Assembly (NCBI GenBank): GCA_947166015.1 | Contig: CAMVCQ010000006.1 | Location: forward strand, 1-56,930 | Length of the DNA stretch: 56,930 nucleotides | Direction: 5' to 3' | DNA from: an uncultured Lachnospiraceae bacterium | GTDB taxonomy: Bacteria; Bacillota; Clostridia; Lachnospirales; Lachnospiraceae | Shown: positions 1 to 56,930 of the stretch, in pieces | Numbering within the stretch: position 1 is the first letter of the stretch | Layout of the letters: each line of letters opens with the position of its first letter | Made by a program: the position numbers and the translations under genes | The notes under the pieces: model-generated | Seen by the model: the letters and a program-made list of their open reading frames with translations, nothing else | What the model was told of the DNA's origin: nothing | Databases searched by the model: none

Positions 1-1
1 C

Positions 2-121
2 CGAATTTGCTATGATGATAGTGTATCGACTTGTCAAAGCGGAGGTATCGTGATTGGGATAAGCGCCATCATATCCAGGCAGAACAGGGCCTGTAAAAAA
101 ATGACTCAGGAAGAACAATAA
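2..121 (+). CDS. 3' end of an unidentified upstream ORF (partial)
   Basis: One reading frame is open from the window edge and ends in a TAA whose last base is the A of the folA start codon (TAATG overlap). That arrangement suggests translational coupling. The roughly 39 visible residues include three cysteines and match nothing I recognise. A second frame stops at 53, so the true coding frame is uncertain. It could also be non-coding leader sequence. Confidence 0.2.
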   Translation, partial: RICYDDSVSTCQSGGIVIGISAIISRQNRACKKMTQEEQ

Positions 122-594
122 TGATAAAACTGATAGCTGCAGTAGCAGCAAACAATGTTATAGGAAAAGACGGTACCATCCCGTGGGACCTGCCCGAGGA
201 CAGACATATGTTCAAAGAGCTTACCATGGGTAGCACGCTTATCATGGGGCGCAGGACTTACGAGTCTATAGGCCGTCCGCTTCCCGGAAGGAAAACGATC
301 GTTGTGACGACCAAAGGTATCGTGATTCCGGAAATGTATATGGATCTGTTCAGCGTCGTTCCGTCCCTGGATGAAGCGTTTGAGATAGTCGGCGAGGGCG
401 ATGCGTTTTTGTGCGGTGGCGCACGCATCTATAAGGAAGGTCTGTCAAGAGCGGAGATCCTGTATATCACCAAGGTTGAAATGTCGGTCGAGGGCGATAC
501 ATTTTTCCCGGAGGGATATGAAAAGGAATTCAGCCTCATCGCCAGGCAGAGGCTGAGCGCAAACTGCTCACTACTGACATACTGCAGGATATGA
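121..594 (+). CDS. folA: Dihydrofolate reductase
   Basis: Reduces dihydrofolate to tetrahydrofolate with NADPH in the cytoplasm, feeding thymidylate, purine and methionine synthesis. At 157 aa it has normal bacterial length. Seen directly: VIGKDGTIPW at residues 13-22 and the catalytic acid Asp27 after WDLPE, in the same register as the E. coli enzyme. Also visible are the MGRRTYESIGRPLPGRK NADPH-binding block from residue 42 and FLCGGARIYK near residue 97. The start is supported by an AGGAAG ribosome site about 8 bases upstream. The usual neighbour thyA is not visible; the gene may end an operon beginning outside the window. Confidence 0.95.
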   Translation: MIKLIAAVAANNVIGKDGTIPWDLPEDRHMFKELTMGSTLIMGRRTYESIGRPLPGRKTIVVTTKGIVIPEMYMDLFSVVPSLDEAFEIVGEGDAFLCGGARIYKEGLSRAEILYITKVEMSVEGDTFFPEGYEKEFSLIARQRLSANCSLLTYCRI

Positions 595-604
595 TATAAA
601 CCAG

Positions 605-870
605 ACTATTCACGGGTGACCGGACCATTTATCTAAAACTGTCGGGTTACTATTCACGGGTAACCAAACCATTCGGAATGTCCGTTCTTCTCGCTTTGAT
701 CTTGCAAGCAAGCTTGCAGATTCAAAGCCTCGTAGAACTCTATCGTGTCTTTCAGACACACATTCCTCATGTGCTTTGGTTACCGTACACGGTTTGTATG
801 TAATGTATATGCACACTTTAGAGCAAGCTCTAAGTGTACATATACATTACATACACCCGTGAATAGTAAC
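605..870. repeat. MITE-like hairpin-rich element with terminal inverted repeats
   Basis: A 17-bp end at 646-662 (GTTACTATTCACGGGTA) is repeated inverted at 854-870 with 16 of 17 matches. A second left-end copy of 14 bases lies at 605-618. The interior is packed with palindromes: 696-726, 745-759, and a long stem-loop at 796-854 whose outer 16 bp pair perfectly. No ORF inside resembles a transposase, so it would be non-autonomous. This accounts for the 595-1023 gap apart from the promoter below. Confidence 0.6.
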
Positions 871-899
871 AACTGTCTGCAAAATATGCCTGGTTTTGC

Positions 900-958
900 T
901 TGCGTTATTCGAAAAATTGTGATAGAATTAAGCATGTCTCGACTTCAATCGAAGTCGA
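900..958 (+). promoter_or_regulatory. Promoter and leader hairpin of the chemoreceptor gene
   Basis: TTGCGT at 900-905 and TAGAAT at 923-928 are 17 bases apart. The leader then has an 8-bp hairpin (939-946 with 951-958, loop AATC) followed by tandem copies of GTCGAAAA up to about 980. No sigma-28 type flagellar promoter was recognised. Confidence 0.5.
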
Positions 959-1023
959 AAAGTCGAAAAGTCGAAAAGACAGCAGTTATTAACTAGTATT
1001 ACAGAAAGACAGCAGGTGACATT

Positions 1024-2583
1024 ATGAGTAATTATCAAAACACAGTTTCATCAAAAACAGATGTCGAGAATATGTCTGAAGACGAGCTTAGAGCGCTGGC
1101 CGGCAAGTCGGAGCGTACGATGGCCAATTTGTTCAGCACGATAGCACTTACGGGATTGAGTGCATTTATAATTCTGACGTATGTTATCATTCTCACTCAG
1201 GGGCTGATTCCGGTTGTGGTCGGCGTGATCACATTGCTCCTACTCATTATTCCGGTGGTTTTATGCTGGGTAGCGTATACCAAGGACAAAAATTCTCCGC
1301 TTATCAAACCATTCATAGCTACAGGATTTACGATTCCGTACACATTTATCCTGTTCACATCGGAAACGGATACGGTTTTTTTGTACATTATTCCTATCCT
1401 TGTCATCATTATCCTTTTCAGTGATGTCAAAATGTCGATCATTTTTTCAGTTGGTAGTGCGGTGGAAAACCTCATATATATGATATACAGGTTTGCATCA
1501 GGAAAGATTTCCGGACCTCAGGAAGTGACCGGTCTTCCGATGCGAACGGTTTTGATGTTTTTTGTAGCCGCAACGCTCATTATGGTTTCGATCGGAACAA
1601 GAAAATACGAAAAAATCCGCGCTTCCAGACTTATTTTGGAGCAGGGAAAGATCAAACATCTTCTCGATGAGATTCTCAATGTATCCGGCAGGGTAACAGA
1701 AACGGTTTCAGGTATGGTTGGCGAGATGGATAAGCTCCAGGGATCGGTTGATCAGACGCTTGACAACATGAATGATGTCGCGAGCGGCACGGGAGAGTCA
1801 GCTGATGCGGTGCAAAATCAGCTGAAAAAAACCGAGGAGATCCAGAGGCATATCACAGATGTAACGGAAGCGTCCAAAGATATCACAGACTATGTGGGTG
1901 CTACAGCGAGTGCTGTTGATGAGGGACAAAAACACATCCAGGAGATGACGGCTCTGACCGGTCAGATTGATCAGGCAGGAAATGATGTGGCAGATGCACT
2001 GAAAAGCTTCCATGCAACGACTTCACAGATGAATACTATCACGGATATGATCAATAATGTCGCCGATCAGACAGCACTTCTCTCACTTAACGCGAGCATA
2101 GAGGCAGCCAGAGCAGGCACGGCAGGTAAAGGCTTTGCGGTTGTGGCAAGTGAGATTTCAGCGCTCGCAGGTCAGACTTCAGAAGCGACAAATGATATAA
2201 ACAAACTTATAGGCGATGTTATATCACAGCTTGGCACTATGACTACAAATATCGAGTACCTTCTTGAAAAAGGCAATGAAGAAAGCCAGTGTGCGGCTGA
2301 GACATCAGGAAGCTTTGATCAGATTTCATCAAGCGTTGATGAGATCAGAAGCAGAGCTGAACAGATGAATAATGCGATCAGAAATCTTGCCAGGGCAAAT
2401 GAAGAAATAGTAAACAGCATACAGACAATTTCTTCGATTACAGAAGAGGTTACTGCACACGCAAATACCACATACTCCATCAGCGAGCAAAACAGAGACA
2501 TTGTCACAAACATCAATTCAATGTTTAACGAGCTCAATGCTGATGCTGACGAGCTTGTCGGATATAGTAACCGCGATTTATGA
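1024..2583 (+). CDS. Methyl-accepting chemotaxis protein with six-TM N-terminus
   Basis: Membrane chemoreceptor that would signal to CheA/CheW to bias flagellar rotation. Residues about 35-190 hold roughly six hydrophobic segments with short loops, and there is no large extracellular sensor domain or obvious HAMP. The cytoplasmic part is a long helical hairpin. Its conserved tip, around residues 345-390, contains [30 protein letters not shown] and the following coiled coil. Length is 519 aa. The ligand may be sensed within the membrane, or the protein may respond to membrane energetics; this is inference. The start has a CAGGTG ribosome site. Its stop lies only four bases from that of the convergent propeller gene, so the two transcripts may overlap. 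Confidence 0.9.
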
Positions 2584-2587
2584 TCTT

Positions 2588-4324
2588 TTAAGCTTTTATC
2601 TTTTTCGTTTTAGTATAATCAGAATAAACATTTTTGCCTGAGACTTTTTTCACTGATCTGAGTCTCAGGTAAATTGTTTTTTTGGAGTATTTTTTCCTGT
2701 TGATCTTGTAGGATTCTTTGCTTGTGGTTGTGAGCTTTTTCCATTTTTTGTTCTTTTGTTTTAAGTAAACCTGCGTTTTTGCGTTCTTTGCTTTTTTCCA
2801 TGTGATGGTTATTTTTTTATTACTTTTTTTGTACTTGACCTGTGATGGTTTTTTCACAACCGTTTTGGTTGGAGCAGGCGGAGTATCGCCGGGGATGTCT
2901 GATTTTGTTCCGATGGCAAAAATCGTCCCGCTGTCATTTGAGTAGTAGAGCGTACCGTCAGGACCTGCGACCACTTTTGAAATGCAGTAGTTTTGGTCGG
3001 ATTCATCCGGTGTAAAAAGCGAGTTTATGGAGCTGTTCGGGTTACATTCCGTGGCATACAGCGAGCCGGTTTTTTCGTTTGCTGCAAAAAACAGCATATC
3101 TATGTTTTCTCCCTTTGAATCAGCGGTTTTCATAGACAATAATTTGGATTTGATCTCTCCTTTTATCGATGTTTGGGAATACTGAATTGAACCAAAATCA
3201 TCAGAGTTATCATCGACAAAAACCAAATATCCATTTCCATTTGCATAAGCACCAAAGATAAAAGTTGAATTATCAACAATCGGAGTACAGGTACAGTTTA
3301 TTTTTGCTCTGTTTTCGATTTCAGGGAAAAGATCATATTTTTGGGCGATATTAAATGCGTGTTCTAAATCAGTATCGGAGGTATCGTCGTATTGTATCCT
3401 GTATACCGTACCGCCTTTATTGATGGCATATATACAATTACAATCCTTTGCTTCCGCTTTTGACAATCCACAGCGAAAAAGCTTTGAATCCGGTATGGGC
3501 TTTGGATCCTCCTGTTCTTCATCTTCTTGTTCGGCTTCCTCTTCTGTTTGGATTTTAATGATTCTTCCGCGATAATTATTAAAACCCAATTTGTCATAGT
3601 TTGTATTTAAACAGTATAGATATCCGTCCTCGGAGGTGAAAAAAATATAGTTATCTGTAAATACCGGTTCTGTCCAATAGAAACCTGCCGTATCACCTAC
3701 ATTGCCATCTATTGTGTAATTGGGCATGCTGGGACCACCTAAGTAATTCGTCCCGTTGATACACCATTGTACTAAACCATCTGCAGCGCTCACACAAAAA
3801 TAATACCCCTCAGATCTTCTTGTCGGATCTGAGCTGATGCTTTTCCAGGTTCCGGCATACAGGTATCCGTCGTGATAGGCGAGTCTTCCGAGTGTTTGAT
3901 GATCATCTATTACGAACTCAAAACAGCCGTCATTGGATACCCACTCGATTTTTTGATCGTTTATATCAACGCATTTTATCACACCCTCCGTCAAAGGGAT
4001 ATAGAGATGGTTTTCTACGAGTATGGGATCACAAATAGAATCCATCCTTCGACCGAGATCCAGTTCCCAAACAGTTTTACCTGTGGCAGGATCAAGTGCG
4101 TATAGTGCGTCCTTGTTTACTATGTACACTGCGTCCTCAGTAACGACCGGAGTCGAGATCATAGAAGTTCCCATGAAGTACGGATCAGAAAACTTCGCTT
4201 TCCACAACAACGCCGAATCCTCAGAACTTACAGGTGTGGCTGCGGCTGATTGTTTGACTTCGAAAGTGAGACCAAGTAGCATACATATACAAAGAATGAT
4301 TGACAGGGCTTGTTTTTTTGCCAT
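2588..4324 (-). CDS. Secreted PQQ-type beta-propeller protein with C-terminal Fn3-like domain
   Basis: The start at 4324 is chosen over an upstream ATG because AGGAGG lies 9 bases before it and the product then opens with a normal signal peptide (MAKKQALSIILCICMLLG). The mature part contains repeated propeller strands of PQQ/Kelch type, for example LYALDPATGKTVW, IKCVDINDQKIEW and YYFCVSAADGLVQW. An acidic loop (EEEAEQEDEEQED) sits mid-protein. The last ~85 residues are a lysine-rich Fn3-like domain, also seen at the ends of other secreted proteins here. Probable role: extracellular binding or scaffolding. No catalytic residues were seen, and PQQ binding is not implied. Confidence 0.75.
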   Translation of the reverse strand: MAKKQALSIILCICMLLGLTFEVKQSAAATPVSSEDSALLWKAKFSDPYFMGTSMISTPVVTEDAVYIVNKDALYALDPATGKTVWELDLGRRMDSICDPILVENHLYIPLTEGVIKCVDINDQKIEWVSNDGCFEFVIDDHQTLGRLAYHDGYLYAGTWKSISSDPTRRSEGYYFCVSAADGLVQWCINGTNYLGGPSMPNYTIDGNVGDTAGFYWTEPVFTDNYIFFTSEDGYLYCLNTNYDKLGFNNYRGRIIKIQTEEEAEQEDEEQEDPKPIPDSKLFRCGLSKAEAKDCNCIYAINKGGTVYRIQYDDTSDTDLEHAFNIAQKYDLFPEIENRAKINCTCTPIVDNSTFIFGAYANGNGYLVFVDDNSDDFGSIQYSQTSIKGEIKSKLLSMKTADSKGENIDMLFFAANEKTGSLYATECNPNSSINSLFTPDESDQNYCISKVVAGPDGTLYYSNDSGTIFAIGTKSDIPGDTPPAPTKTVVKKPSQVKYKKSNKKITITWKKAKNAKTQVYLKQKNKKWKKLTTTSKESYKINRKKYSKKTIYLRLRSVKKVSGKNVYSDYTKTKKIKA

Positions 4325-4430
4325 GATTTCAAAACCTCCTGAACTGTTCAAAAGTACGAATGTTTTATGTAAAAATGATTTCCAAATGCAACAAAGCATA
4401 AGCATTTCAACTCAAAATAATGCATCTACA

Positions 4431-4459
4431 ATTATAACAATTAGATCAAATCCCGTCAA
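4431..4459 (-). promoter_or_regulatory. Promoter of the secreted propeller gene
   Basis: Read on the minus strand: TTGACG (4459-4454), 17 bases, TATAAT (4436-4431). The leader to the ATG at 4324 is about 100 bases. Confidence 0.6.
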
Positions 4460-4597
4460 CCCAGGAAATATCTGATGTTCTTTTTGTAGATGCTTTCACG
4501 TTATTATTTACGGGTAATCAAAAAACACCGTAAGCATTTGTAGGGATCGCGTAAATGATCACAACGCTGCAGAATGTGTGGAAATAAACAATACTTC
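4460..4597. other. Intergenic region with a fragment of the MITE-like element
   Basis: Bases 4501-4522 match 647-668 of the MITE-like element at 19 of 22 positions, and all three differences are C-to-T. This looks like a decayed copy of one end. Nothing else recognisable was seen between the two divergent promoters. Confidence 0.4.
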
Positions 4598-4626
4598 TTG
4601 ATTTTCCATATGTATTAATGTAGAAT
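4598..4626 (+). promoter_or_regulatory. Promoter of the MATE transporter gene
   Basis: TTGATT at 4598-4603, 17 bases, TAGAAT at 4621-4626. Confidence 0.5.
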
Positions 4627-4669
4627 ATCTGTACTGCACTATAAATCAAACAAGAACGGAATGATAAAC

Positions 4670-6058
4670 ATGGAAAAAGGAATCAGAAAGTTTATAGGGG
4701 ACAAAAAGTTTTACAAGCACCTTTTGGCTATAGCTGTTCCCATCATGCTCCAAAACGCGATCACGAATTTTGTGAGCCTTTTGGACAATATCATGGTCGG
4801 GCAGATCGGTACCGAAGAGATGTCCGGAGTGGCTATAGTAAACCAGATGCACTTTGTTTTCATACTTGCAATTTTTGGGGGAATGTCAGGCGTCGGGATA
4901 TTTACGGCGCAGTACTTTGGGCAGCGCGACGATGACGGGATCAGACATACTTTTCGATACAAGCTGTGGCTGGGGGCATTTATCACTGCCATATCCATAA
5001 CAGTATTTATGGTTTTGGGAAACAGCATTATCGGGGCATTTTTAAACAGTGATACTTCGGCGGGAAATACCGCAGAGGCGCTTAACCATGGGATGGATTA
5101 TCTGAAAATAATCATATTGGGGATGCCTGCGATAGCAATTTCGTTTGCGTACACGGGCACTATGAGAGACTGCGGGCACACCGTGATGCCGATGGTATCG
5201 GGGAGTATCGCTGTCCTTACGAATCTCGTACTTGACTATGTGCTGATCTTTGGGAAATTCGGACTTCCCGAGATGGGTGTAGAGGGCGCGGCGGCCGCAA
5301 CCGTTATCGCAAGGTATCTGGAGGCGGCGATAAATGTGATCTGGTGTCATACCCACACAAAGGTCTACACCTACGCAAAAGGACTCTACAGGACACTGCT
5401 TGTCCCGAAAAAAATGGTCAAAGAGTTTTTGTTAAAAGGGCTTCCGATCCTGATAAACGAGACACTTTGGTCGTCGGGCATGGCGATGCTGGTGCAGTGC
5501 TACTCCATGCGCGGAATGGAGGTCGTCGCGGCGGGTAATATCTCAAATACTATCAACAATCTTTTGAATGTAGTGTTTGTTTCGATGGGAGATGCCGTGG
5601 CGATCATAGTAGGCCAGCTGCTCGGCGCAGGGGATATGAAGGAAGCCAAGTCGACCGACAACAAAATTATAGCGTTTGCGTTTGCGTCCGGTTTTCTGGT
5701 GGCGGGAGGACTTGTAGTCGCGTCATTTTTCTTCCCGCAGATCTACAACACCTCGCCGACGGTCAAATCGCTGGCAGCGAAGCTTATGCTTATCCAGGCA
5801 GTATTTACACCGCAGATAGCACTTTTACATACGACATACTTTACCCTGCGCTCGGGAGGAAAAACAGTGATAACGTTTGTGTTTGACAGCGGCGCACTAT
5901 GGCTTTTGTCGATACCGACAGGGTTTATCTTGTCGAGATTTACGGGAATTGATGTGCTGTGGATAGTGCTTGCGGTAAACCTCATAGATACGCTGAAAAC
6001 GCTGTTTGGGCTGTACCTCGTCAGGAAAAACAGTTGGATGCAGACGATCACGGTATAG
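4670..6058 (+). CDS. MATE family efflux transporter
   Basis: Polytopic inner-membrane protein (about 462 aa, ~12 TM segments) of the multidrug and toxin extrusion family, exporting organic cations or drugs against a Na+ or H+ gradient. The N-terminal half has the hallmark sequence AVPIMLQNAITNFVSLLDNIMVGQIGT broken over residues ~20-50, then GIFTAQYFGQRD. The second half repeats the fold. The start at 4670 is preferred because CGGA lies 9 bases upstream; ATG at 4661 adds three residues and is too close to that site. Monocistronic. The substrate cannot be told from sequence. Confidence 0.9.
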   Translation: MEKGIRKFIGDKKFYKHLLAIAVPIMLQNAITNFVSLLDNIMVGQIGTEEMSGVAIVNQMHFVFILAIFGGMSGVGIFTAQYFGQRDDDGIRHTFRYKLWLGAFITAISITVFMVLGNSIIGAFLNSDTSAGNTAEALNHGMDYLKIIILGMPAIAISFAYTGTMRDCGHTVMPMVSGSIAVLTNLVLDYVLIFGKFGLPEMGVEGAAAATVIARYLEAAINVIWCHTHTKVYTYAKGLYRTLLVPKKMVKEFLLKGLPILINETLWSSGMAMLVQCYSMRGMEVVAAGNISNTINNLLNVVFVSMGDAVAIIVGQLLGAGDMKEAKSTDNKIIAFAFASGFLVAGGLVVASFFFPQIYNTSPTVKSLAAKLMLIQAVFTPQIALLHTTYFTLRSGGKTVITFVFDSGALWLLSIPTGFILSRFTGIDVLWIVLAVNLIDTLKTLFGLYLVRKNSWMQTITV

Positions 6059-6084
6059 CGGATATGCATTGTTTTGAAAAAATG

Positions 6085-6113
6085 TGGATAAATCGATCTA
6101 CATGTGGTAAAAT
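6085..6113 (+). promoter_or_regulatory. Possible promoter for the glycosyltransferase transcript
   Basis: TGGATA at 6085-6090 (4 of 6 to consensus), 17 bases, TAAAAT at 6108-6113. It would start a leader of ~230 bases containing the structured element at 6166-6296. The -35 is weak. Confidence 0.3.
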
Positions 6114-6165
6114 CAAAGTTAAGTGTCAAAAAAATATGTTTTCAGTATGAATATCGGGAAGAATA

Positions 6166-6296
6166 GTGTGAAAAATCACACTGATATGCTGATTTTTCAC
6201 ACGGCTATTTGTGCCGGAGCGTCACAAATAGCCACTGATGGCAGACGAGAACTGGATGTTCTCGTCGCCACTCCGTCGCTACGCTCCGGAATGGAG
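6166..6296 (+). ncRNA. Structured leader RNA, copy 1 (candidate cis-regulatory element)
   Basis: Hairpin A: 6166-6178 pairs with 6190-6202 (13 bp, 11-nt loop). Hairpin B follows with no gap: 6203-6213 with 6223-6233 (11 bp, 9-nt loop CCGGAGCGT). After a 10-nt spacer comes hairpin C: 6244-6252 with 6258-6266 (9 bp, 5-nt loop), extended by TGGC/GCCA across a bulged A at 6243. The B loop (6214-6222) is perfectly complementary to 6281-6289, just before GGAG (6293-6296), allowing a pseudoknot next to the Shine-Dalgarno. A second copy with compensatory changes precedes glf. The function is unknown. Confidence 0.6.
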
Positions 6297-6302
6297 ATAA
6301 CT

Positions 6303-6335
6303 ATGGACAAAAAATCACAATGGAAATGGAGATAG
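6303..6335 (+). CDS. Ten-residue leader ORF (MDKKSQWKWR)
   Basis: ATG lies 6 bases after the GGAG that ends the structured leader, in the position the glf start occupies after the second copy. It encodes ten residues with two tryptophans and stops 13 bases before the glycosyltransferase ATG, in another frame. The glycosyltransferase itself has a poor ribosome site, so translation of this mini-ORF may feed it by reinitiation. It is too short to prove coding. Confidence 0.35.
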   Translation: MDKKSQWKWR

Positions 6336-6348
6336 TCTTTGAGTAAAA

Positions 6349-7029
6349 ATGAAAAATAATGTAGAATTAAGCATCGTCATGCCGTGTCTGAATGAGGAAA
6401 AAACAGTCGGACACTGCGTAGACGAAGCGAGAGCATTTATAGAAAACAATGATCTTACCGCCGAGATAATAGTTGTAGACAATGCGAGTACCGATGCTTC
6501 CGTAAGTGTAGCAACAGCTCATGGCGCTACTGTGATACGCGAGGACAGGCCGGGATACGGCAGAGCCATCCGCAGAGGTCTGCGCGCTGCAAAAGGAAAT
6601 GTCATCATTATATGTGATTGTGATATGACATACGACCTGTACAACCTTGAGAGTATATATGAGCCTCTGAAAAAAGGTTCCTGCGATGTGATGATGGGCT
6701 GCAGAAAAACCACGGAACCGGGTGCGGCAAGCTTTACTCACCGCATAGGTGCAGGAGTCCTCTCGGCACTCGGAAGAATGCGATATCATGTAAATGTCAA
6801 AGACTTCCACTGCGGACTTCGTGGTCTGACATCCGAGGCAAACCAAAAGCTTAGGCTTAGGACAAAAGGAATGGAGTTTGCCACCGAGATGATAGCGGAG
6901 GCATCCAGGAACTCACTTACCATCGGTCAGACAGAGGTACCTTTGAAAAAATGCCCCTACGGACGCGAATCCAAACTGCGTACGATCCGCGACGGCCTCA
7001 GACACCTGTTGTATATAGCTTTTTGTTGA
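6349..7029 (+). CDS. Family 2 glycosyltransferase (polyprenyl-phosphate type)
   Basis: GT-A fold enzyme that would move a sugar from a nucleotide donor, probably to polyprenyl phosphate or a cell-wall glycan, at the cytoplasmic membrane face. Seen: LSIVMPCLNEEKTV at residues 7-20, IIVVDNASTD, RPGYGRAIRRGLRAAKG, the metal-binding DCDMTYD, DFHCGLRG, and RTIRDGLRHL near the C-terminus. At 226 aa it ends where many relatives continue into C-terminal membrane helices, so it is the short form or a shortened version. The start is a compromise, with no strong ribosome site visible. The leader carries the structured element 6166-6296. Confidence 0.85.
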   Translation: MKNNVELSIVMPCLNEEKTVGHCVDEARAFIENNDLTAEIIVVDNASTDASVSVATAHGATVIREDRPGYGRAIRRGLRAAKGNVIIICDCDMTYDLYNLESIYEPLKKGSCDVMMGCRKTTEPGAASFTHRIGAGVLSALGRMRYHVNVKDFHCGLRGLTSEANQKLRLRTKGMEFATEMIAEASRNSLTIGQTEVPLKKCPYGRESKLRTIRDGLRHLLYIAFC

Positions 7030-7046
7030 CTATTGAAGAGCATTCC

Positions 7047-7481
7047 TTACTGCCATTTTTCTGTCTCAAAATAATGATCGATCGCCGAAACGATATCTGC
7101 CTGTTTCATACTTTTCAAAAGATAGCCCTGTGGTTTCAGACTCATCACCTTCATCACGGTTTCTTCGTCTGCTTTTCCGGTGAGAAATATGACCGGGATC
7201 TCCGCCGAATCCGGCTCGCTCCGCAGCATCTCTAGTGTTTTTGTGCCGTCCGTGATCGGCATATCATAGTCCATCAGGATCAGGTCCGGACGGTGTCCCT
7301 TGATGTATTTGATCGCCTGCATACCTGATTTGACGATAGTTACCTGGTATTCGTCCATCAGCCATTTTTTGATCATTTTTAAAAATGTTATGTCGTCGTC
7401 TACCACCAATATTCTTTTGGCACTGCGACGTCTTCTCGCTTCTTCGGCTTCATTGCTCTCTACAAGCAGATTGTTATCCAT
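7047..7481 (-). CDS. Stand-alone response regulator receiver protein
   Basis: 144 aa with a single receiver domain and no output domain. Seen: ILVVDDD (acidic pocket), the phosphoacceptor Asp in LILMDYDMP, the conserved Thr in IFLTGKAD, and Lys in GYLLKSMK. A charged N-terminal arm (EEARRRRSAKR) precedes the domain. AGGAGG lies upstream of the ATG. It follows the HD-GYP regulator by 70 bases on the same strand, so the two are probably co-transcribed. It may act as a phosphate carrier or sink in a relay with the Hpt protein at 8785. No histidine kinase is in the window. Confidence 0.9.
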   Translation of the reverse strand: MDNNLLVESNEAEEARRRRSAKRILVVDDDITFLKMIKKWLMDEYQVTIVKSGMQAIKYIKGHRPDLILMDYDMPITDGTKTLEMLRSEPDSAEIPVIFLTGKADEETVMKVMSLKPQGYLLKSMKQADIVSAIDHYFETEKWQ

Positions 7482-7551
7482 CAGTCAAAAGCCTCCTGTT
7501 AATCGTTTTTATCATCAGATGCTTTTCGTTTTTCTATGCAATAACACCGGA

Positions 7552-8583
7552 TCACTCGTTGTTTTCCTCGGGAATGCTGTCGCGCATCCTGTACTCAGTA
7601 TCCTCGTCTATCATTTGTATCATTATGTCTGCGAATTGCGGGTCAAACTGTGTGCCCTTGCCTTTTTCTATCTCGCCGCGCACAACCTCCTGTGACAGAG
7701 ACCTTCTGTAGCTGCGGTTACTCGTCATGGCGTCATAGGCATCCGCCACTGCGATCATCCTTGACTCCTCGGGGATATCTTCGCCGGAAAGCCCGTCCGG
7801 ATAACCTTTTCCGTCATATCTCTCGTGATGCCATCTCGCGCCGTCTGCGAGCCGGGGCATTTTTTTTATGTTTGACAGGATCCTTGCACCCACAGACGGA
7901 TGTGTTTTGATCAATGCAAACTCTTCATCCGTAAGCCTTGCGGGTTTGTTTATCACGCTGTCAGGGATACCGATCTTGCCGACATCGTGGAGAAGTCCCA
8001 TCATAAATACGGCGTCCTGCTTTTCCTCATTGTAGCCGTACCTTTTTGCTATTTCTTTTGAGTACTCCGCCACGCGGACCGAGTGCCCGTTTGTGTAGGT
8101 ATCCTTGGCATCTATCGCTGTCGCGAGCGACTCCACGACCTGGATGAAAAGCTCCTCGTACTCCATAGTCTTTTTTTCGACTTCATCTGCGAGGTTTCTC
8201 TGCAGGCGCACAAGCTCCACAGCCCGCTTGACACGAAGCACAAGGATGTTTGCAACAAATGGTTTCCTGATGTAGTCCATCGCACCGCTTGCCAAGCCTT
8301 TTGCCTCGGCCGCTTCATCCTCGTTTGCCGTCAGAAATATGACCGGGATCTCGCTTCCTTTTTCCTCTCTGCTTCGGAGCTTTTCAAGCACCTCAAATCC
8401 GTCCATCTCGGGCATACGGATATCGAGAAGTATCAGATCCGGGGCTTCGTTCTCACTGACATAATCAAGCAGCTGCGCTCCGCTTTTGAGCACGACTGCC
8501 TTCATATCGGCTTCAGTAAGAATGGTCCACGCTCTTTTCAATACTATAGAATCATCATCGACTACCACTATACGAGGTTGCAT
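7552..8583 (-). CDS. Response regulator with HD-GYP phosphodiesterase output domain
   Basis: Start set at 8583 because AAGGGAG lies 7 bases upstream; an in-frame ATG six codons earlier lacks one. The product is ~343 aa. Residues ~1-120 are a receiver domain (IVVVDDD, LILLDIRMP with the phosphoacceptor Asp, IFLTANED, Lys in YIRKPF). A linker coiled coil follows. Residues ~150-320 are HD-GYP: HDVGKIGIPD supplies the HD pair and HHERYDGKGYPDGLSG the HHE and GYP parts. Family role: hydrolysis of cyclic di-GMP under phosphorylation control. With the PAS-GGDEF protein at 26968 the window encodes both making and breaking of this messenger. Confidence 0.93.
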   Translation of the reverse strand: MQPRIVVVDDDSIVLKRAWTILTEADMKAVVLKSGAQLLDYVSENEAPDLILLDIRMPEMDGFEVLEKLRSREEKGSEIPVIFLTANEDEAAEAKGLASGAMDYIRKPFVANILVLRVKRAVELVRLQRNLADEVEKKTMEYEELFIQVVESLATAIDAKDTYTNGHSVRVAEYSKEIAKRYGYNEEKQDAVFMMGLLHDVGKIGIPDSVINKPARLTDEEFALIKTHPSVGARILSNIKKMPRLADGARWHHERYDGKGYPDGLSGEDIPEESRMIAVADAYDAMTSNRSYRRSLSQEVVRGEIEKGKGTQFDPQFADIMIQMIDEDTEYRMRDSIPEENNE

Positions 8584-8622
8584 ATATTTTCTCCCTTGCA
8601 AATACGAAAATGCGTCATCTTC

Positions 8623-8651
8623 ATATTATCTTAATTACGCTTTATTGTCAA
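8623..8651 (-). promoter_or_regulatory. Promoter of the HD-GYP / receiver operon
   Basis: On the minus strand: TTGACA (8651-8646), 17 bases, TAATAT (8628-8623). It is close to consensus and lies back to back with the Hpt promoter. Confidence 0.65.
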
Positions 8652-8662
8652 CAAAAAAATGC

Positions 8663-8691
8663 TTGTTTATGCCTTCTGTTCGTGGTATACT
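8663..8691 (+). promoter_or_regulatory. Promoter of the Hpt gene
   Basis: TTGTTT at 8663-8668, 17 bases, TATACT at 8686-8691. The -35 elements of the two divergent promoters are 11 bases apart, so one bound regulator could affect both. Confidence 0.5.
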
Positions 8692-8784
8692 TGAGTTGTT
8701 TCAAACGTACGAAAAACAACTACAGGCAGGGTTGTGTCACAGACCTGCACGCGACCTGAGGGAAGCGTTCGATGTGGAGGGATA

Positions 8785-9450
8785 ATGAATAATAACAAAA
8801 ATAACAGTGAAAATACCAGCGGGAAATCCGTGTCGTCGCACACTACGGTCGGTAGTGATGAGGTCATGTCAGAGATCGATATCCCGGGTATCAACAATCA
8901 AAAAGGCATTGAAAACGCCGGGAATCCGGCACTTTTTAGAGAGCTTTTGGGTGATGTGTACAAGCTGATCGATGATAAATGTGATTCTATCCGCGCAAAT
9001 CTCGAATCCGGCAACATCAAAAGCTATACGACAGAGGTTCATGCGTTGAAAACGACCTGTCGCATGATAGGTGCGATGGAGCTTGCGGAGAATTTTTACA
9101 CTCTTGAGAAGCTTGGTTCCGATAATGATGTTCCAAAGATCAAAGAGTGCACGCCGAGCGTGCTTGCAGAGTTCTCGGCACTTAAGCCCTACCTGCAGCC
9201 TTACGCTGCGGTCAAGGCCGCGCCCGACAAAAAATTCGACAAAAATGAAGTTATGGATGTCCTTGATAACCTTGAATCAGCGATCAGGGATTTTGACCTG
9301 ACTTCCGCGGAGGCGTGCGCCGACACACTTTCTTCTTATGTTTTTGACGAGGAAGCGGCGACGAAGATTAAAAAGCTATGTTATCTGGTGGCAAACCTCG
9401 ACTACGAAGAGGCGGGTGAGCTGATACAAGCGGTGCGCGAAATGCTGTAA
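8785..9450 (+). CDS. Hpt-type histidine phosphotransfer protein
   Basis: Start at 8785 chosen for the GGAGGG ribosome site; ~221 aa. After a polar Asn/Ser-rich N-terminus, residues ~30-125 form an Hpt-like four-helix domain. The likely phosphorylated His is in EVHALKTTCRMIGAMELAE, matching the HxLK...IGA pattern of Hpt domains. Residues ~150-221 are a second helical region of the sort that often follows receiver/Hpt modules. Transcribed divergently from the HD-GYP and receiver genes. A free Hpt would shuttle phosphate between an unlinked hybrid kinase and these regulators. Confidence 0.75.
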   Translation: MNNNKNNSENTSGKSVSSHTTVGSDEVMSEIDIPGINNQKGIENAGNPALFRELLGDVYKLIDDKCDSIRANLESGNIKSYTTEVHALKTTCRMIGAMELAENFYTLEKLGSDNDVPKIKECTPSVLAEFSALKPYLQPYAAVKAAPDKKFDKNEVMDVLDNLESAIRDFDLTSAEACADTLSSYVFDEEAATKIKKLCYLVANLDYEEAGELIQAVREML

Positions 9451-9482
9451 ATGATATGCAAAACGCTGTAACCCGGGCGTGA

Positions 9483-10058
9483 TCACCAAAGAACCATCTT
9501 TAGCCCTATGGCTATCAGTATCACACCGCCCAAAACAGACGCTTTTCCGGCGAGCTTCATGCCAAGCTTTTTTCCTATGATAAGTCCTGCCATAGATATC
9601 AAAAATGTCACGACAGCTATGATAAGTCCGCAGATAAGTGCCGATACAAGTGTGTATGATGCGATAGTAAACCCGACCGACAGAGCATCTATGGATGTTG
9701 CGATCCCCTGAACAATCAGCGTTCCATGCCCCAGTTCATTATCGGGCAGCTCTGTGTCGTTCCAGGTTTTTATACCTTCGATGAGCATTTTTGTCCCGAT
9801 AAATCCCAACAGGCACAGTGCGACCCACGGGATGTACGCCTGGATAGATGAAAACGCTTCCATAAGCGTATGCACCAAAACCCATCCTATCATCGGCATC
9901 AGATACTGAAATCCCGCAAATACGCCTGCTATCTTTATCCTTTTTGCATTTTTCATACGGGGCTCTTTTAATCCGTTTGCAAGCGACACCGAAAACGCGT
10001 CCATCGCAAGACCGACTCCCAGAAAAACACCGTTTATGACAAAGCGTACAGTTCCCAT
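9483..10058 (-). CDS. mntP: Manganese efflux pump MntP
   Basis: Small polytopic membrane protein (191 aa, six TM helices) of the MntP/YebN family, which exports Mn2+ and limits manganese toxicity. The two repeated motifs are visible: GVGLAMDAFSVSLANG near residue 15 and QGIATSIDALSVGFT near residue 115, each with a membrane-embedded Asp. The start at 10058 has AAGGGG 7 bases upstream. Transcribed away from a ZIP-type transporter gene. A short hairpin occurs in its leader (near 10092-10112), but no full yybP-ykoY manganese riboswitch could be drawn. Confidence 0.92.
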   Translation of the reverse strand: MGTVRFVINGVFLGVGLAMDAFSVSLANGLKEPRMKNAKRIKIAGVFAGFQYLMPMIGWVLVHTLMEAFSSIQAYIPWVALCLLGFIGTKMLIEGIKTWNDTELPDNELGHGTLIVQGIATSIDALSVGFTIASYTLVSALICGLIIAVVTFLISMAGLIIGKKLGMKLAGKASVLGGVILIAIGLKMVLW

Positions 10059-10129
10059 CAACAACCCCTTTATTTATCAGTATCACCCGTTACACGCACT
10101 CTCTGTGCGTTTTTTTCTCAAACAGTCAC

Positions 10130-10158
10130 ATTATACTATCATGTCTTGTATAATTCAA
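10130..10158 (-). promoter_or_regulatory. Promoter of mntP
   Basis: On the minus strand: TTGAAT (10158-10153), 17 bases, TATAAT (10135-10130). Confidence 0.65.
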
Positions 10159-10217
10159 GCGATTATTTTATGTGATTATTCTTTGCAGGTTTTTGAAAAA
10201 AGTGCGGATAGTTCCGG

Positions 10218-10246
10218 TTGAAAACAAAGTTTGATTGTAGTATAAT
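10218..10246 (+). promoter_or_regulatory. Promoter of the ZIP transporter gene
   Basis: TTGAAA at 10218-10223, 17 bases, TATAAT at 10241-10246. Confidence 0.65.
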
Positions 10247-10297
10247 TTATGATTAGTTGGTATATAGAAATAATGGATCAGATACGAGGAGAAAAAA

Positions 10298-11065
10298 ATG
10301 TGGCAAGTGATTTTGATTCCGTTTTTGGGCACTTCGCTCGGCGCGGCGTGCGTATTTTTCTTTAAAAATGCCATCGGCGAACGGATGCAAAAAGCTCTTT
10401 CGGGCTTTGCTTCGGGAGTGATGGTTGCCGCTTCATTTTTCAGTCTTTTGTTGCCGGCTATCGAGCAGTCGGCGGATATGGGAAAGCTGGGGTTTATCCC
10501 GGCGACGGTTGGATTTTTGATCGGTATGCTTTTTTTGCTCCTGCTCGACATAGTGATCCCTCATATGCACCTCGACAACAGCGAGGAGGGACCTCAAACA
10601 GGCATGAAAAAGACGACAAAGCTCGTACTTGCAGTGACTCTTCACAACATCCCCGAGGGAATGGCCGTCGGAGTTGTTTGCGCGGGCTGGATATATGGAA
10701 ATGAACAGATTTCTTTCATGGGAGCACTGGCTCTTGCTATAGGTATCGCGATACAGAACTTCCCTGAGGGAGCCATCGTTTCCGTGCCGCTGCTTGCGGA
10801 GGGTGTTCCGAAGGGGCGGACATTTTTATATGGTGTCCTCTCAGGTATCGTCGAGCCGCTCGGCGCGGTTTTGGTGATAGTCTCGGCAGGTTTTTTGGTC
10901 CCGCTGATGCCCTATCTGCTCAGCTTTGCAGCGGGCGCGATGATATATGTGGTCGTCGAGGAGCTGATCCCCGAGATGTCAGAGGGTAAGCACTCAAATA
11001 TAGGAACTATGTGCTTTGCGCTGGGATTTGTTACGATGATGGCGCTCGATGTGGGTCTGGGTTAA
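10298..11065 (+). CDS. ZIP family divalent metal transporter (ZupT/GufA-like)
   Basis: 255 aa with about eight TM helices. ZIP proteins move Zn2+, Fe2+ or Mn2+ into the cytoplasm. The two metal-site helices are plain: VTLHNIPEGMAVG (TM4, ~residue 118) and IAIQNFPEGAIVS (TM5, ~residue 150). A short His-containing cytoplasmic loop (IPHMHLDNSEEG) sits between TM3 and TM4. The ATG follows GAGGAG by 7 bases. Its divergent arrangement with mntP suggests a metal-homeostasis pair of one importer and one exporter. The exact metal is not deducible. Confidence 0.92.
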   Translation: MWQVILIPFLGTSLGAACVFFFKNAIGERMQKALSGFASGVMVAASFFSLLLPAIEQSADMGKLGFIPATVGFLIGMLFLLLLDIVIPHMHLDNSEEGPQTGMKKTTKLVLAVTLHNIPEGMAVGVVCAGWIYGNEQISFMGALALAIGIAIQNFPEGAIVSVPLLAEGVPKGRTFLYGVLSGIVEPLGAVLVIVSAGFLVPLMPYLLSFAAGAMIYVVVEELIPEMSEGKHSNIGTMCFALGFVTMMALDVGLG

Positions 11066-11471
11066 AATATGATATGTATCGGGGTGGCATTTGTCACCCT
11101 TCTGTCACAACAAATGCCGTTCTATCGTACTTTGGTGGATTTGTCAAGTGTTTTTTTATTGACACTCACATATGAAACCCACATATGCCGTCCATCATGG
11201 GATCTTGAATGAGGGTAAATTAAGCTGTACCGCCATCTAAAGTGTGGAGTCTTCCAACTGTTTTGCTGTCATTTTTTTCACGTTTTCATACTTAATAAAA
11301 GCGGATAATATGCCAATATGATAAAAGCCGCTGATTTCTCAACGGCTTTAAATGTTGCTTTAAAAGAAATCTTTGTCGGGCGTGCCTACTCCCGAATCTC
11401 TTTGTAGCCTTACGGCGTGTGGCGACACGAAGTTTCCACCTCAAAGACATTCTTCTATTATCATATTAACA
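11066..11471. other. Intergenic region with hairpins and an orphan promoter
   Basis: No convincing gene in ~400 bases. Contents: a hairpin at 11087-11119 (GGCATTTGT/ACAAATGCC, 15-nt loop) after the ZIP gene, possibly a terminator though without a U-run. A minus-strand promoter-like pair follows: TTGACA at 11147-11142, 17 bases, TAGAAC at 11124-11119. A GAAA-capped hairpin lies at 11324-11349. A GC-richer stretch at 11370-11450 differs from its AT-rich surroundings and may be the tail of a vanished mobile element; I could not identify it. Confidence 0.35.
11324..11349 (-). terminator. 11-bp hairpin with GAAA tetraloop (probable terminator)
   Basis: Read on the minus strand, AAAGCCGTTGA and TCAGCGGCTTT pair over 11 bp around a GAAA loop, followed by further Ts. 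It lies ~120 bases beyond the stop of the PBECR-like gene and probably ends that transcript. Confidence 0.5.
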
Positions 11472-11852
11472 CTATTCACCTCGTTTGTAAAGGATTTTTT
11501 TATTTCGAAGATACTTGTTCCATGTTCGCTCACTTATTTTCAAAAAGGTTATCACTGAATTTTTCCATTCACTATCATTATTTGATGTTGAAAGCCTTAT
11601 AACAAGCTGAAATCTTTCATTTCCTTCGGTTATTTCCTTTAACAAAATAGCTGAATCCGGATAATTATCCTCTATGATATAATCCGGATCCTCAATGATA
11701 GAAGTTATATGTTGAGAATAGTTTTCATAATCGTTTGGATGTCTTAATTTAATGTGTTCTATGCGTTCTTCCGTTATTATTACTTCTTTAGTAATAATAT
11801 CTTTGGACACACATTTATATATATCCAAATCAATATGACCTACTACTAACAC
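11472..11852 (-). CDS. PBECR-like nuclease-domain protein
   Basis: 126 aa, GTG start with GGAGGAA 5 bases upstream. The body has the pattern of the PBECR nuclease superfamily (phage/Barnase-EndoU-colicin-RelE-like): IITEERIEHIKLRHPNDYE, IIEDPDYIIED, LLKEITEGNERFQLVIRL, and a C-terminal NKYLRNKKILYKR. Such domains are mostly found in phage and conjugative-element proteins and are thought to cut RNA. Its AT content is clearly higher than in the flanking ZIP gene. No antitoxin or partner gene is adjacent. Family assignment is from memory of the motif pattern; a role as toxin, defence factor or leftover phage cargo is open. Confidence 0.6.
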   Translation of the reverse strand: MLVVGHIDLDIYKCVSKDIITKEVIITEERIEHIKLRHPNDYENYSQHITSIIEDPDYIIEDNYPDSAILLKEITEGNERFQLVIRLSTSNNDSEWKNSVITFLKISERTWNKYLRNKKILYKRGE

Positions 11853-11884
11853 GGCTTCCTCCAGATATTTGTTTTAATATGCCC

Positions 11885-11913
11885 ATTTTACTACATAATA
11901 ATCCAGTATTCAA
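11885..11913 (-). promoter_or_regulatory. Promoter of the PBECR-like gene
   Basis: On the minus strand: TTGAAT (11913-11908), 17 bases, TAAAAT (11890-11885). This gives a leader of ~30 bases before the GTG. Confidence 0.55.
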
Positions 11914-12579
11914 GACTTTTTACAACCCCCAACGCCTTACTTCGTCAGGCTCTACGCTACCTTAATACTCCCAATAGTCGGCACTATACCAAATGTCAAC
12001 TCTCACAGATACATCAACACCACTGCCCATCCGGATGTTTCTTTTCCCTTGCTAAGCTGCCCTATCGGAATACCTATAGCCAAATAAACCAAGGTTTTCT
12101 TCATTCTCCGACTCTCCATAAGCTTTACATAGCAAAATAATTAGTAAGAACTGCTCCTACTTTCATAAATATACTTGACGAACGTTGATGGCTCTTTCCT
12201 AAACCCGTTCGACTTTTCTTTTTTCGAGCATAGTGTAACATATCATGATCTATTTGTAAAGATATCAGGGGTGCCTCAGATGAATGATTTTTCGTGCTTT
12301 ATTGCACTGATGCAATGTGTGCGAAAAGTCGGGGTTGTGAGGGAAGAAAAATATTGGATTTTTGCAAAACATGAGTATAATCAGTTGTTGAAAAGGCGTG
12401 ATTAACAGTCGGAGAAAGCTTCAAAATCCAAAAAAAGCGGGGAACTATCTATCCCACAGGTGATCTGCATTCTTCTCATAGTGGTCGGGATAACTGGTCT
12501 TAAGCTATTGGCCAAAGAATAGGTTAGGATTACTCTCCTCTTTACATTATCCTTCCCTCAGGGGTTATCTCTTTTATTC
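11914..12579. other. Gene-poor stretch, probably decayed accessory DNA
   Basis: No ORF here carries a recognisable domain. A minus-strand 33-codon frame starting MKKTLVYLAIGIPIGQ (about 12090 down to 11990) looks like a remnant of a small membrane protein. A plus-strand TTG-initiated frame at 12175-12405 has no ribosome site and was not accepted. Between 12440 and 12570, downstream of the YARHG operon, there are GC-rich short inverted repeats such as CCCTCAGGGG that may serve as its terminator. Otherwise I see nothing. Confidence 0.3.
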
Positions 12580-13845
12580 TCAGTATTTCTGTAATGTATA
12601 TGAAGTCTCAGTTCCCTCGTAATAGTCTATCATCGTGATGTATAAACGATTTCCGTCTTTATGTGCCTTAATACCAGTCCATCCATCTTCATCATACTCT
12701 GCATACGAATAACCTTTAGTGAAAGTACAGAAATACTGGTCTCCTACACCGCCCTCGCTATCCATAGAAGCAATAGTGACTCCCTTGCTGTTTGCATCAA
12801 TAACATCAAATTCTGCTTCACTATCTGTTGCAAAATAGGATCCAAGCCAACTCTGAGGTGTTACACCATTCTCTTTATCCGCGATAAGTTGGATGTTTGC
12901 TTTTTCATACTTGTTAAGCTCCTTCTCAGAAAACTTCGATATCTTTATCTCAGGCGTATACCATGCCTTTTTTTTAAAAAACTTATTCAGTGATTTATCC
13001 TTGAAAATACAACCATGTCTAGCAAAAATCTCATTTCGAGCTAGTCTTAGTTCGCTCTTTGATAATCCTTTCAGATCCTTTTCTTTTAAATACTTTGAAT
13101 CGCTATCGTCAATAATATATGTATAATCCGGTTCTGGTGTGGGTTCAGGAGTAGCTGTTGGTTCGGGAGTAGAAGTTGGCTCCTCAACCATATCATCCTT
13201 TTTATCATTCTCTTCCTTGAGTTTTTCAAGTTCCTCATTAACACTTTGATCAGCTGTAATGGTTTCAGAACTACTTGGTGAAAAATCAATAAAAAGACCT
13301 ACAAGAAGAAGCCCCACTCCGATCAGGAATGCAATCAACCCTATCGGTATGATTCCTTTATATGTTGCGGTTTTTCCTGTCGCAAGTTTAGGCACGGCAT
13401 GGTTAGGATCATATGCTTTTGCAATTACTTCCATAACACATATGCCATCATGAACCCAGTCAATCTGTTTTGAGAACTTTATACTTCGTATCCAGTTTAT
13501 GAACCGAAAAAAATGAAAAAACTTGAAATAATCCTGATTCAGTTCACTAATATATGAACGATCACTATACACCTTGTTTCCAAGCCATGTGATCTTGTGA
13601 TCACCCAAACGTCCTTTTACGAATACTTCATCATTATTTATATATGCTGGACAGTATTTCCCCTGCTCTGTATTATTATAAGTATTGACGAAATCCTGCT
13701 TGTTGTCTGTTATTGCAAGCTCATACCCAGCCTCGCTCCAGTATACAAGGTCTCTCAGTTTTTTTCTTAATAGTATTGCAGTAATATCACACAATAAGCA
13801 TGCTATAAGGATTACAATTAGGCCAACTATTACTAAAGTTTCCAT
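12580..13845 (-). CDS. Membrane-anchored YARHG-domain protein
   Basis: 421 aa with AGGAGGG before the ATG. An N-terminal TM helix (residues 4-26) is followed by a ~140-residue domain, a second TM helix at ~168-190, and a Glu/Pro/Thr-rich spacer (TSTPEPTATPEPTPEPD) typical of wall-spanning regions. A YARHG domain lies at ~250-325, marked by LRLARNEIFARHGCIF and WYTPEIK. YARHG domains are extracellular and common in Firmicute surface proteins of unknown role. Last gene of the minus-strand surface operon (gap of 36 bases from the zinc-ribbon gene), so it would fall under the invertible promoter at 17103-17131. Confidence 0.8.
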   Translation of the reverse strand: METLVIVGLIVILIACLLCDITAILLRKKLRDLVYWSEAGYELAITDNKQDFVNTYNNTEQGKYCPAYINNDEVFVKGRLGDHKITWLGNKVYSDRSYISELNQDYFKFFHFFRFINWIRSIKFSKQIDWVHDGICVMEVIAKAYDPNHAVPKLATGKTATYKGIIPIGLIAFLIGVGLLLVGLFIDFSPSSSETITADQSVNEELEKLKEENDKKDDMVEEPTSTPEPTATPEPTPEPDYTYIIDDSDSKYLKEKDLKGLSKSELRLARNEIFARHGCIFKDKSLNKFFKKKAWYTPEIKISKFSEKELNKYEKANIQLIADKENGVTPQSWLGSYFATDSEAEFDVIDANSKGVTIASMDSEGGVGDQYFCTFTKGYSYAEYDEDGWTGIKAHKDGNRLYITMIDYYEGTETSYTLQKY

Positions 13846-13881
13846 TCTATGAGCCCTCCTTAACAGTATACTCTAACTGGT

Positions 13882-14781
13882 TTATTCTTTTTCCTCATCC
13901 GTTTTCGTAATTGTCATACCATAATCTTTTGCTAGACTCTTTATATCTCTATCATATTTATCATACAGATTATCGACTTCGTTTCTCAATACTTTATTAT
14001 TATTGCTAAACTTAGCATCAAAGAAGTCTATCCCTAAGATTTTATCCGGGTCTTCATTATTTACCCATTTATTATACTCTGAATCATACGACTCCATAAT
14101 TTTACAATAATCAGTAGCAATATCAATAAGGATTTGATTTACTGATTTAATCTTATCATCTTTTAGGAGTTTCTGGATCCTTTCTGCTTCAGACTCTAAG
14201 TCCTCAGCTAATTGTTTTGTTTCAACAAGATGATTATAATACGTTTGATCTTCGGCATTTACTTCAAGACTTTGAAATAAATTGTATTTATCAATAAACG
14301 CAGACTCCTTTTCAAAGAAGGGTTTCCTGTATTCATTGAAATAGTTAACTAATTCATCTGTCTTATCATCTGAAGTTGCCGAAACGGTCGTTGTTGTGAC
14401 TGTTTCAGTCTGTGTCTGATTGCTCTCGTCGCTACTATTCTTCCCTTTAAACCAAGGAATCACCACCCAAATGATGACCGCTACTATGCCGGCTAAAACA
14501 AGAATAGTTGTAACTAGTGTTTTGAATCCTTCCCAAGCTCCAGCTACTGCTTTTTCTCGAGTTTCGTAGCGATCATAATTAACATCTTTACGATCTTCAT
14601 CCGTAATCTCACTATTAATTGCCCTAAATGGATTTCCTGTATCCGTTCTGTTTTCGATATTCTCTTTTGAAACTACATTATACTGTGCTTTTTCATCGTG
14701 CAATAGTATATTTTTTGTTCCACAAAACGGACAATACTCTACTGAATCGCTTATCTCTTTTCCGCATTTCGAACAAAACAT
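13882..14781 (-). CDS. Zinc-ribbon membrane protein
   Basis: 299 aa. Starts with a zinc ribbon (CSKCGKEISDSVEYCPFCG, residues 3-21) on the cytoplasmic side. One TM helix follows at ~residue 88-110 (TLVTTILVLAGIVAVIIWVVI), then a Ser/Thr-rich linker and a helical, charged extracellular domain of ~160 residues. AAAGGAG precedes the ATG. It lies 32 bases after the Big2/Fn3 protein gene and 36 before the YARHG gene with no terminator, so the three are read as one operon. Zinc-ribbon/TM proteins of this build are common in Lachnospiraceae; function unknown. Confidence 0.75.
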   Translation of the reverse strand: MFCSKCGKEISDSVEYCPFCGTKNILLHDEKAQYNVVSKENIENRTDTGNPFRAINSEITDEDRKDVNYDRYETREKAVAGAWEGFKTLVTTILVLAGIVAVIIWVVIPWFKGKNSSDESNQTQTETVTTTTVSATSDDKTDELVNYFNEYRKPFFEKESAFIDKYNLFQSLEVNAEDQTYYNHLVETKQLAEDLESEAERIQKLLKDDKIKSVNQILIDIATDYCKIMESYDSEYNKWVNNEDPDKILGIDFFDAKFSNNNKVLRNEVDNLYDKYDRDIKSLAKDYGMTITKTDEEKE

Positions 14782-14813
14782 TATGATCGTCTCCTTTACT
14801 AATGACTTATGGA

Positions 14814-16916
14814 TTATCTATATTTGGTTGTAATTGTTTTTGACCATTTTCCAAACAATTTCTTTCCATTTTTCCCCTTTTTATATGCTCTAATTTTAAC
14901 TTTTGTATATGCGTCATACCATTTGGGATCCGATGCATACCCTGCAATTTTCATGGTTTTGCTTGTTGATTTTGTATCCCAATAGTACCATCCAGATTCT
15001 GCTTCAGACAGAATATATGTTTTTGCCTTAAGATATAACTGCACACGATATCCATCTGCACCTTTAACTTTTTTCCATGATATTTTATTCCAGATGTATT
15101 TGTTTCCCCATTTCTTTTGGGTTTTTGTTTTTTTGGCTTTAATCCCTTTTACCTGTCCTGGTTTTTCTAATGGCTTTTCAACAGTTACCGAGATTGATTT
15201 TTTTACATCGCCAGATGTAACATAAATAGTTGCGTTACCTTCAGAGATCCCTTTAATTTTCCCATCCTCTACAGTGGCAACAGATTCGTCTGAAGAACTC
15301 CATATTACAGCAAACGAAGAATCATCTGGAACGACTTCCGCTTCTACATTTGCAGTTTCACCTAGTTTAATTGTCAAAGATTTTTTGCTTAACTTAATCT
15401 TTTCTGTAGGAGTAGCAACCACAACGGTATAATCCTTAACTACACCATTATCAGCAGTGGCTGTTATTGTGGCCACACCATTTCGTATCAACTTGAACCT
15501 ATAACCAATCAGATCTCCATCTTCATAGTCGTCATAGTTACCTACCGGTGCCACAATTTGCTCGTTATTACTAACACAAGTAAGAGATGATCGTTTACTT
15601 GAAATTCTTATTCCCGAGTCAGGAGAACCCACAAAATCGTAGATATCCGGATCAATCACACAGCTTTCATTTCGGGACACTTCTACATCATATTGAACAG
15701 ATTTGTCACCGATTTGAATCTTTACTACTTGCTTTCCTTCAGCGTATGGATGATATCCCAAAACTGCATCTCTGGGGACTTCTATCGTTTTCTTTCCAGC
15801 TTTTTCATACTCTACTATAACTCTTGCGTCAGAAACATCTAATGCTTCGCCTTGTTGATAAGATGTTTTTGTGGGCATTTTGTCCCAAGTTATTCCAAGC
15901 ACTCTATCTGCTCGGTTGCCTTTCAACTGGGGAAACTGAAATGACGAGTTTGTATCTATTACCCAACTATATTCAAAGTCGAAGTCTTTAAATGTTCCTT
16001 CCATAGACATAGTAAACGGTGTAATACATGTACAGCCTCGTACTTTATCTTGTGCGTCCGCGTTGTTGTTCAGGAAATAACAATTATTACCTCCAAACTC
16101 GTCATTTCCAATAACACTTCCAAGATTTATTCCTGATTTTTTAGTTACAGATCCCACATTTATACACCTAACTAGGCATCCTTCGTAAGGACCGGAACCA
16201 GATCCTGCAATACCCCCAACCATTACATCTCCATCATCATATCCCTCATAAGAAACCGATGCATTATTGACACAATTCGTCAAAGAACTATACCCATGAG
16301 CGGTTCCAACAATGCCTCCCATATTAATTGATCCAGGAAACTTGTTTGATAGTTTTATATTTCCATCCACATAAATGTCTTGAATATGATTGTCTTTACC
16401 ACAGCTCGGAGTAAGGGCTCCCATTTCCAATGTATAACGTATGCTCCAATTCCCAATACCATCGTTTTCTGAACTATCATAACCAAGAGGCACATAGTTT
16501 ACATCAATGTTTACGTTAGTTAACGAAAGGTTATATATAGATGCCTCAGTGCCTAATTGTGAGAACAACGCAGCGCAAGGACTGTCGCCCGAATGCTTTT
16601 CCGTAATATCTCCATACATCGTTAAATGGTCAATCCGGTGTCCATTCCCATCTAATTCTCCAGCAAAATAATCAAATGGTGTCCATCCATGACCTGTGTC
16701 TGCAGTTCCACCGCGCGAATATGGGGACAAATCTATGTCAGCCATCAATCGATATTTGCCATCAGAATTAGCGCCCATCTGCATAAAATCATTTAATGTA
16801 TATATCTCTGTATACTCCGACTTTGCATTTGCTTCCTTTTCTGAGTTGAAACTGCATACTCCTAAAGAAAGCGCAAACACTAATACAATGGAACCAAGCC
16901 GTTTCATCTTTTTCAT
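14814..16916 (-). CDS. Large secreted surface protein with Big3, Big2 and Fn3-like domains
   Basis: Start at 16916 (MKKMKRLGSIVLVFALSLG, signal peptide) because GGAGGTG lies 7 bases upstream; ~700 aa. N-terminal ~350 residues resemble parallel beta-helix/GLUG-type adhesins (YRLMADIDLS, AGELDGNGHRIDHL, GGIVGTAHGYSSLTNCVN). Then come a Big3-like domain (SYQQGEALDVSDARVIVEY), a Big2 domain (LSKKSLTIKLGETANVEAEV through GNATIYVT), and a lysine-rich Fn3-like end (VKGADGYRVQLYLK). Probable adhesin or glycan-binding surface protein. First gene of an operon whose upstream region is the invertible segment; in the orientation shown the promoter points away, predicting the OFF state. Confidence 0.8.
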   Translation of the reverse strand: MKKMKRLGSIVLVFALSLGVCSFNSEKEANAKSEYTEIYTLNDFMQMGANSDGKYRLMADIDLSPYSRGGTADTGHGWTPFDYFAGELDGNGHRIDHLTMYGDITEKHSGDSPCAALFSQLGTEASIYNLSLTNVNIDVNYVPLGYDSSENDGIGNWSIRYTLEMGALTPSCGKDNHIQDIYVDGNIKLSNKFPGSINMGGIVGTAHGYSSLTNCVNNASVSYEGYDDGDVMVGGIAGSGSGPYEGCLVRCINVGSVTKKSGINLGSVIGNDEFGGNNCYFLNNNADAQDKVRGCTCITPFTMSMEGTFKDFDFEYSWVIDTNSSFQFPQLKGNRADRVLGITWDKMPTKTSYQQGEALDVSDARVIVEYEKAGKKTIEVPRDAVLGYHPYAEGKQVVKIQIGDKSVQYDVEVSRNESCVIDPDIYDFVGSPDSGIRISSKRSSLTCVSNNEQIVAPVGNYDDYEDGDLIGYRFKLIRNGVATITATADNGVVKDYTVVVATPTEKIKLSKKSLTIKLGETANVEAEVVPDDSSFAVIWSSSDESVATVEDGKIKGISEGNATIYVTSGDVKKSISVTVEKPLEKPGQVKGIKAKKTKTQKKWGNKYIWNKISWKKVKGADGYRVQLYLKAKTYILSEAESGWYYWDTKSTSKTMKIAGYASDPKWYDAYTKVKIRAYKKGKNGKKLFGKWSKTITTKYR

Positions 16917-17010
16917 TCTAGACACCTCCATTCTAAAAAAACAAGAATCCAAACGCTTATTATGCGTATAGTCTTCCAGTTTCCGTTTCTAAATTATCCA
17001 TTTCTACCCT

Positions 17011-17184
17011 TCCGAAAAAGTGTGCTTTATCGGAAAGAATCCGAGTGACAAATCTTTTAAGACTTCGAAACTCTGAAATTCGTAGAGATTTCGGGATTTT
17101 TATTGACTTTTGACTATGATGGTGGTATAGTGAAATTGTTTTCATAAGAAGCAACAGAAATCCGATAAAGCACACCTTTTCGGA
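17011..17184. promoter_or_regulatory. Invertible promoter segment flanked by 24-bp inverted repeats
   Basis: Bases 17011-17034 and 17161-17184 are inverted repeats matching at 23 of 24 positions. Each repeat is itself an imperfect palindrome (outer arms TCCGA and TCGGA) around an asymmetric central GT, like the half-site plus two-base-core layout of serine invertase sites. The 126-bp interior holds the promoter at 17103-17131. The right repeat begins 5 bases past the recombinase stop codon. Inversion would aim the promoter at the surface operon starting at 16916. Confidence 0.75.
17103..17131 (+). promoter_or_regulatory. Promoter inside the invertible segment (currently rightward)
   Basis: TTGACT at 17103-17108, 17 bases, TATAGT at 17126-17131. 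In this orientation it reads into the 3' end of the recombinase gene in antisense. No comparable promoter was seen on the other strand of the segment. Confidence 0.65.
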
Positions 17185-17189
17185 TTTCT

Positions 17190-17807
17190 TTAGTCTTCCG
17201 GCAAGGTGGCTTTTCCGTATTTCTTAGCCTTGTCAAAAAATGTGCTTTTTGCCATACCACACTCCTCAGCGGCCTGTTCTATCGTTAATTCCTTACGTTT
17301 CCAACGCTGATATATTTCATGAAAGTTATCTGGTAAAGGCTCCGGTGCTCGTCCGAAGCGAACCCCACGAGCCTTTGCTGCAGCAATTCCCTCCGCCTGT
17401 CGTTGACGAATAGTCGTTCTCTCGTTCTCCGCAACGAAGGAAAGTACTTGGAGAAAGATATCCGATACAAGCGTACCGATTAGGTTCTTGTCACGCCGGG
17501 TATCCAGTATCGGCATATCAATCACAACGATATCTACTTTTTTGACTTTTGTGATGACACGCCACTGTTCGAGGATCTCGTCGTAGTTCCGACCAAGACG
17601 ATCTATACTTTTGATATAGATAACATCCCCCTCTTTTATCCGCTTCATCAATCGTTTGTACTGTGGCCGATTAAAGTCCTTTCCCGATTGCTTGTCGACA
17701 TAGACATTCTCTTCTGGTACATCCATCTCTTCCAGTGCAATCATCTGTCGATCTTCATTCTGACATTGAGTGGATACTCTCACATATCCGTAAACTGTTG
17801 AGCTCAT
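17190..17807 (-). CDS. Serine site-specific recombinase (resolvase/invertase family)
   Basis: Start at 17807 has AGGAGGGAC upstream; ~205 aa, the size of small invertases and resolvases. The catalytic Ser is in YGYVRVST at residues ~5-12. The arginine-bearing block DRLGRNYDEI follows near residue 70, and AENERTTIRQRQAEGIAAAKARG forms the E-helix region around residues 118-140. A C-terminal helix-turn-helix (IEQAAEECGMAKSTFFDKAKKYG) would bind the inverted repeats. The gene sits beside the promoter-bearing segment at 17011-17184, so its likely job is DNA inversion. A Tn3-type resolvase role is less likely because no transposase is near. Confidence 0.9.
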   Translation of the reverse strand: MSSTVYGYVRVSTQCQNEDRQMIALEEMDVPEENVYVDKQSGKDFNRPQYKRLMKRIKEGDVIYIKSIDRLGRNYDEILEQWRVITKVKKVDIVVIDMPILDTRRDKNLIGTLVSDIFLQVLSFVAENERTTIRQRQAEGIAAAKARGVRFGRAPEPLPDNFHEIYQRWKRKELTIEQAAEECGMAKSTFFDKAKKYGKATLPED

Positions 17808-17880
17808 AGGCGTCCCTCCTATAATAGTATTTCTCATTATTATAGAAAAAACGTCCACATCAAAACTACAGACTCAGAGC

Positions 17881-17902
17881 AAAAAAAAACCCTCTCGGGT
17901 GT
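17881..17902 (-). terminator. Terminator-like hairpin with T9 tract
   Basis: On the minus strand ACCC-GAGA-GGGT is followed by nine Ts. The stem is short, but loop and tract are good. It would catch transcripts entering from the tRNA-Gly side before the recombinase gene. Confidence 0.45.
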
Positions 17903-18180
17903 CATCTCATGTCTTCGTCAATTCACCTATCAAATTCACTTCGTGAATTTGCCCATGTGTTTCTATATTTTAATCCATCACCTGTGATGGGAGATCGAAA
18001 ACGAACCTGCAAGCAGGTTCGCTGAAAAAACGCCTAATGGCGTTTTTACCCCGGTGGGTTCGGATTATGACCATTGCGGGTGATGGGAAGTCGAACAAGG
18101 TGAATTGTCTTCGTCAATTCACCTATCAAATTCACTTCGTGAATTTGCCCATGTGGGGGCGATTCGTGACCATCACCTGT
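17903..18180. repeat. Direct repeats, hairpins and partial tRNA-Gly copies
   Basis: Two perfect 50-bp direct repeats lie at 17910-17959 and 18106-18155, each containing the palindrome CAAATTCAC-TTC-GTGAATTTG. Other hairpins: 18003-18022, 18025-18048 (A/T-flanked, terminator-like) and 18099-18123. Bases 18076-18096 reproduce the 3' end of the adjacent tRNA-Gly gene (acceptor and T arm) with one inserted base; 17985-17999 matches part of it again. Such tRNA 3' copies usually mark past integration or duplication at a tRNA attachment site. This fills the gap between recombinase and tRNA. Confidence 0.6.
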
Positions 18181-18188
18181 TGAAAGCA

Positions 18189-18216
18189 AAAAGGACATCC
18201 TGAAGGATGTCCTTTT
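18189..18216 (-). terminator. Terminator of tRNA-Gly
   Basis: AAAAGGACATCC and GGATGTCCTTTT pair perfectly over 12 bp with a 4-base loop. On the minus strand it ends in Ts just after the tRNA. Confidence 0.75.
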
Positions 18217-18223
18217 CGTTTTC

Positions 18224-18294
18224 AGCGGGTGATGGGAATCGAACCCACGTGTTCAGCTTGGAAGGCTGACATTCTACCATTGAACTACACCCGC
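18224..18294 (-). tRNA. tRNA-Gly (anticodon TCC)
   Basis: On the minus strand, GCGGGTG pairs with CACCCGC as a 7-bp acceptor. The D arm is GTTC/GAAT with loop AATGGTA. The anticodon arm is TCAGC/GCTGA with loop CTTCCAA, reading TCC. The T arm is GTGGG-TTCGATT-CCCAT. Length is 71 with discriminator U. CCA is not encoded. Confidence 0.97.
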
Positions 18295-18330
18295 GTGTCT
18301 TTTTGCGATGTTTCGCTGACAACAAAGGCT

Positions 18331-18359
18331 ATTTTACAGTACGAGTTTTGTTTTGTCAA
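18331..18359 (-). promoter_or_regulatory. Promoter of tRNA-Gly
   Basis: On the minus strand: TTGACA (18359-18354), 17 bases, TAAAAT (18336-18331), about 37 bases before the tRNA. Confidence 0.65.
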
Positions 18360-18420
18360 GTGTTTTTTGTGTTTTTTGGGTGTTTTTTTATTCGTCGTTG
18401 GTTTCTTTTATAGATAATGA

Positions 18421-19893
18421 TTATTTCTGCGAGTATTTATCAAGCAGCGATGACTTGATATCGTAGAGCTTATCCGACAGATCCACAAATACTTTCTGCG
18501 GATTGACAAGTCGTCTGCTCTCGTCCCAAAGTGTCTCGAGCTCTTTTTTGCAGAATTTCTGCAGGTCCATAACAGACGGTGACTCATACAGGCACTGGCC
18601 GTTTTTGAATATAGGTATGAGGATCTCTTTCATTGTGTATGTGCCGCCCTCGAGTCTGGTTTTGTTCCAGGTTGCGTCCGGATCAAAAAGCATCAGATCC
18701 TCAGAGGTGTCGAATTCCTCGCCTGCGAGGGCTATCAGGTCAGCCCTTATCTTTCCGGTTTCTTTGTCATATATTCTGAATACGGTTTTATTGCCAGGGT
18801 TTGTGACTTTGATCGGGTTCTCCGATAGCTTGATCCTTGGATCCCAGCCATCGTTTGTCTCTGATTTTGCGTATGCCTCGTTCTCTACAGCAGATAGCTT
18901 GTAAACGCCGCCGAATGCAGGCGTGTTTTTCGAAGTGATCAGGTTTGTACCTACGCCCCAGGAGTCTATTTTTGCACCCTGAGCCAGAAGTGAATCGATC
19001 AGGTACTCATCAAGGTCTGATGAAGCACATATCTTCGCATCCGTAAATCCTGCCTCATCAAGCATTTTTCTCGCCTTTTTCGATAGGTAAGCGAGGTCTC
19101 CCGAGTCAAGTCTGATGCCGTATGCCTTCGGCATAGCATTTTTGTCTCGGAGCTCCTGAAATACTTTTATCGCATTTGGAACACCGGAGCGCAGCGTGTC
19201 GTAGGTGTCCACGAGAAGTGTCGTGTTTCCGGGGTAGAGGGAGGCGTATTTCCTAAATGCCGTGATCTCATCCGGGAAGCTCATTATCCAGCTGTGAGCG
19301 TGAGTTCCCAGAGCGGGGATGCCGTACTTTTTCGCACAGATGACATTACTTGTGCCGACGCAACCGCCAATTACAGCGGCTCTCGCACCGAGCGTACCGG
19401 CGTCAGGACCCTGCGCGCGTCTCAGCCCGAACTCCATCACAGCGCCGCCTTTTGCCGCATAGCATACTCTGGCAGCCTTCGTCGCGATCAGTGATTGATG
19501 GTTGATCAGGTTGAGGATTGCTGTCTCCACAAGCTGCGCCTCCATGATCGGCGCAACAACCTTCAGGAGCGGCTCCCTCGGGAATATCACAGACCCCTCC
19601 GGGATCGCATATATATCACCCGTGAAATGAAAGCTTGCGAGATAATCCAGGAAATCTTCGTCAAAATCCCCAAGACTTCTCAGATAATCTATATCCTCGT
19701 AGTCGAAATGAAGCTTTTTGATATAGTCAATTACATTTTCCAGCCCCGCACATATAGCGAACCCGCTGTCATCGGGATTCTGTCTGTAAAAAACATCGAA
19801 AACAACGCGCTCGTAGAGGTTATTTTTGTAGTACCCCTGCATCATTGTGAGCTCGTAGTAGTCAGTAAGTAGTGTCAGATTTCTGTTATCCAT
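18421..19893 (-). CDS. pncB: Nicotinate phosphoribosyltransferase
   Basis: Makes nicotinate mononucleotide from nicotinate and PRPP, the entry of the NAD salvage (Preiss-Handler) pathway, cytoplasmic. The start at 19893 has AAAGGAC 8 bases upstream; ~490 aa, normal for the Gram-positive type. Seen: LLTDYYELTMMQGYY at the N-terminus, VFDVFYRQNP, EFGLRRAQGPD with its conserved Arg pair, GTHAHSWIMSF, LLVDTYDTLRSG, and GIRLDSGDLAYLSKKAR. Stands alone with its own promoter; no NAD-repressor gene is nearby. Confidence 0.95.
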   Translation of the reverse strand: MDNRNLTLLTDYYELTMMQGYYKNNLYERVVFDVFYRQNPDDSGFAICAGLENVIDYIKKLHFDYEDIDYLRSLGDFDEDFLDYLASFHFTGDIYAIPEGSVIFPREPLLKVVAPIMEAQLVETAILNLINHQSLIATKAARVCYAAKGGAVMEFGLRRAQGPDAGTLGARAAVIGGCVGTSNVICAKKYGIPALGTHAHSWIMSFPDEITAFRKYASLYPGNTTLLVDTYDTLRSGVPNAIKVFQELRDKNAMPKAYGIRLDSGDLAYLSKKARKMLDEAGFTDAKICASSDLDEYLIDSLLAQGAKIDSWGVGTNLITSKNTPAFGGVYKLSAVENEAYAKSETNDGWDPRIKLSENPIKVTNPGNKTVFRIYDKETGKIRADLIALAGEEFDTSEDLMLFDPDATWNKTRLEGGTYTMKEILIPIFKNGQCLYESPSVMDLQKFCKKELETLWDESRRLVNPQKVFVDLSDKLYDIKSSLLDKYSQK

Positions 19894-19944
19894 ATCGCAT
19901 TGTCCTTTCATAAAAAATGTTCCGAATGATTTCTATAAACACAC

Positions 19945-19973
19945 ATTATAACACAATGATCCGACCCCCGCAA
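19945..19973 (-). promoter_or_regulatory. Promoter of pncB
   Basis: On the minus strand: TTGCGG (19973-19968), 17 bases, TATAAT (19950-19945). Confidence 0.55.
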
Positions 19974-20045
19974 GTGTTTTGAGAGTTCGGACGGAGTATT
20001 TTTATACTTTTGAAAAATGCCCCGTAGGATTCCGGCATTCTTTCA

Positions 20046-20074
20046 TTGAAAAAAACGAGTATATGTGATAGAAT
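20046..20074 (+). promoter_or_regulatory. Promoter of the polytopic membrane protein gene
   Basis: TTGAAA at 20046-20051, 17 bases, TAGAAT at 20069-20074. The leader to 20192 is ~110 bases; I found no riboswitch in it. Confidence 0.5.
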
Positions 20075-20191
20075 TGATTTGCGTTTGATATTAAACATTA
20101 ATGGTATAAGCGAGTTACCTTGGAACAATTCACAGTTGAAGTATTGAAGTGATAGAGAAAAAAACGATTCGGCATAGGTAGGTGACGCCCA

Positions 20192-21490
20192 ATGATAAAA
20201 GGATTATTCAAGTATATCGCCGTTTTTTTTATCGCGCTTGCGGTGTTTTTGTGTTTTCGCGTTGTGTCTGAGTTTATCAGCAAGGATGCGATGAGGGAGC
20301 ATATGCTGTCATCGGCGGACAAAATGTGCGAAAACTCGGTCGGTGTCGAGCTTATGAAAGGCGTGCCCGGAAGCCAGCTTGACAGGTATGCCGACTCGGT
20401 CTGGCTAAATATAGCGTGGCACTCCGACGCAAAAAACCCGTTTTCCTCAGCGATGTGGTCATCGTACTATATCCTCAGGAAATCCTACGAAACAGACGGG
20501 GCAAATCGCGACCTGCGAGACACGGTAAACGACGACAGAGAAAAAAACATCGAGTATCTCAGGTATTGGCACGGGCCGGTGACGATCATACGATTTTTCC
20601 ACCTGTTCACTGATGTAGGTGGCATGTACACGGTAAATATCGTGCTGATCTCGCTGCTGTACGTGGGGCTATTGATCCTTATGTGGAAAAAAAGCCTTCT
20701 GAAGGAAGCGATATGTCTGGTTGTGAGCCTGCTTATGGTCGGGATAGTTTTCGTGCCGTTTTGTCTTGAGTTCGTCTGGAATTTCTACATAGTCGGTATA
20801 GTGTCGATCCTCACGGTCGTGTGGGGAACGAAGGCCAGGTACAAACGCCTGTTCACGACATTTTTGGTGACCGGGATGGCGACGAATTTTTTTGATTTTT
20901 TGACAACGGAGATCCTCACACTGCTTGTCCCGCTGCTTTTGCTGCTCGCCATCCGCAGTAAAAATGCCCCGACAGACGAGAAGCTTTCACCGCTTAAGAT
21001 ATCCCTGAAATCAGGTATCCTTTGGGCTGTAGGGTACTGCGGGATGTGGGTTATGAAATGGGTGGTGGCGTCCGTGATCCTTGGAACCAACGCAATGCCG
21101 TATGTCACAGGGCATATATCCCAGAGGATCGGAACCTCGACCATATCCGTCGGCAATCCGATCAAGGCATTGGTGTCAAACGCGATAACTATTCTTCCTG
21201 TGGGGATCGGCGATCTTTGGGCTATACTCACGCTCGTGGCGATCATCATACTTATCTGTTTCATCATAGTTTACAAAAAGAAGAGCATCAAAAAAGAGTA
21301 CATAATCCTGTACGGGATCATAGCGTTGATACCGTACATCAGATACCTTGTTATGAACGATCACTCCACGGTCTGCTTTACATTTACATACAGATCACAG
21401 ATGGCAACGGTCCTTGCGATAGGGCTTATCACGCTGGAGATGGTCTGCGATAACACACCGAAAAAAGACCGAAAAAAAAGGAAAAATTGA
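20192..21490 (+). CDS. Polytopic membrane protein of unknown function
   Basis: 432 aa. An N-terminal TM helix (residues 5-25) is followed by a ~120-residue extracytoplasmic loop containing YWHGPVTIIRFFH. At least eight further TM helices occupy residues ~145-415, and the tail is very basic (PKKDRKKRKN). The large first loop and the helix arrangement resemble GT-C fold glycosyltransferases or their relatives, but no acidic catalytic motif could be pinned down, so no function is assigned. It precedes a secreted adhesin-like gene with its own promoter and follows pncB divergently. Confidence 0.75.
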   Translation: MIKGLFKYIAVFFIALAVFLCFRVVSEFISKDAMREHMLSSADKMCENSVGVELMKGVPGSQLDRYADSVWLNIAWHSDAKNPFSSAMWSSYYILRKSYETDGANRDLRDTVNDDREKNIEYLRYWHGPVTIIRFFHLFTDVGGMYTVNIVLISLLYVGLLILMWKKSLLKEAICLVVSLLMVGIVFVPFCLEFVWNFYIVGIVSILTVVWGTKARYKRLFTTFLVTGMATNFFDFLTTEILTLLVPLLLLLAIRSKNAPTDEKLSPLKISLKSGILWAVGYCGMWVMKWVVASVILGTNAMPYVTGHISQRIGTSTISVGNPIKALVSNAITILPVGIGDLWAILTLVAIIILICFIIVYKKKSIKKEYIILYGIIALIPYIRYLVMNDHSTVCFTFTYRSQMATVLAIGLITLEMVCDNTPKKDRKKRKN

Positions 21491-21529
21491 AAAAAATAGT
21501 AAAACTATCAAAAAAATGGGCCAATACTA

Positions 21530-21558
21530 TTGCATGTTCAATTAAGAAATGATATAAT
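21530..21558 (+). promoter_or_regulatory. Promoter of the secreted InlB-repeat protein gene
   Basis: TTGCAT at 21530-21535, 17 bases, TATAAT at 21553-21558. The leader is ~120 bases. Confidence 0.65.
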
Positions 21559-21683
21559 AATCAGCAATTCAGGTTCTGACGGGTTTCATCATCCGCGAGA
21601 ATGACGAAAACGCGTCGAGATATATTGAGAATTGTTCAAAGCGGGCATTTTTCAGACACACTGCATAAGGAAGGAAGATTAGA

Positions 21684-23606
21684 ATGAGCAAGGAAGAAAG
21701 AAGAAGGAAAAGAACGAGATTTCTGAGTCTTATCCTGGCTGTTGTACTTGTAGTCGGCAGTATCTCAGTGGTAGGTTCATCAAAATCAGGAAAAGCCGAG
21801 GGAGTCGGCGGCGATGCGAACCTGTCATTGTACGATGCCGCAGGGATAAGCTACTATGCCAGAGGAAGCCACCAGACTGTTGTTTACTACAATCTGTACT
21901 CCATCAAGGAATTCCCGCAAACGGGTTATTTCAAAAAAGGCTCTACGACGGAGGAAGTAAAAGCAGCCCTTCCAAAGACTGTTACGCTTGTCCTCAATGC
22001 TGCAGGAACATATACAAGAACAGCAGGTATCAACTGGACTCCGATAGCAGAGGAGTCAACAGATGAAAAGATGTTGTTTGCCGGAAAGGTTGTACTTCCG
22101 TATGATGTAAATAATCCAAACAATGTATTGATTGATTATGACTACACGGCCATTCTTACCGACAAAACGATCATATCGAATGCACAGGTTTCTCTTAAGG
22201 GAGGAAAGACGGGCAATCCAAACGAATTCGAGTACCAAGCTAAACAGATCTGTCCTGAAGTGGAAAGCCTCAAGCTCGGTAACGAGATCATCGATCCCAA
22301 AAACTACACCGTTACCTATGGAGAGAACTTTGAGGTCGGCAAAGGAAACGGAACGGTCATAATTGAAGCAAAGGAAGATTCAGAGTACGCAGGGTTCATT
22401 TTGGTGACGTTTGATATCGTCAGGGCAAGTCAGCTGAAAGCACTGTACGGATCGAGAAACAGCTTTACATACAATCCCAAAAAGGCAAAAGATGAAGGGT
22501 ATTCTTTCAATCTGTTCCTAAATGAGATTCCATCAGATGTTTCATATACTGTGTCCGGTTCTCAGGATTCAAATGCCCTGCAGAAAATATCTGTAGATAC
22601 AACAGGAAAGGTTACTATTCCAACAGGAATTGCTGATGGAGAGTACACCATCAGCGTGAAAGCTACAAAAAGCGCGCATTTTCAAAATCCGCAGACAACA
22701 TTTGTGATCAGGGTTGGAGTTGCACCTGCAGACAACGGTTACAAAGAGACTGTCCCGGAGAATCAGGGAGAGGTCAAGTATGATTTAGGCGTTGAGGAAT
22801 TCTATATTGTCAAGGCAGATGGAACAGAGGAAAAATGCGATATTAAAGACGGGATTTATTATGATTATTATGACAGAGATACTGTGGTAGATGATCCATA
22901 TAAAATCTGTTTCGGGGACGATGAAAAAAACAGCGAGTTTATCATCAGAAAAACAAATGATACTTATCAAGAAATGGTATTCTGTGGATGGTATACAGAT
23001 AAAGAATACAAGACAAAATCCACAAAAGATATCTTGGAAAACAATGCAAAAACCACATTGTATGCATGCTGGAAACTGCCAAATAGTATAAAGCTTGAAA
23101 AGACCTCGTACAAGAAAAATTATAAAGTAAATGTTTCATTTAGGCTCAATGCAAAAGCGTATACAAAGATAAAATATACCAGCTCAGATAAAAAAGTATG
23201 CAAGGTTGATTCTAAAGGAAAAGTGACCATCCTTTCACCGGGAAAAGCATATATTACTGTTAAAGCCACTGCAACTGATGAATTCGACTCATCCAAAAAG
23301 AAGGTTACTGTGAATGTAGTAGTAGCCCCGACCAGTATCATAAGCATAGTTAAGACAAATATAGGAGCCAAAGTGACTTGTAAGCAAGTGAAAACCGTTG
23401 CAGATATTACAGGATATGAATTCCAACGATGTTCGAGCCCAAAATTTAAAATTGGAGTAGTAGATAGAAAACCATCCGCGAAAAGGAATTATATCAATTA
23501 TTCCAATACGTCTGGAAAAAAATATTATTACAGAGTGCGTAGTTATGTGGTTAGAAACGGTAAGCACTACTCAGAATGGAGTGCAACAAAAGCTTCAAAT
23601 CACTGA
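21684..23606 (+). CDS. Secreted surface protein with InlB-type repeat, Big2 and Fn3-like domains
   Basis: 640 aa with a basic signal peptide (KEERRRKRTRFLSLILAVVL). Middle region: beta-sandwich repeats (YTVTYGENFEVGKGNGTVII near residue 210 is MBG/Big-like). An InlB B-repeat (VFCGWYTDKEYKTKS through KTTLYACW) lies at ~residues 432-470. Next is a Big2 domain (ISSDKKVCKVDSKGKVTI type pattern, ~residues 475-550), then a C-terminal Fn3-like domain (GYEFQRCSSPKF, YYYRVRSYV). No LPxTG or other anchor was seen, so it may be held non-covalently or released. Probable adhesin. GGAAGGAAGA precedes the ATG. Confidence 0.8.
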   Translation: MSKEERRRKRTRFLSLILAVVLVVGSISVVGSSKSGKAEGVGGDANLSLYDAAGISYYARGSHQTVVYYNLYSIKEFPQTGYFKKGSTTEEVKAALPKTVTLVLNAAGTYTRTAGINWTPIAEESTDEKMLFAGKVVLPYDVNNPNNVLIDYDYTAILTDKTIISNAQVSLKGGKTGNPNEFEYQAKQICPEVESLKLGNEIIDPKNYTVTYGENFEVGKGNGTVIIEAKEDSEYAGFILVTFDIVRASQLKALYGSRNSFTYNPKKAKDEGYSFNLFLNEIPSDVSYTVSGSQDSNALQKISVDTTGKVTIPTGIADGEYTISVKATKSAHFQNPQTTFVIRVGVAPADNGYKETVPENQGEVKYDLGVEEFYIVKADGTEEKCDIKDGIYYDYYDRDTVVDDPYKICFGDDEKNSEFIIRKTNDTYQEMVFCGWYTDKEYKTKSTKDILENNAKTTLYACWKLPNSIKLEKTSYKKNYKVNVSFRLNAKAYTKIKYTSSDKKVCKVDSKGKVTILSPGKAYITVKATATDEFDSSKKKVTVNVVVAPTSIISIVKTNIGAKVTCKQVKTVADITGYEFQRCSSPKFKIGVVDRKPSAKRNYINYSNTSGKKYYYRVRSYVVRNGKHYSEWSATKASNH

Positions 23607-23623
23607 TTTAAAAAAGAACAAAA

Positions 23624-23653
23624 AAAGAGGCAGTCATTGTTGGCTGCCTCTTT
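23624..23653. terminator. Bidirectional terminator between convergent genes
   Basis: AAAGAGGCAG and CTGCCTCTTT pair around a short loop, with A-rich sequence on the left and T-rich on the right. It serves the secreted protein gene and glf. Confidence 0.75.
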
Positions 23654-23694
23654 CAGTTTTTGCAGGGGATGTGCATGACCGGTGATATGCGTGA

Positions 23695-24933
23695 TCATAT
23701 TTCAAGCGCTCTGTCAACTATTGCATCAATGTTATAGTATTTGTATTCAGCGAGTCGACCGAGAAGAGTAAGCGCCGGGATCTCGTCGGCCAAAGCTTTG
23801 TATTTTTCGTAGAGAGCGTCGTTCTCAGGGTTGTTGATCGCATAGTACGGGATCTCGCCTTTTGCGCCTGTGTATGCAAACGGGTATTCCCTGATGATCG
23901 TTGTACCTGATCTGTCATCCTCGCCGGTCATTGCTTTGAACTCCGTTATCCTGGTGAAATCCTCGCTTACCGTGTAGTTTACCACAGCGTGACTCTGAAA
24001 CCTGTCTTTGTCAAGATGTTCAAATCTAAACTCAAGTGATCTGTACGGAAGGTGCCCGAATCTGTAATCAAAAAGCTCATCGATAGCTCCGGTAAAAATG
24101 ATACGACCGTCAAATGGGACGAAATCCGCTGTTTCGGCGGTTCCGGTCGATGCATTTATATCAGAAACAGCGTTACCGGTTGAGTCTGAAGCAGTCATAG
24201 TCTCAACAAAGCTATCAAGATCATTTCTGATCGATACTTTGACATCAGCGTCCGGATCTATCCTCAACACATCCGACGAGTCAGTGTTTGCGATGAAAGA
24301 GATGTTTTCGTGTGCGAGCATTTTTTCAAAAAGAGGCGTGTACCCGTTTTTTGGCATACCCTGATATGTGTCTTGAAAATACCTGTTATCGCGCGATATC
24401 ACCACAGGGACGCGGCCCGATACCGCCGGATCTATCTCCTCCGGAGACTTGCCCCACTGCTTCATGGTGTATTTCAAAAAAATGTTCTCATAGACATAAT
24501 TAGCTATTTTTTTCAAGCCCTCATCGTCAGCCTCACGAAGCTTGAGGATGGGAACCCGCGCGCCCTCGCCGAATCTGTCTGTCAAAAGCTTTTCGAGCCC
24601 GACTGCTTCATCAGGAAAAACCATCTCAAGAGTGTTTAGGTTAAACGGCACAGGGATCTCCTCGCCGTAGACATTGGCGACAACCTCATGTGAATAATCA
24701 TACCACTCGGTAAAACGCGACAAAAAGTCATATACCCGCTTTATGTTTGTGTGAAAAATGTGCGGCCCGTACTTGTGGACCGTGATCCCGTACTCGTCTT
24801 TTTCATCGTAGCAGTTTCCGCCGACTCCCTCGCGACGGTCGAGAACAAGGACTTTTTTCCCGGCTTCTGCCAGACGCCTTGCAGCGGTCGCACCCGCCGG
24901 ACCGGCACCTATTATGATTGCATCGTAAGTCAT
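23695..24933 (-). CDS. glf: UDP-galactopyranose mutase
   Basis: FAD enzyme converting UDP-galactopyranose to UDP-galactofuranose, the donor for galactofuranose in surface polysaccharides; cytoplasmic. The start at 24933 follows GGAGG by 5 bases; ~412 aa. Seen: the dinucleotide motif IIGAGPAGATAARRLAEAG at residues 5-23, GGNCYDEKDEYGITVHKYGPH split around the active-site region, PVPFNLNTL, and YTMKQWG. The C-terminal block ITEFKAMTGEDDRSGTT has the usual Arg/Glu residues. Oddity: a Ser/Thr/Ala-rich insertion (TASDSTGNAVSDINASTGTA) at ~residues 240-262 where relatives are compact. Its leader is the second copy of the structured element. Confidence 0.93.
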   Translation of the reverse strand: MTYDAIIIGAGPAGATAARRLAEAGKKVLVLDRREGVGGNCYDEKDEYGITVHKYGPHIFHTNIKRVYDFLSRFTEWYDYSHEVVANVYGEEIPVPFNLNTLEMVFPDEAVGLEKLLTDRFGEGARVPILKLREADDEGLKKIANYVYENIFLKYTMKQWGKSPEEIDPAVSGRVPVVISRDNRYFQDTYQGMPKNGYTPLFEKMLAHENISFIANTDSSDVLRIDPDADVKVSIRNDLDSFVETMTASDSTGNAVSDINASTGTAETADFVPFDGRIIFTGAIDELFDYRFGHLPYRSLEFRFEHLDKDRFQSHAVVNYTVSEDFTRITEFKAMTGEDDRSGTTIIREYPFAYTGAKGEIPYYAINNPENDALYEKYKALADEIPALTLLGRLAEYKYYNIDAIVDRALEI

Positions 24934-24938
24934 ATTAT

Positions 24939-25066
24939 CCTCCATGACGAGCACTTGTGCGAGTCACCGCATGCGTGCTTGAAGCACGCATGTCGGATCA
25001 AAGGTTATTTGTGCTCGTCGCAAATAACCGTGTGAAAAATCAGCATATCAATGTGATTTTTCACAC
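24939..25066 (-). ncRNA. Structured leader RNA, copy 2 (candidate cis-regulatory element)
   Basis: Read on the minus strand. Hairpin A: 25066-25054 with 25042-25030 (13 bp, same sequence as copy 1; the 11-nt loop differs by one base). Hairpin B: 25029-25021 with 25011-25003 (9 bp, loop CGACGAGCA). A 10-nt spacer follows. Hairpin C: 24992-24984 with 24978-24970 (9 bp, 5-nt loop), extended by CCG/CGG around a bulged A at 24993. GACGAGCA of the B loop is complementary to TGCTCGTC at 24953-24946, just before GGAGG (24943-24939). Hairpin C and the loop pairing differ from copy 1 in sequence but keep pairing. Confidence 0.6.
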
Positions 25067-25106
25067 TTTTCCTCTTTTCATAGTTTTGTCATATACTACA
25101 TTTATT

Positions 25107-25135
25107 ATAATACTACAATTTTTATCGTTTGACAA
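25107..25135 (-). promoter_or_regulatory. Promoter of glf
   Basis: On the minus strand: TTGTCA (25135-25130), 17 bases, TATTAT (25112-25107). Transcription would begin ~35 bases before the structured leader, which therefore lies inside the 5' UTR. Confidence 0.55.
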
Positions 25136-25140
25136 GGCAG

Positions 25141-25169
25141 TTGAAAAATACACGAAAATATGCTAAAAT
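25141..25169 (+). promoter_or_regulatory. Promoter of the secreted LRR/Fn3 protein gene
   Basis: TTGAAA at 25141-25146, 17 bases, TAAAAT at 25164-25169, back to back with the glf promoter. Confidence 0.5.
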
Positions 25170-25252
25170 TCTATGTAATTAGGTTCGTACGGGGCATTTT
25201 TACAGGTTTTTTTCAACACAAGAGCGTGAAAGCTATTATGGGAGGTAAGACC

Positions 25253-26437
25253 ATGCGAAACAAGACAAAAAGAGTAGTTGCATTTATCATCGCGGGCATT
25301 TTTGCTATTTCTTCCGCCTATGTTCCGGAAGCGGCAAAGGCTGTAGCGGCAGAAAAAGCAGGGGTATCACAGGCCGAGCCGGTGATCCACACTGGGGATG
25401 AGGGGTCGTGGGAGGATGTGACTGTCGACGGTATCACATACTCCTGCAACACTGATACGGAGGATGCCGGGTACGGAACGGCGATAGTCAGCAAGGTTAC
25501 GGATGAGTTTAAGTCAAGCGGCGCTTACGCTGAGATAAAAAACGAGATTGAGTGCAAAGGCAAATTGTTCCCGGTCGTTGCGGTAGGCGCGCGTGCTTTT
25601 GCAGCCTGTCCGAAGCTTGTTGATGTGGAGATACCGCAGAGCGTGACGGAGATTGCGTCCACTGCATTTGATACGGATGTACCGCTTATCATGCACGGAT
25701 ATATCGGATCAGCAGCAGAAAAATGTGCCGACAAAAACAGCAATATCACATTCAGGCCGGTAAACGGCTTGTCAAATGACTACTTCCGTATGAAATTTTA
25801 CGACACCTGGGTAGACAAATATGTTGCGGTGTATGTAGCGAAAAACCGTGTCGAGGTATACTCAAAAAAATGCTACGAAGAAAATCAGGAAAAAGATGAT
25901 ATCGACGGGGGATTGCTTTTTTCGGTAGCGGTCGACGCATACGAAGAGAGTAGTTACTATGCCGACGGCATCAACATTCTCAAAAAAGACGGTGGACAGA
26001 CTTATTTTGTATATTGGTCGACAAAAGACCCGGAAAACATAGATGATTATGGCTACTCTCCGGAGGCTGTCGAGGAATACAAGATCATGCATAGTCAGGT
26101 CGAGGATATGGCTGCAAATCCATATCTGTTCAAAATCCTTCACAAGGCAAACAAAACGAAGCCGACCATCAAATCGATCAAAAACATAAAGGGCAAAAAA
26201 GTAAAGATCACCCTCAAATCAAAGGTCAAAGGCGCAACCGGATACGAGTATCAGTACGGGCTTTCACCGGAGGTGATCGGCAAGACAAGCAAAATCACGA
26301 CCAAAAAAACGATCACATTCAGCAAACTGAAAAAAGGAAAGAATTATTATTTCAGGGTTCGCAACTATGTGAAATACGGATCAATAAAGATATACGGCAA
26401 ATGGTCGTCGTTGAAAAAAGTAAAGATCAAAAAATGA
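25253..26437 (+). CDS. Secreted protein with BspA-type repeat and C-terminal Fn3-like domain
   Basis: The start at 25253 has GGGAGGT 7 bases upstream and gives a clean signal peptide (NKTKRVVAFIIAGIFAISS); ~394 aa. Residues ~110-165 carry a single leucine-rich/BspA-like unit (VVAVGARAFAACPKLVDVEI then SVTEIASTAFD). A central ~130-residue domain is not recognised. The last ~95 residues are the lysine-rich Fn3-like domain (KGATGYEYQYGLSPEV, NYYFRVRNYV). Closely similar in its tail to the protein at 21684. Probable adhesin or glycan-binding protein. Confidence 0.75.
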   Translation: MRNKTKRVVAFIIAGIFAISSAYVPEAAKAVAAEKAGVSQAEPVIHTGDEGSWEDVTVDGITYSCNTDTEDAGYGTAIVSKVTDEFKSSGAYAEIKNEIECKGKLFPVVAVGARAFAACPKLVDVEIPQSVTEIASTAFDTDVPLIMHGYIGSAAEKCADKNSNITFRPVNGLSNDYFRMKFYDTWVDKYVAVYVAKNRVEVYSKKCYEENQEKDDIDGGLLFSVAVDAYEESSYYADGINILKKDGGQTYFVYWSTKDPENIDDYGYSPEAVEEYKIMHSQVEDMAANPYLFKILHKANKTKPTIKSIKNIKGKKVKITLKSKVKGATGYEYQYGLSPEVIGKTSKITTKKTITFSKLKKGKNYYFRVRNYVKYGSIKIYGKWSSLKKVKIKK

Positions 26438-26452
26438 TGTCATTACGAAAAA

Positions 26453-26480
26453 TTGCAAAAGCGCGAAATTGTGGTATAAT
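26453..26480 (+). promoter_or_regulatory. Promoter of the thioesterase / PAS-GGDEF operon
   Basis: TTGCAA at 26453-26458, 16 bases, TATAAT at 26475-26480. Confidence 0.6.
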
Positions 26481-26554
26481 ACGATTTAAATCATTACACT
26501 GAAACAGAGCTGGTGTGACGTTTGTGTCGCGAAAGCTCTCAGATGGAGGATATC

Positions 26555-26935
26555 ATGCTAAAACCGGGGATCACAGGGCATCAGGAAATGACGGTAGATA
26601 CGGATAACACGGCCCGTGCTATGGGAAGTGGCGAGCTTGATGTGTTTGCGACGCCGGCGATGATAGCACTTGCCGAGAAAACTGCCTGGATGAGCGTGTC
26701 AAATGAGCTTGCAGACGGCGAGGGAACGGTAGGAACTCTTGTAAATATCGCCCATGTAGCTGCGACACCCGTCGGCAAAACTATTCGCTGCGAGAGTGAG
26801 CTGACAGAGGTGGACGGCAGACGGCTCATTTTTCAGATAGAAGTGTTTGATGAGGCCGGAAAGATCGGCGAGGGCAGGCACGAGAGATTTGTAGTTAATA
26901 ACGATCGATTTACAGAGAAAGCAAACAATCGTTAA
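26555..26935 (+). CDS. FlK-type hotdog thioesterase
   Basis: The start at 26555 has GGAGG 5 bases upstream; ~126 aa, a single hotdog domain. It matches the fluoroacetyl-CoA thioesterase (FlK) family pattern: VFATPAMIALAEKTAW (catalytic Thr and Glu), NIAHVAATPVG (catalytic His), VDGRRLIFQIEVFDEAG and IGEGRHERFVV. Family members hydrolyse small acyl-CoA thioesters. In anaerobes without fluoroacetate the natural substrate is unknown, so a housekeeping acyl-CoA cleaning role is the safer guess. Shares an operon with the PAS-GGDEF gene (32-base gap). Confidence 0.85.
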   Translation: MLKPGITGHQEMTVDTDNTARAMGSGELDVFATPAMIALAEKTAWMSVSNELADGEGTVGTLVNIAHVAATPVGKTIRCESELTEVDGRRLIFQIEVFDEAGKIGEGRHERFVVNNDRFTEKANNR

Positions 26936-26967
26936 TTTAATCTGAGGATCAAAAGGACGGATTAGTC

Positions 26968-28398
26968 ATGAAAATGAACGAAGCAATGTTTGACGACATC
27001 ATAGATACTGCACAGGATTGCATTTTCTGGAAGGATAAGGACAGACGATTTGTCGGAGTGAACAAAGCTTTTTTGGAGTTTTACGGATTTGAGTCCACAG
27101 AGGTGCTAATCGGCAAAACCGATGAGGATATGGGCTGGCACAATGACCCTGAACCGTTCAAACAGGATGAGCTTCGTGTGCTGGCAGGAGAGAGCACATA
27201 CAAGGTTCAGGGAAAATGTATGGTAAATGGCGAGGAACGCGATATCATAGCGACCAAGCGCCCTATTTACCGCGGCGATGAGATCGTAGGTCTGGTCGGG
27301 AGCTTCTCCGATGTGACAGAGGTTATGCGCCGCAAAAAGGACAAAGAAAAAGCGCAGATCATGTACAGCATCGAGGACCTCAGGAAATACCCGTACTTCG
27401 ACAGACTTCTCGATGAGGTGAGTATGGATGAGGTGCTTGATTCTCTGACCGGGATCATATCCAGAGCGTACATTTTTGATTTTGCGAAATCACTTATATC
27501 GTCGCGGACACCGTTTACATTTATAATCCTTGACCTGGATAATTTCAAAAACATCAATGATAAATACGGCCATCACGCCGGAGACCTTGTATTGATGGAT
27601 GTCTCGAAACAGCTTGCCCAGTATACAAAAGGCTTCGGAGTGGTTGGGAGATTTGGCGGAGATGAGCTGCTGATCATAAACTTAAGGGATCTGAAGTACA
27701 GGGACAAGGAAAAATTTTTCGAAACAATGTACGACAACAAAAGGATCCTCAGGAAAAATCTCCACGCGGACGGTCAGTCGTTATTTGTCACCGGTACTGC
27801 GGGATGTGCGACTTATCCTGATGATGCAGGAGACTACGAATCATTATTTATGGAGATAGACAAAACTCTGTATGCCGGCAAAAACCGCGGCAGGAACTGC
27901 TTTACCATTTTTACGGAGGAGGAGCACGCAGACCTCGATGTCAGAGAGATAGCGAGGACAAGCTCGTATCTGTGTATGCACGGACTCGTACAGATATTTG
28001 AGGGGCACGATAGTTTTGCGGATCAGCTAAAAGCGGCAAAAGTCCTGATCGAGCAGGAGCTGAAGATCTCAGAGCTGTACTTTGTCAATGAAAACTGTAT
28101 GCTCACCTCGTTTGATGATCCGACTCTCATAGAGGATGTAAGTGACATCGGTGAGCTTATGACTGAGGACATATTTGCCGATAGCACGCTTCACAGAGTG
28201 AAACAAAAAAGCCCGTTGCTGTACAGAGTACTGAACGAGCTTGATGTGCAGGCGCCGCTTATCGTAAAAGTCGGCACCGGCGAAAAAACACTTGGGTATT
28301 TGATATGCGCCGAGTCCAGGAACCAAAGACTGTGGCAGGAAGACGAGTTTGCTATAGTGTTTTTCCTGGCCAGAGAGTGCGCATTTAGATTATCATAG
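26968..28398 (+). CDS. PAS-GGDEF diguanylate cyclase-like protein
   Basis: 476 aa, soluble. Residues ~5-115 are a PAS domain (DCIFWKDKDRRFVGVNKAFLEFYG). GGDEF at ~155-310 has FILDLDNFKNINDKYGHHAGD for the metal/GTP site and GGDEL in place of GGDEF/GGEEF at ~residue 230, so activity is possible but the last position is altered. No RxxD inhibitory site was identified. Residues ~320-476 look like a GAF-type domain. It would make cyclic di-GMP in response to a PAS/GAF signal. The gene end overlaps the convergent tex gene by 14 bases. Confidence 0.88.
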   Translation: MKMNEAMFDDIIDTAQDCIFWKDKDRRFVGVNKAFLEFYGFESTEVLIGKTDEDMGWHNDPEPFKQDELRVLAGESTYKVQGKCMVNGEERDIIATKRPIYRGDEIVGLVGSFSDVTEVMRRKKDKEKAQIMYSIEDLRKYPYFDRLLDEVSMDEVLDSLTGIISRAYIFDFAKSLISSRTPFTFIILDLDNFKNINDKYGHHAGDLVLMDVSKQLAQYTKGFGVVGRFGGDELLIINLRDLKYRDKEKFFETMYDNKRILRKNLHADGQSLFVTGTAGCATYPDDAGDYESLFMEIDKTLYAGKNRGRNCFTIFTEEEHADLDVREIARTSSYLCMHGLVQIFEGHDSFADQLKAAKVLIEQELKISELYFVNENCMLTSFDDPTLIEDVSDIGELMTEDIFADSTLHRVKQKSPLLYRVLNELDVQAPLIVKVGTGEKTLGYLICAESRNQRLWQEDEFAIVFFLARECAFRLS

Positions 28399-30622
28399 AT
28401 AGTGAAATTCTTTTTTTCTTGATGTCGACTCCGAGGACTTTGACATCGACTATATCGCCGACGCTCACCACATCCAGAGGGTGTTTGACAAACTTTTTGT
28501 CAGTGAGCTGCGATATGTGGACGAGTCCGTCCTGGTGAACTCCGATGTCGACAAATGCCCCAAAATCGATGACATTTCTGACGGTGCCTTTGAGGACCAT
28601 TCCTTCCGAGAGGTCCTCCATCTCAAGCACGTCTCCGCGCAGGATCGGCTTGGGCATCTCATCACGGGGGTCGCGTCCCGGTTTCTCGAGCTCAGAGACT
28701 ATATCATTGAGAGTTTCCACACCGATGCCGAGTTTCTCGGCTTCTTTATTTTTGTCTTTTAACAATAATGACAATCCCGTCACGCCTCCGCGGATATCAT
28801 CGCCGGCAAATCCAAGATCAGAGAGAAGTTTTTTTGCAGCCTCGTAGGACTCGGGATGCACACTTGTCTCATCGAGTGGCTCTTTTCCGTCACTTATCCG
28901 CATAAATCCCGCGCACTGCTCGTAGGCCTTCGGTCCGAGCTTGGCAACCTTCAAAAGCTCTTTTCTTGATACAAACCTTCCATTTGCTTCCCTGTATGCA
29001 ACGATATTTTTTGCGATTGGCTTGCTCACTCCCGAGACGTACTCGAGAAGTGAAGCAGAGGCTGTGTTTAGGTCTACACCGACATGGTTTACGCAGTCCT
29101 CGACTACGGCACCCAGAGCCTCCTCAAGCTTTTTCTGGTTCATATCGTGCTGATACTGACCGACACCGATGCTTTTTGGCTCGATCTTGACAAGCTCTGC
29201 CAGAGGGTCCTGCAGTCTACGCGCGATAGAGACCGCACTTCTCTGACCGACATCGAACTCCGGGAATTCCTCTGTGGCGCGTTTACTTGCTGAGTACACG
29301 CTCGCGCCTGCCTCGTTTACTATTACATAGTGGACAGGCTTTTTCACACTTTTTAGCATATCCGCTATCACAAGCTCTGACTCGCGAGAAGCGGTACCGT
29401 TTCCGACGGATATGAGAGTGATGTCGTATTTATCTATGAGTGCTTTTACAGTTTTTTTGGTTTCTTCTATTTTGTTTTGCGGCGCAGTCGGGTACACAAC
29501 GACTGTATGCAGGACTTTGCCCGTACCGTCAACAACGGCGAGCTTGCAGCCCGTCCGAAACGCCGGATCCCAGCCGAGCACTACCTGATCTTTGATCGGA
29601 GGCTGCATCAGGAGCTGAGTTAAGTTTTTGCCAAATACTTTTATCGCGCCGTCCTCAGCGGTCTCGGTAAGCTCCGAGCGAAGCTCTCTGTCGATGGCGG
29701 GAGCGATCAGCCTGTCATAGCTGTCAGCGATGGCAAGCATAATGATCGACTTTGCGTTATCCGAGACATCGTCGGCGTTTTTGCCGTCTACATAGTCCAA
29801 AAATGACCCGGAGAACCCTTCTATGATCTGTCCGCACATCCAATCAATGATGTCCTCACGCGGCGCGACAAGCTTGACGGTGAGGAATTTTTCTTTTTCT
29901 CCGCGGTTTATCGCGAGAGTCTGATATCCCTGAAGTTTTTTGAGCTTAGCCGTGAAGTCGTGGTAAGTCTCATACACAGAGCTTCTTTCAGCCAGCTTTT
30001 TGTTTTTGGAGTTATCCGTACCGTCGTCATCGGAGTCTTTGGAGGATTTCTCAGAGGTTGAGATCTCGCCCTCCTCCCAGGTCATACGACGGATCTGAGT
30101 ACGATAGTCAGCTTCGTCGGAGAATTTTTCCGCGAGGATATCCATAGCGCCTGCGATTGCATCAGAGACGCTCTCCACTTCTTTTTCGGGATCGATATAG
30201 TCTTTTGCAAGCTCTGCGGGGTTGCAGGACTGATCGTTAAAAATGCTCTCTGCGAGGGGCTCAAGGCCTTTTTCCTTTGCGATGGTAGCGCGGGTACGGC
30301 GTTTTTGCTTATAGGGACGGTAGAGGTCCTCGAGAAGCACCATAGTCTGCGCCTCCTCTATCTGGGCGCGAAGCTCGTCGGTAAGCTTTCCCTGCTCCTC
30401 GATGGAGGCGAGGATCGTCTGTCTGCGCTCCTCCAGACCGCGGAGATAGCGTAGTCTCTCGTCGAGCTCACGAAGCTTTTCGTCATCAAGCGAACCGTGT
30501 TTTTCCTTGCGGTATCGGGCGATGAATGGGATCGTGTTTCCCTCGTCTATAAGCTCGACCACGGCTTCTGTCTGCCAGGTTTTGATAGAAAGCTCAGTTG
30601 ATATGGTTTTGATGATGTCCAT
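28385..30622 (-). CDS. tex: Tex-family RNA-binding transcription accessory protein
   Basis: 745 aa, full length for Tex. Order: N-terminal helical domain (TIPFIARYRKEKHGSLDD), YqgF/RuvC-like domain (VVLGWDPAFRTGCKLAVVDG from ~residue 345), helix-hairpin-helix region (TASASLLEYVSGVSKPIAKN), and a C-terminal S1 RNA-binding domain (VLKGTVRNVIDFGAFVDIG, GLVHISQL) at ~655-730. A charged insert (SEKSSKDSDDDGTDNSKNKK) lies near residue 190. Tex is linked to transcription of toxins and stress tolerance in other bacteria; its exact mechanism is not settled. Confidence 0.95.
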   Translation of the reverse strand: MDIIKTISTELSIKTWQTEAVVELIDEGNTIPFIARYRKEKHGSLDDEKLRELDERLRYLRGLEERRQTILASIEEQGKLTDELRAQIEEAQTMVLLEDLYRPYKQKRRTRATIAKEKGLEPLAESIFNDQSCNPAELAKDYIDPEKEVESVSDAIAGAMDILAEKFSDEADYRTQIRRMTWEEGEISTSEKSSKDSDDDGTDNSKNKKLAERSSVYETYHDFTAKLKKLQGYQTLAINRGEKEKFLTVKLVAPREDIIDWMCGQIIEGFSGSFLDYVDGKNADDVSDNAKSIIMLAIADSYDRLIAPAIDRELRSELTETAEDGAIKVFGKNLTQLLMQPPIKDQVVLGWDPAFRTGCKLAVVDGTGKVLHTVVVYPTAPQNKIEETKKTVKALIDKYDITLISVGNGTASRESELVIADMLKSVKKPVHYVIVNEAGASVYSASKRATEEFPEFDVGQRSAVSIARRLQDPLAELVKIEPKSIGVGQYQHDMNQKKLEEALGAVVEDCVNHVGVDLNTASASLLEYVSGVSKPIAKNIVAYREANGRFVSRKELLKVAKLGPKAYEQCAGFMRISDGKEPLDETSVHPESYEAAKKLLSDLGFAGDDIRGGVTGLSLLLKDKNKEAEKLGIGVETLNDIVSELEKPGRDPRDEMPKPILRGDVLEMEDLSEGMVLKGTVRNVIDFGAFVDIGVHQDGLVHISQLTDKKFVKHPLDVVSVGDIVDVKVLGVDIKKKRISLSMII

Positions 30623-30736
30623 TTTTTTCCTCCAACAGGTTGATTGTTTTTTCGAAACGGTTCACAATTGTATGTGAATAAGTTTTTTTGCAGTACATAT
30701 GAGTCAGCAGGAATCAGTTTTGACTTATCGGTTGTC

Positions 30737-32188
30737 CTACGCTGCCTTGAGCTCTTTTGGTTTATTGTCGTAAAGCATCAGCGACAATGCAAATATAAGC
30801 GTGATCACGCCCGCAATTATGTAGGTCGCTGTCCACGACAGGTTGAATCCGATGTGGGCATTTAGGATGTATGCCGACACGGTGTACATATAAAAGCATC
30901 CCGGAAGCAGCGACAGGATATATGGGAGTTTGTGCTGCTTCATATATACAGTTATAAAAGCAAATGAGAATACCGCGATCACCTCATTTGTCCAGGAGAA
31001 ATACTGCCACAGGATGTGGAAGCCTTCAGGATTAACTTTTGACCATATCAGCAGTCCGGCCGTCACGGAAAAAATGATCAGAGCCAGGATGAGGGCATTT
31101 TTCTTTTTTGTCTGGTCGAGATTTACGGCATCCCCAAGTATCAATCGAAGTGACCGAAGTGCAGTGTCTCCGGAGGTGATCGGCAGTATGATGATGCCTA
31201 TGATCGCTATGAAACCGCCCACGCTGCCAAGCATGTTTTTTGAAACTATGCCGACTACCTGAGCCGGGAAGTTGTAGAGGGTGTCTGCATCCGTGAGCCC
31301 TGATTGGAGCGCGCCCATTCCGGCAGCAGCCCATATCATGGCGATGAAGCCCTCGAGTAGCATCATGTCGTAGAAGGTCGTACGCCCCTCGTGTTCATTT
31401 GTGATGGTTCTTGAAACAAGTGTAACCTGCGTTGAGTGAAATCCCGAGCAGATACCACAGGCGACCGTCACGAAAAACAGCGGTATGAAATTGCCCTTAA
31501 GCGGGAATGTCGTAGCGGAAGCATTCCAAATCTCTACGAGAGGATAATCATTTGTGAAAAGCCCGATGAAAACTCCCACGGCCGAGATCAAAAGTATAGC
31601 TCCAAAAATCGGGTATATGCGCCCGATAACCTTGTCGATCGGCAAAATCGTTGCGATGATGAAGTACAAAAAGATAACTCCATACACGACCCAAAGCATA
31701 GGGTTTGCAGCCGATGAACCCTCATTCAGGACCTGTGAAACAAATATATCTCCCGGGGTGTAGATAAATACCACGCCGACCAAAAGGAGTGTCAGGCATA
31801 CAAAAAACATATATATGGCGTGGAAGTATTTGCCGAGAAATCTTCCCACGAGCTTAGGCGTCTGAGCTCCGTCGTAGCGTACAGAGATCATACCGATCAT
31901 AAAATCATGAAATGCTCCGGCGATCACGCATCCTATAGGAATCGTGATAAAAGCAATAGGTCCGAACAATATACCCTGTATAGGTCCGAGTATAGGGCCG
32001 GTTCCTGCGATGTTCAAAAGCTCGACGAGAGAATTTTTCCATTTTTTCATCGGGACAAAGTCGACACCGTCGTTGCGTTTGATGGCAGGTGTCTCGGCAT
32101 CCGTTGGTTTGAAAACTCTTTCGACTACTCTGCCGTAGATCAGTCCGCCTACGAGCAGGAAAGCCAAACCGCACAAAAATGTGATCAT
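30737..32188 (-). CDS. cstA: Carbon starvation protein CstA family transporter
   Basis: 483 aa, ~13 TM helices. CstA family proteins import peptides or pyruvate under carbon limitation. Seen: the N-terminal YGRVVERVFKP and the conserved GTGPILGPIQGILFGP (~residues 60-75), plus SVRYDGAQTPKLVGRFLG, GICSGFHSTQVTLVSRT and TSGDTALRSLRL. This is the shorter Firmicute version; E. coli CstA is longer. AAGGAG precedes the ATG. Its own promoter is at 32281-32309. Substrate not resolved. Confidence 0.92.
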   Translation of the reverse strand: MITFLCGLAFLLVGGLIYGRVVERVFKPTDAETPAIKRNDGVDFVPMKKWKNSLVELLNIAGTGPILGPIQGILFGPIAFITIPIGCVIAGAFHDFMIGMISVRYDGAQTPKLVGRFLGKYFHAIYMFFVCLTLLLVGVVFIYTPGDIFVSQVLNEGSSAANPMLWVVYGVIFLYFIIATILPIDKVIGRIYPIFGAILLISAVGVFIGLFTNDYPLVEIWNASATTFPLKGNFIPLFFVTVACGICSGFHSTQVTLVSRTITNEHEGRTTFYDMMLLEGFIAMIWAAAGMGALQSGLTDADTLYNFPAQVVGIVSKNMLGSVGGFIAIIGIIILPITSGDTALRSLRLILGDAVNLDQTKKKNALILALIIFSVTAGLLIWSKVNPEGFHILWQYFSWTNEVIAVFSFAFITVYMKQHKLPYILSLLPGCFYMYTVSAYILNAHIGFNLSWTATYIIAGVITLIFALSLMLYDNKPKELKAA

Positions 32189-32280
32189 GGTGAATCTCCT
32201 TTTCTATTGAAATCGTGTATTGTTGATGGTTAGCTATGTGAAAAACGGGTGCATATGATATGTTGAGTGATTTATGTCTG

Positions 32281-32309
32281 ATCATAAAGCAATCCGTTAT
32301 CCATTGCAA
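32281..32309 (-). promoter_or_regulatory. Promoter of cstA
   Basis: On the minus strand: TTGCAA (32309-32304), 17 bases, TATGAT (32286-32281). I did not find a clear catabolite-responsive (cre) site. Confidence 0.5.
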
Positions 32310-32362
32310 CCATACATAATAGCAGAAATCAAGAAAAAATGCAAGAAAAACAATGCCAATTC

Positions 32363-32391
32363 TTGACCGCTTTATTGATTTAATATATAAT
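32363..32391 (+). promoter_or_regulatory. Promoter of the capA / papain-like lipoprotein operon
   Basis: TTGACC at 32363-32368, 17 bases, TATAAT at 32386-32391. Confidence 0.65.
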
Positions 32392-32453
32392 TGATTCATG
32401 GCATTTTTGGGATTGAAACTACATATAAACGATCATTCATTTAAGAGGTGGAC

Positions 32454-33623
32454 ATGAAAGCAAAAACTACACTTACATTTACCGGAGATATCGGGTTTGA
32501 CCATTACATGTCGGAAAAATGGAACGACAAAGACCTTGTGTCAAAAGACATACTTGAGAGATTTCATAGCTCCGATCATGTGATACTAAATGTCGAGGGC
32601 GCTATGATAAGCGAGGAGGAAAAGCAGCTGGTCTCTGCCAAAGAGATGCGCCTGATGCACACTATAGACCCGGAGGCTGCCTATTTCCTTCGGTCGCTTG
32701 ATGCAGATATATGGAACCTTTGCAACAACCATATCATGGATGCGGGACCGGCAGGGCTCAAAAGCACCATGGAGATCGCAAGAAAAAATGGTATCAAAAC
32801 CATCGGTGTCGGTATGGATATCGATGAAGCCGCGAAACCCCTGATACTTGATGAGGCCGGAGGGATAGGTATGTTTGCGGTGGGGTACAGACGCGGATGT
32901 AAGCCCGCGGGCCCCGAAAAGGCAGGGTGCCTCGAGTGGACTGAAAATGATATCATACAGAAGAATATAAATGATATAAAAAAAGAAAACCGCTGGTGTA
33001 TCATAGTCTCACACGGCGGAGAGGAGTTCACTTCGCTTCCGTCACCGTATGTCAGAGACAGATATATAAAGTATCTCGAAATGGGAGCGGATATCGTGGT
33101 GTGCCATCATCCGCATGTGCCGATGAATTATGAAATAGTTGACGGCAAACCGATCTTTTATTCACTTGGAAATTTTATATTTGATACTAACTATCAAAGG
33201 GCTCAGTTTAATACGGAAAAAGGAATCATACTAAGTCTCACACTCGATGAAAACAGTTGGGATTTCGAGGCACAGGGGATACTCATCGACAGAGAAAACG
33301 AGCGAATAATAAGCTCTGACCTTCCGCTCATTTTTGAAGATGTTCCCGAAAAAGAATATAAGCTTCTGGCACCACTGTCCGCAAAAGCATTCGTAAATGC
33401 ATACAAAAAACAGCAATTGTTTTTGTACCCGGATAAGTTCAAAAACGCTGATGAAAAAATGTGGGAGGAGCATTTTTTGGATCCCAAAAGGAGTGGCAGA
33501 GTCGAGGGAGAAGCGCTTGATTTCACGATCATGTATCCTTTTGCCAAGGAGGCAGAAAAAGGAGAGTGGAAAAAAAGCGGTCTCGAGAATGTGAAAAAAT
33601 ATATACTTGAGCAGTTGGATTGA
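32454..33623 (+). CDS. CapA-family metallophosphatase-like protein
   Basis: ~390 aa, start at 32454 after AGAGGTG (an in-frame GTG two codons earlier is possible). CapA/PgsA family pattern: FTGDIGFD, NVEGAM, LCNNHIMDAG, IIVSHGGEEF and VVCHHPHVP, i.e. the Asp/Asn/His metal-binding set of calcineurin-like phosphoesterases. CapA proteins act in poly-gamma-glutamate capsule production, but no capBC genes are here and this copy lacks an evident signal peptide or TM anchor. It may be a cytoplasmic phosphoesterase of unknown substrate. Two genes in the operon: the next ATG follows the stop by 14 bases. Confidence 0.85.
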   Translation: MKAKTTLTFTGDIGFDHYMSEKWNDKDLVSKDILERFHSSDHVILNVEGAMISEEEKQLVSAKEMRLMHTIDPEAAYFLRSLDADIWNLCNNHIMDAGPAGLKSTMEIARKNGIKTIGVGMDIDEAAKPLILDEAGGIGMFAVGYRRGCKPAGPEKAGCLEWTENDIIQKNINDIKKENRWCIIVSHGGEEFTSLPSPYVRDRYIKYLEMGADIVVCHHPHVPMNYEIVDGKPIFYSLGNFIFDTNYQRAQFNTEKGIILSLTLDENSWDFEAQGILIDRENERIISSDLPLIFEDVPEKEYKLLAPLSAKAFVNAYKKQQLFLYPDKFKNADEKMWEEHFLDPKRSGRVEGEALDFTIMYPFAKEAEKGEWKKSGLENVKKYILEQLD

Positions 33624-33637
33624 TAACAGGGGGATAT

Positions 33638-34930
33638 ATGAAGAAAAAATTGCTTGTTATTTTTATGATGTTTACATTTGTATTGACTGGGTGCGCGGGT
33701 GCATCTCAGGATAACGGAGCAGCTTCGGGAACGAGTGCAGAAATGGCAACGGCAAAGCCGACTCTTACTCCGTATCCGGAGCCCGCGATCGTGAAAAACG
33801 GATATGTCCACGGAGACGATGGATACTTCAACCTTGAAGACGAGGTTCCGATACATATGCGAGCTCAGGAGGGCGGGACCTGCTGGTTATATGCGGCGTC
33901 GCTCGCGATGGAAACAGGATATGAAATGAAGCACAAAAAAGAAGTAGAGATAGATCCGATGAGCCTTCTTGAGTATTGTTATGGAGAAAACAAAAAAGAG
34001 GGTTTTTTTGTGGAGGGGGCAGATCCCAAAGATTTCGGAGGATTTTCAGCGGTTGTGGTATCAGCTCTTTCGAACGGATTTGATAAATACGTTCTTGACA
34101 ACGCTGTGATCCTGCGCGAAGACAATCCTGATACGATCAAAGAATACGTCAAAAAATACGGTGCTCTGTATATAGCGATTCCGGACAGAGAACCAAGCAA
34201 GGATGGATACTATGACGGATATACAACCAAGAACTGGGTGACTGACGATCAAGAAGACTATGATCATGCCGTTGCTTTGGTTGGATGGGATGATCATTTT
34301 CCAAAAGAGTATTTCAAAACAGAGGCGTCGCAGGACGGCGCATGGATTACATTTAATTCACGCAGCAATAACGAATACTTCTATATCTCATATGACACGC
34401 ACTTTGATTTTTTCCCGGACGGGGATAGTCCGACGGCTATGTCGATCACAGACGAGTACTCGGATGTGGCATCGTATGATTGCGGTTATGACAAAGAACA
34501 TTCCATCAAAAAAGACGGAAAAATAACCACGGCGAATGTGTTCCACAAGTCCGGCACACTTGCAGCGGTCGGGACATACTCCGTAGCCAAAGATCAGGAT
34601 ATAAAAATACAGATATACGACGCTGATTTCAAAAAATGCCTCTACACTCAGGAAGCGCATATGGATGAGGAGGGATACTACACCATCCCGCTTGACAAGC
34701 CTATCGAGGTGAAAGACTACGCGATCGCGATTACATACAATGACATCGCGCCTACCGAGGGCAAGGGAAACAAAGTTGAAAAAATCCGATTCAAAACGAC
34801 CTCAAAAAAAGGAGAGTCATTTGTAAAGATCGGCAAAAAATGGTACGATATCTACGAGAAAAGCACACTCAAAAAGCTGAAGATAAAATTTCCTTTGAGG
34901 AACTGCGCCATCAAGGGGCTGTATAAGTAA
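33638..34930 (+). CDS. Papain-like (C1) cysteine protease lipoprotein
   Basis: Start at 33638 after AGGGGG; ~431 aa. A lipoprotein signal (FVLTGCAG) places it on the outer membrane face. Catalytic residues of the C1 family are visible: Cys in EGGTCWLYAASLAME, His in YDHAVALVGWDD, and an Asn in TFNSRSNN. A C-terminal ~150-residue beta-rich domain (VFHKSGTLAAVGTYSVAKDQ) resembles the lectin-like domain found beside such peptidases in Firmicutes, followed by a lysine-rich end. Likely a surface peptidase or isopeptidase handling peptides or other surface proteins. Co-transcribed with capA. Confidence 0.85.
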   Translation: MKKKLLVIFMMFTFVLTGCAGASQDNGAASGTSAEMATAKPTLTPYPEPAIVKNGYVHGDDGYFNLEDEVPIHMRAQEGGTCWLYAASLAMETGYEMKHKKEVEIDPMSLLEYCYGENKKEGFFVEGADPKDFGGFSAVVVSALSNGFDKYVLDNAVILREDNPDTIKEYVKKYGALYIAIPDREPSKDGYYDGYTTKNWVTDDQEDYDHAVALVGWDDHFPKEYFKTEASQDGAWITFNSRSNNEYFYISYDTHFDFFPDGDSPTAMSITDEYSDVASYDCGYDKEHSIKKDGKITTANVFHKSGTLAAVGTYSVAKDQDIKIQIYDADFKKCLYTQEAHMDEEGYYTIPLDKPIEVKDYAIAITYNDIAPTEGKGNKVEKIRFKTTSKKGESFVKIGKKWYDIYEKSTLKKLKIKFPLRNCAIKGLYK

Positions 34931-34950
34931 ATAATTAAGAAGAAACAGAA

Positions 34951-34992
34951 AATACCACTCCACTTGACATATGTCAAGTGGAGTGGTATTAT
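34951..34992 (+). promoter_or_regulatory. 40-bp perfect palindrome containing the HipA-like operon promoter
   Basis: Bases 34951-34990 are a perfect 40-bp palindrome centred between 34970 and 34971. TTGACA (34964-34969), 17 bases, TATTAT (34987-34992) lies inside it on the plus strand. As RNA it would fold into a long hairpin followed by a U-rich tail, so it can also end the upstream lipoprotein transcript. A dimeric repressor could bind it, and the second gene of the following operon encodes a helix-turn-helix protein. Confidence 0.65.
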
Positions 34993-35070
34993 TTTGTTCA
35001 GAGAATGTAGGGAGATAGCATCGATGAGTGAAGGAAACATAATACTATATATTTTTTTTGAGGGTAGCTT

Positions 35071-35889
35071 ATGGATAATAAAATAATACATGAAAAGCAG
35101 GATCTAACACATTTGAAATGGTCATTTTTTCGCCATTCCTCAGGAACTGCCGGGTCATTTTTAAAAGCTTATTCTGATCTTGATGGTGTAAAAAAATACT
35201 ACAAAATCTCCTCCTACGATAGCGTGAGAGGTATATTTGGACACGAGTGCGCCAATGAAATAATTGCGGACAGGTTGCTGACTTTGCTTGGGATAGAGCA
35301 CGTTCCTTATCAATTGATCCTGGCTGATGTGATCATAGAAGATGAAAAATACGAAACATATCTGTGTGTGTCAGAGGATTTCAAAAAAACAGGTGAGAAA
35401 AAAATAGCTTTTGATGTGTTCTATCAAATGAATCGAAAGAAAAATGAATCTCCTCTTTCTTTTTGCGATAGGATGGGATGGCGAAATCAGGTAGATGCGA
35501 TGCTTTTGACAGATTATCTGATATTAAACCGTGATCGACACGGTGCAAATATAGAAGTGTTAAAAAATGAGTTAAGCAAAAGCATCCGACTTGCGCCGTT
35601 ATTTGATCACGGGCTTTCGCTTATTTTTTCTTGTATTACCGAGGAACAGGCTGAACTATTTGATGTGATGGAAGACAAACCGGTCCAATGCTTTGTAGGA
35701 AGTTCTTCAACATTTGAGAACCTAAAATTGATCAAAAATGCACCGGACCTACATAATCTTAACGAAAAAGAATTTGAGTATTTATTGTATTCACTTGATG
35801 ATGTGCTTTCAAAAAAACACCTGGATAAAATAAAAGAAATGATTGAAAGGAGATGGTGCTTTTATGAAAATATGCGCGATTCGAGATGA
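35071..35889 (+). CDS. HipA-like protein kinase
   Basis: 272 aa. Has the HipA-type catalytic core: TDYLILNRDRHGANIEVL (catalytic loop with the Asp and Asn) and APLFDHGLSLIF (DxG metal-binding motif). The N-terminal part includes SSGTAGSFLKAYSD and KKYYKISSYD, which could form the ATP-binding lobe. Shorter than E. coli HipA (~440 aa) because the N-subdomain-1 is absent, a form often called HipA-C-like or CtkA-like. HipA kinases phosphorylate translation components and slow growth; here that is only inference. The next gene overlaps it by 26 bases and encodes a DNA-binding partner. Confidence 0.85.
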   Translation: MDNKIIHEKQDLTHLKWSFFRHSSGTAGSFLKAYSDLDGVKKYYKISSYDSVRGIFGHECANEIIADRLLTLLGIEHVPYQLILADVIIEDEKYETYLCVSEDFKKTGEKKIAFDVFYQMNRKKNESPLSFCDRMGWRNQVDAMLLTDYLILNRDRHGANIEVLKNELSKSIRLAPLFDHGLSLIFSCITEEQAELFDVMEDKPVQCFVGSSSTFENLKLIKNAPDLHNLNEKEFEYLLYSLDDVLSKKHLDKIKEMIERRWCFYENMRDSR

Positions 35890-36676
35890 GTACCATCCGG
35901 AGTTGGGTGCGATAGGATATCTGTTTTATTATGATAATTCAAAAAGGTTTTATATAGAAATATCAGATGGACTTGATTATTGGACTGCGCCTCCCATTAT
36001 AGATAGTTTTGTGAAGAAAAAACAAAATTATGTTGATTCAAAATGGAGTATTGCCTGGGTCAGACAACGAATAATCCCGCCCGACAGACAAAACATCGGA
36101 GCTATACTCAAGGCACAGGGGATGAAGGAATACAATGAATACAATCTCCTTGTGTTTTCAGATGGTCGATGTGCACAGGATGAATGTATGGTAGAGGAAA
36201 TACACGAAGATGACCTGCCGGATGAAATAAAAAAAAGAATGCAATATCGTGTAAAAGCAGTATTTGCACTTCCCCAAAACAAGCTTTTAGTTTATTTCAG
36301 AGATTCATCCTCTGTTGTTTGTGATGTAAAACAAATCGTTGCAAATGAAAGACAGTTTGCTCCTGTTTTAAATTCAAAGGAGATTTTTCAAAAAGTGATG
36401 GTAAGCGAGGGAGGCTATGGAGTCCGATGGGGCAGCGATGTCGAGATTCCGGATTATATGTTGAAAGCTCATCCTGTCGATCACACAATAAACTTTGATG
36501 AGCTTCAGTTAGTGATCGAGCAAAACCTGTATGACACATCCCAAACCATGGAACGACTGCATTGCACAAGGCAAAACATCGATGATCTCGTAAAGCGCGG
36601 CAAGCTTCCGGTGGTCAAAACAAGCGCCAAAAATAAGCTGTTTTTACGGAGTGATGTCGAAGAACGCCTCTGGTAA
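35864..36676 (+). CDS. DUF2442 plus helix-turn-helix partner of the HipA-like kinase
   Basis: ~270 aa. The start at 35864 has AAAGGAGA upstream and lies within the end of the kinase gene. Residues ~1-120 are a compact domain of unknown type (ELGAIGYLFYYDNSKRFYIE). Residues ~130-205 resemble DUF2442 (NKLLVYFRDSSSVVCDVKQI, YGVRWGSDVEIPDYML). Residues ~222-270 are a MerR/excisionase-like helix-turn-helix (TMERLHCTRQNIDDLVKRGK). The gene order kinase-then-regulator, the overlap and the palindromic promoter fit a toxin-antitoxin style operon with autoregulation. Confidence 0.75.
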   Translation: MKICAIRDEYHPELGAIGYLFYYDNSKRFYIEISDGLDYWTAPPIIDSFVKKKQNYVDSKWSIAWVRQRIIPPDRQNIGAILKAQGMKEYNEYNLLVFSDGRCAQDECMVEEIHEDDLPDEIKKRMQYRVKAVFALPQNKLLVYFRDSSSVVCDVKQIVANERQFAPVLNSKEIFQKVMVSEGGYGVRWGSDVEIPDYMLKAHPVDHTINFDELQLVIEQNLYDTSQTMERLHCTRQNIDDLVKRGKLPVVKTSAKNKLFLRSDVEERLW

Positions 36677-36682
36677 AATGCT

Positions 36683-36710
36683 TTACAACCGGAAAAAATT
36701 GATGTATAAT
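36683..36710 (+). promoter_or_regulatory. Promoter of the zinc-ribbon / MATE-ATPase operon
   Basis: TTACAA at 36683-36688, 16 bases, TATAAT at 36705-36710. Confidence 0.5.
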
Positions 36711-36795
36711 CGATTTATTATTCGGCAAAATATAGTATAGAAGATGCTATATAACAAGACTGTTCTATGCATTTGCTTCGAAACGGAGGACAAAA

Positions 36796-37266
36796 ATGAA
36801 TCGATTCAGACAATTTATGTACGGCAGATATGCGCGCTTGGACCGTGTAAATATCGCCGTTATCATCGCCTGGCTTGCAATAGCTCTGATCAGAAATATA
36901 CTTGGGATCATCTTCAGGTTTACAGGTTTAGCCACGCCTATCGGACTTCTTGGGGCGTACACCGGCGCGAGGATCATCCTCTCGGTACTTTTTGGCTTGG
37001 AGATAGCCTGTATAGTCGTTTTTATCCTGAGATTTTTCTCAAAAAACATCGCAAAGCGAACCGAGGAAAACACGAAATTTACGAACTGGTTGGGCAGCTT
37101 CAAAGACAAAAATTCATTTAGAAATAAACGCAAGGAAGCCCACCGCGACGGCAAAGAGCTTTTCCGGTGTCCGGTCTGCAAAAAAACTATCCGTGTACCG
37201 CTTGGCAAAGGAAAAATAGAGATCACCTGCCCGAATTGTAAAGAAAAATTTGTGAGAAAAACGTGA
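36796..37266 (+). CDS. Small membrane protein with C-terminal zinc ribbon
   Basis: 156 aa. Two TM helices (residues ~18-42 and ~55-82) lead to a basic linker and a C-terminal zinc ribbon (CPVCKKTIRVPLGKGKIEI then CPNCKEKF). ACGGAGGA precedes the ATG. It lies 9 bases before the MATE-ATPase fusion gene, so the two are surely co-transcribed. Function unknown; similar TM-plus-zinc-ribbon proteins are widespread in Lachnospiraceae. Confidence 0.75.
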   Translation: MNRFRQFMYGRYARLDRVNIAVIIAWLAIALIRNILGIIFRFTGLATPIGLLGAYTGARIILSVLFGLEIACIVVFILRFFSKNIAKRTEENTKFTNWLGSFKDKNSFRNKRKEAHRDGKELFRCPVCKKTIRVPLGKGKIEITCPNCKEKFVRKT

Positions 37267-37275
37267 GGTTTATAT

Positions 37276-39045
37276 ATGGACAACAGGATTATCAAAAAAA
37301 TGCTCCGCGGAACGATGATAGTAATGGTCGTGACAGTTCTCTCAACAATGCTCGGAATGCTTGTTGACGGTATCGTGATCGGTCGTTACCTGGGGCAGTC
37401 TTATATGTCGGCATACGGTCTTGCAAATCCGATCTTCAACCTTTTGATCGCGATAAACGGAGTGCTCGCTGCGGGGATACAGGTTTTGTGCTCAAGGTAT
37501 ATCGGTAGCGGAGATTTCACAAAAGCAAAGCAGGTTCATACGATCAGCTTTATCGCTGCAGGTGTGATAGCCGTGGTGATATTGCTGGTTATGTTTTTCG
37601 GTGGCGATCAGATCGCGATGCTTCTTGGTGCGACCGGAAAGGATGCATATCTGCGACCTGAGGCAGCGGACTACATCAAAAGTCTGGGACTGGGAGTCCC
37701 TGCGCTTATGCTCGCATTTATCACAAATTCTTTTATGCAGATAGACAGCGATCAAAAAAGAACTATCGTAGCTGTTGTTGTGATGACAGTGGCAAATATA
37801 ACCGGAGATTTTATAAACGCACTTGTGATCCACGGCGGACTTTTTGAAATGGGTATGGCGACTACTATAAGCTATTATATAGCTTTATTTATTGCGCTTA
37901 CTCACTACCTGAAAAAGGACAATGTATTGACATTTAAATTCAAAGGATTAAAGATCAAAGACGCCCTTCAGGTGATGAAGCTCGGAGCACCGTCGGGAGT
38001 TGTAAACCTCTGCATAACACTTAGAAATATCGTTATGAACCGACTTCTTCTTTTGGTCGCAACACCTCTTGCAGTCGCTGCTTTTTCGATCCAAAATACT
38101 CTTACCGCGGCAACCGGTGCGATAAGTACGGGACTTGGCATGGCGGTCCTGCTGGTATCCGGAATAGTAGCCGGTGAAAAAGACAGAAGCTCAGCCGTAA
38201 ACCTCATAAAAATAATGAACAAATGGGGACTTTTTATAGCGCTTTGTGAAATGGCTGTTTGCTTAATTTTTGCTACTCCGCTCGCAGGTATTTTTGCAGG
38301 CTCTGATAGGGCGCTTCTTGAGGAGTCGGCGTACTGCGTGCGTATCTATGCGTTCGGATTTGTCGGCAATGTCCTCAATTCCATGATGGAAAACTATGTC
38401 CAGGGAATGGGCAGAGTTGCACTTGCAAATCTCCTGGTAGTCCTGGATACGTTTGTTTACTCTGTCATAGTGGCGTGGGTTCTCGGATTTGGCTTCAGTC
38501 TTCCGCTCGGGTATATCTGGGCAGCCTGGGCTATCGGCGAGGGGATGGTCTTACTCACGACATTTTTCCTTGCGTGGAAAAAGCAGGGGCACTTCCCAAG
38601 GAGGGCGGCGGACTATTCATTTTTCCCGAAGGGATTTACGGAGCCCAAAGACAGCATCGACAGAACGGTTTATAGATTTGAAGAACTCGCTGATATGGGA
38701 ATGGCTGTTGAGAAGTTTTGCTTAAAGCATGGTAGCGGAGATAAATTGGCAAAAAAAATCCACCTCTGTCTCGAAGAAATGGGTGCAAACATCATAAATC
38801 ACGGCTTTTCGGATGGAAAAGAGCACTCTATAGATATCAGGGTTATACGAACGGATGCCGGATTTATGATCCGTATGCGTGATGACTGCAAGTCATTTGA
38901 TCCCAAAAAATGGTACGAGATACATAATCCTGTGGATATCACCCGAAACATCGGGATCCGTCTGGTGTTTGCGATTGCAAAAGACGTTCAGTATGTAAAT
39001 ACCATGCAGTTAAATAACCTTGTGATAGAGCTTGGAGAGAGCTAA
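37276..39045 (+). CDS. MATE transporter fused to a GHKL (RsbW-like) ATPase domain
   Basis: 589 aa. Residues ~1-445 are a MATE transporter (TVLSTMLGMLVDGIVIGRYLG, LGVPALMLAFITNSFMQ, and twelve hydrophobic segments). Residues ~465-589 form a HATPase domain of the anti-sigma factor/RsbW type: HLCLEEMGANIINHGF is the N-box, DDCKSFDPKKW the region around the second motif, and NIGIRLVFAIAKDV the later glycine block. A classical MATE stops at ~450 aa. The soluble domain could sense ATP, bind or phosphorylate a partner, or gate transport. No sigma factor or anti-anti-sigma partner is nearby. Confidence 0.88.
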   Translation: MDNRIIKKMLRGTMIVMVVTVLSTMLGMLVDGIVIGRYLGQSYMSAYGLANPIFNLLIAINGVLAAGIQVLCSRYIGSGDFTKAKQVHTISFIAAGVIAVVILLVMFFGGDQIAMLLGATGKDAYLRPEAADYIKSLGLGVPALMLAFITNSFMQIDSDQKRTIVAVVVMTVANITGDFINALVIHGGLFEMGMATTISYYIALFIALTHYLKKDNVLTFKFKGLKIKDALQVMKLGAPSGVVNLCITLRNIVMNRLLLLVATPLAVAAFSIQNTLTAATGAISTGLGMAVLLVSGIVAGEKDRSSAVNLIKIMNKWGLFIALCEMAVCLIFATPLAGIFAGSDRALLEESAYCVRIYAFGFVGNVLNSMMENYVQGMGRVALANLLVVLDTFVYSVIVAWVLGFGFSLPLGYIWAAWAIGEGMVLLTTFFLAWKKQGHFPRRAADYSFFPKGFTEPKDSIDRTVYRFEELADMGMAVEKFCLKHGSGDKLAKKIHLCLEEMGANIINHGFSDGKEHSIDIRVIRTDAGFMIRMRDDCKSFDPKKWYEIHNPVDITRNIGIRLVFAIAKDVQYVNTMQLNNLVIELGES

Positions 39046-39136
39046 ATCACAGATTTTTTCAGGGTTTGTAGAACAATTAAGCTTTATGCAAATTCGGAAT
39101 TGGATTCCGAAAAATACTTGACGATAACGACCTGAG

Positions 39137-39167
39137 AAAAGGGCGAAACGAGAGGTTTCGCCCTTTT
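39137..39167. terminator. Bidirectional terminator
   Basis: AAAAGGGCGAAAC and GTTTCGCCCTTTT pair perfectly over 13 bp with a 5-base loop, between the convergent MATE-ATPase and secreted protein genes. Confidence 0.85.
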
Positions 39168-39213
39168 ATAATGTGTTGAACTTTAATTTTTTTTAGTTCA
39201 CCCAAGAGGCTTA

Positions 39214-40701
39214 TCAATAATCCGGTGACATGGGTCTATCGTGAAGATGGAGCGTGAATTTTCCGCCTTTATCAGGGGTGACGATTATATCGGAAGCACC
39301 TAAATCTATATACTTCGATTCGATGGAAAGATTTCCGTTGTTTTTGGTGTAGGATTTTAAGCTGAAGGTTAAACCTTTTGGATATCCGAAAAACCAAATC
39401 TGGTAGTAAACATCATAAGTATCGCCTTCCGGTACATAGATATCCATCGTATCAGATTCGTTTATCGCACAACCGCTTGTTGTGAATTCTTTTTTGTCTT
39501 TGCGCGCTACACACTTGATTCTTGAAACTACGGGGCACTTCTGCGAAAACTTTATCGTGATTTTATTGTAGTTATCGTTTGACGGTGGGACTTGAGCTTC
39601 TGCATTTTTCTCATCATTAAAGCATTTGATCGTGAATGCTTTCAGGTAATCACAAAATGTTGTTGCATCACTTGCTTCAGTGCCGAGATTGTTTGCAACA
39701 AGCAAGCATTTTTCTTTGTAATCATCGATGGCAGCTGTCAGAGAAGCGTAGGCTTCCTGGGAATCTTCATCTTCAAAAGAATCGATGATGTCTTTAAAAA
39801 GCGATACTGTTTTCAGCGTGGTTCCCATAACATTACTGTACGGAAGAACCATTTCATAAAAGTCTGTTTCAAAGTCATCAGATTCACTAAAATGTACCTG
39901 CATATCATTTACGGAGTTGTACGGGTACTTGGAAGCGAAGCTTCGCAGATCAGAGGTTGCTTTGTCAATGTAGGCCTGTGTAACAACACGATATTCTTTT
40001 TCTTCGGTTTCACCTTTTTTCAGTGAAAGCGAGTTTTCAACCTCACACTTTACTTTTCCTGAATCAAAGCCGACATCAGTGTTTACAACCAGGCTCGTAT
40101 CAGGACGGAACGACATAAAGTCGGCGCTTACGCACGAATCCTTGACTTTTACGTCGTCGTCTGTCCAGGTTATTTCACCAAGGTTTCTGGTGCTGATTTC
40201 ATCGAGGTTTAATATAGAGAGCTTGATGCAGTCGTCGCCCCACTCAGCAGGTGCTTCGCCTTCTTTGAAAACAGAAGCGTCGCTGGCGTAGTCGGTCAGT
40301 CCGTCATATAAAACAACATCAGGGGCGTCTTTTGTCCCTGTAGCAACGATGAGCTCATACTTGTATGTTTTTTTACCTGCTATTTTTTTCTTGAGTTTAA
40401 GGGTGACATCAACAGCCGAGGCATGTGGAGCCAGGGCTTTGATTTTGAAGCTTGTTTTTGTTTTGCTGACAAGCTTGGCTGCTTTTTTGTTTGCAACGCT
40501 AACGCTCAAAGACTTTACATTAGCTTTTTTAACATTTTTTATGGTAAATGTCTTTGTTTTGCCGGTGTATATGACAGCAGTGTCACCCGGAGACAGAGTA
40601 GGCGTTTTTTCTTTGGCATTTCCCACGGGGGCGGCAGTCATAGGTACCGCGAGTGCTACCGCAAGCGTTGCGGCGAGAATAGTTTTAATTCCTTTTTTCA
40701 T
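39214..40701 (-). CDS. Secreted protein with N-terminal Big-like domain
   Basis: 495 aa; AGGAGG precedes the ATG. Signal peptide MKKGIKTILAATLAVALAVP. Residues ~30-120 look like a bacterial Ig-like domain (FTIKNVKKANVKSLSVSVAN, IKALAPHASAVDVTLKLKKK). The rest is not recognised. It includes an acidic central region with several Cys and helical stretches (TEASDATTFCDYLKAFTIKCF) and a beta-rich C-terminus. No cell-wall anchor. Probably a surface or secreted protein of the same broad class as the others in the window. Confidence 0.7.
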   Translation of the reverse strand: MKKGIKTILAATLAVALAVPMTAAPVGNAKEKTPTLSPGDTAVIYTGKTKTFTIKNVKKANVKSLSVSVANKKAAKLVSKTKTSFKIKALAPHASAVDVTLKLKKKIAGKKTYKYELIVATGTKDAPDVVLYDGLTDYASDASVFKEGEAPAEWGDDCIKLSILNLDEISTRNLGEITWTDDDVKVKDSCVSADFMSFRPDTSLVVNTDVGFDSGKVKCEVENSLSLKKGETEEKEYRVVTQAYIDKATSDLRSFASKYPYNSVNDMQVHFSESDDFETDFYEMVLPYSNVMGTTLKTVSLFKDIIDSFEDEDSQEAYASLTAAIDDYKEKCLLVANNLGTEASDATTFCDYLKAFTIKCFNDEKNAEAQVPPSNDNYNKITIKFSQKCPVVSRIKCVARKDKKEFTTSGCAINESDTMDIYVPEGDTYDVYYQIWFFGYPKGLTFSLKSYTKNNGNLSIESKYIDLGASDIIVTPDKGGKFTLHLHDRPMSPDY

Positions 40702-40802
40702 TGATTCCTCCTATCTGAAGCGTCATCTGAAAAAGCCTGCATCACCTTGAAAAATTCTTTTTGAATCTGCTTCTGTAGATTTAGTTGAGTAAAACATGTG
40801 GT

Positions 40803-40831
40803 ATTATAACATTTTTTTTTCGCTTTTTCAA
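40803..40831 (-). promoter_or_regulatory. Promoter of the secreted Big-like protein gene
   Basis: On the minus strand: TTGAAA (40831-40826), 17 bases, TATAAT (40808-40803). Confidence 0.6.
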
Positions 40832-40906
40832 GTGATTACCGCTTTTTCGAAAGAATCCCGGTATATAATTTTTCAAATTATACGCTATCATTTTTCAAAT
40901 TATTTC

Positions 40907-40988
40907 TTGACAAAAATTTTGAAACATGATATTATGCACATCGAACGAGGCAAAGGCGTCTCAGAGGAAACTCTGGGATGTCTTTGTC
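40907..40988 (+). promoter_or_regulatory. Promoter and 5'-end hairpin leader of asnB (nitrogen leader, copy 1)
   Basis: TTGACA at 40907-40912, 17 bases, TATTAT at 40930-40935. Shortly after the expected start, 40949-40966 pairs with 40971-40988 (18 positions including G-T pairs, GAAA loop), then comes TATTTTTAT. This is terminator-like and sits at the extreme 5' end of the RNA. Nearly the same sequence precedes glnN (48332-48413), where a base change in the right arm improves the pairing. Confidence 0.75.
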
Positions 40989-41015
40989 TATTTTTATACT
41001 TGGAGGTAGAAAAAA

Positions 41016-42716
41016 ATGTGTGCTATACTGACCTATGCACGACCTGATGTGTCTGAAGAATTTTTCGTTGAAATGCTTGGCAGGACACTCTCGCGCGGAC
41101 CGGACATGTCTGACCATATAAAAATGAATGGCGGCTGGATAGGGTTTAACCGTCTGTCTATCATGGGGCCGGCTCCGACCGGGATGCAGCCTTTCACTCA
41201 TCGAGGAAATGCTGTGGTGTGCAATGGTGAAATATATGGATTTGAACCATTGAAGGAGTACCTCGCTTCGCTGGGCTATCCTTTTGAAAGCGGAAGTGAT
41301 TGTGAGATTTTGATGCCTTTGTATGAAACACTTGGAACGGCTATGTTTAGACTGCTCGATGCCGAGTTTGCCTGTGTGATATACGATGGAGAGAGCAATG
41401 AATTTATAGCAGCGAGGGATCCTATCGGAATCAGACCGCTGTACTACGGTTATGATAACGACGGCCATATCATTTTTGCATCGGAACCGAAAAACATGGT
41501 AGGAGTAGCCAAAGAGATCAAGCCGTTTCCGCCGGGACATTTTTACAAAAATGGTGAATTTGTTTCATACCGTGATATGACGACCGGAGGCGTATATGCA
41601 AAGACCGGATGGCAGCCGGGAGTGGCAGGTCAGGGAAGGCATTTGAGCGGTGTCGGTAACGCAAGCAGCCGAAAAACTTCGGGAAGTCTCACGCTACAGG
41701 ATGCTTCCGGAATCAATGATGAGGGCTTGGATGCAATCTGTGAGGGTATCCACGACAGGCTCATAAATGGTATCAAAAAAAGGCTTACAGCGGATCAACC
41801 GATTGGCTTTCTGCTTTCAGGTGGGCTTGACTCGTCGCTTGTTTGCGGAGTGGCTGCAAGGCTTAGCGATACTCCGATAGAGACATTTGCGATCGGTATG
41901 GACATAGATGCGATAGATCTCAAGTATGCAAGGCAGGTTGCTGACTATATACACAGCAATCACCACGAGGTGATCATAACGGCTGATGATGTTGTGGAGT
42001 CGCTCGAGCCCGTGATCAAAGCACTTGCAACCTATGACATAACTACGATCAGAGCATCCATAGGAATGTATCTTTTGTGCAAATGGATCAGGGAAAACAC
42101 GGATATCAAGGTGTTGCTTACGGGAGAGATTTCGGATGAGTTATTCGGTTACAAATACACCGATTTTGCGCCGTCAGCTGACGCTTTTCAGGAAGAATCG
42201 AAAAAAAGGATCAGGGAGCTTCATATGTACGATGTGCTGCGTGCAGACAGGTGTATAAGCGTGAATTCTCTGGAGGCGAGAGTACCGTTCGGAGACCTTG
42301 ACTTTGTGGACTATGTGATGGCGATAGATCCGGAGAAAAAGCTCAACAGCTACGGCATAGGAAAGTATCTTTTGCGTCACGCTTTTGAAAAGGATGCGTT
42401 GATCCCACATGAGATATTGATGAGGGAGAAGGCCGCTTTTTCGGATGCCGTAGGACATTCGCTTCGAGATGATCTGATCGCAGAAGCGGAGAAAAACTAC
42501 ACTGATGAAGCGTATGAAAAAGGCATAGAAAAATACGACCATGCAAAACCATTTACAAAAGAGTCACTTTTCTATCGGGACATTTTTGAAAAATACTATC
42601 CGGGCCAGTCCAAAATGGTTGATGATTTTTGGATGCCGAACAAAAACTGGGCCGGTTGCAATGTAAACGATCCATCTGCCAGAGTTCTGTCAAACTACGG
42701 CGCATCCGGGGAGTAA
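41016..42716 (+). CDS. asnB: Asparagine synthetase (glutamine-hydrolysing)
   Basis: Makes asparagine from aspartate with glutamine as nitrogen donor and ATP; cytoplasmic. 566 aa. The nucleophile Cys2 (MCAILTYARP) follows the start, with the amidotransferase signatures RLSIMGPAPTGMQPF and CNGEIYGF. The synthetase domain has the PP-loop FLLSGGLDSSLVCG (~residue 265) and GEISDELFGYKY. A Gly/Ser-rich, Gln-poor linker at ~200-240 (GVAGQGRHLSGVGNASSRKT) separates the domains and is longer than in the E. coli enzyme. GGAGGT precedes the ATG. The shared leader with glnN suggests nitrogen control. Confidence 0.95.
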   Translation: MCAILTYARPDVSEEFFVEMLGRTLSRGPDMSDHIKMNGGWIGFNRLSIMGPAPTGMQPFTHRGNAVVCNGEIYGFEPLKEYLASLGYPFESGSDCEILMPLYETLGTAMFRLLDAEFACVIYDGESNEFIAARDPIGIRPLYYGYDNDGHIIFASEPKNMVGVAKEIKPFPPGHFYKNGEFVSYRDMTTGGVYAKTGWQPGVAGQGRHLSGVGNASSRKTSGSLTLQDASGINDEGLDAICEGIHDRLINGIKKRLTADQPIGFLLSGGLDSSLVCGVAARLSDTPIETFAIGMDIDAIDLKYARQVADYIHSNHHEVIITADDVVESLEPVIKALATYDITTIRASIGMYLLCKWIRENTDIKVLLTGEISDELFGYKYTDFAPSADAFQEESKKRIRELHMYDVLRADRCISVNSLEARVPFGDLDFVDYVMAIDPEKKLNSYGIGKYLLRHAFEKDALIPHEILMREKAAFSDAVGHSLRDDLIAEAEKNYTDEAYEKGIEKYDHAKPFTKESLFYRDIFEKYYPGQSKMVDDFWMPNKNWAGCNVNDPSARVLSNYGASGE

Positions 42717-42787
42717 GAGGGTTTTTGTCCGAATTTTCCTGCTCCGTCCGAAAAGAAATTCGGAAATCTGAATTATTGAGAAAAAAC

Positions 42788-42822
42788 AGAGCATGATTTG
42801 GGAGATCAAGTCGTGCTCTTTT
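42788..42822 (+). terminator. Terminator of asnB
   Basis: AGAGCATGA pairs with TCGTGCTCT (one G-T pair) around a 14-base loop, followed by TTTTG. Confidence 0.6.
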
Positions 42823-43116
42823 GTTTCAAAAAGATTTTCAGGGTTTTTCTATATTGGGTTGTTATATATAGTAGAGAGGGATGAGATTATTGATTCATGT
42901 TGAGAATTGGTCAACGAAAAATCGTTGTTTTTAGCGAAAGTTTACGAAATTTGAAAAAAATTGTCCACATTTTCGGTTTTTAATTGTTATATATTATAGA
43001 GGGGTAAACAGAGAAGAAAGAAAAAATAGAGAAAATGTAAAAAGGATGTACCCATTTTTGAGATTCGATTGTTTTTATATATAGAGGGAAGCATGCTTTG
43101 TAATTTCGAAAAATGG
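42823..43116 (+). repeat. Degenerate promoter-like direct repeats before the M56/BlaI operon
   Basis: Related units at 42858-42880, 42984-43004 and 43069-43089 share the pattern TTGTT, an A/T run such as ATATATAG, then GAGGG. A fourth at 43134-43155 overlaps the operon promoter. Spacing is irregular (126, 85 and 65 bases). They may be decayed promoter duplications or sites for the BlaI-like repressor. No gene is seen here. Confidence 0.45.
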
Positions 43117-43171
43117 TTGACAAACGTGGTCGATTGTTATAGACTATACACGAGGTCGGTTGTAACCGACC
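43117..43171 (+). promoter_or_regulatory. Promoter and palindromic operator of the M56/BlaI operon
   Basis: TTGACA at 43117-43122, 17 bases, TAGACT at 43140-43145. Just past the expected start site lies an 18-bp palindrome, GGTCGGTTGTAACCGACC (43154-43171), well placed for a repressor such as the BlaI-like protein at 45237. It differs from the classic bla/mec operator, so this is a proposal. Confidence 0.55.
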
Positions 43172-43258
43172 AGACGTAAAATGCTTAAATATAACTTTTT
43201 TGACAGGATTTAATACACGTCAAAGGGGATTGAAAAAAGAGAATCGGAGGGAAGAAAT

Positions 43259-44743
43259 ATGAGTTCAGTGATTGAATGGCTGGCTGACAGTCTTTTTGCA
43301 GGATCGATTGTTATGCTGATAGTTATGTTTATACGCGGAGTGATACTTCGTCGAATGCCAAGACGTTATGCATATTTGTTGTGGGCTGTCGTGGCGGTCC
43401 GTTTGATCTGCCCGGTGTCGATACGCTCACCATTGAGTGTTTTCAGCTATGTTCCGGAAGTCAAGATAGTACAGGAGCACAGTTTGCAAGGAAAAAACAC
43501 AAATCAGATAAGCATGGATTCAAACAGCACCGCCGTATCTGACAAACATCAGAATCAGGAAACTGAACAGGCAGTACCATTCAGCGAAGCGTACCGTATT
43601 GATAGTTCAGAGATGCAGAATTCAGACGTTACTGAACGAGCAGATAATTCAGTTTCATCATACGGTAATACGGGAACTCAGGAACAAATCAAAACGAAGG
43701 AGGCAGAGCAGCATATATCTGTCGAGGAGAATTCCGCAAACGCTCCTTCTGTCACACAGGAAACAGCAAACGATGGGGTAGGAACATCTCCGCTACTGTT
43801 CATCCTTTTCCTCATCTGGATCATCGGTGTCGGGGTATTTTTGTTAAAGAGTGTTATAGACTGCGTAAAACTTCACAAGAGGCTTCGTACTGCGGTGAAA
43901 CTTGAGAAGGGTGTCTATGAGAGTGATCAGATTGATACCCCGTTTGTGAAGGGCATCATCCGCCCTCGTATCTATATCCCGTTTCGACTGACGGAACAGG
44001 AGAGAGCTTGCATCCTAACGCATGAGAAGCATCATATTCGTCGTGGGGATCCGATTTTCAAACTATTTGCGACGGCTTTGCTTGCGATGTTTTGGTTTCA
44101 TCCGTTGGTGTGGGTTTCATATCGCCTGATGGTACGCGATATGGAGATGAGTTGTGATGAGTATGTGCTGACACACGAAACGAACGATATTCGCGCGTCA
44201 TACTCGACGCTGTTGCTTGCTTTTGCTACGAATCGACGTATAATAGACGGCGTGTTATTTTTCGGAGAGAACGATACGAAGCAGCGGGTGAAGCATATCA
44301 TGAGGTTCAGGAAAAGACATGTAGCACTTGGGATTATAGCGATTTTTGTTATTGCGATTAGTACTTGTACGTTGGTAACAGCGGCTGGGACGAGAATACG
44401 GAATCCCTATACTCAAGAGTATAAGCCAGGTCAGGGGAATATCAAGGGAAATGTAGATGTTGAAAAGTATATGAGTATTGATTCGCGTTTTGAGATTGGT
44501 GCGGCAGCAGATGGATATGCCGTATTTAAAGATCCTGATAACGCTTATGATGCATTGGTTGAAAAATACGCAGAAGGTATTTGGCTTATTCAAAAAGAGT
44601 TTAATCTGCTCCCGTTAACAAGAACGAATTACGATAGTTATGGTGTATATGGTTGGCAGACAACGACAGGAACGGAGGAGCAGCAGGAACAGGCAGCATT
44701 TGTTTCCAGTTTTATTGATATATATGAAAACAGCTTTGAATAG
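43259..44743 (+). CDS. M56 (BlaR1/MecR1-type) membrane metallopeptidase, interrupted by a stop codon
   Basis: 494 aa to the TAG at 44741-44743. N-terminal TM helices (residues ~10-30, 38-55) and a polar Gln/Ser/Glu-rich loop (~75-170) come first. A TM helix at ~178-200 leads to the peptidase domain with HEXXH as THEKHHIRRGD (~residue 260) and the downstream Glu in MEMSCDEYVL. The last TM helix is at ~365-385, and an extracellular domain then begins. The same frame continues after the TAG for 145 codons to 45178, so the sensor domain is split. Family role: sense a ligand, then cleave the BlaI-type repressor. Peptidase parts are intact. Confidence 0.85.
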   Translation: MSSVIEWLADSLFAGSIVMLIVMFIRGVILRRMPRRYAYLLWAVVAVRLICPVSIRSPLSVFSYVPEVKIVQEHSLQGKNTNQISMDSNSTAVSDKHQNQETEQAVPFSEAYRIDSSEMQNSDVTERADNSVSSYGNTGTQEQIKTKEAEQHISVEENSANAPSVTQETANDGVGTSPLLFILFLIWIIGVGVFLLKSVIDCVKLHKRLRTAVKLEKGVYESDQIDTPFVKGIIRPRIYIPFRLTEQERACILTHEKHHIRRGDPIFKLFATALLAMFWFHPLVWVSYRLMVRDMEMSCDEYVLTHETNDIRASYSTLLLAFATNRRIIDGVLFFGENDTKQRVKHIMRFRKRHVALGIIAIFVIAISTCTLVTAAGTRIRNPYTQEYKPGQGNIKGNVDVEKYMSIDSRFEIGAAADGYAVFKDPDNAYDALVEKYAEGIWLIQKEFNLLPLTRTNYDSYGVYGWQTTTGTEEQQEQAAFVSSFIDIYENSFE

Positions 44744-45178
44744 AATCTGACGGATTCAGATGATGTGACTGCGAGCGAAGAGGAGGAACAGGTGCCTCCG
44801 CCATCGGAGTATTTTTGCAAAAAAGAGGTAGTTGCTTCATCCGACGGAAATACGGTTTATCTGAATAATCGGTCAAAGGATGCGCTTTACATATATGATG
44901 TTGATAATGATATTTTGACCAAGAAAACATATAAGGATAACCTGACCGACCATATCGATGAGTTCAAGAATTATACCTATACGAAGACTGTAAATAGTGA
45001 TGATGAATACTCGATAAATACACATACAGCTTGGTACTATAATCCCGCCGGCAGTGAAAAAATTTATACAACTATTAAACCCTTTGTAAATAAGCCTATT
45101 AATCTTGCATACCGGGAAGCTAAAGATGTAGAATATGTCGAAGAAGATGAGGATTACGAGTGCATATTTAAGGATTGA
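44744..45178 (+). pseudogene. C-terminal part of the M56 protein, separated by an in-frame TAG
   Basis: In frame with the M56 gene and open from the codon after its TAG to TGA at 45178 (NLTDSDDVTASEEEEQ onward). The stretch is Asp/Glu/Tyr-rich and beta-like (DGNTVYLNNRSKDALYIYD), typical of the extracellular tail of these sensors. An internal GTG at 44765 has GAT/GTG context but no ribosome site, so separate translation is unlikely. Either the stop is a recent nonsense mutation or it is read through. Confidence 0.7.
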
Positions 45179-45236
45179 ATGTGAAGCTGACGAAGTGGTA
45201 TGAGCCGTAAATATAGAAAAGGAGAACAAGAATAAT

Positions 45237-45596
45237 ATGGAACAATTAAAACTTTGCGACAGCGATTATCGTTTTATGTGTGTGGTATGGGAGCACGCGC
45301 CTGTGAACTCCGGCGATCTCGTGAAACTCTGTAACGAGGCTCTCGGATGGAAAAAATCCACTACGTATACAACGATAAAGAAGCTTTCGGAAAAAGGGTA
45401 CATCAAAAATGAAGACGCGATAGTTTCTGTTCTGATTGAGAAGGAGAGAGTCCAGGCGGACGAGTCAAACTACTTTGTTGACAGAACGTTTGAGGGTTCG
45501 CTTCCGGGATTTTTGACAGCGTTTCTTGGCGGGAAAAAGCTGTCAAGTGAAGAGGCGGACGAAATCAGGAAGCTTATTGATGAGTACAGTGACTGA
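45237..45596 (+). CDS. BlaI/MecI/CopY family transcriptional repressor
   Basis: 119 aa winged-helix protein. The family pattern is clear: LCDSDYRFMCVVWEHAPVNSGDL, then WKKSTTYTTIKKLSEKGYI (recognition helix, ~residues 38-56), and a C-terminal dimerisation region (GSLPGFLTAFLGGKKLSSEEADEIRKL split in two). AAAAGGAG precedes the ATG. Such repressors are destroyed on signal from the partner M56 peptidase. Gene order is peptidase first, then repressor. Likely target: the palindrome at 43154-43171. Confidence 0.92.
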   Translation: MEQLKLCDSDYRFMCVVWEHAPVNSGDLVKLCNEALGWKKSTTYTTIKKLSEKGYIKNEDAIVSVLIEKERVQADESNYFVDRTFEGSLPGFLTAFLGGKKLSSEEADEIRKLIDEYSD

Positions 45597-45650
45597 AAGT
45601 TTAGAATATAGAGGATGTTTTGAGACTTCAATATACGGAGGAAACGTAAA

Positions 45651-47672
45651 ATGAGTCGTAATATAAAGATTATTGGAAAAGGAATTCTTGTATGCATAAT
45701 TTGCATCTGTGCATTTTTGATTACAGCACAGATTTCACAAGCGAGAGCTCCAAAGATTTACTGGAGGAGCATCCATCTTGGTCTGAATGCAACTTTTGAT
45801 ATAACGGTTTCATATCTTCCTGAAGGTGCTGCATTGATTTTTAAGAGTAAAAATAAAAAAATTGCGAAAGTTGATTCAAAAGGAAGGGTGACAGGAAAAA
45901 AAGTTGGAAAAACATCTATAATAATCAAGTATAAAAAAGACGGCAAAACATACGATGTCGGCGAATCAAAAGTTAAGGTTCATAATGCGTTTATGAACAA
46001 AGAAGTTGCTGTAGCTATGAAAAAAACAGTGATACAGCTATATGGTAACGAAGGATATTATACATCAAATCCTACAAAAATTGACGATTATGTATATGAT
46101 TTTTACGGTTATACGGGCTGTGATGACTCGTTTTTGGATGAGGTCAATTACAAAAACAAAAAAGCAAGCTATACATATGTTTCGTCTGACAAATCAAAGC
46201 TTAAAATATCAAAAAAAGGGAAGCTTTATTATTCAAAAGGAACGGGAAAAGTCAGAATTTCGATTATTGAAACCTACAAAAAGAAAAAAAGAACGATGGG
46301 TTCTTTTGTTGTGAATCTTGCAAAAACTGTTTGGGACGGAAAGAAAAATGTAAATGGAAGCACGAATCAGGTTTATGACATTTTTAAGCATACACCCTAT
46401 GTCAGCAAAGAAAAAGTTGTTTTTGATAATGATGCCGATAAAAAAGGTGAGGTTACTTTTCTTGAAAACAGCAAAAAAGAATGGAACGGCAGAATCGGGT
46501 TTAACAAAACAGGTAAAACAGGTTGTCGAATTTATGCATATAATTATAAAAAGAAAAAATACGAGTCAAAACCCTTTGCGTGTATCAAATTTAATGTTAA
46601 AAATGTCAAGACCGTATCTGAAATAAAGATACTTGAGGAAAAATCCGAAAAAAGCTTTTCAAAGATAAAATCGTTAAAAAAATCATACAATAACATGGGA
46701 AGCGGCGAGGATGATTATTTTGACGGAATTTGTGATTTCAAATATTATGTTTATCAGGACAGTTATAATTATACCGGCGGATACGGTATAACAAGCTCTG
46801 ACCCTGGGATTGCATCTGTATCGGAGGTTATGTATGAAGAATACGAAGGACTTTTCGATGAAAAAACCGGATATTGCGGGTATTTTTTAATCAAGCCGCA
46901 TAAGCCGGGGTCATGCACGATAACGGTAGAGGGAAACGGCGCAAGTACATCATTTGAATATCACTTTTCGGATTATCCGATTGATGGCGATTTTGATATG
47001 TACTGCGGAACCTATACAAGTAAAGAAAAGCCTGATAAATCAAAGTTCAGATTTGAGATTTCAGATGATAACGCCATGGGATTAACAAATTGTAATTTGG
47101 ATGTCGACATATGGCGTTTAGAAGAGCACAATGATTACGCTGATCCTGAATTGTGGTGCTTTGGCGCTAAGCTTATTGTGAATTGTTACCCGCCTGCAAA
47201 AGGCGGTTTATGCACACTAAGTGTGTTCTATGGTGATGAGGAACTCGGACATTTTGAACTTCCTGTGTATAAGTGGGATTTCACATCAAAACCGCTTCAA
47301 TACGAGGTGGTAGAAAATACGGGAGTTGAGTTTGAACTGACAAACTGTAGTGCGCACTACTTTTCGTCTGATTATAATGATAATCGTATTACTTATAATG
47401 TGAAATTTGACAGAGATAAATCAAAAGCAAAATATGTGTATATCTTTGGAATACGGGATTGGGAATTATCCGAGTACATAGACGAGGCTAAAAAAAGGTT
47501 TGCAAATCCCGACCCGGAGAATTTAAATATGATGCACACATCACCGTACGACATTTCGAATTACTTTTTTGAAAAAAAATACAAAGATGATAACACCGTT
47601 TTCGTGTTCACAGACGAGAACTGCCAATATGTGGGACACGCGGTTGTGAAATTCAAGCTTGACGCGGCATGA
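45651..47672 (+). CDS. Large secreted protein with N-terminal Big2 domain
   Basis: 673 aa; ACGGAGGA precedes the ATG by 9. N-terminal signal or anchor helix (GILVCIICICAFLITAQ). A Big2 domain at ~40-115 (LNATFDITVSYLPEGAALIF, KIAKVDSKGRVTGKKVGKTS). The middle is lysine- and tyrosine-rich with beta strands. A second Ig-like segment sits near 350-430 (GYGITSSDPGIASVSEVMY, KPGSCTITVEGNG). No anchor motif at the C-terminus. Lies 54 bases after the BlaI gene on the same strand, so it may be a target of that regulatory pair. Function likely surface binding; not recognised further. Confidence 0.75.
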   Translation: MSRNIKIIGKGILVCIICICAFLITAQISQARAPKIYWRSIHLGLNATFDITVSYLPEGAALIFKSKNKKIAKVDSKGRVTGKKVGKTSIIIKYKKDGKTYDVGESKVKVHNAFMNKEVAVAMKKTVIQLYGNEGYYTSNPTKIDDYVYDFYGYTGCDDSFLDEVNYKNKKASYTYVSSDKSKLKISKKGKLYYSKGTGKVRISIIETYKKKKRTMGSFVVNLAKTVWDGKKNVNGSTNQVYDIFKHTPYVSKEKVVFDNDADKKGEVTFLENSKKEWNGRIGFNKTGKTGCRIYAYNYKKKKYESKPFACIKFNVKNVKTVSEIKILEEKSEKSFSKIKSLKKSYNNMGSGEDDYFDGICDFKYYVYQDSYNYTGGYGITSSDPGIASVSEVMYEEYEGLFDEKTGYCGYFLIKPHKPGSCTITVEGNGASTSFEYHFSDYPIDGDFDMYCGTYTSKEKPDKSKFRFEISDDNAMGLTNCNLDVDIWRLEEHNDYADPELWCFGAKLIVNCYPPAKGGLCTLSVFYGDEELGHFELPVYKWDFTSKPLQYEVVENTGVEFELTNCSAHYFSSDYNDNRITYNVKFDRDKSKAKYVYIFGIRDWELSEYIDEAKKRFANPDPENLNMMHTSPYDISNYFFEKKYKDDNTVFVFTDENCQYVGHAVVKFKLDAA

Positions 47673-47706
47673 ATAACTCAGTGTATTATAACTGGAGGTG
47701 AGTATA

Positions 47707-48300
47707 ATGAAAAAAAAGCGAAATAGAATTGGTCTCCTACTGCTTTTTGGCGTTTTTGTTTTTATGATTTTAACAGCGTGTGAAAATCAAGAAAAGAAAG
47801 TTTCCAAACAGAATGACGAAAAGGCTGCGTCTTCAGTAAGTGAGGCATCTGTAAACTATCTGGATGGTGAAGAAAAAGCTGTCAGTGACAGAAAAATACC
47901 TGATGATGTCATAAAATACGCAAAAAAACAATATACTGAAATTCTGAAAGTTTGTTACACATCTCCGGATATAAGTGAGTTTCCTGATTTTAACAAGAAC
48001 AAGTTCTCCTTGAAGGATTTCTCGCTGGGAAAAGGATTTAGAATAAAAGATGATACAGGAGAGGACACATACATTTTTCCGGTGAGATGGAAAGGTGTTT
48101 TGGCGGATTTTTATGTGCTCAGTAAATCAGCAGATGGATTTACCGATCAGTATTCCGGATACTTTAATAATGTTGAAACGATTCGTGAAATTGATAAAAA
48201 AGGTATGTTAGATGATGCGATATTTGTAACAAAAAACAAAACATGGTACGCAAAAACGAGCGAGGGACTGGTAAAAATATCAGAAGATATCAACTACTAG
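47707..48300 (+). CDS. Small lipoprotein of unknown function
   Basis: ~197 aa. The start at 47707 follows GGAGGTG by 6 bases; an in-frame GTG at 47698 overlaps that site and is rejected. The lipobox FMILTACENQ puts the lipidated Cys at ~residue 25. A polar linker follows, then a ~130-residue domain (YAKKQYTEILKVCYTSPDI, FPVRWKGVLADFYVLSK) not recognised. It is 34 bases after the Big2 protein gene and probably the last gene of the M56/BlaI operon. It ends just before the glnN promoter. Confidence 0.75.
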   Translation: MKKKRNRIGLLLLFGVFVFMILTACENQEKKVSKQNDEKAASSVSEASVNYLDGEEKAVSDRKIPDDVIKYAKKQYTEILKVCYTSPDISEFPDFNKNKFSLKDFSLGKGFRIKDDTGEDTYIFPVRWKGVLADFYVLSKSADGFTDQYSGYFNNVETIREIDKKGMLDDAIFVTKNKTWYAKTSEGLVKISEDINY

Positions 48301-48331
48301 AAGTATGTCAAGCATTTTTTCAAATTATTTC

Positions 48332-48413
48332 TTGACAAACATTTCAAAACATGATATTATGCACTTCGAATGAGGCAAAGGCGTCTCAGAGGAAACTCTG
48401 GGACGTCTTTGTC
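48332..48413 (+). promoter_or_regulatory. Promoter and 5'-end hairpin leader of glnN (nitrogen leader, copy 2)
   Basis: TTGACA at 48332-48337, 17 bases, TATTAT at 48355-48360. The hairpin is 48374-48391 with 48396-48413 (GAAA loop), then TATTTTTAT. It is nearly identical to the asnB leader from ~20 bases before the -35 through the U-rich tract; the right arm reads GGACGTC here versus GGATGTC there, a pairing-preserving change. Confidence 0.75.
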
Positions 48414-48449
48414 TATTTTTATGTTTATAGAAAAATGGAGGGAAAAACT

Positions 48450-50558
48450 ATGATGGAAGCAAAAAGATTACCTGAGGAGTATGGAAGCCTGGTTTTCGGG
48501 GACAAAGTGATGCGCGAGCGTTTGCCGAAGGATGTATACAAGGCAGTACACAAGACAATAGTAAACGGGACACACCTTGAGCTCGATGTAGCAAACTCAG
48601 TTGCTGCGGCTATGAAAGAATGGGCTATAGAAAACGGTGCAACACACTATACACATTGGTTCCAGCCTATGACAGGGCTTACAGCCGAAAAACACGACAG
48701 CTTTATTTCTCCGGAAGGAGACGGCACAGTCATCATGGAGTTTTCCGGAAAAGAGTTGGTAAAAGGTGAGCCGGATGCGTCGAGCTTCCCGTCGGGAGGA
48801 CTCAGGGCGACATTTGAGGCAAGGGGATATACCGCGTGGGATCCTTCCTCACCGGCGTTCATTAAAGATGGATCATTGTACATACCTACAGCTTTTTGCT
48901 CATACGGAGGAGAAGCGCTTGACAAAAAAACTCCGCTTCTTCGCTCCATGGAGGCTCTTTCCAAGGAAGCTGTAAAGCTTATGCAGCTGCTTGGCTACAA
49001 GGATGTGACAAGAGTAAATACAACTATTGGTTCGGAGCAGGAATACTTCCTGATCGATAAAGATGATTATATGCAAAGAAAAGATCTTTTGTTTACGGGG
49101 CGTACACTTATCGGTGCGCCGGCGACAAAAGGTCAGGAGATGGAGGATCATTATTTCGGCGTGATCAAGCCGAAAGTTTCAGCGTTTATGCACGATCTGG
49201 ATGAAGAGCTCTGGAAGCTCGGGATCCCTGCAAAGACAAAGCATAACGAGGTTGCACCGGCGCAGCATGAGATGGCACCTGTGTTTGAGACAGCCAATGT
49301 TGCAGTCGATCACAACCAGCTGACTATGGAGGTTATGAAAAAGGTTGCCGATAAGCACGGATTCTCCTGCCTGCTTCATGAAAAACCGTTTGAGGGTATC
49401 AACGGTTCCGGTAAGCACAACAACTGGTCGATCTGCACAGACACCGGAATAAACTTACTTGACCCCGGAAAACATCCGGAGGATAATATTCCGTTTTTGG
49501 TTACACTTATTGCAGTGATCGCTGCAGTTGATGAGTACGCTCCGCAGCTTCGCCTGTCTGTCGCTTCCGCAGGAAATGATCACAGACTTGGAGCAAACGA
49601 GGCACCGCCGGCAGTTATTTCTATATTTGTGGGGGATGAGCTTACAAAGGTGCTCGACAGTATCGAGCAGGGCTCTGTATTTAAAGGCGGTGCAAAAGAA
49701 AAAATGGAAATGGGAGCTCAGGTGCTTCCGCATATCACAAAAGATAATACGGATCGTAACCGTACTTCACCATTTGCTTTTACCGGAAACAAATTCGAAT
49801 TCCGTATGCCGGGGTCATCTGTTTCAGTAGCAAATGCAAATATTGTATTAAACACTGCAGTTGCTGAGATTCTTTCAAAAATAACAAAAGAGCTTGAAGG
49901 ACTGAAAGGAGATGAGCTTCAGACAAAGCTGACAGAGTTGTTGAAATCAACTCTTATCGATCACAAAAGAGTCCTGTTTGATGGAAACGGTTACACGGAT
50001 GAGTGGATCGAGGAAGCCGAAAAAAGAGGGCTTGCAAACCTCAAATCACTTCCTGATGCGATGCCTGAGTGGATCAGTGACAAGTCTATCGAGCTTTTTA
50101 CATCACACCAGATATTTACAAAAGAAGAGATAGAATCAAGATACGAGATATTGCTTGAAAACTATACGAAGTCAATCCATATCGAGTCACTCACGATGCA
50201 GGAAATGGTCAGAAAAGACTTGACATCCGGAATCGTAGCGTACGAAATGGATCTGACAAAAGAGATCATCCAGAAGGAAAAAGCCCTTCCGGGAGCAAAA
50301 GCAACACTCGAAGGAAAAATACTAAAAACGCTCGATGAGGCGTCGACACAGATATCTGAAAAGCTCGAGTCTCTCAAGGCAAAGACCGAGGAGGCAGAGG
50401 GCATAGAGGATATCCAGAAGCAGGCTGAGTTCTATGAGAGAACAGTGCTCAAGGAAATGAATGATTTGCGTGTCTATGCTGATCAGGCAGAGGCATTGAT
50501 CCCGGATGAGTATCTAAGCTACCCGACCTATGGACAGCTGTTGTTCTCGCTTAGATAA
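48450..50558 (+). CDS. glnN: Glutamine synthetase type III
   Basis: Makes glutamine from glutamate, ammonia and ATP; a large dodecameric cytoplasmic enzyme. The start at 48450 follows GGAGGG by 7 bases; earlier in-frame codons fall inside the leader hairpin. ~702 aa, the normal size of GSIII and far longer than GSI. Seen: FSGKELVKGEPDASSFPSGG split near residue 85-105, the GSIII block GINGSGKHNNWSICTDTG, the glutamate/ATP-site SVASAGNDHRLGANEAPPA, and NRTSPFAFTGNKFEFRMPGS. With gltB it forms the GS-GOGAT ammonia-assimilation cycle; gltB starts 51 bases downstream. Confidence 0.96.
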   Translation: MMEAKRLPEEYGSLVFGDKVMRERLPKDVYKAVHKTIVNGTHLELDVANSVAAAMKEWAIENGATHYTHWFQPMTGLTAEKHDSFISPEGDGTVIMEFSGKELVKGEPDASSFPSGGLRATFEARGYTAWDPSSPAFIKDGSLYIPTAFCSYGGEALDKKTPLLRSMEALSKEAVKLMQLLGYKDVTRVNTTIGSEQEYFLIDKDDYMQRKDLLFTGRTLIGAPATKGQEMEDHYFGVIKPKVSAFMHDLDEELWKLGIPAKTKHNEVAPAQHEMAPVFETANVAVDHNQLTMEVMKKVADKHGFSCLLHEKPFEGINGSGKHNNWSICTDTGINLLDPGKHPEDNIPFLVTLIAVIAAVDEYAPQLRLSVASAGNDHRLGANEAPPAVISIFVGDELTKVLDSIEQGSVFKGGAKEKMEMGAQVLPHITKDNTDRNRTSPFAFTGNKFEFRMPGSSVSVANANIVLNTAVAEILSKITKELEGLKGDELQTKLTELLKSTLIDHKRVLFDGNGYTDEWIEEAEKRGLANLKSLPDAMPEWISDKSIELFTSHQIFTKEEIESRYEILLENYTKSIHIESLTMQEMVRKDLTSGIVAYEMDLTKEIIQKEKALPGAKATLEGKILKTLDEASTQISEKLESLKAKTEEAEGIEDIQKQAEFYERTVLKEMNDLRVYADQAEALIPDEYLSYPTYGQLLFSLR

Positions 50559-50609
50559 AGATGGCTGGCAATAAAGTGATTTACATAAATATACAAGAGG
50601 TGAATAGAA

Positions 50610-53600
50610 GTGAATAATAACAGCGATGAATTCTGGTTTCGCGAACACGACGCCTGCGGCATAGGAGCCGTAGTAAACATCAACGGAAAACCTGATAACA
50701 AAGTCCTCGACGATGCACTCAGCATTGTTGAAAAGCTCGAGCACCGCGCCGGAAAAGACGCCTCCGGAAGAGTCGGAGACGGAGTGGGAATCCTCACTCA
50801 GATATCACATGGATTTTTCAAAAAAGAAGCAAAAAAATCAGGCATAAAGCTAGGAAATGCAGGCGACTACGGAGTGGGTATGTTTTTCCTCCCGACAGAC
50901 CCCATGAAGCGTATGTTTGCAAAAAGGATGCTTGAGGTTATCACAGAAAAATCAGGCCTTAACTTCCTCGGCTGGCGCGAGGTGGGTATACACCCTGAGA
51001 TTCTCGGAGAGACAGCGGTTTCATGTATGCCGCACATCAGCCAGTGCTTCATCGAAAAACCTGAAGGAGTAAAAAAAGGCCTTGATTTTGAGCGCAAGCT
51101 TTTCTGCCTCAGAAGGGAGTACGAGCAGAGTTCGGAGGATACATATATCTGTTCACTTTCATCAAGGACTATTGTATACAAGGGGATGTTTTTGGTTGGA
51201 CAGCTGAGGAAGTTTTATGACGACCTTCTTTCACCTGATTACGAGACAGCTATAGCTCTTGTCCACAGTAGGTTCTCGACCAACACGACGCCGTCCTGGC
51301 AGCGAGCTCATCCGTACAGAATGATAGCGCACAACGGCGAGATCAATACTATCCGCGGTAATTCAGACCGTATGCTTGCCAGAGAGGAAACTATGTCGTC
51401 GGAGGTCCTCGAAGAGGATCTGGCAAAGGTGTATCCGGTGATCGCGGCCTCGGGATCTGATTCTGCGATGCTTGACAACACCTTGGAATTTTTGTATATG
51501 AACGGTATGGATCTGCCTCTTGCAATGATGATAACAGTGCCCGAGCCCTGGAAACATGATGATGCGATGAAAAAAGAGAAGAGGGATTTTTATCATTATT
51601 ATGCAACCATGATGGAGCCATGGGACGGACCTGCCGCAATTCTATTTACTGACGGGGAGCTTTTCGGAGCGACGCTTGACAGAAACGGACTTCGCCCGTC
51701 GAGATACTATGTTACCAAAGACGGAAGGCTTATACTTTCGTCTGAGGTTGGTGTGCTTGAAATCCCGGAGGAAAACATTGAGAAAAAATCAAGGTTGTCA
51801 CCGGGGCATATGCTTGTGGTTGATACAAAAAAAGGAAAGATACTATCAGACAAAGAATGCAAGGAAAAATACACCAATTCAAAACCATACGGAGAGTGGC
51901 TTGACAGGCATCTTTTGCATATCGACAAGCTCTCTATACCGAACAAAAAAATACCTACACATGACCAGGAGACACGCGATAAACTCTACAAAGTATTTGG
52001 GTATTCGTACGAGGATGTCAAAAACCAGATCCTTCCGATGGCAACAACGGGAGTAGAGCCTACAGTCTCCATGGGAAATGATGTTCCGCTTGCCATGATG
52101 AGCAAACATCATCAGTTATTATTCTGTTATTTTAAACAGCTTTTTGCACAGGTTACAAACCCGCCGATCGATTCGCTCAGAGAAAAAATAGTGACCGATA
52201 CAACGGTTTACATCGGCTCTGACGGTGACCTTTTATGCGAAAAAAGTGAAAACTGTCGCGTGCTCGAGGTCGACAATCCAATCCTTACCGGAGTCGATCT
52301 GATGAAGATAGAAGCACTCGATCAGGAGGGATTTCGCACTGCAAAAATTTCGTTATTATTCTACAAAAATACACCGGTCGCAAGAGCTCTTGATCAGCTA
52401 AACATATCTGTTGACAGAGCGATCGCAGACGGGGCTGATATCATCACACTTACCGACAGAGGTGTTGATGAAAACCATATGCCTATCCCGTCGTTGCTTG
52501 CCGTATCATCTGTCGAGCAGCATCTGGTTCGTACCAAAAAAAGAACCGCCGTATCGCTTATATTGGAGAGCGGCGAGCCGCGAGATGTACACCAGATAGC
52601 CTGTCTTTTGGGATATGGTGTCCGCGCTATAAACCCATATCTTGCGCACGAGTGTATCGCCGAGATGATTGACAACGGTATGCTCGACAAGGACTATCAC
52701 ACTGCCATAGCAGACTACAACAAAGCTCTTTTAAACGGAGTTGTAAAAATAGCTGCAAAAATGGGTATATCGACATTGCAGTCTTATCAGAGTGCGCGCA
52801 TTTTTGAAGCGATCGGACTCTCAAAAGAACTGATTGATACTTACTTTACCGGTACTGTAAGCCGCGCCGGAGGAATAGGAATAAAAGAGATCGGAGAGGA
52901 TATAGAGCTTCGTCACAACAACGCTTTTGATCCTCTTGGACTTCCTACCGATACGACGCCTGATTCGATAGGATTTCACAACCTGCGAAGCGGAAAGGAC
53001 AAAGAAGACCATCTCTATACGCCCAAAACCATCGTCACACTTCAAAGAGCCGTGCGTGAGGGTAACTATGAGATATTCAAAGAGTATGCCGGTATGGTCG
53101 ATGATGAGGACAGACCGCATACATTGAGGGCGCTGCTTAGCTTTGTGCCGGCAGACAAGCCGCTTAAGCTTGATGAGGTCGAGAGTGAGGATGAGATCGT
53201 GAAGCGTTTCCAGACGGGAGCGATGTCCTATGGCTCGCTCTCAAAGGAAGCACATGAAACGCTTGCGACAGCGATGAACCGTCTTGGCGGCAAATCAAAT
53301 ACCGGCGAGGGCGGAGAGGATATCGCCCGTTTCGGAACTGAGAGAAACAGTGCTGTCAAACAGGTTGCGTCCGGAAGGTTTGGAGTGACCGGCAGATACT
53401 TAAAAAGTGCCAAAGAAATCCAGATAAAAATGGCCCAGGGTGCAAAGCCCGGTGAGGGCGGACATCTCCCCGGCAAAAAGGTTTACCCTTGGGTTGCGGG
53501 TACCAGGTTTTCAACACCCGGTGTTTCGCTTATATCACCGCCGCCACACCACGATATATACTCGATCGAGGATCTGGCGCAGCTTATATATGATCTGAAA

Positions 53601-55118
53601 AATGCCAATAAAGACGCCCGTATCTCTGTCAAGCTCGTATCCGAGGCAGGAGTCGGAACAATAGCATCGGGAGTTGCAAAAGCCGGTGCAGAGGTGATAC
53701 TTATCTCGGGTTATGATGGAGGAACAGGAGCAGCGCCGTCATCCTCCGTACACCACGCCGGACTTCCGTGGGAGCTTGGTATATCAGAAGCCCACAGATG
53801 CCTGATAGAGAATGGACTCAGAAGCAGAGTTGTTCTTGAGACAGACGGAAAGCTTATGACCGGTCGTGATGTTGCGATAGCAGCGCTTCTCGGTGCTGAG
53901 GAGTTCGGATTTGCGACAGCACCGCTTGTAAGCATGGGCTGTATGATGATGCGTGTTTGCTCCAAGGATACCTGTCCTGTAGGTATCGCAACACAAAACG
54001 AAGAGCTTAGGAAACGATTTGCAGGAAAGCCTGAGCACGTGATGAATTTCATGCACTTTGTCGCAAGGCAGCTTCGTGAGATAATGGCTGAGATGGGATT
54101 CCATACAGTTGATGAGATGATCGGTCGTACCGACAGGTTAGAAACCAGACTTGATGGAAGGAAAGACCGTGCAGCTCTCGCAGATCTGTCAAGGATATTA
54201 AATACTGATGTAGCCGACAATCATGTCATTTTTAACAAAAAAGATGTATATGATTTTCAGCTTGAAAAAACAGCTGATGCATCTGTACTTATCCCTGCTT
54301 ATGAAAAAATGGGCAAGAAAAAGCACATTGATATCGATGTGAAAATATCAAGTACAGACAGGAGCTTTGGAACGCTTCTCGGAAGCTGCATAACAGGCGA
54401 TCACGGTGATTCGCTTGAGGATGATACTGTGACAGTACACGCAGTCGGAGGAGGCGGACAGTCGTTTGGAGCATATATCCCGAAAGGCCTTACGCTTAGG
54501 CTTAGCGGGGATGCCAATGACGGCTTTGGAAAAGGCTTGTCCGGAGGAAAGCTCATAGTGACTCCGCCCGAGGAGGCGACCTACTCCGCAAACGAAAACA
54601 TAATCATAGGAAATGTGGCACTCTACGGTGCGACATCAGGGAAAGCGTATGTAAACGGTATAGCAGGCGAGAGATTCTGTGTCAGAAACTCCGGTGCAAC
54701 AGCGGTAGCTGAAGGCTGCGGAGATCACGGTCTCGAGTATATGACCGGAGGACGCGCCGTGATACTCGGAATGACAGGCAAAAACTTCGCAGCCGGAATG
54801 AGCGGCGGTATAGCCTATGTGCTTGATACGGACCACACACTGTATCTGCGAATGAACAAAGATATGGCATCGCTTCAGGAGGTCACTGAAAAATACGATA
54901 TCATCGAGCTGAAAAACATACTTGAGGATTATGTCAAAGAAACCGGATCAGAGCTTGGAAAAAATGTTCTTGATAACTTTGATGATTACCTCAAGGATTT
55001 CAAAAAAATAGTGCCAAATGATTATCAAAAAATGCTCACTGCGATAAGTCATTATGAGGAGCAGGGAGTAGACCCGAAGAGTGCTGTTTATGAGGCTTTC
55101 AAAGAGGTTGCGATGTGA
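50610..55118 (+). CDS. gltB: Glutamate synthase large subunit
   Basis: Transfers the glutamine amide to 2-oxoglutarate to give two glutamates. 1502 aa, full length. GTG start with GAGGTG 7 bases upstream. The nucleophile Cys in HDACGIGAV (residue 16) would be exposed by removal of a short propeptide. Domains in order: glutaminase (residues ~16-400), central domain, FMN-binding synthase domain (GAKPGEGGHLPGKKV and ISGYDGGTGAAPSS), the 3Fe-4S cluster (CMMMRVCSKDTCPVG), and the C-terminal GXGXG beta-helix (NVALYGATSGKAYVNGIAG). Partners with GltD encoded 106 bases downstream. Confidence 0.97.
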   Translation: MNNNSDEFWFREHDACGIGAVVNINGKPDNKVLDDALSIVEKLEHRAGKDASGRVGDGVGILTQISHGFFKKEAKKSGIKLGNAGDYGVGMFFLPTDPMKRMFAKRMLEVITEKSGLNFLGWREVGIHPEILGETAVSCMPHISQCFIEKPEGVKKGLDFERKLFCLRREYEQSSEDTYICSLSSRTIVYKGMFLVGQLRKFYDDLLSPDYETAIALVHSRFSTNTTPSWQRAHPYRMIAHNGEINTIRGNSDRMLAREETMSSEVLEEDLAKVYPVIAASGSDSAMLDNTLEFLYMNGMDLPLAMMITVPEPWKHDDAMKKEKRDFYHYYATMMEPWDGPAAILFTDGELFGATLDRNGLRPSRYYVTKDGRLILSSEVGVLEIPEENIEKKSRLSPGHMLVVDTKKGKILSDKECKEKYTNSKPYGEWLDRHLLHIDKLSIPNKKIPTHDQETRDKLYKVFGYSYEDVKNQILPMATTGVEPTVSMGNDVPLAMMSKHHQLLFCYFKQLFAQVTNPPIDSLREKIVTDTTVYIGSDGDLLCEKSENCRVLEVDNPILTGVDLMKIEALDQEGFRTAKISLLFYKNTPVARALDQLNISVDRAIADGADIITLTDRGVDENHMPIPSLLAVSSVEQHLVRTKKRTAVSLILESGEPRDVHQIACLLGYGVRAINPYLAHECIAEMIDNGMLDKDYHTAIADYNKALLNGVVKIAAKMGISTLQSYQSARIFEAIGLSKELIDTYFTGTVSRAGGIGIKEIGEDIELRHNNAFDPLGLPTDTTPDSIGFHNLRSGKDKEDHLYTPKTIVTLQRAVREGNYEIFKEYAGMVDDEDRPHTLRALLSFVPADKPLKLDEVESEDEIVKRFQTGAMSYGSLSKEAHETLATAMNRLGGKSNTGEGGEDIARFGTERNSAVKQVASGRFGVTGRYLKSAKEIQIKMAQGAKPGEGGHLPGKKVYPWVAGTRFSTPGVSLISPPPHHDIYSIEDLAQLIYDLKNANKDARISVKLVSEAGVGTIASGVAKAGAEVILISGYDGGTGAAPSSSVHHAGLPWELGISEAHRCLIENGLRSRVVLETDGKLMTGRDVAIAALLGAEEFGFATAPLVSMGCMMMRVCSKDTCPVGIATQNEELRKRFAGKPEHVMNFMHFVARQLREIMAEMGFHTVDEMIGRTDRLETRLDGRKDRAALADLSRILNTDVADNHVIFNKKDVYDFQLEKTADASVLIPAYEKMGKKKHIDIDVKISSTDRSFGTLLGSCITGDHGDSLEDDTVTVHAVGGGGQSFGAYIPKGLTLRLSGDANDGFGKGLSGGKLIVTPPEEATYSANENIIIGNVALYGATSGKAYVNGIAGERFCVRNSGATAVAEGCGDHGLEYMTGGRAVILGMTGKNFAAGMSGGIAYVLDTDHTLYLRMNKDMASLQEVTEKYDIIELKNILEDYVKETGSELGKNVLDNFDDYLKDFKKIVPNDYQKMLTAISHYEEQGVDPKSAVYEAFKEVAM

Positions 55119-55224
55119 TCATATCGTCAAAGAATAAGTAATAATAATGCATATAAATAATGCAAAAACAATACAATTTGGAAATTGATTTATCAAGTGT
55201 TCATTCCAAAAAAAGGAGAAACAA

Positions 55225-56697
55225 ATGGGAAAAATAGGCGGATTTTTGGAATACGAAAGACAGGAAAACCCTGAAGTATCACCGTTAGAGCGGATCAAAA
55301 GCTTTGATGAATTTCATACCTTTGCGGATGAAGATGAAAGGAAGTGCCAGGCGGCCAGATGTATGGACTGCGGAGTTCCGTTTTGTCAGTCGGCGATGTC
55401 GCTTGGCGGAATGGTCGTGGGATGTCCTCTTCACAACCTGATACCGGAGTGGAATGATGCCGTATATAACGGTCAGTATACTCACGCATATACAAGGCTT
55501 ACAAAAACAAATCCCTTTCCGGAGTTTACAGGAAGGGTTTGTCCGGCGTTGTGTGAAAAAGCGTGTATAAACGGTCAGGACGGACAGTCCGTAACAGTTC
55601 ATGACAATGAATTATTTATCATAGAAACAGCGTTTAAAAACGGAGATGTCAAACCCCGTGTTCCGTCAAAAAGAAGCGGCAAAAAAATAGCTGTTATAGG
55701 AAGCGGGCCGTCGGGACTAAGCGTCGCAGACACGCTCAATAAGCGTGGTCACGAGGTGACTGTTTTTGAAAGGGATGATCATATCGGAGGACTTTTGATG
55801 TATGGTATCCCGAACATGAAATTAGACAAAAAAGTGATCGACAGAAGACAAAAAATAATGGAAGACGAGGGGGTTATTTTTAAACTAAATTCTGATATCG
55901 GAAAAGACATCGACGCTGCTCAGATCAAAAAAGAATTTGATGCCGTTGTGATGTGCTGTGGCGCAAAACAGGCGAGAGCGCTCGATGCCAAAGGTATCGA
56001 GGGAGCAAAAGGGGTATACTTTGCGGTTGACTTTTTAACTGAGGTTACCAAAGGAGTGATCTCCGGCGGTGTGTCTCCTAAAGTCGCATCTCAGGTAAAA
56101 GGCAAAAATGTAGTCGTTGTCGGCGGAGGTGATACCGGTAACGACTGCATAGGAACCGCGATCAGGCTTGGCGCAAAATCGGTGACAGCATTAGAGATGA
56201 TGCCAAAACCACCGGTAGAAAGACAGCAGAACAACCCCTGGCCGCAGTGGCCGAAAACTCTCCGTACGGACTACGGACACGCAGAGTCAAAGGCTGTTTA
56301 CGGTGACGACCCAAGAGTTTTTGAAACCACCGTTGAGGAAGTAATCTCGGATTCAAAAGGGCACATCAAAGCCATAAAAACTGTCAAGGTTGCGTTTAAG
56401 GATGGGAAGCTTACCAAGCAAAAAGGCTCCGAAAAAGAGCTCCCCTGCGACCTGCTTTTGATAGCAGCAGGATTTACGGGAGCTCAGGACTACCTGCCAA
56501 AGGCGATGAAAACGCCGCTTGGCGCGAGAAATACCGTTGCCACTCTTGAGGACGATATCTACCGCACTGAGGTGGATGGTGTTTTCGCTGCGGGTGATAT
56601 GCGACGCGGCCAGTCGCTCGTTGTCTGGGCCATCGCCGAGGGGAAATCTTGCGCAGCCTCCGTTGACCGCTATCTCATGGGTTACTCGCCACTTTAA
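55225..56697 (+). CDS. gltD: Glutamate synthase small subunit
   Basis: 490 aa. Supplies electrons from NAD(P)H to GltB. The N-terminal ferredoxin-like part has the Cys motifs CMDCGVPFC and CPALCEKAC for 4Fe-4S clusters. An FAD-binding motif ([19 protein letters not shown]) is at ~residue 155 and a nucleotide-binding motif ([20 protein letters not shown]) at ~295. The C-terminal [19 protein letters not shown] is the usual FAD-contact block. AAAGGAG precedes the ATG. The 106-base gap from gltB holds TTTGGAA/TTCCAAA arms but no clear terminator, so the two are taken as one operon. Confidence 0.96.
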
Positions 56698-56709
56698 TAA
56701 CAATTACAG

Positions 56710-56737
56710 TTGCATTTAAATGAAGATGTGATATAAT
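56710..56737 (+). promoter_or_regulatory. Promoter of carA
   Basis: TTGCAT at 56710-56715, 16 bases, TATAAT at 56732-56737. The leader to the ATG is ~36 bases. Confidence 0.6.
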
Positions 56738-56780
56738 AGGTGAAACAAAAAAACATAACGAGTAAGGAAGCGAATAACAA

Positions 56781-56930
56781 ATGAAACGAAAACTGATCTT
56801 AGAAGATGGAAGCGAGTATATCGGCGAAGGCTTCGGTGCGGCTACCGATGCTGTCTGCGAGATAGTCTTCAACACATCGATGGTAGGATACCAGGAGATC
56901 GTATCAGATCCCTCCTACACCGATCAGGCA
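56781..56930 (+). CDS. carA: Carbamoyl-phosphate synthase small subunit (partial, 5' end)
   Basis: The first 50 codons are visible before the window ends. ATG with AAGGAAG about 9 bases upstream. The product starts [19 protein letters not shown] and contains [18 protein letters not shown], the N-terminal signature of CarA. It would hydrolyse glutamine to give ammonia for carbamoyl phosphate, used in arginine and pyrimidine synthesis. Its place right after gltBD continues the glutamine-nitrogen theme. Has its own promoter. Confidence 0.93.

Follow-up and report, generated by a model that had tools for sequence, protein, structure and literature searches.

A probably mobile, structured RNA repeat in the gap between Shine-Dalgarno sequence and start codon, at unrelated genes of Lachnospiraceae and relatives

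The window, meaning the whole stretch of 56,930 nucleotides analysed here, comes from an uncultured Lachnospiraceae bacterium and carries two leaders of the same build, one upstream of a GT2-type glycosyltransferase ORF (6349-7029, + strand; copy 1) and one before the ORF named glf, for UDP-galactopyranose mutase, in the preliminary description of this DNA (23695-24933, - strand; copy 2). Both consist of three hairpins, A, B and C, and in both the loop of hairpin B pairs over about 9 bp with a strand immediately 5' of the Shine-Dalgarno (SD) sequence. In copy 1 (+ strand), hairpin A (6166-6178/6190-6202) has 13 bp, an 11-nt loop (CACTGATATGC) and the left terminus GTGTGA, and hairpin B (6203-6213/6223-6233) abuts it with 11 bp and the 9-nt loop CCGGAGCGT at 6214-6222. 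A 10-nt spacer separates B from hairpin C (6240-6269), the 9-bp core of which (6244-6252/6258-6266) closes the 5-nt loop TGGAT and is extended by 3 bp (GGC/GCC) beyond a single bulged A. The partner of the B loop, ACGCTCCGG, lies at 6281-6289, followed by the replacement SD that the element itself carries (GGAG, 6293-6296) and an ATG at 6303. The flank to the left (6155-6165, +) is purine-rich and contains the SD-like CGGGAAGAA with TA at its end, which is the left boundary throughout the family. Copy 2, on the - strand, repeats this order, with hairpin A at 25030-25066 (11-nt loop, one base different from that of copy 1), hairpin B at 25003-25029 (loop CGACGAGCA), hairpin C at 24967-24996 (9 bp, 5-nt loop, bulged A), the pseudoknot strand TGCTCGTC at 24946-24953 facing GACGAGCA in the B loop, the replacement SD GGAGG at 24939-24943 and the ATG of glf at 24933-24931. 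Hairpin order, spacing, loop sizes and the complementarity between B loop and pre-SD strand are thus present in both leaders as the preliminary description had it. Its designation of copy 1 as the leader of the GT2 gene needs amending: the copy does lie upstream of that gene, but the adjoining ATG at 6303 opens a 10-codon ORF (MDKKSQWKWR, 6303-6335, +), which overlaps the probable GT2 SD, and the GT2 start is at 6349. The best NCBIfam match of the GT2 ORF is to AglJ-like glycosyltransferases, under the cut-off of that family.

Several further features were recorded in the window. A skipping-rope RNA (RF02924, 52.6 bits), listed as an sRNA, is found at 11368-11449 (-). A small serine recombinase (PF00239) is encoded at 17361-17795 (-) near a tRNA gene (18224-18294), and an exact 50-nt direct repeat, possibly att-like, occurs between the two at 17910-17959 and 18106-18155. 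A second direct repeat, of 107 nt and 94% identical, is located at 40891-40997 and 48316-48422.

Both leaders fold far better than dinucleotide-shuffled versions of themselves (z = -7.5 for copy 1 and -6.1 for copy 2), with none of 200 shuffles folding as well. The covariation analysis relied on an alignment of 36 diverse copies taken from other loci and genomes, in which 87.5% of the cells in the named helices are standard pairs, and two-sided changes occur in 21 pairs (109 cells). The covariation score for the whole structure was 0.178, compared with 0.085 for shuffles (0/500 reached the observed value) and at most 0.079 for slid registers. The helix between the B loop and the pre-SD strand is paired in 95.7% of cells, with two-sided changes at 6 of its 9 pairs. 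An alignment-free test with 28 distinct loops gave a pairing score of 7.97 between loop and own pre-SD strand, 5.27 when strands were swapped between copies and 4.13 when loops were shuffled. Wobble pairs, considered as a guide to the transcribed strand, number 17 G-U versus 7 A-C in the pseudoknot; a similar excess is not seen in hairpins A, B and C. The covarying helices and the long-range pairing, first proposed from two copies, are therefore backed by the 36-copy covariation and by the own-versus-swapped comparison, which supports a structured leader RNA with a real long-range pseudoknot. A candidate anti-SD strand 3' of hairpin C that would sequester the SD was rejected, since it scored 2.67 with its own partner and 2.63 when swapped, and that helix is just 66% paired. 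No named family had been recognized for this RNA at the outset, and none has emerged: Rfam (release 15) contains no family that matches the element, whether in the window at the gathering or a relaxed threshold or in six related loci. A scan of the leader for promoters and terminators returned three weak promoter-like matches and zero terminators.

The two leaders, presented earlier as twins, do share their anatomy, but they are two among about 45 copies dispersed in the genome to which the window belongs (G000; 2.1 Mb, 130 contigs, 98.5% complete), counting distinct places and including partial copies. (Other G-numbers below denote further genomes searched, C-numbers contigs of G000 and L-numbers the loci collected.) Five of the copies in G000, on different contigs, are 100% identical across 133 nt. 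The repeat measures about 135 bp, with a range of roughly 115-170. Window copy 1 represents type 1 and window copy 2 type 2; in other versions hairpin C is extended, and there is also a short subfamily. Members of the short subfamily (C42:7673-7764, L038; C38:17246-17342, L033) have the left end ATGTGAAAAATC, a tiny B loop and no pseudoknot, so the pseudoknot appears dispensable for some versions; this subfamily occurs in tandem in C42, and its left end reads ATG-TGA immediately 3' of the native SD. In four other copies (L034, L098, L099, L159) hairpin A alone or both A and B are missing, the loss falling at helix borders, and these copies are still sited at a ribosome-binding site (RBS); they may represent truncations, hairpin deletions or a subfamily with hairpin C only. 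One copy in G000 (L031; C2, about 46327-46552, - strand) is interrupted within hairpin A by a separate, nested MITE of about 226 bp, the inverted ends of which are GTTACTATTCACGGG/CCCGTGAATAGTAAC and which shows what appears to be an 8-bp duplication (GATTTTTC).

A search of 61 genomes (G000 and relatives) found the element in 31, and it is also present in many sequence records under the names Lachnospiraceae, Roseburia, Eisenbergiella, Acetatifactor, Lachnoclostridium, Eubacterium and others. Cultured carriers with one copy or more include Bacterium C-53 and Lachnospiraceae bacterium 10-1. An order-wide sample contained 20 carriers among 294 genomes, distributed over 10 of 131 genera and two families, and G000 was the sole carrier in a phylum-wide sample of 398 genomes. 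Neighbouring genera can be either copy-rich or empty, and such a patchy spread is the distribution expected of a mobile element. Viral contigs, by exact-pattern search, and the plasmids searched yielded no element. Three faecal records labelled 'Bacteriophage sp.' (MT837007, MT838414, MT836788; L367-L369) contain it; they are probably bacterial chromosome, by eye encoding an MBOAT acyltransferase, FeoB and enolase. None of the loci read contained an extended, autonomous version sharing these ends.

Copies were gathered by the pattern of hairpins A and B only, which is blind to position and to downstream sequence. Nevertheless, a same-strand SD and then an ATG follow 116 of the 123 complete copies, and in 100 of those 116 the next ORF encodes at least 50 aa or runs to the end of the locus. 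Of the seven exceptions, four arose from reading the palindromic hairpin on the reverse strand and three have altered ends. The association with 5' leaders, proposed as a check in the preliminary description, is accordingly strict. The distance from element SD to ATG is 5-6 nt in 83 of 100 copies. In 115/134 copies (86%) an SD-like 4-mer occurs within 16 nt on the left, compared with 20% of random windows; this flank ends in TA in 111/135, after which the element begins with GTGTGA in 106/113. To the right, TA occupies positions -4/-3 of the ATG in 64% of cases versus 16% of ordinary genes from the same loci. The usual boundaries are hence SD...TA on the left, with insertion 0-5 nt after the SD, and TANTATG on the right; TA is found on both sides in most copies, and the native spacing was fitted with TA counted either once or twice, which is compatible with a TA target duplication and equally with TA belonging to the element. 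Because the left flank is SD-like and the right side offers SD, ATG and TA, the element can be placed between the native SD and the start codon. Four copies (L001, L020, L065, L268) are positioned directly 3' of another copy's SD, which also fits RBS targeting. Inert repeats scattered between genes had been named as the outcome that would speak against a leader function; the copies are indeed dispersed and, on our reading, mobile, but they are confined to translation-initiation regions. An in-frame N-terminal extension starting from the left-end GTG was considered and rejected, as it is open and in frame in only 20/113 copies (4/51 non-redundant) and is not conserved.

Empty sites were sought in orthologues from other species. 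Leaders of argH and serS were fetched across the genus, and a concatenated search with ten genes provided usable orthologues for hrcA, trxA, ilvB, flgF and a response regulator. The relatives' argH and serS genes have an ordinary leader with a single SD and no element. For argH, the leader reads GGCGGTACGACATG in relatives, while that of G000 reads GGCGGTATA, then the element, then TTAATATG (...GGAGGATTAATATG). The full element was absent from the orthologues at all seven genes; the flgF leader of G012 retains an element-like 3' remnant. At hrcA, every species shown has the CIRCE operator 5' of the site, and only in G000 is it followed by the element. Copies identical over 133 nt at unrelated genes, together with relatives that lack the element at the same genes, point to a mobile repeat. 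One insertion is shared by three species (L076, L088, L089), and there identity is 98.6-100% across 142-161 nt of the element but 87-92% across the neighbouring 300 coding nucleotides. The higher identity of the element suggests constraint and selection in place, although this is one locus, and slow evolution could also reflect gene conversion. Two of these three species have an extra hairpin in the B loop.

Taken together, we consider it quite probable that the element is a mobile, non-coding, structured repeat of about 135 bp that is specific for translation-initiation regions and enters them in coding-strand orientation, 3' of the SD and 5' of the start codon; the movement itself we infer from the comparison of sequences. 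The preliminary description had instead drawn on the two surface-glycan genes to propose a cis-regulatory switch, in which pairing between B loop and pre-SD strand opens or closes the SD on a ligand or protein signal. The strict leader placement, the strong covariation of a pseudoknot so close to the SD (2-3 nt) and the better conservation of the element than of neighbouring coding sequence at one shared site would all suit such a switch. However, the genes behind the copies have little in common: NCBIfam names include addB, an OmpR-family response regulator, hrcA, serS, wecB, fabG, ilvB, argH and flgF, trxA is also among them, and 89 downstream proteins fall into 126 Pfam families, none matched by more than two proteins. 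With functionally unrelated genes downstream, a pathway-specific ligand is unlikely. Of the features that define riboswitch and leader classes, the element thus displays a covarying 5'-leader structure and no coherent downstream function. Identical copies at unrelated genes, orthologues without the element and the chance-level score of the SD-sequestering strand also argue against the switch, which we regard as unlikely, and the link to glycan genes is not supported, the two leaders being two of some 45 copies in the genome. An old host leader that spread by gene conversion or segmental duplication alone, without transposition, would account for the homogeneous sequence within a genome and for the insertion retained in three species; it is nonetheless very improbable given the unrelated flanks, the precise boundaries, the orthologous genes without an element and the patchy distribution over two families.

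The kind of mobile DNA involved was approached through candidate enzymes. Near-identical non-coding copies at unrelated loci and empty orthologous sites are what characterizes a MITE, but no terminal inverted repeats were seen, a comparison by eye giving no match between the left end TAGTGTGAAAAATC and the reverse complement of the right end TAATCTCCATTCCGG. Derivation from an IS200/IS605-type (Y1 HUH) element, as a MITE or a PATE/REP-like form, would make the SD the cleavage site and the hairpins the single-strand signals for end recognition, in line with the occurrence of SD-like GGAG(G) both at the right end and in the flank on the left, the strand-specific insertion and the subterminal hairpins. 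Yet the Y1 transposase domain (PF01797) was not detected in G000 despite its identical, recent copies, although at 98.5% completeness the gene may have been lost or left unassembled. The domain occurs in 10 of 39 genomes of the genus and is missing from copy-rich ones (G000, G002, G012, G016, G025, G032), and insertion 0-5 nt past the SD is not at a fixed distance; we regard this origin as unlikely. A SINE-like retro-element, the RNA 3' end of which primes at the SD via GGAGG and leaves 5'-truncated copies stopping at hairpins, would explain the four copies in which A, or A together with B, is missing up to a helix border. Its probability appears slight, since no reverse transcriptase (RVT_1), of the kind that a group II intron, retron or DGR would supply, was found in G000 or in the copy-rich G012, G015, G016, G025 and G028, the left end is sharp in most copies (TA|GTG), and the truncations may be hairpin deletions. 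A cassette mobilized by a serine recombinase is not supported: PF00239 is present in G000 and missing from the copy-rich G002, G300 and G091.

For the mobile repeat that we favour, the following course of events is proposed. Inserting on the coding strand, the element would come to lie between the native SD of a gene and the ATG, displace that SD about 135 nt upstream and replace it by its own terminal SD at a spacing of 5-6 nt; because the element ends in an SD of its own, the gene keeps one. In the mRNA, the insert is predicted to form three hairpins and, by pairing of the B loop with the strand lying 2-3 nt 5' of the new SD, a pseudoknot, which most likely packs the insert and keeps the new SD at a defined, ribosome-accessible position. 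The target is most likely chosen by the likeness of the end-to-end junction GGAGATTA-GTGTGA to the region GGAGG..TANTATG between RBS and start, the junction GGAGATTAGTGTGA acting as a putative mimic of that region, and the intermediate may be circular or arise by strand exchange.

Short repeats with some of these properties have been reported in other bacteria. The BOX, RUP and SPRITE repeats of Streptococcus pneumoniae, as far as described in the portion of the source considered here (PMC3049150), are likewise short, dispersed, highly structured, modular intergenic repeats of similar size that are thought to be parasitic; they are found in clusters, pseudogenes and regulatory sequences, and the inverted repeats of RUP match IS630-Spn1. 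In that portion no restriction to the RBS is described, whereas the present element is confined to the SD-ATG gap and has a replacement SD and a covarying pseudoknot. Prokaryotic MITEs (review PMC10969869) resemble the element in being small mobile repeats that do not code for protein and are probably mobilized in trans, but the present element has no visible terminal inverted repeats, a TA duplication is possible, and no source transposase was found; the text of that review nowhere mentions Shine-Dalgarno, ribosome-binding site or start codon. The TAACTGA direct repeats of marine Beggiatoaceae (PMC4679880) are tandem 7-mers that are similarly oriented, concentrated several nucleotides upstream of start codons and associated with unrelated genes, most of which have no SD; in contrast to the present element, they have no three-hairpin fold and are not inserted after a native SD. 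A search of the open literature yielded neither an RBS-targeting repeat nor a paper on this element, and an earlier description in the subscription journals, most of which lie outside that scope, or in bioRxiv preprints, all of which do, is possible. Pseudoknotted translational riboswitch leaders are a further point of reference, as in these a loop-to-pre-SD pseudoknot forms near the SD in the 5' leader. The present element differs in being mobile, on our reading, in preceding dozens of unrelated genes and in having no Rfam match.

For mobile DNA, here in some gut bacteria of the Lachnospiraceae and relatives, the few bases separating SD and ATG make an unusually precise target. Dispersed repeats usually tolerate many intergenic sites, while here even core genes such as serS, trxA and argH carry the element. 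A repeat that replaces the SD and is confined to the SD-ATG gap in one orientation would represent mobile DNA with an adaptation to the translation apparatus. A bolder and rather doubtful possibility is a mobile translational regulon, in which a novel enzyme class inserts the element exclusively at RBSs via the RBS-mimicking junction and the pseudoknot puts dozens of genes under shared translational control; if true, transposition would rewire translation genome-wide. The copies also constitute a natural experiment, in which one structured leader is placed on dozens of genes and the element-free orthologues are the controls for its effect on translation.

Follow-up and report, generated by a model that had tools for sequence, protein, structure and literature searches.

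Invertible-type segment, recombinase gene and surface operon

In the window (the whole 56,930-nt stretch of DNA analysed here), a small serine recombinase gene and a three-gene operon, both on the minus strand, flank a 174-bp segment (17011-17184) that is predicted to be invertible. The segment is bounded by terminal inverted repeats of 24 nt (17011-17034 on the plus strand and 17161-17184 on the minus strand), which are complementary at 23 of 24 positions and leave 126 nt between the arms. Both arms are pseudo-palindromes (11-2-11) with the non-palindromic core GT, and the two GT cores match in the inverted orientation; we predict the arms to be the cargo-side and the recombinase-side recombination site, respectively. 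This is the single repeat pair of such quality in the window. When the window was shuffled 60 times (first order, dinucleotide), no 24-mer pair separated by 60-400 bp and mismatched at no more than one position appeared; a chance origin is not expected. An earlier note on this DNA had described the segment with its 23/24 repeats, their imperfect palindromes with an asymmetric two-base centre and a start 5 bases past the recombinase stop, all of which was borne out, the recombinase ORF ending at 17190. No close DNA relative of the segment was found in 397 genomes of the family, and close relatives did not yield a counterpart of this locus. A lone unpaired palindrome similar to the recombination site was detected elsewhere in the same genome (G000:C3:18422-18445, L006).

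The recombinase gene (17190-17807, minus strand) encodes a predicted invertase with a PF00239 catalytic domain (E=6e-29) and matches to the DNA invertases of PHROG 125 (1.7e-53) and to Sin/Bin3 in PDB (4.9e-25). The likely start codon is the ATG at 17807 (205 aa), not the GTG at 17858 with which the longest ORF begins. The reading frame is intact with conserved motifs, and the nucleophilic serine S29 of the RVS motif is invariant in 23 homologues. Pfam gave no C-terminal DNA-binding domain above cut-off; the C-terminal block is conserved and the alignment to a DNA-invertase structure reaches residue 208. By sequence, the closest solved structures are the Sin and gamma-delta resolvases, and the protein is nearer to Sin/Bin3 than to Gin (91 vs 58 bits). 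Its nearest relative (93%, L068) stops at a contig end. In another locus (L028), two near-identical recombinase genes are arranged as a 712-nt inverted repeat. Between the recombinase gene and a tRNA-Gly gene (tcc; 18224-18294, minus strand) close to it, the window carries two identical 50-nt direct repeats with a palindrome (17910-17959 and 18106-18155). The tRNA gene may mark an insertion spot of the cassette.

Promoters and terminators are throughout predictions from consensus and folding. Inside the segment, a promoter TTGACT-17-TATAGT with an extended -10 (TG precedes the -10) was predicted at 17103-17131 on the plus strand, facing the recombinase gene in the assembly; it scores 15.1 bits, vs a shuffled 95th percentile of 10.9. 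Inversion would place it at 17092-17064 on the minus strand, facing the operon, and the minus strand of 16917-17010 holds no promoter-like sequence with a match of at least 9/12. The promoter, its direction away from the operon, the effect of inversion and the lack of another good promoter in that interval thus stand as the earlier note had them. The short segment within inverted repeats, with an internal promoter predicted to face a gene after inversion, has the makeup of an inverton, and by sequence the resolvase domain with its RVS serine and the inverted dimer sites with a matched core are those of a small serine DNA invertase.

The operon begins with a secreted adhesin-like protein with a Big_2 domain (14814-16916), preceded by the ribosome-binding site GGAGGTGT (16922-16929, minus strand). 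A zinc-ribbon protein (13882-14781, PF13240) with a probable membrane segment and a YARHG-domain protein (12580-13845, PF13308) with probable membrane segments follow on the same strand, with intergenic gaps of 32 and 36 nt; the membrane segments were assigned by eye. The earlier description of this operon held for gene order and, by Pfam, for Big_2, the zinc ribbon and YARHG; it failed for Big_3, which is below the Pfam cut-off in the adhesin (E=0.016), and for Fn3, which Pfam did not detect there. A full-length homologue of the adhesin was not found in 38 other genomes of the genus. Downstream of the operon lies a PBECR2/PBECR3 phage-type nuclease-like ORF (11472-11852).

Related cassettes in the same genome and across the order

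One further site pair (G000:C1:72373-72396 and 72524-72547) was found when the whole genome was searched by pattern. It adjoins the only other PF00239 gene; both PF00239 genes of this genome adjoin an invertible-type segment. The two recombinases are about 75% identical. The C1 segment begins about 730 nt past the stop of its recombinase gene, with a small ORF, nucleotidyltransferase-like by motif, in between, and its cargo comprises an MBL-fold gene and a large List_Bact_rpt/LRR surface gene. Homology between the window segment and the C1 segment spans their full length (67% over 178 nt, E=5e-16), but relative to their own recombinase genes the two lie in opposite orientation, a result that does not depend on promoter prediction. 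The C1 promoter, TTGACT-17-TAGAAT, points away from the recombinase, at the cargo; it and a promoter in L010 are homologous to the window promoter. Further homologous segments in opposite orientations relative to the recombinase were found in the locus pairs L019/L094, L163/L165 and L210/L216. Compared among relatives, a check that the earlier note had proposed, homologous segments occur in both orientations between cassettes, the window locus itself being assembled in one.

Homologues of the recombinase were collected from genome contigs (first set) and from genomes of the genus and the order, the second set excluding loci of the first, and one fixed site finder was applied to all. A repeat pair near the recombinase stop, mostly just past it, was detected in 35/80 loci of the first set and 29/69 of the second, together 64 of 149 homologues from Lachnospirales and other Clostridia, so that fewer than half passed this strict finder. 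Upstream control regions gave 0/89 and 4/66 pairs (4/155 in total), and about one pair is expected from shuffles of the first set. After dropping near-duplicates and three doubtful pairs, 57 non-redundant cassettes remained, C1 included. Cultured relatives also carry a cassette, for example Butyrivibrio hungatei, L023, L060. The core dinucleotide is the same in both sites of all 57 (GT in 34, AT in 15, AC in 5, AG in 2 and AA in 1), the finder having required similarity across the 14 central bases and not of the core itself; agreement at non-core positions ranges from 44 to 100%. Inner half-sites resemble each other more than outer ones (9.67 vs 8.18 of 11, p=2e-5), which fits segment ends that have been swapped repeatedly; selection could give the same pattern.

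In all cassettes with sufficient sequence (31/31), the ORF that comes first beyond the far site, counting ORFs of at least 90 aa, is directed away from the recombinase, and in most cases its start lies within 100 nt. The cargo is very diverse, with flagellin, SpaA/Cna_B pilin, a sortase and an LRR/Big_2 surface protein as well as glycosyltransferases, acyltransferases (MBOAT and Acyl_transf_3), an AMP-binding enzyme, an EcoRI-type methylase, an EAL/GGDEF protein and a helicase among its products. Related cassettes with such different cargo across the same order point to a portable on/off switch. A close recombinase homologue is present in 131 of 393 sampled genomes of the order (about one third), the share with a complete cassette being lower. 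Among the 80 genome-contig loci, 12 have a contig end inside the recombinase gene or in the 300 nt that follow its stop, and 2 have one in the 300 nt upstream. Such clustering would be expected if mixed orientations break assemblies; repeats between paralogues could also cause it.

Plasmid and phage collections yielded distant recombinases only, and the ten relatives found on viral contigs mostly lack clear site pairs. The Enterococcus faecalis plasmid pGTC3 (L145, 3616-3832) carries a recombinase, a site pair 94 nt apart and then Rrf2 and LRR genes, a single record of a possible cassette outside Clostridia. Another genome (G025:C66, L122 1500-1660) holds a degraded relative of the segment in which one site is damaged and a promoter points at the start of a gene. 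We saw no recombinase next to it, and it is possibly a switch fixed ON.

OFF bias and a terminator-like hairpin

Scoring the 57 cassettes with a -35/-10 weight matrix, we found a clearly better promoter facing the recombinase (OFF) in 35 and facing the cargo in 4, with 18 undecided. Where callable, each segment has one well-placed promoter, and in 38 of these 39 cassettes the distance from the -10 end to the core is 28-31 or 39-45 nt (in the window, 17131 to 17172), two classes that differ by about one helical turn. Common descent may account for some of this pattern.

The flanks of the two sites differ as well. The nine bases past the site hold on average 4.42 T on the recombinase side (read toward the recombinase) vs 2.98 on the cargo side (p=2e-4; p=0.03 in the second set alone). 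RNA ends predicted for 40 cassettes fold more stably for the OFF than for the ON arrangement (-11.5 vs -8.1 kcal/mol, p=0.002), and the OFF ends, at the recombinase-side site plus flank, are terminator-like in 21/40, vs 4/40 in the ON arrangement. In the window, folding predicts a terminator-like hairpin with a T-rich tail from the recombinase-side site and its flanks (17156-17192, plus strand) in the OFF arrangement only, its stem extended by AGAAA inside the segment pairing with TTTCT outside; the region 17138-17200 folds at -17.2 kcal/mol (z -5.2). A simple terminator scan of the window did not list this hairpin, probably because of its bulge and partly paired tail. Since these orientation and terminator tests were chosen post hoc on the same data and their p-values ignore relatedness, we propose the orientation-dependent OFF terminator as a hypothesis, a possible property of the cassette family suggested by folding models.

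Proposed switch, rival explanations and known systems

The locus is very probably a self-contained phase-variation cassette made up of a small serine recombinase gene, an invertible promoter and a surface operon. We infer that the recombinase acts on the sites, that the promoter is functional, that the hairpin terminates transcription and that expression is switched. The recombinase would bind the two 24-bp sites, cut at the matched GT cores and invert the 174-bp segment. In the assembled OFF state, the promoter would drive RNA synthesis in the direction of the recombinase gene. This RNA would probably end at the hairpin that the recombinase-side site forms with its T-rich flank, and neither operon RNA nor much antisense RNA would result. 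In the ON state, the RNA would begin about 140 nt ahead of the adhesin start codon and extend across the cargo-side site, which is without a T-rich tail, into the three-gene operon. The promoter inversion suggested by the earlier note gains comparative support from the opposite orientation in C1, the recurrent site pairs, the matched cores (57/57) and the co-oriented cargo (31/31).

More broadly, we propose tentatively, at a little under even confidence, that the cassette is a portable module of serine recombinase and promoter, widespread in Lachnospirales, with OFF as the prevailing state. Its site would double as an intrinsic terminator in OFF, and the ON flank would permit read-through. If true, one recognisable module would provide ON/OFF control of adhesins, flagellin, pilin, sortase, glycosyl- and acyltransferases and a DNA methylase, and it would give a simple means of spotting phase-variable genes in genomes for which there are no reads. 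The OFF terminator would also explain how a strong promoter aimed at the recombinase gene can be harmless.

Alternatively, inversion could be real and antisense RNA from the OFF promoter could also lower recombinase expression and so stabilise OFF. The expression of fimE is likewise affected by orientation, and with the promoter facing the recombinase in 35 of the 39 callable cassettes, the commonest state would yield antisense RNA unless the transcript were stopped; the recombinase-side site and its flank, however, resemble a terminator for exactly that transcript, and we consider this feedback unlikely. As a reason for the OFF bias, antisense feedback is countered by the T-rich tail past the recombinase-side site. 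The segment might also be a fossil that once inverted and is now locked OFF, with the operon silent or on another promoter. The single orientation in the assembly, the predominance of OFF in the family and the degraded relative with a damaged second site in G025 would suit such a history, but the intact recombinase frame with its conserved motifs, the 23/24 identical sites with matched cores and the intact promoter make it improbable.

That the repeats are instead operators or terminators of the recombinase gene, or res subsites, and that no inversion occurs, is hardly credible. The sites are indeed pseudo-palindromes that fold as hairpins, and Sin and gamma-delta resolvases are the solved structures closest to the recombinase by sequence, but homologous segments occur in both orientations relative to the recombinase, the cores always match, the sites are inverted and not direct, and the promoter and co-oriented cargo recur. 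The arrangement differs from that of resolvases (Sin, Tn3 type), which act on directly repeated res sites and delete the DNA between them, whereas the sites here are inverted with matching asymmetric cores.

The predicted promoter-inverting cassette has features of several known systems. As with the Hin/Gin invertases, a small serine recombinase is combined with inverted pseudo-palindromic sites (about 24-26 bp) with a two-base core, and the segment between them would flip. Unlike in Hin, the recombinase gene lies outside the segment; the segment is just about 170 bp long, and the recombinase sequence is closer to Sin/Bin3. The fimS/fimE switch of E. coli, which also has a recombinase gene adjacent to it, and the C. 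difficile RecV switches are similar in that an invertible promoter or leader turns surface structures ON or OFF. The fim recombinases and RecV are tyrosine recombinases, unlike the serine recombinase here. Mpi, the master DNA invertase of Bacteroides fragilis, is a serine recombinase that inverts surface-gene promoters. Mpi has at least thirteen target regions at scattered positions (PMC5903667), whereas here each recombinase adjoins one segment, and with 50 bits against a cut-off of 272 the window recombinase falls outside the NCBIfam Mpi model (NF009949).

Reviews and surveys cover Hin, Mpi, tyrosine-recombinase switches and invertons near surface genes. In the literature searched, with key subscription papers outside its scope, we found no description of such a serine-recombinase cassette, nor of the OFF bias (35:4) and the terminator-like hairpin in OFF, and we regard the novelty as tentative. 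The cassette, whose host is a gut/rumen bacterium, resembles the invertons of gut-community surveys (PhaseFinder type), which are short invertible promoters near surface genes. One such survey describes nearby recombinase genes that the promoter cannot drive; its strongest link in Clostridia is to a tyrosine recombinase group, and the word serine is absent from its main text (PMC11892184). Compared with these systems, the locus is very probably a phase switch of a known type that works by promoter inversion; it belongs to a widespread family of cassettes, in which an OFF terminator may be built in.

Follow-up and report, generated by a model that had tools for sequence, protein, structure and literature searches.

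A putative bicistronic Hip-kinase toxin–antitoxin-type module from Lachnospiraceae with a predicted HipS–DUF2442–HTH partner and a promoter-embedded operator

Introduction

A short HipA-like kinase gene in an uncultured Lachnospiraceae bacterium overlaps the gene for a three-domain partner protein, and the promoter of the pair coincides with a 40-bp perfect palindrome. The locus lies in a stretch of 56,930 nucleotides (the window; contig CAMVCQ010000006.1 of assembly GCA_947166015.1) and raises the question of what the partner does: whether it restrains the kinase, represses the promoter through the palindrome, or both. The pair is read here, with a probability of roughly 0.78, as a bicistronic Hip-kinase toxin–antitoxin-type module in which the partner would both inhibit the kinase and repress the promoter.

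Organization of the locus

The features of the locus are listed in Table 1. The extent of the kinase gene and its 26-base overlap with the partner gene, as described in an earlier note on this DNA, both agree with the open reading frames, and the homologues of the partner begin at the same methionine as the partner itself (ATG at 35864). The promoter, TTGACA-17-TATTAT at 34964-34992, scores 11/12 and has a TG preceding its -10 box. Its earlier placement inside the palindrome holds for the whole -35 box and for only four of the six bases of the -10 box. Judging by the -10 box, transcription would start 3' of the palindrome, so the hairpin would belong to the transcript of the upstream gene and not to that of the operon. 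The upstream gene encodes a lipoprotein with papain-type peptidase and lectin-like domains that is probably exported. Elsewhere in the window, positions 37276-39045 encode a MATE transporter with a C-terminally fused histidine-kinase-like ATPase domain (HATPase_c_2, 2.5e-11).

Table 1. Coordinates of the features of the locus in the window
Feature	Position	Strand	Remarks
Lipoprotein gene, upstream neighbour	33620-34930		Stop codon 20 bp before palindrome
40-bp perfect palindrome	34951..34990		20-bp arms, no loop
Conserved operator core TTGACATATGTCAA (predicted)	34964..34977		TTGACN4GTCAA within one mismatch in 40/40 homologous loci
-35 box TTGACA, within operator	34964..34969	+	Arrangement repeated in 37/40 loci
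-10 box TATTAT	34987..34992	+	Final two bases beyond palindrome
GAGGG, probable ribosome-binding site	35060..35064	+	6 nt 5' of kinase ATG; read from sequence
Short HipA-like (HipT/CtkA-fold) kinase gene, 272 aa	35071..35889	+	
Three-domain partner gene, 270 aa	35864..36676	+	26-bp overlap with kinase gene
HipS-like / HipA N-subdomain-1-like domain	35864..36205	+	Partner residues 1-114; VIA Z 7.5-8.4, profile matches
DUF2442 domain	36242..36484	+	Partner residues 127-207; 2auw_A VIA Z 11.0, PF10387
BldC/Xis/MerR-type winged HTH	36506..36673	+	Partner residues 215-270; 6ama VIA Z 7.0, PF12728

A core Hip kinase

The kinase matches the Pfam HipA_C model weakly (17 bits against a cut-off of 30.5), its PI3_PI4_kinase match is likewise below cut-off, and no NCBIfam model matches the kinase family. 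Despite the weak HipA_C score, its identification as a Hip-type kinase is backed by a match to the PADLOC candidate-defence model PDC-M03A (1.7e-11) and by its fold. The predicted structure (pLDDT 82) aligns best with CtkA (VIA Z 16.4 over 234 residues), which the kinase-family profile also finds at 1.6e-5, followed by HipT (VIA Z about 13; 13.0) and HipA (VIA Z 11-12), where the alignment begins at about HipA residue 120. These alignments identify the protein as a core Hip kinase that lacks N-subdomain 1. The kinase has a Gly-rich loop (S24-S29), K45, the catalytic residues D155 and N160, and the Mg-binding D179; K45, D155, N160, D179 and the G-T-x-G motif are invariant across 36 family kinases. 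By predicted fold and motifs, the protein belongs to the HipA-homologous kinases.

A three-domain partner with a HipS-like domain

The predicted partner structure (pLDDT 85) comprises three domains, with low model confidence at residues 71-110. In the partner itself, PF10387/DUF2442 and HTH_17 score below their Pfam cut-offs (20.8 of 23.9 bits for DUF2442, 24.3 of 27 bits for HTH_17), and DUF2442 (PF10387) and HTH_17 (PF12728) both match in 11 of 11 aligned partners. A search of the partner profile against PDB sequences returned RecA matches, which were dismissed as spurious, and 2AUW at E 0.025. No resolvase model matches the partner, and no HIRAN match was found in any of the 11 partners.

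Residues 1-114, described earlier as an unknown domain, align with the HipS chains 8EZR_A (100 of 101 residues, VIA Z 8.0), 7VKB_B (102 of 102, 8.1) and 7AB3_B (99 of 100, 7.5), as well as with HipA N-subdomain 1 (2WIU_C, 8.4). A VIA Z near 8 alone may reflect a common arrangement, and the HipS assignment rests on sequence links. A profile of residues 1-118 matches the pre-kinase region of four full-length HipA-like kinases (L117-L120) at E of about 3e-7 to 2e-8, as well as a HipS–HIRAN protein (HipN, L121) with the Pfam domains Couple_hipA and HIRAN. At almost every locus, the matched protein lies beside or within a Hip-type kinase. Structure and the independent profile links together indicate that the N-terminal domain is HipS-like.

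This domain contains the motif R-x-x-P-x-x-R-Q-N, in which 35 partners share R69, P72 and R75-N77 without exception. Aligned by eye against the canonical HipA LLPEG-type motif, R75 occupies the position of HipS Trp65. Trp65 is the inhibitory residue of E. coli HipS and is absent from some HipS proteins (PMC6581861, PMC10627512). The invariant arginine at this position suggests that inhibition may differ in detail.

Taken together, the partner is predicted to be a fusion of an antitoxin-type HipS lid, DUF2442 and a BldC/Xis-type HTH. Of the three domains in the earlier description, DUF2442 and the HTH have proved real, and the first is no longer without a likeness, resembling HipS and HipA N-subdomain 1. 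That the partner is not a typical HipB is borne out by the HipS–DUF2442–HTH order, as given by fold and profiles.

Distribution of the family

The relatives comprise nine from named genomes, three further close relatives from the genus, about thirty from 397 family genomes and a few from elsewhere in the class. Those in named genomes are mostly Lachnospiraceae, in keeping with the origin of the window. In nearly every intact locus, the partner gene lies 3' of the kinase gene and overlaps it by 14-32 bp, and this neighbourhood survey extends to the family the reversal of the classic hipBA order that had been noted at the present locus. The family kinases are monophyletic (100/99) and stand apart from the hipP-like, HipN, upstream-HipS and fused types. 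None of four flanking proteins tested matches DNA around the other loci, many of which have flanks of about 1.5 kb.

The nearest fold is that of CtkA, itself a kinase outside the hipBA type, and HipS Trp65 is apparently unconserved in the partner. Both features would suit a kinase of signalling or housekeeping type that works with a regulatory subunit, possibly an activator or substrate adaptor, instead of a toxin–antitoxin pair. This interpretation is considered unlikely, since the distribution is patchy (a close kinase in 4 of 39 genus genomes, the full partner in about 30 of 397 family genomes) and the module occurs on viral-type contigs and on a Pseudobutyrivibrio xylanivorans plasmid, where RefSeq gives the label "hypothetical protein" to the kinase and to the part of the partner that it annotates. 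In addition, the overlapping genes and operator-embedded promoter resemble those of toxin–antitoxin modules.

A conserved operator core in the promoter

Homologous loci were gathered by protein similarity alone, and the 200 bp 5' of the kinase were examined. All 40 loci bearing the module contain TTGACN4GTCAA, 25 of them exactly and 15 with a single mismatch, although these loci include close relatives and are not 40 independent events. Dinucleotide-shuffled controls gave 0.32 loci within one mismatch and 0.015 exact, and kinase coding windows gave 0-1 loci. The core is absent at 28 loci of other Hip-type kinases (89 kb). Its position relative to the promoter is also maintained: the TTGACx of the operator is followed by a -10 box (at least 4/6) at 16-18 bp in 37 of the 40 loci, 32 of them at 17 bp, compared with 8 for random anchors.

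Half of the loci have a second operator site, mostly 32 or 41-44 bp from the first; these spacings, near whole helical turns, suggest cooperative dimers, the observations being non-independent. Residue 241 of the partner covaries with the base before TTGAC (Asp with C, Tyr with T), a suggestive covariation of operator and recognition helix, but one confounded by the tree.

In the window, the core is the sole site within one mismatch. The 2.1-Mb genome holds two copies, the second within an ORF, which indicates that the operator is local; control of a wider regulon through the core was rejected on the same ground. In one relative, a coaBC-like gene is preceded by an identical 16-bp palindrome, placed at a likely promoter (L035 position 1501; G430:C28:14048). 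No kinase partner was found in this relative, whose genome is 75% complete. A search of viral contigs with the 16-mer returned 36 stretches, none bearing the kinase.

The coaBC-side palindrome could mean that some unrelated regulator of the host, and not the partner, binds the dyad. Such a regulator is highly unlikely, however, to account for an operator that tracks the module across genera and even into another family of the class, that has essentially one site in the genome, and that disappears together with the DUF2442–HTH half of the partner, as described below.

The outer arms of the palindrome

The palindrome is perfect over 40 bp, as first reported, with 20-bp arms and zero loop; about 5e-8 such arms are expected by chance in a 57-kb window (57,000/4^20). 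A search of the 2.1-Mb genome for its central 22 bp, tolerating up to two mismatches, returned this single copy, and an origin as a multi-copy repeat or mobile element was rejected on that account. Comparison with structured-RNA families gave only sub-threshold matches (a plastid 3'-UTR hairpin and RalA). As RNA, the palindrome folds into a hairpin of -36.1 kcal/mol (z -10), followed by AUUUUGUU; the adjoining U-tract is weak and present for both strands.

These properties, and a position 20 bp past the upstream stop codon, would fit a palindrome that serves chiefly as terminator of the lipoprotein gene and overlaps the promoter incidentally. As an account of the whole palindrome, this is most improbable: the core recurs at all 40 loci, where the outer arms differ or are missing, and is placed as a -35 box, so that termination would explain only the extra arms found here. 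The outer arms were not found in homologous loci. In one relative (L099), the core sits inside another extended palindrome, 54 bp long and 94 to 40 bp 5' of the kinase; it is unlike the 40-bp palindrome, indicating that long arms evolved more than once. Since the core is kept and the arms are unshared, the operator is taken to be the 14-20 bp core alone, and the remainder is probably a local terminator of the upstream gene. The terminator role proposed earlier is therefore plausible from hairpin stability and peculiar to this locus.

Joint loss of operator and DNA-binding half

In six relatives, the family kinase is paired with a shorter partner, of about 116-134 aa, that consists of the HipS-like part alone; neither DUF2442 nor an HTH was matched in the vicinity. 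The operator core is missing from all six loci. In the tree, they form one subclade nested among the full-length loci, so that phylogenetically they count as one joint loss of the operator and the DUF2442–HTH half. The co-loss is in keeping with a role of the missing half in recognizing the operator, and the HipS-like domain stays with the kinase, as would be expected of an inhibitor. The subclade thus offers a natural control.

The earlier note had held that homologous kinases regularly lacking the palindrome would speak against its reading; these six loci are the sole exceptions found, and all six lack the DUF2442–HTH half. The anatomy of the operator, and its disappearance along with the HTH half, strongly suggest that the partner autoregulates the operon through the promoter operator. 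Comparison of the loci accordingly supports the autorepression first proposed from the palindrome.

Comparison with known Hip systems

Ten Hip gene organizations are described by Gerdes et al. 2021, none of them with DUF2442 in the text (PMC8262856), and a kinase with a HipS–DUF2442–HTH partner matches none of the ten as described there. In the open-licence literature, no paper was found that pairs DUF2442 with Hip kinases as a system, although the two words co-occur in a single paper. In classical hipBA, the HipB gene lies upstream and HipA is full-length with N-subdomain 1, whereas here the partner is downstream of a 272-aa kinase. The genome of the window separately encodes a canonical HipA, full-length at about 425 aa and carrying a Couple_hipA domain (G000:C13:31396-31674; L127).

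HipBST of E. coli O127 (PMC6581861, PMC10627512) shares with the present module a short core kinase without N-subdomain 1, a separate HipS-fold protein or domain (there inhibiting in trans; here partner residues 1-114, with VIA Z 7.5-8.1 to HipS and profile links) and an operon-encoded DNA-binding autorepressor, which is predicted here. It differs in having three separate genes, ordered hipB, hipS and hipT, where the present module has two, with the HipS-like and HTH parts fused and downstream; in its HipB-type HTH, as opposed to a BldC/Xis-type HTH with DUF2442; and at the Trp65 position, which appears to be Arg here.

In hipMP, as described in the text of the 2021 paper (PMC8262856), the gene after the short kinase likewise encodes a putative antitoxin that includes a DNA-binding-type module. 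HipP is described there as gamma-delta-resolvase-like, in contrast to DUF2442 and HTH_17 here, and the family kinases form a clade separate from four hipP-like loci. The partners at such loci (L024 946-2851, L026 591-2265, L029 350-2196, L030 320-2082) have a HipS-like domain within the N-terminal half and a resolvase-type C-terminal HTH region; a HipS-like domain in HipP is a link absent from the 2021 paper's text.

The hipIN or PADLOC PDC-M03 type likewise combines a short kinase with a downstream HipS-like-domain protein, and both proteins give weak profile matches, but its C-terminal domain is HIRAN, where the present partner has DUF2442–HTH. The PADLOC candidate PDC-M03B matches a HipS-like plus HIRAN protein strongly (L121 236-931), and PDC-M03 therefore looks identical to hipIN. 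NE0471-type proteins (PDB 2AUW) share DUF2442 followed by a helix-turn-helix region and lack the HipS domain. The inverse of the partner's domain order also occurs: four proteins (L031 2064-2651, L033 514-1098, L122 1051-1707, L123 988-1590) fuse an N-terminal HTH of XRE or resolvase/transposase type to a HipS-like domain just 5' of a short Hip kinase.

Proposed mechanism and significance

Gene order, overlap, folds, the promoter-embedded operator, its conservation and its co-loss emerge from sequence comparison. In the proposed mechanism, the first gene would encode a short Ser/Thr kinase of HipT/CtkA type. The N-terminal HipS-like domain of the partner would cap and inhibit it in trans, as HipS does HipT, and the C-terminal HTH half would dimerize on the TTGAC-N4-GTCAA dyad, occluding the -35 box and stopping transcription. 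DUF2442 would join both halves and may link, dimerize or sense. The partner would thereby merge roles that E. coli HipBST divides between HipB (repressor) and HipS (antitoxin). Direct binding, repression and kinase inhibition by the partner are what we infer from the comparison.

A trigger-sensing role for DUF2442, with a phage or metabolic signal freeing operator and kinase together, is doubtful at present. If it were true, one protein would couple derepression to toxin activation without antitoxin degradation.

The module is best described as a variant of the Hip-kinase toxin–antitoxin kind, with a putative toxin function and strongly suggested autorepression. It would extend the 2021 set of Hip-kinase families by one. 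Across such systems, the HipS lid domain appears recombined with different DNA-binding modules, and the predicted operator of the present module is unusually clean and testable.

Follow-up and report, generated by a model that had tools for sequence, protein, structure and literature searches.

In a 56,930-nucleotide stretch of DNA from an uncultured Lachnospiraceae bacterium (hereafter the window), asnB and glnN are each preceded by nearly the same promoter and hairpin, which raises the question of what such a leader does in front of both genes. Alignment of the two leaders (40907-40988 and 48332-48413) gave 94 identical bases out of 101, and both hairpins folded far better than shuffled sequences (z of -9.1 and -9.4; 0 of 200 shuffles equally good), as expected from the initial annotation, which had described the pair as near-identical promoter and hairpin leaders. 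It had also pointed to a T-to-C difference in one arm that leaves pairing intact; this difference lies in the 3′ arm and the pair is indeed maintained (G-U or G-C). Both copies have the order promoter, hairpin, T-rich tract, ribosome-binding site and gene (Table 1). The promoter positions are consensus calls, with +1 predicted at ~40942 for the asnB leader and ~48367 for the glnN leader; the stem begins 11-12 bases after the -10 element, not the ~14 bases originally given. The promoter architecture of the asnB leader recurs in 37 non-identical loci.

Table 1. Coordinates and basis of assignment of the features discussed in the text (window positions unless another source is named).
Feature	Location	Strand	Details	Basis
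asnB-leader promoter, sigma-70-type	40907..40935	+	TTGACA 40907-40912, 17-base spacer, TATTAT 40930-40935	sequence
asnB-leader putative antiterminator mini-hairpin	40947..40962	+	GAGGC [AAAGGC] GUCUC; A1/G4 hexaloop 40952-40957	fold -6.1 kcal/mol
asnB-leader intrinsic terminator	40948..40997	+	19-bp stem with GAAA loop (40948-40989), then U-rich tract	folding
asnB, asparagine synthase (glutamine amidotransferase type)	41016..42716	+		Pfam
glnN-leader promoter	48332..48360	+	TTGACA 48332-48337, 17-base spacer, TATTAT 48355-48360	sequence
glnN-leader putative antiterminator mini-hairpin	48371..48388	+	UGAGGC [AAAGGC] GUCUCA; hexaloop 48377-48382	fold -7.0 kcal/mol
glnN-leader intrinsic terminator	48373..48423	+	19-bp hairpin with GAAA loop 48373-48414, then U-rich tract	folding
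glnN, type III glutamine synthetase	48453..50558	+		Pfam GSIII_N
gltB, glutamate synthase large subunit	50610..55118	+		Pfam
gltD-like, glutamate synthase small subunit	55225..56697	+		by look and gene order in same-genus genome G002
glnA, directly 5′ of the ANTAR gene	L205:5018-6223, G000:C8	-	degenerate active-site motifs	alignment

To a tolerance of at most 3 mismatches, a 42-base core of the leader occurs at exactly 2 sites in the 2.1-Mb assembly (reversed control, 0), in agreement with the two copies first noted, but a covariance model built on the terminator (R1) revealed a third, more diverged leader on another contig (G000:C13:7957-8018), 5′ of a fused ammonium transporter/P-II gene. 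Searched against the whole genome at E<=10, R1 returned these three leaders and nothing more besides antisense readings of the two window sites. The family therefore has three members in this genome, before asnB, glnN(-gltB-gltD) and amt, with gltB probably belonging to the glnN transcription unit. A search of the leaders against Rfam gave no family at the gathering score, the asnB copy yielding nothing but sub-threshold matches at E<=10, and a plasmid search with the asnB leader gave a single weak and unrelated match. Elsewhere in the window, Rfam identified a skipping-rope RNA, a structured RNA (11368-11449, minus strand; 52.6 bits, above the gathering score), and a tRNA gene (18224-18294, minus strand; 73.2 bits).

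The 5′ arm of the terminator is nearly self-complementary and can hence form an alternative, smaller hairpin, so that the leader has two mutually exclusive folds. When the growing transcript was folded from the assumed start, this mini-hairpin was optimal at lengths from 24 to ~33 nt, after which the terminator prevailed. The mini-hairpin is an extra feature, of which a plain terminator has no need. Its conservation was examined in an alignment (A2) of 40 hand-picked sequences, 38 from fetched loci and the two window copies. In A2 the 20-bp terminator is 91.9% paired and the 6-bp mini-hairpin helix 95.4% paired, compared with 43-64% when the latter is slid, and the 6-bp helix shows 17 double-change cells against a shuffled mean of 4.3. 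The inner three pairs of the mini-hairpin are uninformative in the 38 of these 40 sequences where the search pattern had fixed them; its outer positions pair in 37/37, 35/37 and 34/37 non-identical promoter-adjacent loci, and the next position in 16/37, as expected by chance. Because each helix is paired and covaries in A2, we conclude that two mutually exclusive helices are present and that both are conserved. The leader thus contains an intrinsic terminator and, overlapping its 5′ arm, a hexaloop hairpin that prevents it from forming.

ANTAR proteins are described as recognizing six-base loops with an A at position 1 and a G at position 4, and one of the target hairpins shares sequence with the terminator's 5′ arm (PMC3369931). 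The loop of the published eut 13-mer, AGCAANGRRGCUY, is of the same kind as that of the nitrogen leader; both window copies (AAAGGC) satisfy the A1/G4 rule, and the loop of the amt leader reads AAGGGC. To avoid circularity, the loci fetched up to that point, from L003 up, were scanned blind for a promoter-like site followed by structured RNA, and the best mini-hairpin with a loop of 3-9 bases was taken irrespective of the loop letters. A stem of at least 6 bp was found in 121 of 212 segments, with a hexaloop as the sole winner in 78. These promoter-proximal hexaloops carry A1 in 75/78 and G4 in 76/78 cases, while position 3 is free (A 58, G 14, T 5, C 1); when all segments containing the search pattern were removed, 43 hexaloops were left, with A1 in 40 and G4 in 41. 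The 74 leaders having both A1 and G4 display 13 different stem pairs, including a second large stem class, AUGAGC [AAAGGC] GUUCAU, that is unmatched by the search-pattern core GGCAAAGRCGTC. In 75 of the 78 hexaloop leaders A1 lies 13-17 bases beyond the -10 element, which places the start of the stem at ~+1 to +5 (~+5 to +6 in the window copies). A further A1/G4 hexaloop downstream was present in 6/74 leaders, compared with 2-16/74 for other loop signatures, and is therefore not enriched; nor does the nitrogen leader contain the second hexaloop hairpin, 5-12 nt away, that characterizes dual-hexaloop targets. An upstream hairpin is absent because the stem starts so close to the predicted transcription start that no space remains for one. 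At several loci (L064, L101, L117, L118, L139, L032, L071 and L073) a single promoter is followed by two consecutive hexaloop-terminator elements before the gene is reached.

The genes behind the leader were then considered. Loci had been fetched by hairpin pattern, model match or ANTAR gene, and the identity of the downstream gene was not a criterion. A downstream frame is present in 73 of the 74 A1/G4 leaders and is related to nitrogen or glutamine, by Pfam, in 72 of these: 28 GSIII (glnN), 23 GATase_2 (glutamate synthase, mostly of the split form), 6 of the asnB/purF type, 6 glutamate dehydrogenase (gdh), 4 purC, 3 amt, 1 pyrG and 1 glnA. The sole exception is a spurious 62-aa frame. These counts provide good comparative support for the attenuation tied to nitrogen that had been suggested initially, and no specific support for the transcript-stability control suggested alongside it; amt and gltB, named at the same time as places to look for the leader, both proved to be targets (amt in the window genome, glutamate synthase genes in Clostridia loci). 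Weaker model matches lie 5′ of glnA-ANTAR (L235, L248) and of NAD synthase (L234), and pattern matches lie 5′ of an amino-acid permease (L090) and of a peptidase C26/GATase protein (L033). Other model matches stand before genes that have no evident connection with nitrogen, namely HAMP proteins (L247, L263) and PPDK-like genes (L039, L215, L221); in the latter three the leader-like match stands 5′ of a large PPDK_N-domain protein (Pfam on L039 and L221). Among the matches listed in the collection scan, those in Proteobacteria and other phyla were apparent chance matches in coding sequence and were dropped by eye, having neither a promoter nor a nitrogen gene; antisense readings of the palindrome were likewise dropped by eye. 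Seventy-eight loci were kept among the matches listed, 50 of which entered the test for ANTAR presence, and many of the genomes compared are MAGs. From these sequence comparisons, the ammonia-assimilation genes of many gut and rumen Clostridia appear to start with a small RNA switch.

The initial annotation had raised ANTAR control and set it aside because the dual-hairpin motif was not evident. The dual hairpin is indeed absent, but the terminator's 5′ arm conceals one ANTAR-type hexaloop, which was overlooked because only one hairpin is present, and a search of the window genome for ANTAR domains, as had been proposed, found one such gene (G000:C8:36435-36590; Pfam E 1.4e-15), directly 3′ of glnA and with carB further 5′. 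An ANTAR protein is encoded in 48 of the 50 leader-bearing genomes tested; the other two genomes may be incomplete. Since ANTAR genes are common across the order (166/246 genomes), their mere presence is modest evidence, and linkage is stronger. At first sight the association looked weak, with ANTAR in 24/30 genomes having an R1 match of at least 36 bits and in 142/216 others. The R1 matches in six of the former (G217, G165, G257, G234, G297 and G280) look like terminators matched by chance, lacking both a promoter-adjacent hexaloop and a nitrogen gene; once these were dropped, a pruning made by eye and after the fact, ANTAR was present in 22/24. In 12 of these 22 genomes (G237, G251, G228, G275, G183, G293, G309, G324, G352, G315, G243 and G088) leader and ANTAR gene lie at most 10 kb apart, and a glnA homologue stands beside the ANTAR gene in 36 of 43 ANTAR loci examined. 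An ANTAR gene adjoining glnA, with GS/GOGAT genes as targets, is the arrangement of a NitR-type regulon. The positions at which EutV contacts RNA were mapped by eye through an alignment of 39 ANTAR proteins. Three are changed in this clade (Y164 to H in 36/39, R168 to E in 25/39, R175 to C or G in 35/39), whereas M172 (38/39) and a basic residue at 143 (36/39) and at 147 (33/39) are retained. Because the second hexaloop is absent and the EutV contact positions differ, we do not file the leader in the dual-hexaloop family; its sequence suggests that it functions as a single-hexaloop ANTAR antiterminator.

The receiver domain offers a hint as to how the signal might arrive. In the window genome the phospho-acceptor position is occupied by Asn, so that the phospho-Asp of a phosphorylated two-component response regulator is missing; Asp is found in 5 of the 39 aligned proteins (L014, L015, L022, L166 and L167), and all five of these loci are without a glnA match in the fetched stretch. 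The GlnA of the window genome aligns to solved glutamine synthetases and has lost the NRS-LIR stretch, whose Arg residues presumably have a functional role; it scores 251 bits, compared with a GlnA equivalog cut-off of 429. Five other GlnA proteins (L018, L019, L021, L023 and L025) have lost the HHE motif, and most of the remainder keep both motifs. Given a receiver without phospho-Asp and a degenerate GlnA partner, the GlnA-like protein encoded alongside, and not a kinase, is the probable route of the nitrogen signal. AmiR, likewise an ANTAR protein, is controlled by its partner AmiC rather than by phosphorylation. By analogy with AmiC/AmiR, and with NasS/NasT so far as published descriptions of these systems go, the GlnA-like sensor may hold and release the ANTAR protein.

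A same-genus genome (G002) helps to explain why the window carries two copies. There a single leader heads asnB-glnN-gltB-gltD-carA-carB-glnA-ANTAR (gltD and carA named by look and order), and asnB and glnN are adjacent; in the window genome they are ~5.6 kb apart (42717-48331), with a leader on each. The intervening stretch, absent from the G002 cluster, holds frames that by eye resemble a BlaR/M56-type peptidase and a BlaI-type repressor. The carA-carB-glnA-ANTAR part lies on contig C8, whose end breaks inside a carA-like frame, and contigs C6 and C8 presumably adjoin. The window copies match the G002 leader at 63-66/100 bases, below their mutual 94/101, and we read this as duplication of the leader upon splitting of the cluster. 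Such a recent event is likely to be the origin of the second window copy and covers its near-identity to the first. That it is the whole story, the likeness having no functional meaning, we find scarcely credible: it is contradicted by the occurrence of the leader in many species (among the matches listed) and by the diverged amt copy.

The two structures and their covariation, the A1/G4 rule, the gene set and the ANTAR association, all obtained by computation, point with good confidence to nitrogen-responsive attenuators that are read by a NitR-like ANTAR protein encoded after glnA and that represent a single-hexaloop variant. ANTAR binding, antitermination, the direction of control and sensing by GlnA are predicted parts of this model. 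RNA polymerase would start at or just before the hairpin, and the first ~24 nt would fold into the 5-6-bp mini-hairpin. With the ANTAR protein on the loop, the 5′ arm would be held, no terminator would form, and asnB, glnN-gltB-gltD and amt would be transcribed; with the protein unbound, the 3′ arm would displace the mini-hairpin, the 19-bp terminator would form and transcription would stop after ~55 nt. It is unlikely that the binding partner of the mini-hairpin is some other protein or a small ligand and that the likeness of the hairpin to an ANTAR site is coincidental. The altered RNA-contact residues, the two leader genomes without ANTAR and the fact that ANTAR-loop binding is a prediction would all be compatible with another binder, but such a binder does not account for a published ANTAR loop rule that holds on 13 different stems, nor for the physical linkage of the ANTAR gene to the leader. 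As a long inverted repeat after a promoter, which in several genomes scores with the model on both strands, the leader could also be a DNA operator for a repressor, with no RNA switch involved; we consider this very improbable, since the polarity of the T-tract, the mutually exclusive helices with their separate covariation and a loop that stays constant while the stems vary fit recognition as RNA. Equally improbable is an unregulated hairpin serving only to stabilize the transcript or, through constitutive termination, to lower expression: a strong hairpin so close to the 5′ end would suit either role, but the second fold, the loop rule, the gene set and the ANTAR linkage would be left unexplained.

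Regulation by a NitR-like ANTAR protein would be of a type that is already known, and the novelty lies in the RNA. In Clostridium saccharobutylicum, the ANTAR protein NitR is described as inducing GS/GOGAT genes by antitermination on nitrogen limitation (PMC6316151, citing Stutz et al. 2007); an ANTAR protein, a clostridial host and GS/GOGAT genes are shared with the present system, a likeness drawn from that description. In C. thermocellum, the ANTAR gene Clo1313_2030 is reported to be co-expressed with the Clo1313_2030-2036 GOGAT/glnA cluster, for which the authors suggest antitermination (PMC4676874); the likeness drawn from that account is at the level of genes. As characterized in the published accounts, EutV and its eut targets share with the nitrogen leader the A1/G4 hexaloop, the conserved closing pairs and the overlap with the 5′ arm of the terminator, but the nitrogen leader lacks the upstream P1 hairpin and places its stem near the transcription start, and its regulator has a receiver without phospho-Asp. 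Eut, nas and ami targets have an upstream recruitment hairpin, unlike the nitrogen leader. For EutV, both hexaloops are reported to be required for antitermination (PMC3369931, PMC8934654). For Walshe et al., the smallest site that is bound is a single hexaloop, the upstream hexaloop serving recruitment; in their model an ANTAR dimer must meet two hexaloops in turn, and single-hexaloop sites are expected only where there is no racing polymerase (PMC8934654). Within the open-licence literature, which leaves subscription papers such as Stutz 2007 outside, we found no prior description of the nitrogen leader or of single-hexaloop ANTAR antiterminators.

More tentatively, it is possible that these leaders belong to a widespread clostridial switch in which nitrogen is sensed by a GlnA-like protein (degenerate in certain lineages) that in turn governs a non-phosphorylated ANTAR protein, one hexaloop at the start site being sufficient and a second, recruiting hairpin dispensable. 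With one hexaloop, at the start site and overlapping the terminator, the leader family offers a natural test of the two-hexaloop model, and as an apparently stripped-down ANTAR target it tests how small an RNA can suffice for such a regulator. For Lachnospiraceae and Oscillospiraceae it also provides a candidate system of nitrogen control, in which an RNA-binding regulator may have GlnA as its sensor.
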